A stretch of 12,282 nt of DNA from Candidatus Syntropharchaeum sp. (GTDB lineage Archaea > Halobacteriota > Syntropharchaeia > Alkanophagales > Methanospirareceae): contig JADHYP010000023.1 of the NCBI GenBank assembly GCA_016782355.1, positions 1 through 12,282 of the forward strand. The letters are read 5' to 3'. The notes under the pieces were generated by a model. That model was given only the letters and a program-made list of their open reading frames with translations, did no database searches and was not told the DNA's origin. Within the stretch, counting starts at the first letter, position 1; every line of letters begins with the position of its first letter. A program made the position numbers and the translations under genes. Positions 1 to 12,282 of this stretch are shown here, piece by piece.

Positions 1-60
1 ATAACGGTATTTGCAAAGGCGAAGGAAGTGGAGAAGATATGTTCGCTTTTTGCACCGTAA
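1..60 (+). CDS. C-terminal tail of an unidentified gene, cut by the window edge
   Basis: Frame 1 is open from the first base to a TAA at 58-60, giving 19 residues that end in Phe-Ala-Pro. The stretch is too short to identify. A T-rich run follows at about 63-78, which suits an archaeal terminator, and the next gene starts on the same strand 38 bases later. It could be chance read-through instead of a gene end. Confidence 0.35.
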   Translation: MTVFAKAKEVEKICSLFAP

Positions 61-86
61 AATCTTCTGTTTTTCTTTAAATCAAA

Positions 87-92
87 AGAGGT
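87..92 (+). promoter_or_regulatory. Ribosome binding site of the DUF502 gene
   Basis: AGAGGT lies 6 bases before the ATG at 99, good archaeal Shine-Dalgarno spacing, and supports this start. Confidence 0.5.
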
Positions 93-98
93 ATAAGA

Positions 99-710
99 AT
101 GGAAAGAATAAAGACTTTTATCAAAACCGCCCTGATTGGTGGAATCGGTGTCATTCTCCCCGTTATAATTTTGGTAATGGTATTTAGTTGGCTGTTCAAT
201 TTTGTTACAGGTAATATTCAACCGCTAACAAATCTTATTTTTGCCGACCCCGACTCAATAGGTATTTTTGCAGATATTATTTCAATAATCATTATTATTA
301 TAGCTTGTTTTCTTCTCGGACTGATAGTAAGGACTAAATTAGGTCAATATATACATAATTCAATTGAAGAAACATTTTTGAAAAAAATCCCGGGCTATAA
401 CATAGCTAAGGATACAGTCGAACAATTTATTGGAAGAGAAGAGATGCCCTTTTCTTCTGTCGTTTTGGTTAAGATATTGGATAATGACACTTTAGTTACC
501 GGGTTTATTACTGATAAGCATTCTAATGGAAGTTACACGGTATTTGTACCAACAGGGCCAAATCCAACATCAGGAAACATATTACACGTCAAATCCGAAA
601 ATGTATTTAAAGTAGATATACCTCTGGAACACGCTATGAAATCGATTATAGCTTGTGGAGCGGGCTCTAATAAATTAGTTGAAAAATACATAAATTTACA
701 GAATGATTAA
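99..710 (+). CDS. DUF502 family membrane protein
   Basis: The 203-residue product fits the DUF502 family of uncharacterised membrane proteins found in bacteria and archaea. Two strongly hydrophobic segments at about residues 10-32 and 56-78 should cross the membrane, leaving a soluble domain of about 120 residues. That domain carries the family hallmark VPTGPNPTSG at residues 150-159, followed by a hydrophobic strand and a C-terminal helix with the typical acidic-Ala-Met-Lys-x-Ile-Ile pattern. Length is normal for the family. The molecular role is unknown. The ATG is supported by AGAGGT 6 bases upstream. T-rich stretches after the stop (about 724-761) could end the transcript. Nothing links it functionally to its neighbours. 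Confidence 0.85.
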   Translation: MERIKTFIKTALIGGIGVILPVIILVMVFSWLFNFVTGNIQPLTNLIFADPDSIGIFADIISIIIIIIACFLLGLIVRTKLGQYIHNSIEETFLKKIPGYNIAKDTVEQFIGREEMPFSSVVLVKILDNDTLVTGFITDKHSNGSYTVFVPTGPNPTSGNILHVKSENVFKVDIPLEHAMKSIIACGAGSNKLVEKYINLQND

Positions 711-755
711 TTTGGTGCTTGTGATTTTTCTTTTCCGAAAACGCTTTTCTTTTTC

Positions 756-851
756 GTATTTCTTTACCGCCGAGATCACGGAGAGCGCTGAGATGAAATA
801 AATGATTTTTCTTACTCTCTGTGTTCTCTGCGGGCTCCGCGGTAAACAAGT
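756..851. repeat. 96-bp dispersed palindromic repeat, copy 1
   Basis: This stretch matches 7887-7982 with about ten differences over 96 bases by eye and no gaps. Its ends, TTTACCGC and GCGGTAAA, are inverted repeats, and the inner arms (GAGAGCGCTGAGA and TCTCTGTGTTCTCTGCG) are partly complementary, so a folded transcript or cruciform is possible. It lies between the DUF502 gene and the convergent ArsR-like gene and fills most of that gap. It encodes nothing recognisable. It could be a MITE-like mobile repeat or a structured regulatory element. Confidence 0.85.
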
Positions 852-880
852 ACTCTTTTTCTAAAACAAAAGGGTTTAAT

Positions 881-1177
881 CTAAAGCCGCCTCTTAAACT
901 CTGAAATCACTTCCTCCAATTTCTCCGTCACTCTATATTTCCGTATCGCTTTTCCCTTTGACTTCGGCAGTTCTGATATTTCGTAATTACTGCTCAAGAA
1001 TCCGTATTCCTCTAAGGTGAGGAGATGGTAAGAAACAAGTCGTCTTTCTTCCCCCAGCACTTTACTCATCTCATTTATGTGCATCGGCTTCTCAACAAGC
1101 AGCTCCACAATCCTAAACCGTATCGGGTGCAAAAGCGCATGAACCTCCTTCAATAAATCATCGTCGATTTTCATCAT
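881..1177 (-). CDS. ArsR-like winged helix-turn-helix regulator
   Basis: The 98-residue protein has the pattern of an ArsR/MarR-type winged helix DNA-binding domain. An N-terminal helix carries HALLHPIRFRIVELL (about residues 13-27), then 'INEMSKVLGE' and the recognition helix region 'RRLVSYHLLTLEEYGFL' (about 45-61), then a beta wing and a charged C-terminal helix. No cysteine or histidine metal site is apparent, so metal sensing is not supported; archaea have many such small regulators of unknown target. The start is a double ATG; the second Met at 1174 is nearly as good. A TATA box at 1200-1212 lies about 30 bases upstream, implying a leaderless or very short-leader transcript. It is divergent from the hypothetical gene at 1325, which it might control, but no operator is evident. 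Confidence 0.8.
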   Translation of the reverse strand: MMKIDDDLLKEVHALLHPIRFRIVELLVEKPMHINEMSKVLGEERRLVSYHLLTLEEYGFLSSNYEISELPKSKGKAIRKYRVTEKLEEVISEFKRRL

Positions 1178-1199
1178 ACATCCTTATTTGAAAATAGTG

Positions 1200-1212
1200 C
1201 TTATATATTTTT
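1200..1212 (-). promoter_or_regulatory. TATA box for the ArsR-like gene
   Basis: On the minus strand this reads AAAAATATATAAG, centred about 30 bases before the start codon at 1177. The spacing predicts initiation within a few bases of the ATG, hence a leaderless message. Confidence 0.5.
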
Positions 1213-1292
1213 TCATCTGTGGAATATAAATAAGTATAAGTTAAAAACAGAAAGGGGATGATTATAAACAGGATTGAATTTTTTAGAAAAAA

Positions 1293-1302
1293 CTTTATAT
1301 AC
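1293..1302 (+). promoter_or_regulatory. TATA box for the hypothetical protein at 1325
   Basis: CTTTATATAC is centred about 27 bases before the ATG at 1325 and is preceded by an A-rich stretch suiting a BRE. The spacing predicts a leaderless transcript; no Shine-Dalgarno motif is seen. Confidence 0.5.
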
Positions 1303-1324
1303 AACAAATTTCAAAATATAACCT

Positions 1325-1837
1325 ATGAAAAAATCAATTATTGCTATATTATTTATTGTAGTTATTGGAACTTTATTAATTATTAGTTTTTCTAATAATA
1401 TACAGCCAAAAAATAAATGTGAGTCATTTATGGCAGAAAATAGTATTGATTTTCCATGTAAATATTTTATTTCACAGGGGGAGATACCAAATGGTTATCA
1501 AATAAAAACAGATGAGTCAAATAAATTCGTAATTGGTAAAAATACTGATCCTGATGTTTCGTTTGGACCGGGGGATGGGATAAAAGATTGGTCATATGTT
1601 GTTTATATTAAAGAAGATGGGCAAATCAGTTTAAACGTTTTAGAATTTAATGCGGGATATGATAAAGGAAAAAACATTGAGAAAATCAACTCGATAAAGG
1701 AGCAAATGACTAATAGTCTAGGTTACGGTTTAGAATATTGGGTGGATGGAGATAGAATAATTATTCTGTTGCCTTTGGCTGGTTCAAAAGAAGAGGATAT
1801 TGATGCTTTCAAAAGTAAGTTAGATGATAAAATCTAA
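1325..1837 (+). CDS. Hypothetical protein with N-terminal membrane anchor
   Basis: I do not recognise this 170-residue protein. Residues 4-23 form one strong hydrophobic segment after Met-Lys-Lys, so it is anchored or exported with the rest outside. The soluble part has two cysteines (about residues 32 and 45) that could form a disulfide, a Gly/Pro/Asp turn 'SFGPGDGIKDW', and alternating strands and helices ending in an acidic helix. No lipobox is present next to the hydrophobic segment. The gene is clearly more AT-rich than the module to its right, and a well-placed TATA box supports independent expression. It is convergent with the Pup-like gene, with a stem-loop between them. Confidence 0.65.
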   Translation: MKKSIIAILFIVVIGTLLIISFSNNIQPKNKCESFMAENSIDFPCKYFISQGEIPNGYQIKTDESNKFVIGKNTDPDVSFGPGDGIKDWSYVVYIKEDGQISLNVLEFNAGYDKGKNIEKINSIKEQMTNSLGYGLEYWVDGDRIIILLPLAGSKEEDIDAFKSKLDDKI

Positions 1838-1870
1838 TTCGTCCCCTTACCACCAAATTAAATTGGTATC

Positions 1871-1898
1871 TGCTCAAAATTCGGTGGATTTTTGAGCA
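1871..1898. terminator. Stem-loop between convergent genes, possible bidirectional terminator
   Basis: TGCTCAAAA at 1871-1879 pairs perfectly with TTTTGAGCA at 1890-1898 around a 10-base loop. It lies just past the stop of the Pup-like gene on the minus strand and 34 bases past the stop at 1837 on the plus strand. Archaeal termination relies mainly on T-runs, so the role is inferred from position. Confidence 0.4.
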
Positions 1899-1904
1899 AT
1901 TACC

Positions 1905-2171
1905 TCATTCACCCGAAGTCGCATATATTTCATAAGGCATTATCTTCTTGTTTACCTTCTTCTTCCCTTTCAACTTACTTACGAGGTCGGCGGCTTTCTC
2001 CTTCTTCTCCCTCCTCTTCAACCGCTCCATTATGCCCGCCATCTCTTTCTCCTTTCCCTCACCGCCGTGTTCCTTCTCCTCCTCCTTTACATACCCGCCA
2101 CCTGCATCCTCTTCCACCTCTATTTCCTCTTCTTCCTCTTCCTCCATCCCCTCAAAAACCATTACACTCAC
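1905..2171 (-). CDS. pup: Candidate Pup-like protein modifier ending in Ser-Gly-Glu
   Basis: This 88-residue protein is a candidate archaeal Pup, the small disordered modifier that PafA joins to substrate lysines through its C-terminal Glu. It ends in Ala-Thr-Ser-Gly-Glu, matching the Gly-Gly-Glu/Gln end of known Pups, so no deamidation would be needed. It is nearly all charged: an acidic run at residues 9-21, a Gly/Glu/Lys linker, then a basic predicted helix at about 44-69 and the tail PYEIYATSGE. Bacterial Pup is about 64 residues with an acidic C-terminal helix, so charge layout differs. The start is GTG at 2171: GGGGGTTGA sits 6 bases upstream, whereas the ATG at 2162 would be 15 bases away. 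The gene follows dop by 54 bases, as its last operon partner. Identification rests on context, size, composition and the C-terminus; overall sequence identity to bacterial Pup is not evident. Confidence 0.65.
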   Translation of the reverse strand: MSVMVFEGMEEEEEEEIEVEEDAGGGYVKEEEKEHGGEGKEKEMAGIMERLKRREKKEKAADLVSKLKGKKKVNKKIMPYEIYATSGE

Positions 2172-2177
2172 TTTAAC

Positions 2178-2186
2178 TCAACCCCC
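2178..2186 (-). promoter_or_regulatory. Ribosome binding site that sets the Pup start
   Basis: On the minus strand this is GGGGGTTGA, a near match to GGAGGTGA, 6 bases before the GTG at 2171. It favours that GTG over the ATG three codons later. Confidence 0.5.
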
Positions 2187-2225
2187 TTACACTTTTTTGC
2201 TTCTTTTTCTTGATAAAACTTTCTT

Positions 2226-3839
2226 TTAATAAATTATCTTCTCAGGATATAATCTTTTCGCTGCTGATAAAACTTCCTCTATTTCTCGTCCCTCTATCAT
2301 TTCCGCCCCTATCTCTTCCTTAGTCAGCATAAACGGCTCGTCCAGTATTATTTTCGCTTCGTTAAGCACCATCGTTGACCAGCTAACACTTCTCACGTGC
2401 GACCCATACCTTTTCAACATCTCAACCTTGAAAAATTCCCTCGTTCGCTCAGGTGCATTACTCAATGCGTATTTTACTCTATCTGATAACGAAGACCAAT
2501 CAACCTGCGGCAATTCTTTCTTTGCGAACGCCAGCGACTCCTTCGGATTGCAGAGACAGCTACCTTTCGTACTCTCTTCTCCATCCACAATGCAGTACAG
2601 CACGCTTTCGTCCAGCAATGCATACTGATTACAGATGCTTATTCCCTCAGAAGCGCTTTTTGGCTCATAATTCACGAGCAACGCCAGTTTCGTCACCCAG
2701 TCTATTCCATCCACGTATTCTTCCACTCGCCGGGCTTCCAGCTTCTCTATCACTTCTTTTAAACTTCTCCTGCCCATTTCATCCCACTTTCCTTCTTCTT
2801 CGCCCTTCTCTTCATACATCTTCTCTATTCCCTCGAGATAAAATCGGAGTATGGAAACGGCATCGGTCATCTCCCCGTTCTTCAACTTTATCTTCCACTC
2901 GCATTCCTGTGTATCCGCGGATATTTTCTTGAATGCCCGCACCGGGTCGTCTATCTCCGGCGCATCGTCCAGGAACCCCGATTCAAATGCACAAATTACC
3001 ATCGCTTGTGCAACGTCACGCAAGAAAATCGCGTATTCTGAACGAAGTGCCTCGTAATGTATGTCGTGTAGTCGCCAGTATTGACGTGCCGCATGAGGCT
3101 GGTCTCTCGTGTTCAGGATGCCTCTACCCAATGTAGTGGAAAGCGAAGACTTCTGAACAACGAACATCGCTCTTGGCGAAATAACGAACTTCACTCCCTC
3201 TTTACCAATGGTATCCCCGGAAACGACGTCCCCGGACCCCGTGAACAATATTCTTGTGACAACCCAGGGTATTAACGCTTTTTCTACACGGTTCCAATCC
3301 TTGCACGCTTCCCTTTTTGTTATTATATTCCCATGCGTAGCATAAGTATTCGTCTTTATTTTTTCACCTTTTCCTATGCGTATGCCACTGCCTGCAGCAA
3401 CGCGACTGAAGAAATTGGCGACGTTATTCTTATGAATGACAACTTTTTTCTTTAAAGTCCGGCTCGCCTCCCTCGACCCCGCGAAAGCATATATCTCCGA
3501 TACTTTGTCGTATGCCACGGCATCAAAGGGGTTATTGTAAGAAGGCGTTGCTATTTCAAGATGTCCCATATCGTTATAAATCCGGCAGCCGTTATCGCCA
3601 TACGAAGACGTTATCCTCGATTCATGCGCTTCCTGCGATACTTCGGTAGCTGTGTCCCACTTCACATCCCTTGAAAATCTTCTTCTTTTTAAACCTTGAA
3701 TCGCCGCATTAACGAGCAAAGAAGGATTTAAAGTCGCTTTCGCAGTCACTGGATATTCCTGCTCTATCCCTCTTATCTTATTCTCTGTTCCCGTTCCTGT
3801 TCCTGTTCCTGTTCCTTCTCCCTTCCTCCTCTCGCTCAT
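2226..3839 (-). CDS. dop: Dop-like Pup deamidase/depupylase (PafA/Dop family)
   Basis: The 537-residue protein belongs to the carboxylate-amine ligase-like family of PafA and Dop. Visible in order: metal-site motif GIEQEY (residues 24-29); a Dop-type segment 'AIQGLKRRRFSRDVKWD' (46-62); RIYNDMGHLEIATP (86-99), with the catalytic Asp at 90 and metal ligands Tyr88 and Glu95; HKNNV (136-140); IPWVVTRILFTGSG (190-203); RGILNTRDQPHA (239-250); and the C-terminal 'KRYGSHVRSVSWSTMV' region (476-491), which resembles Dop more than PafA. The loop between residues 62 and 83 is about 20 residues shorter than in mycobacterial Dop. By family it hydrolyses the C-terminal amide of Pup or the Pup-lysine isopeptide bond; since Pup here ends in Glu, depupylation is the likelier job. 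Residues 9-18 are five Gly-Thr repeats before the fold begins. It precedes pup and has its own TATA box. Confidence 0.85.
   Translation of the reverse strand: MSERRKGEGTGTGTGTGTENKIRGIEQEYPVTAKATLNPSLLVNAAIQGLKRRRFSRDVKWDTATEVSQEAHESRITSSYGDNGCRIYNDMGHLEIATPSYNNPFDAVAYDKVSEIYAFAGSREASRTLKKKVVIHKNNVANFFSRVAAGSGIRIGKGEKIKTNTYATHGNIITKREACKDWNRVEKALIPWVVTRILFTGSGDVVSGDTIGKEGVKFVISPRAMFVVQKSSLSTTLGRGILNTRDQPHAARQYWRLHDIHYEALRSEYAIFLRDVAQAMVICAFESGFLDDAPEIDDPVRAFKKISADTQECEWKIKLKNGEMTDAVSILRFYLEGIEKMYEEKGEEEGKWDEMGRRSLKEVIEKLEARRVEEYVDGIDWVTKLALLVNYEPKSASEGISICNQYALLDESVLYCIVDGEESTKGSCLCNPKESLAFAKKELPQVDWSSLSDRVKYALSNAPERTREFFKVEMLKRYGSHVRSVSWSTMVLNEAKIILDEPFMLTKEEIGAEMIEGREIEEVLSAAKRLYPEKIIY
3787..3816. 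repeat. Five tandem hexamers encoding Gly-Thr in the Dop N-terminus
   Basis: Five copies of GTTCC(C/T) run head to tail. On the minus strand they encode Gly-Thr five times, just before the conserved Dop core. Copy-number change would stay in frame and alter only a flexible leader. Confidence 0.8.
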
Positions 3840-3870
3840 TAGCCTTTATCATAAATTCGTGGTTTTATTT

Positions 3871-3880
3871 GTATAAATTT
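3871..3880 (-). promoter_or_regulatory. TATA box for the dop-pup unit
   Basis: On the minus strand this reads AAATTTATAC after an A-rich stretch, about 35 bases before the ATG at 3839. It suggests dop-pup is transcribed apart from arc-pafA, as expected once the VapBC remnant separated them. Confidence 0.4.
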
Positions 3881-3928
3881 TTATTTTCTTATTCTATACC
3901 CTGACAACCAAATTTTGGGGAATGGAAA

Positions 3929-3941
3929 AGTATATATATAC
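3929..3941 (+). promoter_or_regulatory. TATA box for the VapB-like gene
   Basis: AGTATATATATAC lies about 30 bases before the ATG at 3967, and AAGGAG follows at about 3944. The antitoxin promoter appears intact. Confidence 0.45.
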
Positions 3942-3966
3942 AAAAGGAGTATAATATATAACGCAA

Positions 3967-4155
3967 ATGGGTGAGAAGATAAGAGATCGTTTGAAGAGGC
4001 GTGTTTCGCTCGACGATACGTTGGAAAATTTGCTATTACATGCACATAGAAGCAAGCCGAGCGATTTTGCGGGTGCATGGATAATGAACGACGAGGAAGA
4101 AGAAGAAATCAAAGAAAGTCTTAAGAGGTTGTGGGGAACGTGGAAGATGGATTAA
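3967..4155 (+). CDS. vapB: VapB-like antitoxin, partner of a broken VapC
   Basis: A 62-residue charged protein whose C-terminal part, with an EEEEEIKESLKR helix followed by LWGTWK (about residues 43-59), resembles the toxin-binding tail of archaeal VapB antitoxins. The N-terminal 35 residues are basic and helical; no clear AbrB or ribbon-helix-helix motif can be named. The identification depends largely on the next frame: a GTG at 4140 overlaps its end and opens a PIN-domain N-terminus, the usual vapBC overlap. It lies on the plus strand within the otherwise minus-strand pupylation block, between pafA (convergent) and dop (divergent), so it is a likely insertion. A TATA box at 3929-3941 suggests it may still be expressed although the toxin is lost. 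Confidence 0.6.
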   Translation: MGEKIRDRLKRRVSLDDTLENLLLHAHRSKPSDFAGAWIMNDEEEEEIKESLKRLWGTWKMD

Positions 4156-4293
4156 TCGTGGATACGGACGTTTTGGTTGATTTACTACGCAAGAAAGATT
4201 TCGATTGCTCTGGTTAATGGTTTTGGTATTTTGACAAATAATGTAGCACATTTCAATAAGATAAAACATTTACGGGTGCTCAGTGGCAAATGA
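4140..4293 (+). pseudogene. vapC: VapC PIN-domain toxin remnant with internal deletion and frameshift
   Basis: From the GTG at 4140 the frame encodes GLIVDTDVLVDLLRKKD, a typical PIN N-terminus with the first catalytic Asp, then stops at 4215-4217. In the +1 frame from about 4204 to the TGA at 4291-4293 the sequence encodes 'GILTNNVAHFNKIKHLRVL', the typical C-terminus of VapC toxins including the TNN-x-x-HF region. About 80 central residues, with the acidic active-site positions, are missing compared with the usual 130. The gene cannot yield an active nuclease. It is the dead toxin of the VapB-like gene before it. Confidence 0.75.
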
Positions 4294-4362
4294 TACAGAT
4301 TACGGTGGCGGACGATTTCAACTCCATTGTTTTTACTCCCTCACCTCTCCCCAGCACTACAT

Positions 4363-6129
4363 CTACTCCACTTCTTCCTCTTCCTTCCCCCTCTTCTCCT
4401 CTCTTCTTATCTCTTCTATCCTCTCCTTTATACTTCCCTCATCCCATCCATCCAGTTCATCAAATCTATAAGTTTTGTTATTGGAATACAGCAAATAGTC
4501 TAAATACGGATTCCTGACGATTCTGTTTCTTATTTCTCTACTTATCTCCTCCTCCCAGCCCCTTATGTCCCCTTCCTCGGCAAGCAATCGGACGAGAACC
4601 TGTCTTGTTCCTTCCCCTCTTCTACGCTCTCGCAAAAACACCACCACCGCACTTGGCATCCTCGCAAGTTCCGGATACCGCTCAAATAGCCTCGTATATT
4701 CCTCTCCCGTTGGCCTACTCACGTCTATCTTTACCTCCGGCTCCCTGTTTATCGTTATCTTATTCCAGCTCAGCACCGCATTCTCGAATTCTGATGCGAG
4801 TCTTACCCTTAACTCGGCTCTCGAATCATTCGGTGGGAATAATAACGCTTCCCCTACCTCCTCTTCCGTTAGTATTCGCTCCACTCCCATCCTATCCGCT
4901 ACTTGCTCGTATAAGTCATAATCACAGAGATTGGCGAAATCAAACGATGCCGCTATCTCTTTCTCCACACGCTCATCCATCATGTACATGCTCCGGTAAT
5001 CAAACTTCCCCTTTGACGTGTATTCATATTCAAAATCACCTATCTCGTTCTTTATCACCCATAGCTTCATCACCCATTCTAAACGCCGCACCACGTATGG
5101 GTCTTCAAGCAATCCCTGCTCGAACTTGTCACAAAGCCTCTTGAACGTATCCAAAACGTATTTGTCCCAGTAGGACGTCTCTCGTTCCTCAAACAACTCC
5201 TCTATCACCGCGAGATAATGACAATTGAGATAATCAATCGCGGACTGCGTCCTCCCGTTCATTAACTTTATCCGCCAATCACCTTCGGTATTCATCGAAA
5301 TATCTTTGAATGTTTGAAGCGGATTCCAGATGTCCTCTACATGCGAGATATTCCCGGATTCTATCGCATCTATCACATACGATGTAAGAGCATTATTGAG
5401 CAGCCGTGTTACCTCAGAGCGAACACCCTCACCCGACGTAACGTGGACACGATATTTATCCTTTGTACTCAACGGCTCGTCCCGTGTAGATAATATCGGC
5501 CACTGCGAAGGCGACTCCGTGAGAACTCGCTTCGATACCATCGCTTTCGGCGAAATTACATATCTTATCCCTTCTTTTTCCGCTACGAACCCACCAGCGC
5601 CAAAGAATATCTTCCGAAGCACTAAAAACGGTATGAGCAGATTCTCTTTACCCGCAAATTTCTTCCTCTCCACCATGTATGATTCGTGCGTGCCCCGGCT
5701 ATACCTCTTGTCTATCTCCACGTTTGCTTTCCAGCATTGGATGCGTGCAGGGCTACTCCCTCTTTTCCTCAACTTCTCCCTGTATCTTTCATTTGCTTTC
5801 TCCACGCCTATTTGCATGTACAATTCCGCCGCCTTATCATATTTCAGCACCTCGAAGGCGTTTCTGCATTCCGGCGTGGCTATCTCTAAGTGACCTCCGG
5901 TGCAGATGTAAATCCGGGAGCCATTTCTCAAAAAACCGTCGTTCCTCCTCCGCAACTTCGAGCATATCGCATCCGTCCCATCAAAAAAAGTATAATTCTC
6001 AAGCGCATGAATCACCTCATCTACGTGATAAAATCTCGCATACCTGTACAAGCCCGGCGATTCTGAACTTATGCCCACTCTAAATTCGTGCTCTAACCCC
6101 TGCCATTTGTTCAAATCCTCCCGCGCCAT
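4363..6129 (-). CDS. pafA: PafA-like Pup ligase homologue with altered active site
   Basis: The first 475 or so of 588 residues align by eye with the Pup ligase PafA: GLEHEF (11-16), a short N-terminal loop, FLRNGSRIYICTGGHLEIAT (66-85), KANVEID (134-140), THESYM (147-152), LLIPFLVLRKIFFGAGG (164-180), STRDEPL (214-220), VIDAIESG (252-259), LEWVMKLWVI (350-359) and the C-terminal ILTEEEVGEAL segment (419-429). Metal ligands Glu13/15, Tyr74 and Glu82 are kept. The family's catalytic Asp is Cys76 here, and the conserved NTRDEPH motif has become STRDEPL. About 110 residues follow the normal end, closing in a Glu-rich tail. PafA uses ATP to activate Pup's C-terminal Glu and joins it to substrate lysines; whether this protein does so, uses another nucleophile, or is a regulatory pseudoenzyme is open. 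It follows arc by 6 bases. Confidence 0.8.
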   Translation of the reverse strand: MAREDLNKWQGLEHEFRVGISSESPGLYRYARFYHVDEVIHALENYTFFDGTDAICSKLRRRNDGFLRNGSRIYICTGGHLEIATPECRNAFEVLKYDKAAELYMQIGVEKANERYREKLRKRGSSPARIQCWKANVEIDKRYSRGTHESYMVERKKFAGKENLLIPFLVLRKIFFGAGGFVAEKEGIRYVISPKAMVSKRVLTESPSQWPILSTRDEPLSTKDKYRVHVTSGEGVRSEVTRLLNNALTSYVIDAIESGNISHVEDIWNPLQTFKDISMNTEGDWRIKLMNGRTQSAIDYLNCHYLAVIEELFEERETSYWDKYVLDTFKRLCDKFEQGLLEDPYVVRRLEWVMKLWVIKNEIGDFEYEYTSKGKFDYRSMYMMDERVEKEIAASFDFANLCDYDLYEQVADRMGVERILTEEEVGEALLFPPNDSRAELRVRLASEFENAVLSWNKITINREPEVKIDVSRPTGEEYTRLFERYPELARMPSAVVVFLRERRRGEGTRQVLVRLLAEEGDIRGWEEEISREIRNRIVRNPYLDYLLYSNNKTYRFDELDGWDEGSIKERIEEIRREEKRGKEEEEVE

Positions 6130-6135
6130 TTTATT

Positions 6136-7770
6136 TTAAAAATGCATTCCCGTTTCTTCTTCCGGCATTCCCTCATACCCGGATGCTAATATCTCTTCCG
6201 CTCTTCTCTGCACAAACTTGTCAAAGCCCTCTTTCAGGTGTCCCATGTTCACTCCTATATCCTCTATGCGTTTATACTTCTTCTGCAAATCATTCGTCTT
6301 GCTTCCAGCATCTAATATCACTTCAATTCCTTCAGCATCCCACATTCTCTTCATGTCCTCGTTGCTGATTGCTCCTTTTTTCAACATCAGCAACGTCCTC
6401 TCCTCCAATGCCTTATCCCTCGCATAGTGGAATATCTGCGCTATGAACCGCCCGGTTATCGTATCCGCCCTCCTTATTCGCCCTATTTCTGTCTCAACGT
6501 AATTATCACTGTACATATAGCCGACCATCTCCCTCACCAGATACGACCTCGCCTCTTCTTCTCCGCCCTTTTCCTTTATCAGGCAGCGGTCAATGGGAAT
6601 CTTTTTAACATATAAGCTCGCAATGGAATATGCAGCTTCCTTATCAGGTGCGGGAACCTCAATTATCTTGTCAAATCTCGCCCGGAATGCGGAATCTATA
6701 AGATACAACCTGTTCGTCGCTCCTATCACCGTAAGGTGTGGATGCAGAGCATGGAAACCCTCCAGCAGGTCCAGTAGTTGCCCGGTAACTCGCTCCGGCG
6801 CTCCCGAGGAACCCGTGTACATGCCCCTTTCCTGTGCTAACGCATCTATCTCGTCAAAGAAGATTACACCATAGTCGTTTTCCCCTTCCTCTAATTTAGC
6901 GTTCGCAGCCTTGAACACCATTCGCACGTTCTTCTCCGATTCGCCAAGCCACATGCTGAAAAGCTCTCCTGCTCCTACCTTCACAAATTCACAATTCGGT
7001 AATGCGGATGCCAACGCTTTTGCACACATCGTTTTCCCGCAGCCCGGCGCACCATACAGAAGTATCCTTCTCGAACCTTCTCCATATTTCGTGTAATCGT
7101 CAGGATTTATCATCGGAAGAATAATGCTCTTTATTAATTCCTGCTTTACCTCTTTCAAGCCTCCAATGTCATTAAAACTCACCTCGGGGCTCTTCGTGAC
7201 TTCATATCTGGAGAATTCCTTTGTCTTGTAACTCTTCTTTATGTCAAACGTGCCGGGGAGAAGCCCTACCTTCATCCCCTCTTTTACCATTTCCTTCTCT
7301 TCTTCTCTTAGCTTTTTATATAATCTACCACGTCCTTTTCCCGTGGATATTTCAGCTATCCATCCATCTTCATCGTCGTCCTTCCTCAACTCCTCTACCT
7401 CTCCCACTTCTAAATCCACCATCCGGTCATATACCTTCGTGATGCCTATGGTAAATCCACTTGGGTTATTCCTATCAGGGATGCGCCCTATGAAGACATA
7501 TTTCCCTTCTTGTAGCTCACCTATTTCTTCCGCAGTAAGCGTTCCGTATGGCAAAGCCTTTAACGCACCATTCAAATTCACGATTGCACCCTCTTCGGTC
7601 TTTTCCACTACGAACCCACAGTCTAAAGGCGGTGACCTCGCTTTTGACACAAGTTTCTCCAAATCCGCTTTATACGCTTCTGTCTCCTCGTATTTCCTCC
7701 TCAACCGCCTGTAGTCACTCTCTAACCGTTCATATTCGTATCTTGGGATATAGTCCACCCTTTCTTCCAT
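6136..7770 (-). CDS. arc: ARC/Mpa-type proteasomal AAA ATPase
   Basis: The 544-residue protein has the ARC/Mpa layout. An N-terminal coiled coil (about 10-45), the Pup-docking part in mycobacteria, is followed by two small beta domains consistent with tandem OB folds (about 50-190) and one AAA module: DIGGL (201-205), Walker A GAPGCGKT (240-247), pore loop with Trp-Leu-Gly (274-276), Walker B IFFDEID (303-309), sensor GATNR (350-354) and arginine finger region FRARFD (362-367). The stretch YMYSDNYVETEIGRI followed by DTITGRFIAQI (about 418-446) matches ARC rather than PAN, and PAN has only one OB fold. ARC rings unfold pupylated proteins and thread them into the 20S core. The end is Gly-Met-His-Phe instead of the usual HbYX such as QYL. 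The ATG has GAGGGG upstream and a TATA box at 7807-7816; it leads the module. Confidence 0.88.
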   Translation of the reverse strand: MEERVDYIPRYEYERLESDYRRLRRKYEETEAYKADLEKLVSKARSPPLDCGFVVEKTEEGAIVNLNGALKALPYGTLTAEEIGELQEGKYVFIGRIPDRNNPSGFTIGITKVYDRMVDLEVGEVEELRKDDDEDGWIAEISTGKGRGRLYKKLREEEKEMVKEGMKVGLLPGTFDIKKSYKTKEFSRYEVTKSPEVSFNDIGGLKEVKQELIKSIILPMINPDDYTKYGEGSRRILLYGAPGCGKTMCAKALASALPNCEFVKVGAGELFSMWLGESEKNVRMVFKAANAKLEEGENDYGVIFFDEIDALAQERGMYTGSSGAPERVTGQLLDLLEGFHALHPHLTVIGATNRLYLIDSAFRARFDKIIEVPAPDKEAAYSIASLYVKKIPIDRCLIKEKGGEEEARSYLVREMVGYMYSDNYVETEIGRIRRADTITGRFIAQIFHYARDKALEERTLLMLKKGAISNEDMKRMWDAEGIEVILDAGSKTNDLQKKYKRIEDIGVNMGHLKEGFDKFVQRRAEEILASGYEGMPEEETGMHF

Positions 7771-7806
7771 GTTTAATCCCCTCTTACAATATAAGAGTAA
7801 ATTGAT

Positions 7807-7816
7807 TTTATAAAAA
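7807..7816 (-). promoter_or_regulatory. TATA box for arc-pafA
   Basis: On the minus strand TTTTATAAAA lies about 37-46 bases before the arc ATG at 7770, leaving a short leader that includes GAGGGG. It is back to back with the promoter of the AbrB-PhoU gene. Confidence 0.5.
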
Positions 7817-7835
7817 TGCGATGCCTCGCTCTTGT

Positions 7836-7847
7836 TTTTATATAATT
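7836..7847 (+). promoter_or_regulatory. TATA box for the AbrB-PhoU / SRP54 pair
   Basis: TTTTATATAATT on the plus strand would start transcription near 7870, giving a leader of about 120 bases that contains the whole second copy of the 96-bp repeat. Confidence 0.4.
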
Positions 7848-7886
7848 ATATTTACAATATATAGTTAAATAAATGATGAGGGGAAA

Positions 7887-7982
7887 GTATTTGTTTACCG
7901 CCGAGAGCACGGAGAGCGCTGAGAGGAGATAAATGATTTCCCCGACTCTCTGTGTTCTCTGCGGACTCAGCGGTAAACAAGT
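7887..7982. repeat. 96-bp dispersed palindromic repeat, copy 2
   Basis: Second copy of the element at 756-851, in the same orientation, about 90% identical by eye with no gaps; most differences fall in the central spacer. It ends 10 bases before the AbrB-PhoU start and so lies in the probable 5' leader, where its terminal inverted repeats could fold and affect translation. Confidence 0.85.
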
Positions 7983-7992
7983 GCGATGAGAA

Positions 7993-9054
7993 ATGATGAA
8001 AGAGGAGAAAAGAAAAATACAGCTCACAGGCGGTTCAACTCTCACTATATCGCTTCCTATAAAATGGGCGAGAGAAACGGGTTTGAAGCAAGGAGATGAG
8101 CTCTCTTTAATCCAACGCAGTGATAACTCGCTCGTCATAACACCGGAGAAGAAGGAAAAGGAGCAGATAAAATCCGCGGAGTTCGAGTTCTCGGAGGAAG
8201 AGAGCTTTGAAGACAACTTCCGGTATCTTATCGCTTATTACCTCGTTGGGTATGACCTCGTAAAGCTTTTATCGCCAAACGGTTTCGGGGCTGAAGAAAG
8301 GAAGAGGATAAAGGAGGTGGTGAGGAAGAGGCTGATAGGCATGGAGGTCGTTGGAGAGTCGTCAAGGGAAATAGTACTCCAGAGCTTTTTAAAATACGAG
8401 GATTTTACACTGCGAGATGCGGTACGGAGCATGTCAGAAATAATATTGTCAATGCACGCGGATGCGATTTCTTCGCTCGATGAACGTGACGCGAACCTTG
8501 CGGAGGACGTTATAGAGCGTGATAACGAGATAGACCGATTTTATTTGCTTATTGTAAGGCAGCTCAAGGCTGCGATGAGCGATCCCGACCTTGCAAAGAA
8601 GATAGGCGTGGGCAGGCAGCGCGATAGCCTGGGATACCGGATAGTAGTGAAGTGCATGGAGAGGATAGGCGACCATGTAGAGAATATAGCGAAGAATTCC
8701 ATGATGATAAATTCAAAAAGCTCTATCTCGGAACCTGCATCCTTAGGAGTTAAAAGCTTAGAAGGCATAAAAGAAATCGGCTTCCGTGCCGAAAAACTCT
8801 TCACCAAGACTCTGGCTTCATTATCGAATATGGGTATGAAAGAGGCGAATGAAGCGATAAGGGATGCAAATGCGCTGATAGATAAGTTAGAGGGAATAAA
8901 TGAGCGAGTTCTGGTAGAAGAGCTGAGTATTACGGATAAAATTCACATTCTTTCTATCCTGGAGAGTTTGGGAAGAATAGCGAAGTATTGCACGGATATA
9001 GCAGAGGTAACGATAAATATGGGGACGAGAATAGCGGGAGAATTGGAGTTTTAA
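7993..9054 (+). CDS. AbrB-PhoU fusion protein, phosphate-uptake regulator type
   Basis: The 353-residue protein has an N-terminal SpoVT/AbrB-like swapped-hairpin DNA-binding domain (about residues 8-51; TGGSTLTISLPIKWARETGL with GDEL following) joined to a PhoU-like helical bundle (about 75-350). The bundle has the acidic metal-binding pattern ERDNEID (about 175-181) and MERIGDHVENIAK (222-234), both classic PhoU features, and a second ILESLGRIAKYCTDIAE repeat near the C-terminus. This fusion is a common archaeal family thought to regulate phosphate uptake; no pst genes are in the window. Two adjacent ATGs (7993 and 7996) are possible starts, and no strong Shine-Dalgarno motif is seen. It ends 3 bases before SRP54, so the two are cotranscribed. 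Confidence 0.88.
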   Translation: MMKEEKRKIQLTGGSTLTISLPIKWARETGLKQGDELSLIQRSDNSLVITPEKKEKEQIKSAEFEFSEEESFEDNFRYLIAYYLVGYDLVKLLSPNGFGAEERKRIKEVVRKRLIGMEVVGESSREIVLQSFLKYEDFTLRDAVRSMSEIILSMHADAISSLDERDANLAEDVIERDNEIDRFYLLIVRQLKAAMSDPDLAKKIGVGRQRDSLGYRIVVKCMERIGDHVENIAKNSMMINSKSSISEPASLGVKSLEGIKEIGFRAEKLFTKTLASLSNMGMKEANEAIRDANALIDKLEGINERVLVEELSITDKIHILSILESLGRIAKYCTDIAEVTINMGTRIAGELEF

Positions 9055-9057
9055 GAA

Positions 9058-10395
9058 ATGTTAGAGAAGTTAAGCAGTTCGCTGAAGGAAACGATTCGGA
9101 AGATAGCGATGGCGAAGCGGATAGACAAGCATACGGTTGATGAGCTCGTGCGGGACATACAGCGTGCTTTGATACAGGCGGACGTTAAGATTTCACTGGT
9201 GAAGGAGCTTTCGAGTCGCATAAGGGAACGCAGTTTAAAGGAGACGATGGTGTTGAATCCGCGAGAGCACGTGATTAAAGTGGTCTATGAGGAGTTGATG
9301 AACATCATAGGAAAGAGCGTGGAAGTGCCTTTAGCGCCTCAGAAGATAATGATGGTGGGTTTGCATGGCACGGGAAAAACGTCATCGTGTGCGAAACTCG
9401 CGCGGTATTTTCAAAAGAAGGGTTTAAAGCCCGCGGTTATCTGCGCTGACGTGTATAGACCGGCGGCATCCGACCAGCTAAGGCAACTGTGTGATAAAAT
9501 CGGCGTTCCGTTTTACGATGGTGCGCCGGAAGGAAAAGAGGTGATGGGCATAGTAAAGACCGGAGTAAAAGAATTTGAGAAGTATGACGTTAAGATAGTG
9601 GATACCGCGGGGAGGCATGCGCTGGAAGAAGACATGATAGAGGAGATAAGAGAGATAGGAGGGGCGATAAAGCCGGAACAGCGATTTCTTGTTCTGGATG
9701 CGAGCATAGGGCAGCAGGCATCAGTGCAGGCGCGGGCTTTTGACGATGCGATTGGAATTACCGGCATTATTATAACCAAGATGGATGGAACTGCGAAAGG
9801 AGGAGGAGCGCTTTCTGCTGTATCGGAGACGAATTCGGGAGTTGCATTTATAGGCACGGGGGAAAAGGTGGATGATTTTGAGAAATTTGAATCCGATGGG
9901 TTCATCTCTCGGCTGCTCGGGATGGGCGACATAAAGAGTTTGATAGAGATGGCGGAGGAGAGTTTAAAGCCCGAGGATGTGGACGTTGACATTTTAAAAG
10001 GAAAATTCACGTTAAATGATTTGTATAAGCAGTTAGAAGCGGTGAAGAAGATGGGACCGATGAAGAAATTGATTCAAATGCTGCCTTTGGGTGGGCTTGG
10101 CATTGATTTCGACGACCAGATGTATCAAATTACGGAGGATAAATTGAAGAGATTCAAGGCGATGATGGATTCGATGACGGGCGAAGAGCGGAACGAGCCG
10201 AAGATAATAGCTGGGTCGAGGTTACGAAGAATAGCGAGGGGTTCGGGCTCGACGACTGCGGAGGTAAACGAGCTGATAAAATATCACCGGCTGATGCAAA
10301 AGATGATGAAGAGTTTAAGCACGGGACGAGGAATGGGGAAAATACCGATGATGAAAGGGATGCCACTGGGTAAGATGATGAAGAGGATGAAGTGA
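9058..10395 (+). CDS. srp54: Signal recognition particle protein SRP54
   Basis: The 445-residue product is the archaeal SRP54/Ffh GTPase, which with 7S RNA and SRP19 binds signal sequences on ribosomes and hands nascent chains to the FtsY receptor at the membrane. A helical N domain (about 1-90) precedes the G domain with G1 GLHGTGKT (101-108), DVYRPAA (131-137), DTAGR (182-186) and [14 protein letters not shown] (240-253). The M domain starts near residue 290 (GMGDIKSL) and holds the RNA-binding [14 protein letters not shown] motif and a methionine-rich tail. Length is typical. It starts 3 bases after the AbrB-PhoU stop, with no spacer for a separate promoter. All key motifs are intact. Confidence 0.96.
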
Positions 10396-10435
10396 ATATA
10401 AGCCATCCGGAACTCGCTTTGAGCATTATTTGTAT

Positions 10436-10549
10436 TTACAAACCATGTCTTTTAGCAACTCTTTCCTTAAGCTCGTCACCAAGCTTTAAGGCTATTTCAT
10501 CCGTGAGCCTGCTTTTTCTCGCTTGATATGAAAAAAGGAGAAGTGCCCT
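10436..10549 (-). pseudogene. C-terminal remnant of a second antitoxin gene
   Basis: On the minus strand one frame down to the TAA at 10436-10438 encodes about 37 residues (RALLLFSYQ, then SRLTDEIALKLGDELKE, then RVAKRHGL). This parallels the C-terminus of the intact antitoxin at 11016-11279 (KLLLSVFN, SKLSDEDCLRLGREVNE, ELAKRYSLVK). It has no start of its own and runs into the end of the PIN toxin at 10548, in another frame. It is best read as the tail of a paralogous antitoxin left after a deletion or recombination between toxin-antitoxin cassettes. Confidence 0.7.
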
Positions 10550-11000
10550 ATGGTCTGGTCCTGGATAAAAATGAAATCAGTTCGGAGGTTGAGAATACTT
10601 TTATCGCGTATTTCTCTAACTTTTTCAATCTCTTCTCATTAGACCAAAGCCCAATCTCATGCCCATTACTCTTAAAGGATAGAGATAGAGCAACGTATGG
10701 AACGTCTTTCAAATGTGGTGATAATATCTTCTCCGCTATTGACACGAATCTCTCAAATGAATCTCTGGGAACAATTTTTATAAACAATGGCAAGGAGGAG
10801 AACATTATATCAAAATCCTGTGGGAAGAGGTGGAACTTAGAACAAATCTCCTCCTTATGCTTTCCAACTTCTTCTAACACATATTTCGGAGCGAATAAGT
10901 CCAAATCATATTCTAATTCAGTGTCTAAAATTAACTCTCTTGTCGTACTGTCTTTTTTGAAAAAGGAGAAGAGGATATTAGCATCAACGACTAATTTCAT
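10548..11000 (-). CDS. PIN-domain toxin, VapC-like
   Basis: A 150-residue PIN-domain protein, probably the ribonuclease toxin of a type II pair. It opens with MKLVVDANILFSFF, carrying catalytic Asp6; acidic Glu43/44 lie in YVLEEVGKH, a third acidic position is Asp99 in KDVPYVALSLSF, and WSNEKRLKKL (119-128) replaces the last conserved Asp with Asn121. VapC-type PIN enzymes cleave tRNA or rRNA when freed from the antitoxin. The gene begins 15 bases after the antitoxin stop, the usual antitoxin-first order. Its C-terminus runs into the remnant of another antitoxin, so the last few residues may not be ancestral. The target is not predictable. Confidence 0.8.
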   Translation of the reverse strand: MKLVVDANILFSFFKKDSTTRELILDTELEYDLDLFAPKYVLEEVGKHKEEICSKFHLFPQDFDIMFSSLPLFIKIVPRDSFERFVSIAEKILSPHLKDVPYVALSLSFKSNGHEIGLWSNEKRLKKLEKYAIKVFSTSELISFLSRTRP

Positions 11001-11015
11001 TCTTAGACGCAGCCC

Positions 11016-11279
11016 TTATTTGACAAGACTATATCTCTTCGCCAATTCCTCGTTTACTTCCCTACCTAACCTCAAGCAATCTTCATCAGATAGCTTGCTG
11101 TTCTCCGTCATTCTATTAAATACTGACAGCAGCAATTTCCTGAATGCCTTTGACTTCTCTAACTTCAACTCAGCCAATCTCTCTTCTATTGCCTCTAAAG
11201 CGAACTTAGACTTATCCGCAGCCAATTCTTCTATTTCCTTCTCCAATTTCTCCGGTATCTTAACAACTAACTCCGCCAT
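11016..11279 (-). CDS. Antitoxin of the PIN toxin, VapB-like
   Basis: An 87-residue protein starting MAELVVKIPEKLEKEIEEL, like a short beta strand and helix of a ribbon-helix-helix DNA-binding antitoxin; SKFALEAIEERLAELK (about 25-40) would complete the fold, and the C-terminal 45 residues would wrap the toxin. I chose the ATG at 11279 over the GTG at 11288 because that GTG lies within GGTGGTG, which serves as the ribosome binding site just before the ATG. A TATA box lies at 11310-11320. It lies directly upstream of the PIN toxin and would be autoregulated as such antitoxins commonly are. Its C-terminus is repeated, degraded, at 10436-10549. Confidence 0.78.
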   Translation of the reverse strand: MAELVVKIPEKLEKEIEELAADKSKFALEAIEERLAELKLEKSKAFRKLLLSVFNRMTENSKLSDEDCLRLGREVNEELAKRYSLVK

Positions 11280-11309
11280 TTCCACCACCTATAACCCTAT
11301 TAAGCATAC

Positions 11310-11320
11310 GTATATAAATA
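11310..11320 (-). promoter_or_regulatory. TATA box for the PIN toxin-antitoxin pair
   Basis: On the minus strand TATTTATATAC lies about 31-41 bases before the ATG at 11279, with a GGTGGTG ribosome binding site in between. Confidence 0.45.
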
Positions 11321-11432
11321 ACTTTCTCTCTAAACCCTTTTTCCTCTTTAAAACTTTTAAGAAAAGTTTTATCAAAAAAGTTTGACCAAAAAATAATCCT
11401 ATAATCACCTACCTCAAATGATAGTTTGCCCT

Positions 11433-11642
11433 TTAAACATTTTCTAAACCGAGCTCCTTAACAAAATCCTTTAAATCCCTTGCCTCTCCCTTTTCTACCT
11501 CATCTTCTGATTTTCTTATCGCCTTCATTAATTCTTCATCTGCCAGGATATCCATCGTTTCAAGGACTTCGTCTAAGAGACTTCTCGTCTGAAACAAAAG
11601 TTCTAATGCCTCTTTGTCAAAGACAGAAACTACTTCGCTCAT
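11433..11642 (-). CDS. Small RelB-like orphan antitoxin
   Basis: A 69-residue acidic, helical protein. The pattern LETMDILADEELMKAIRKSEDE followed by a Gly and DLKDFVKELGL near the end resembles the family of RelB/Phd-like archaeal antitoxins in which 'ILSDEELM…I…S…D…G…L…' recurs. No toxin lies beside it: the 144 bases downstream have no frame of useful length, and upstream is noncoding. Starting at the ATG at 11642 is preferred; a GTG at 11654 in the same frame would add four residues. A TATA-like TTTATTTAAATA lies at about 11679-11691. It may be an orphan or act on a toxin elsewhere. Confidence 0.55.
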   Translation of the reverse strand: MSEVVSVFDKEALELLFQTRSLLDEVLETMDILADEELMKAIRKSEDEVEKGEARDLKDFVKELGLENV

Positions 11643-11678
11643 TTCTTTCTGCACCCATTAATTCTAATGTTCTTCATA

Positions 11679-11691
11679 CTATTTAAATAAA
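11679..11691 (-). promoter_or_regulatory. TATA box for the RelB-like gene
   Basis: Minus-strand TTTATTTAAATAG lies about 37-49 bases before the ATG at 11642, giving a leader of 15-20 bases. Confidence 0.35.
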
Positions 11692-11759
11692 TCGTCTCTT
11701 TCAGTAGTTCTGAACACTTCTACTTTCGAGAGATATAAAAAAGAGAAAAATAAATTATT

Positions 11760-11889
11760 GACACAGATTAACGCTCGTGGGCTCTGCCCACGTCCCCGCA
11801 AGCCCTGAAAGGGCTTAATTAACACAGATGATAAAAATCAACAATGTTAAAATTAAATAAATCCGCGTAAATCCGTGTTAATCTGTGTC
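11760..11889. repeat. 130-bp palindromic repeat element with 12-bp terminal inverted repeats
   Basis: GACACAGATTAA at 11760-11771 is the exact reverse complement of TTAATCTGTGTC at 11878-11889. Inside are two GC-rich hairpins: CGTGGGC-TCT-GCCCACG (11776-11792) and AAGCCC-TGAAA-GGGCTT (11800-11816). Further partial copies of the end motif occur at 11818-11829 (ATTAACACAGAT) and 11870-11880. The middle is AT-rich and codes for nothing. It fills the gap between the RelB-like gene and sppA. It looks like a MITE or REP-type dispersed element. Confidence 0.75.
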
Positions 11890-11957
11890 TTAAATTTTAG
11901 AGAAGGAAGTTATACTTTATATACAAACGAGGAAAGGGAAATAGACGACTGAGACAT

Positions 11958-12282
11958 TCACCACCTCAACCCCACTCGCGGCTTTCCCGCCTCTAAAAAC
12001 GTTTCCGCTATTCCATGACCAAGTTCTCTGGCAAACACGCCGAATAACGACTCAAAAGCCGATTTCCTTCCGTATTCAACCACTCTTGGCTCCCCTTCGA
12101 TTCCTGCCAGTTCCGCTGCGAGGTCAACGGCATCCTGAAAATTACCCAACTCATCTACCAACCCCATCTCTTTTGCCTGCCTGCCAGTGAGGATTCTACC
12201 ATCAGCAAGCTCTAATACCTCGCTCTCGTTCATCTGTCTTCCTTCCGCTACTGCCCGAACGAACTGAAAATAGATGTCATCA
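11958..12282 (-). CDS. sppA: Signal peptide peptidase SppA (peptidase S49), C-terminal part
   Basis: The frame is open from the window edge to the stop at 11958, giving the last 107 or so residues. 'FVRAVAEGR' then 'LELADGRILTGRQAKEMGLVDELG' and 'FQDAVDLAAELAGIEGEP' form the C-terminal hallmark of S49 SppA peptidases, membrane-bound Ser-Lys enzymes that degrade leftover signal peptides. The catalytic Ser and Lys and the N-terminal membrane segment lie beyond the window. An internal Met at 12233 is not the start, since the family signature continues upstream of it. The tail after the SppA core is about 35 residues and ends in Gly-Leu-Arg-Trp. Confidence 0.88.
   Translation of the reverse strand, partial: DDIYFQFVRAVAEGRQMNESEVLELADGRILTGRQAKEMGLVDELGNFQDAVDLAAELAGIEGEPRVVEYGRKSAFESLFGVFARELGHGIAETFLEAGKPRVGLRW

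Follow-up and report, generated by a model that had tools for sequence, protein, structure and literature searches.

The window is the whole stretch of DNA that was analysed, 12,282 nucleotides from a contig assigned to Candidatus Syntropharchaeum sp. Within positions 1905–7770, four minus-strand ORFs were confirmed, for an ATPase, a PafA-like enzyme, a Dop-like enzyme and a small charged protein:

6136..7770, minus strand: ARC/Mpa-like AAA ATPase (544 aa; Pfam AAA, E 8.5e-34)
4363..6129, minus strand: PafA-like Pup_ligase-fold enzyme (588 aa; Pfam Pup_ligase; GxExE motif)
3840..4362, no strand: gap separating the two ligase-fold genes (523 bp; outside the module)
2226..3839, minus strand: Dop-like Pup_ligase-fold enzyme (537 aa; Pfam Pup_ligase; GIEQEY motif)
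1905..2171, minus strand: Pup-like tag (88 aa; C-terminus NKKIMPYEIYATSGE)

The gap contained a weak VapB-like ORF on the plus strand (3967–4155), which is no module member; the same gap was shorter than 200 bp in 42 of the 48 cases measured. The adjacency of the four genes, claimed in the preliminary description, recurred elsewhere. The order ARC>Paf>Dop was present in 47 of the 54 loci at which an ARC or Dop gene of this module occurred, which is more than chance; loci that carry nothing but a PafA-like paralogue (six) or a tag gene (ten) fall outside this count. The tag gene followed in 34 of the 47 loci (one with Dop in two frames), the order Dop>Pup was found in 39 of the 54 cluster loci, and seven of the 54 held a partial set only. 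In genome G273, the Dop-like enzyme was the only one of the pair recovered; ARC stood immediately ahead of its gene.

Profile searches of archaea covered two phyla, that of the window and that of Bathyarchaeota, and the search of genome_contigs relied on two narrow peptide patterns. PF03136 matches were obtained in 52 of the 392 genomes of the window's phylum, all inside its order (52 of 53 genomes). Outside Bathyarchaeota, 50 loci carried names; Methanophagales or ANME-1 was the label for 27 of them and Alkanophagales for two, and one locus lay on a 1.19-Mb contig. The contig was taken as archaeal because the enzymes recur throughout the order and at loci with these labels. The recurrence rules out contamination or a chimera. 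Pupylation is otherwise described from bacteria in the available text of PMC2588565 and PMC3511204, and the assembly behind the window, in 105 contigs, reaches 61% completeness; even so, a bacterial or chimeric contig has a negligible chance, given the recurrence, the 1.19-Mb contig, and the SRP54 and PhoU genes that the window's contig also carries. These genes, described earlier as MazE/AbrB-PhoU and SRP54 neighbours, were recovered by Pfam as such, and the archaeal host proposed with them held. The four-gene Pup-like set is conserved across ANME-1 and Alkanophagales. The ANME-1 are methane-oxidising archaea of marine sediments. Among viral_contigs, 18 pattern matches for PafA-like relatives were obtained and none was confirmed. 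Dop-like relatives appeared in two plasmid records, both actinobacterial, and in one phage record of doubtful label.

Both enzymes matched Pup_ligase (PF03136) with E values of 2.6e-60 and 6.3e-66 (223.6 and 205.1 bits; cut-off 25), and their solved-structure matches were Dop and PafA chains only. Unrelated carboxylate-amine ligases were thereby ruled out, as no such ligase was matched, and the claim of two different proteins of the PafA/Dop fold was upheld. PafA/Dop active-site motifs were common to both. The family models set higher bars: the PafA-like enzyme scored 168.5 bits with TIGR03686 (PafA; cut-off 551.3, Nonomuraea control 760.6), and the Dop-like enzyme scored 192.8 bits with TIGR03688 (Dop; cut-off 492.3, Nonomuraea control 786.1), both below the cut-off.

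The PafA-like enzyme has Cys76 where the catalytic Asp of PafA/Dop (YxD motif) is expected, a position read from sequence alignment alone because the structural model of this enzyme (mean pLDDT 46.9) was set aside. Cys replaced Asp in all 53 informative PafA-like ORFs; 55 ORFs were counted, one without coverage of the site and one aligned elsewhere. Leu replaced the His of RDEPH. The Dop-like enzyme has Asp90 at the catalytic place and the DxxH spacing of Dop, and the Asp was kept in 50 of 50 informative ORFs (3 of 53 were without coverage of the site). Trp61-Asp62 lies ahead of the catalytic strand, and Trp-Asp was present in 49 of the 53 Dop-like ORFs. The Dop-loop is described in the available text of PMC8599861 as 40–65 residues with a conserved Trp, absent from PafA, and as Trp47 followed by DFEEE. 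The Trp-Asp stretch here is shorter than the Dop-loop, and the corresponding stretch of the PafA-like enzyme is similar in length.

In the enzyme tree, the archaeal pair formed a clan of its own, separate from the bacterial PafA and Dop rows. A single clade of archaeal Dop-like and bacterial Dop was rejected (p-AU 5.6e-8), a provisional result given long branches and seven bacterial rows. These rows, three Dop and four PafA, were taken from a single actinobacterium, from a gut record whose Dop part had been excised from a fused reading frame, and from portions of two chains in the PDB; the tree leaves out planctomycete, verrucomicrobial and nitrospiral systems. The enzyme names are not transferable by orthology because the archaeal pair forms a separate clan, and PafA-like and Dop-like denote resemblance to PafA and Dop, not demonstrated one-to-one orthology.

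This clan, together with an Asp found only in the Dop-like enzyme and a Cys throughout the PafA-like ORFs, would also suit swapped or shared roles, in which ligation, or both reactions, would fall to the Dop-like enzyme, and the Cys enzyme would act as a thiol-type deconjugase, as a regulator or as a partner without catalytic activity. We regard such an exchange as unlikely, since the Dop-like enzyme scored higher with the Dop model than with the PafA model (147.9 bits), shows Dop-like DxxH spacing, and carries Trp-Asp where the Dop loop has Trp47-DFEEE (available text of PMC8599861).

Pup_ligase-fold enzymes were also found in eleven Bathyarchaeota genomes, with the pair adjacent in nine, and this pair grouped with the ANME-1 pair in the tree. 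The catalytic site of their PafA-like enzyme was Asp in five and His in two of seven aligned rows. In these eleven genomes, neither fetched stretches nor profiles found ARC (two positive-control genomes) or Pup (a search without positive control).

The Pup-like tag has an acidic N-terminal half and a basic middle and ends YEIYATSGE. All 49 copies read ended in G[E/Q], the Pup signature according to the available text of PMC2588565. Over the last 40 codons, differences at codon positions 1, 2 and 3, summed over all pairs of the 49 genes, were 3638, 3134 and 18424; the ORF is under purifying selection for its protein. The tag was found in 48 of the 53 genomes of the order. Of those without it, G219 lacked the enzymes, G307 held enzyme fragments only, and G312, G209 and G174 have contigs that break off within the Dop gene or some 90 bases past its end. 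The two Alkanophagales, and some ANME-1, kept the tag gene, though on another contig. Besides the tag genes of the Dop>Pup loci, ten lay on contig stretches without the enzymes. PF05639 and TIGR03687 gave no match for the archaeal tags searched (four with Pfam, three with NCBIfam), and two bacterial-type Pups matched both models. The likeness of the small protein to Pup lies in its size, charge, gene position and C-terminus: the small charged protein ending in Ser-Gly-Glu was as first described, but no sequence model recognised it as Pup. A IMPYEIYATSGE remnant on lysine via an isopeptide bond would have a computed added mass of 1354.6115 Da.

The tag and the Bathyarchaeota genomes bear on a further explanation, namely carboxylate-amine ligase activity of the two enzymes towards a substrate that is not a protein tag, with no connection to the small SGE protein. 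Eleven Bathyarchaeota genomes with such enzymes and no tag or ARC detected would fit it. It is nevertheless quite improbable: tag and enzymes occur together in 48 of 53 genomes, even unlinked, the tag C-terminus is all but invariant, ARC>Paf>Dop are adjacent, and the Bathyarchaeota tag search had no positive control.

The ATPase has a predicted coiled coil at about residues 10–43 and two predicted beta (OB-like) domains at about 50–117 and 121–181, followed by the AAA domain. Its motifs are Walker A YGAPGCGKT, Walker B IFFDEID, pore loop MWLG and C-terminus TGMHF; TGMH[FYL] ended 47 of 48 sequences, and the Nonomuraea ARC ends TGQYL. The span from the PPL motif to Walker A was about 193 residues, compared to about 121 in the PAN of L146 and 179 in Nonomuraea ARC. 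The score with TIGR03689 (ARC/Mpa) was 150.6 bits, below the cut-off of 504.75 (control 839.3), and the PAN model scored higher (167.9; NCBIfam). Profile comparison of the N-terminal part gave weak and mixed similarity, both for bacterial ARC and for PAN. The 24 best PDB matches of the structural model (mean pLDDT 69.2) were mycobacterial Mpa, with TM-scores of only 0.26–0.33 (Foldseek). In the tree, the ATPase formed its own clade (100/100), excluded from PAN (100/100) and Cdc48 D1 (100/99), which rules out nesting within either. Placement as sister of PAN (p-AU 0.126) or of bacterial ARC (0.364) was not rejected. The predicted layout fits an ARC-type assignment, as do the separate clade and the Mpa matches, but the TM-scores are low, the N-terminal profiles weak, and the family cut-off was missed.

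No 20S gene was found in the window (Pfam). The genome search for psmA/psmB and PAN proposed earlier gave a divided result: archaeal 20S alpha and beta subunits are present, but PAN over the cut-off was not found in this 61% complete genome. Across the order, 20S subunit matches were obtained in 52 of 53 genomes and PAN over the cut-off in 45 of 53. The module probably serves the 20S. The alternative that it conjugates and unfolds without feeding the 20S has a minor chance; in that case the ATPase would extract or remodel tagged proteins, and the 20S would rely on PAN and Cdc48. The window without a 20S gene, the frequency of PAN and the TGMHF end, which is not the hydrophobic-Tyr-X motif, would agree with it, whereas 20S genes occur in nearly every genome and TGMH[FYL] is as conserved as expected of a docking tail. 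The available text of PMC3511204 points both ways, describing bacteria that have the pathway without proteasome genes and ATPases of proteasome-less bacteria that lack the interaction motif.

Based on the observed genes, their conservation, linkage, fold families and motifs, and the 20S genes of the same genome, we interpret the four genes as an archaeal module for attaching and removing a Pup-type tag that includes an ATPase of its own, with a probability of about 0.77. Module function without the 20S and swapped enzyme roles are variants inside this core claim. The complete pupylation module claimed for an archaeon stood in its four parts, linkage and fold, but not in orthology, the PafA Asp or a Pup model match. 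Conjugation, the assignment of ligase and depupylase, tag recognition, docking and degradation would proceed as follows. With ATP, the PafA-like enzyme would activate the C-terminal glutamate of the SGE-ending tag and join it to lysines of target proteins, and the Dop-like enzyme, with its canonical Asp, would take the tag off. The N-terminal coiled coil of the ARC-like ring may bind tagged proteins, which would be unfolded and handed to the archaeal 20S, docked via TGMH[FYL]. For this whole chain, including enzyme roles and 20S degradation, the odds are about even.

A more speculative proposal, which we consider rather improbable, is that archaea have a branch of pupylation that evolved separately: an archaeal Pup_ligase duplicated independently to give the pair, one member became a Cys enzyme that binds its tag as a covalent thioester and then transfers it to lysine, and the ANME-1 20S is served by PAN and a Pup-type tag in parallel. 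If true, the thioester step would be chemistry converging on ubiquitin E1/E2 enzymes. The invariant Asp-to-Cys change also bears on the debate over whether that residue is base or nucleophile.

The available texts list only bacterial lineages for Pup (PMC2588565) and call pupylation a unique bacterial pathway (PMC12053664). If the function of the module matches its appearance, archaea too have a route, known from bacteria, by which proteins are marked for degradation, and its presence throughout ANME-1 and in Alkanophagales would give this domain a further type of protein tag. The archaeal sequences would let the origin of pupylation be tested. One theory holds that bacterial proteasomes were acquired by transfer from archaea or eukaryotes (available text of PMC3511204); with an archaeal set of ARC, Pup and PafA/Dop, arrival of the tag alongside transferred proteasomes becomes testable.

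The module resembles the actinobacterial Pup-proteasome system in its four gene kinds (ARC/Mpa, Dop, Pup and PafA), with both enzymes of Pup_ligase fold, a small charged tag with a Gly-Glu/Gln end encoded beside the Dop-like gene, a coiled coil and two beta domains (predicted here) before the AAA core, and 20S genes in the genome. It differs in its order ARC>Paf>Dop>Pup, its archaeal hosts, a tag that Pup models do not match, a PafA-like enzyme with Cys in place of the catalytic Asp, an enzyme pair in a separate clan, a window without a 20S gene, and PAN in most genomes of the order. The Bathyarchaeotal pair shares the two Pup_ligase-fold genes and groups with that of ANME-1, but a Pup-like or ARC-like gene was not detected there and its PafA-like enzyme has Asp or His, not Cys, in the seven aligned rows.

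PAN is likewise an AAA ring ATPase with an N-terminal coiled coil and OB domain, whereas the window ATPase forms a separate clade with another C-terminus and a longer PPL-to-Walker A span, and PAN itself is additionally present in 45 of 53 genomes. SAMPs are ubiquitin-fold proteins that are activated by an E1-like enzyme and joined to lysines. This SAMP ubiquitin-like conjugation is named for archaea in the available text of PMC3511204. The proposed function of the window module is similar in that a small protein would be joined to lysines in archaea, but its enzymes are of the PafA/Dop fold, in contrast to the E1-like enzyme of SAMP.

The putative pupylation module of the window consisted of four adjacent genes on the minus strand:

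7770-6136, minus strand: AAA ATPase (ARC/Mpa-like), 544 aa, first in transcription order
6129-4363, minus strand: Pup_ligase-fold protein (PafA-like), 588 aa, second; Pfam Pup_ligase 2.6e-60
3839-2226, minus strand: Pup_ligase-fold protein (Dop-like), 537 aa, third; Pfam Pup_ligase 6.3e-66
2171-1905, minus strand: small tag protein (Pup-like), 88 aa, last in transcription order

The preliminary description had recognized two different PafA/Dop-fold proteins, and both matched the Pfam family. Among NCBIfam models, the 537-aa protein scored higher with Dop (192.8 bits) than with PafA (147.9), both below cut-off, and the 588-aa protein scored about equally with PafA (168.5 bits) and Dop (165.4), reaching neither cut-off. 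For the 544-aa ATPase, the PAN model gave 167.9 bits and the Pup-system ATPase model 150.6, each falling far short of its cut-off. Nothing over cut-off was obtained for the tag protein in family-model searches (Pfam, NCBIfam). The 523-bp gap separating the two ligase-fold genes contained a weak VapB-antitoxin-like ORF (3967-4155, plus strand) that stayed below the Pfam cut-off (E 0.043) and may be left over from a toxin-antitoxin insertion. A PIN_2-domain protein (10548-11288, minus strand) and the small ORF upstream of it were possibly a toxin-antitoxin pair.

The PF03136 (Pup_ligase) profile was searched in 392 genomes drawn from the window's phylum. Matches came from 52 genomes: 50 belonged to the family of the window and the other 2 to another family of its order. 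None of the 339 genomes outside that order had a match, and one genome of the window's family, G219, was without it. This recurrence in 52 of the 53 genomes of the order upheld the archaeal origin of the contig. A Dop-like alignment scan of named genome contigs gave 53 loci, 3 from Bathyarchaeota and 50 others. The latter were titled Methanophagales or ANME-1 (27), Alkanophagales (2), Methanoxibalbensis (1), Methanosarcinales only (13), Methanomicrobia or Methanomicrobiales (4), and archaeon, Halobacteria or Nitrosotalea (3); the broad or odd titles were taken as loose labels. One copy was on a contig of 1,187,124 bases.

From each genome with a hit, one or two loci were fetched; those carrying ARC or Dop genes numbered 54, the window included. 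The order ARC, PafA-like, Dop-like, tag was found in 34 of them (one with Dop split over two frames), the first three genes without an adjoining tag gene in 13, and a partial module in 7, several at contig ends. In genome G273, the Dop-like gene was the only ligase-fold gene found, with ARC immediately before it. The tag profile detected a tag gene in 48 of the 53 genomes of the order. Among the five missing, G219 was without the enzymes, G307 had enzyme fragments, and the contigs of G312, G209 and G174 broke off before the end of the Dop gene or some 90 bases beyond it. In both Alkanophagales and several ANME-1 genomes, the tag gene and the enzymes were on separate contigs. Each of the 49 tag genes read had G as its second-last residue, with E (48) or Q (1) after it, the exact C-terminal IMPYEIYATSGE was present in 45 of 49, and third codon positions held most changes. 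On one contig (L034, G229:C191), two Dop-Pup copies with equal scores lay in opposite orientation near either contig end, perhaps an assembly effect.

Outside the order, PF03136 was found in 9 of 398 Bathyarchaeota genomes and, through loci, in two more. The ligase-fold pair was adjacent in 9 of these 11 genomes (loci L185-L195). A search of the 11 genomes for ARC-like genes came back negative (best 155 bits, AAA core only; more than 1120 bits in two positive-control genomes), as did a tag search run without a positive control. A record from human faeces labelled 'UNVERIFIED: Bacteriophage sp.' (L163; MT835496.1, 36153-49481) carried plus-strand frames for an ARC-Dop fusion (4282-7347), a Pup ending GGQ (7376-7567) and PafA (7572-8975); it is perhaps a bacterial scaffold, not a phage.

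A PafA/Dop tree, proposed earlier as a check, was built with 47 rows, seven of them bacterial. Bacterial PafA and Dop fell into a single clan, separate from that of the archaeal enzymes (100/100). Among the archaeal rows, the Dop-like ones of ANME-1 and Bathyarchaeota grouped (100/99), as did the PafA-like ones (100/99). A common Dop grouping was rejected: forcing all Dop-like rows together was 66 log-likelihood units worse (p-AU 5.6e-8). Therefore, these sequences favour separate PafA/Dop duplications in Bacteria and Archaea, a provisional reading because of the long branches and only seven bacterial rows. It is in tension with the Dop-type motifs of the archaeal Dop-like enzyme.

In the predicted model of the ATPase (mean pLDDT 69.2), the AAA core was preceded by a coiled coil and a pair of beta domains, but the N-terminal profiles showed weak similarity to both bacterial ARC and PAN. 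In Foldseek, matches 1-24 were Mpa chains, with Rpt subunits lower; TM-scores were low (0.26-0.33), which we think reflects poor domain placement in the model. Cdc48-type AAA domains ranked best in a sequence search of the PDB. In a 30-row AAA tree, the window-type ATPase formed its own clade, ruling out a position within PAN or Cdc48; joining with bacterial ARC (p 0.364) or PAN (0.126) was not rejected.

Proteasome subunits matched in 52 of 53 genomes of the order, and PAN exceeded its cut-off in 45. The window's own genome (1.0 Mb, 61% complete) had 20S subunits, with beta exceeding the archaeal beta cut-off and alpha above the NF003075 but below the TIGR03633 cut-off in the stretch searched; no PAN was over cut-off there.

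A literature search, with most subscription papers and all preprints outside it, found no paper on ANME-1 with pupylation, and archaeal pupylation was named in none among the matches listed. A word search of the main text of two large ANME papers (PMC9012536, PMC9894754) gave no hits for terms relating to the proteasome, ubiquitin or pupylation. An earlier report elsewhere, e.g., in subscription papers or preprints, is possible.

Beyond gene content, conservation and motifs, we infer the function of the module by analogy with bacteria. The C-terminal Glu of the tag would be joined to lysine in an ATP-dependent manner, the Dop-like enzyme would undo this joining, and ARC would recognize tagged proteins, which the 20S would then degrade. 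Mycobacterial Mpa brings in pupylated proteins through its N-terminal coiled coils (PMC9599533). Since the tag ends in Glu, deamidation would be unneeded, except for the one Gln copy (cf. PMC12288473).

In alignment with bacterial PafA and Dop, the GxExE motif was kept in the archaeal enzymes of the order. Reviews (PMC3511204, PMC12288473) describe the catalytic aspartate as common to PafA and Dop and as base or nucleophile; this place holds Asp in structure 4b0t and Asn in 4bjr (PafA entry with Pup). The Dop-like enzyme had Asp there in 50 of 50 informative ORFs (53 ORFs, 3 without coverage). The PafA-like enzyme had Cys in 53 of 53, from 55 ORFs after excluding one without coverage and one truncated ORF with a pattern match elsewhere; four of these 53 are copies of an additional, unlinked paralogue. 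This paralogue, whole or partial in six ANME-1 genomes (L085, L086, L087, L088, L089, L090), kept Cys in all four copies covering the place and lacked the RDEP motif in three complete copies. In the PafA-like enzyme, RDEPL replaces RDEPH.

Compared with the known systems, the CxxxH spacing of the archaeal PafA-like enzyme equals that of PafA, and the DxxH spacing of the Dop-like enzyme equals that of Dop. The ATPase C-terminus was TGMH[FYL] in 47 of 48 sequences; that of the bacterial Nonomuraea ARC is TGQYL.
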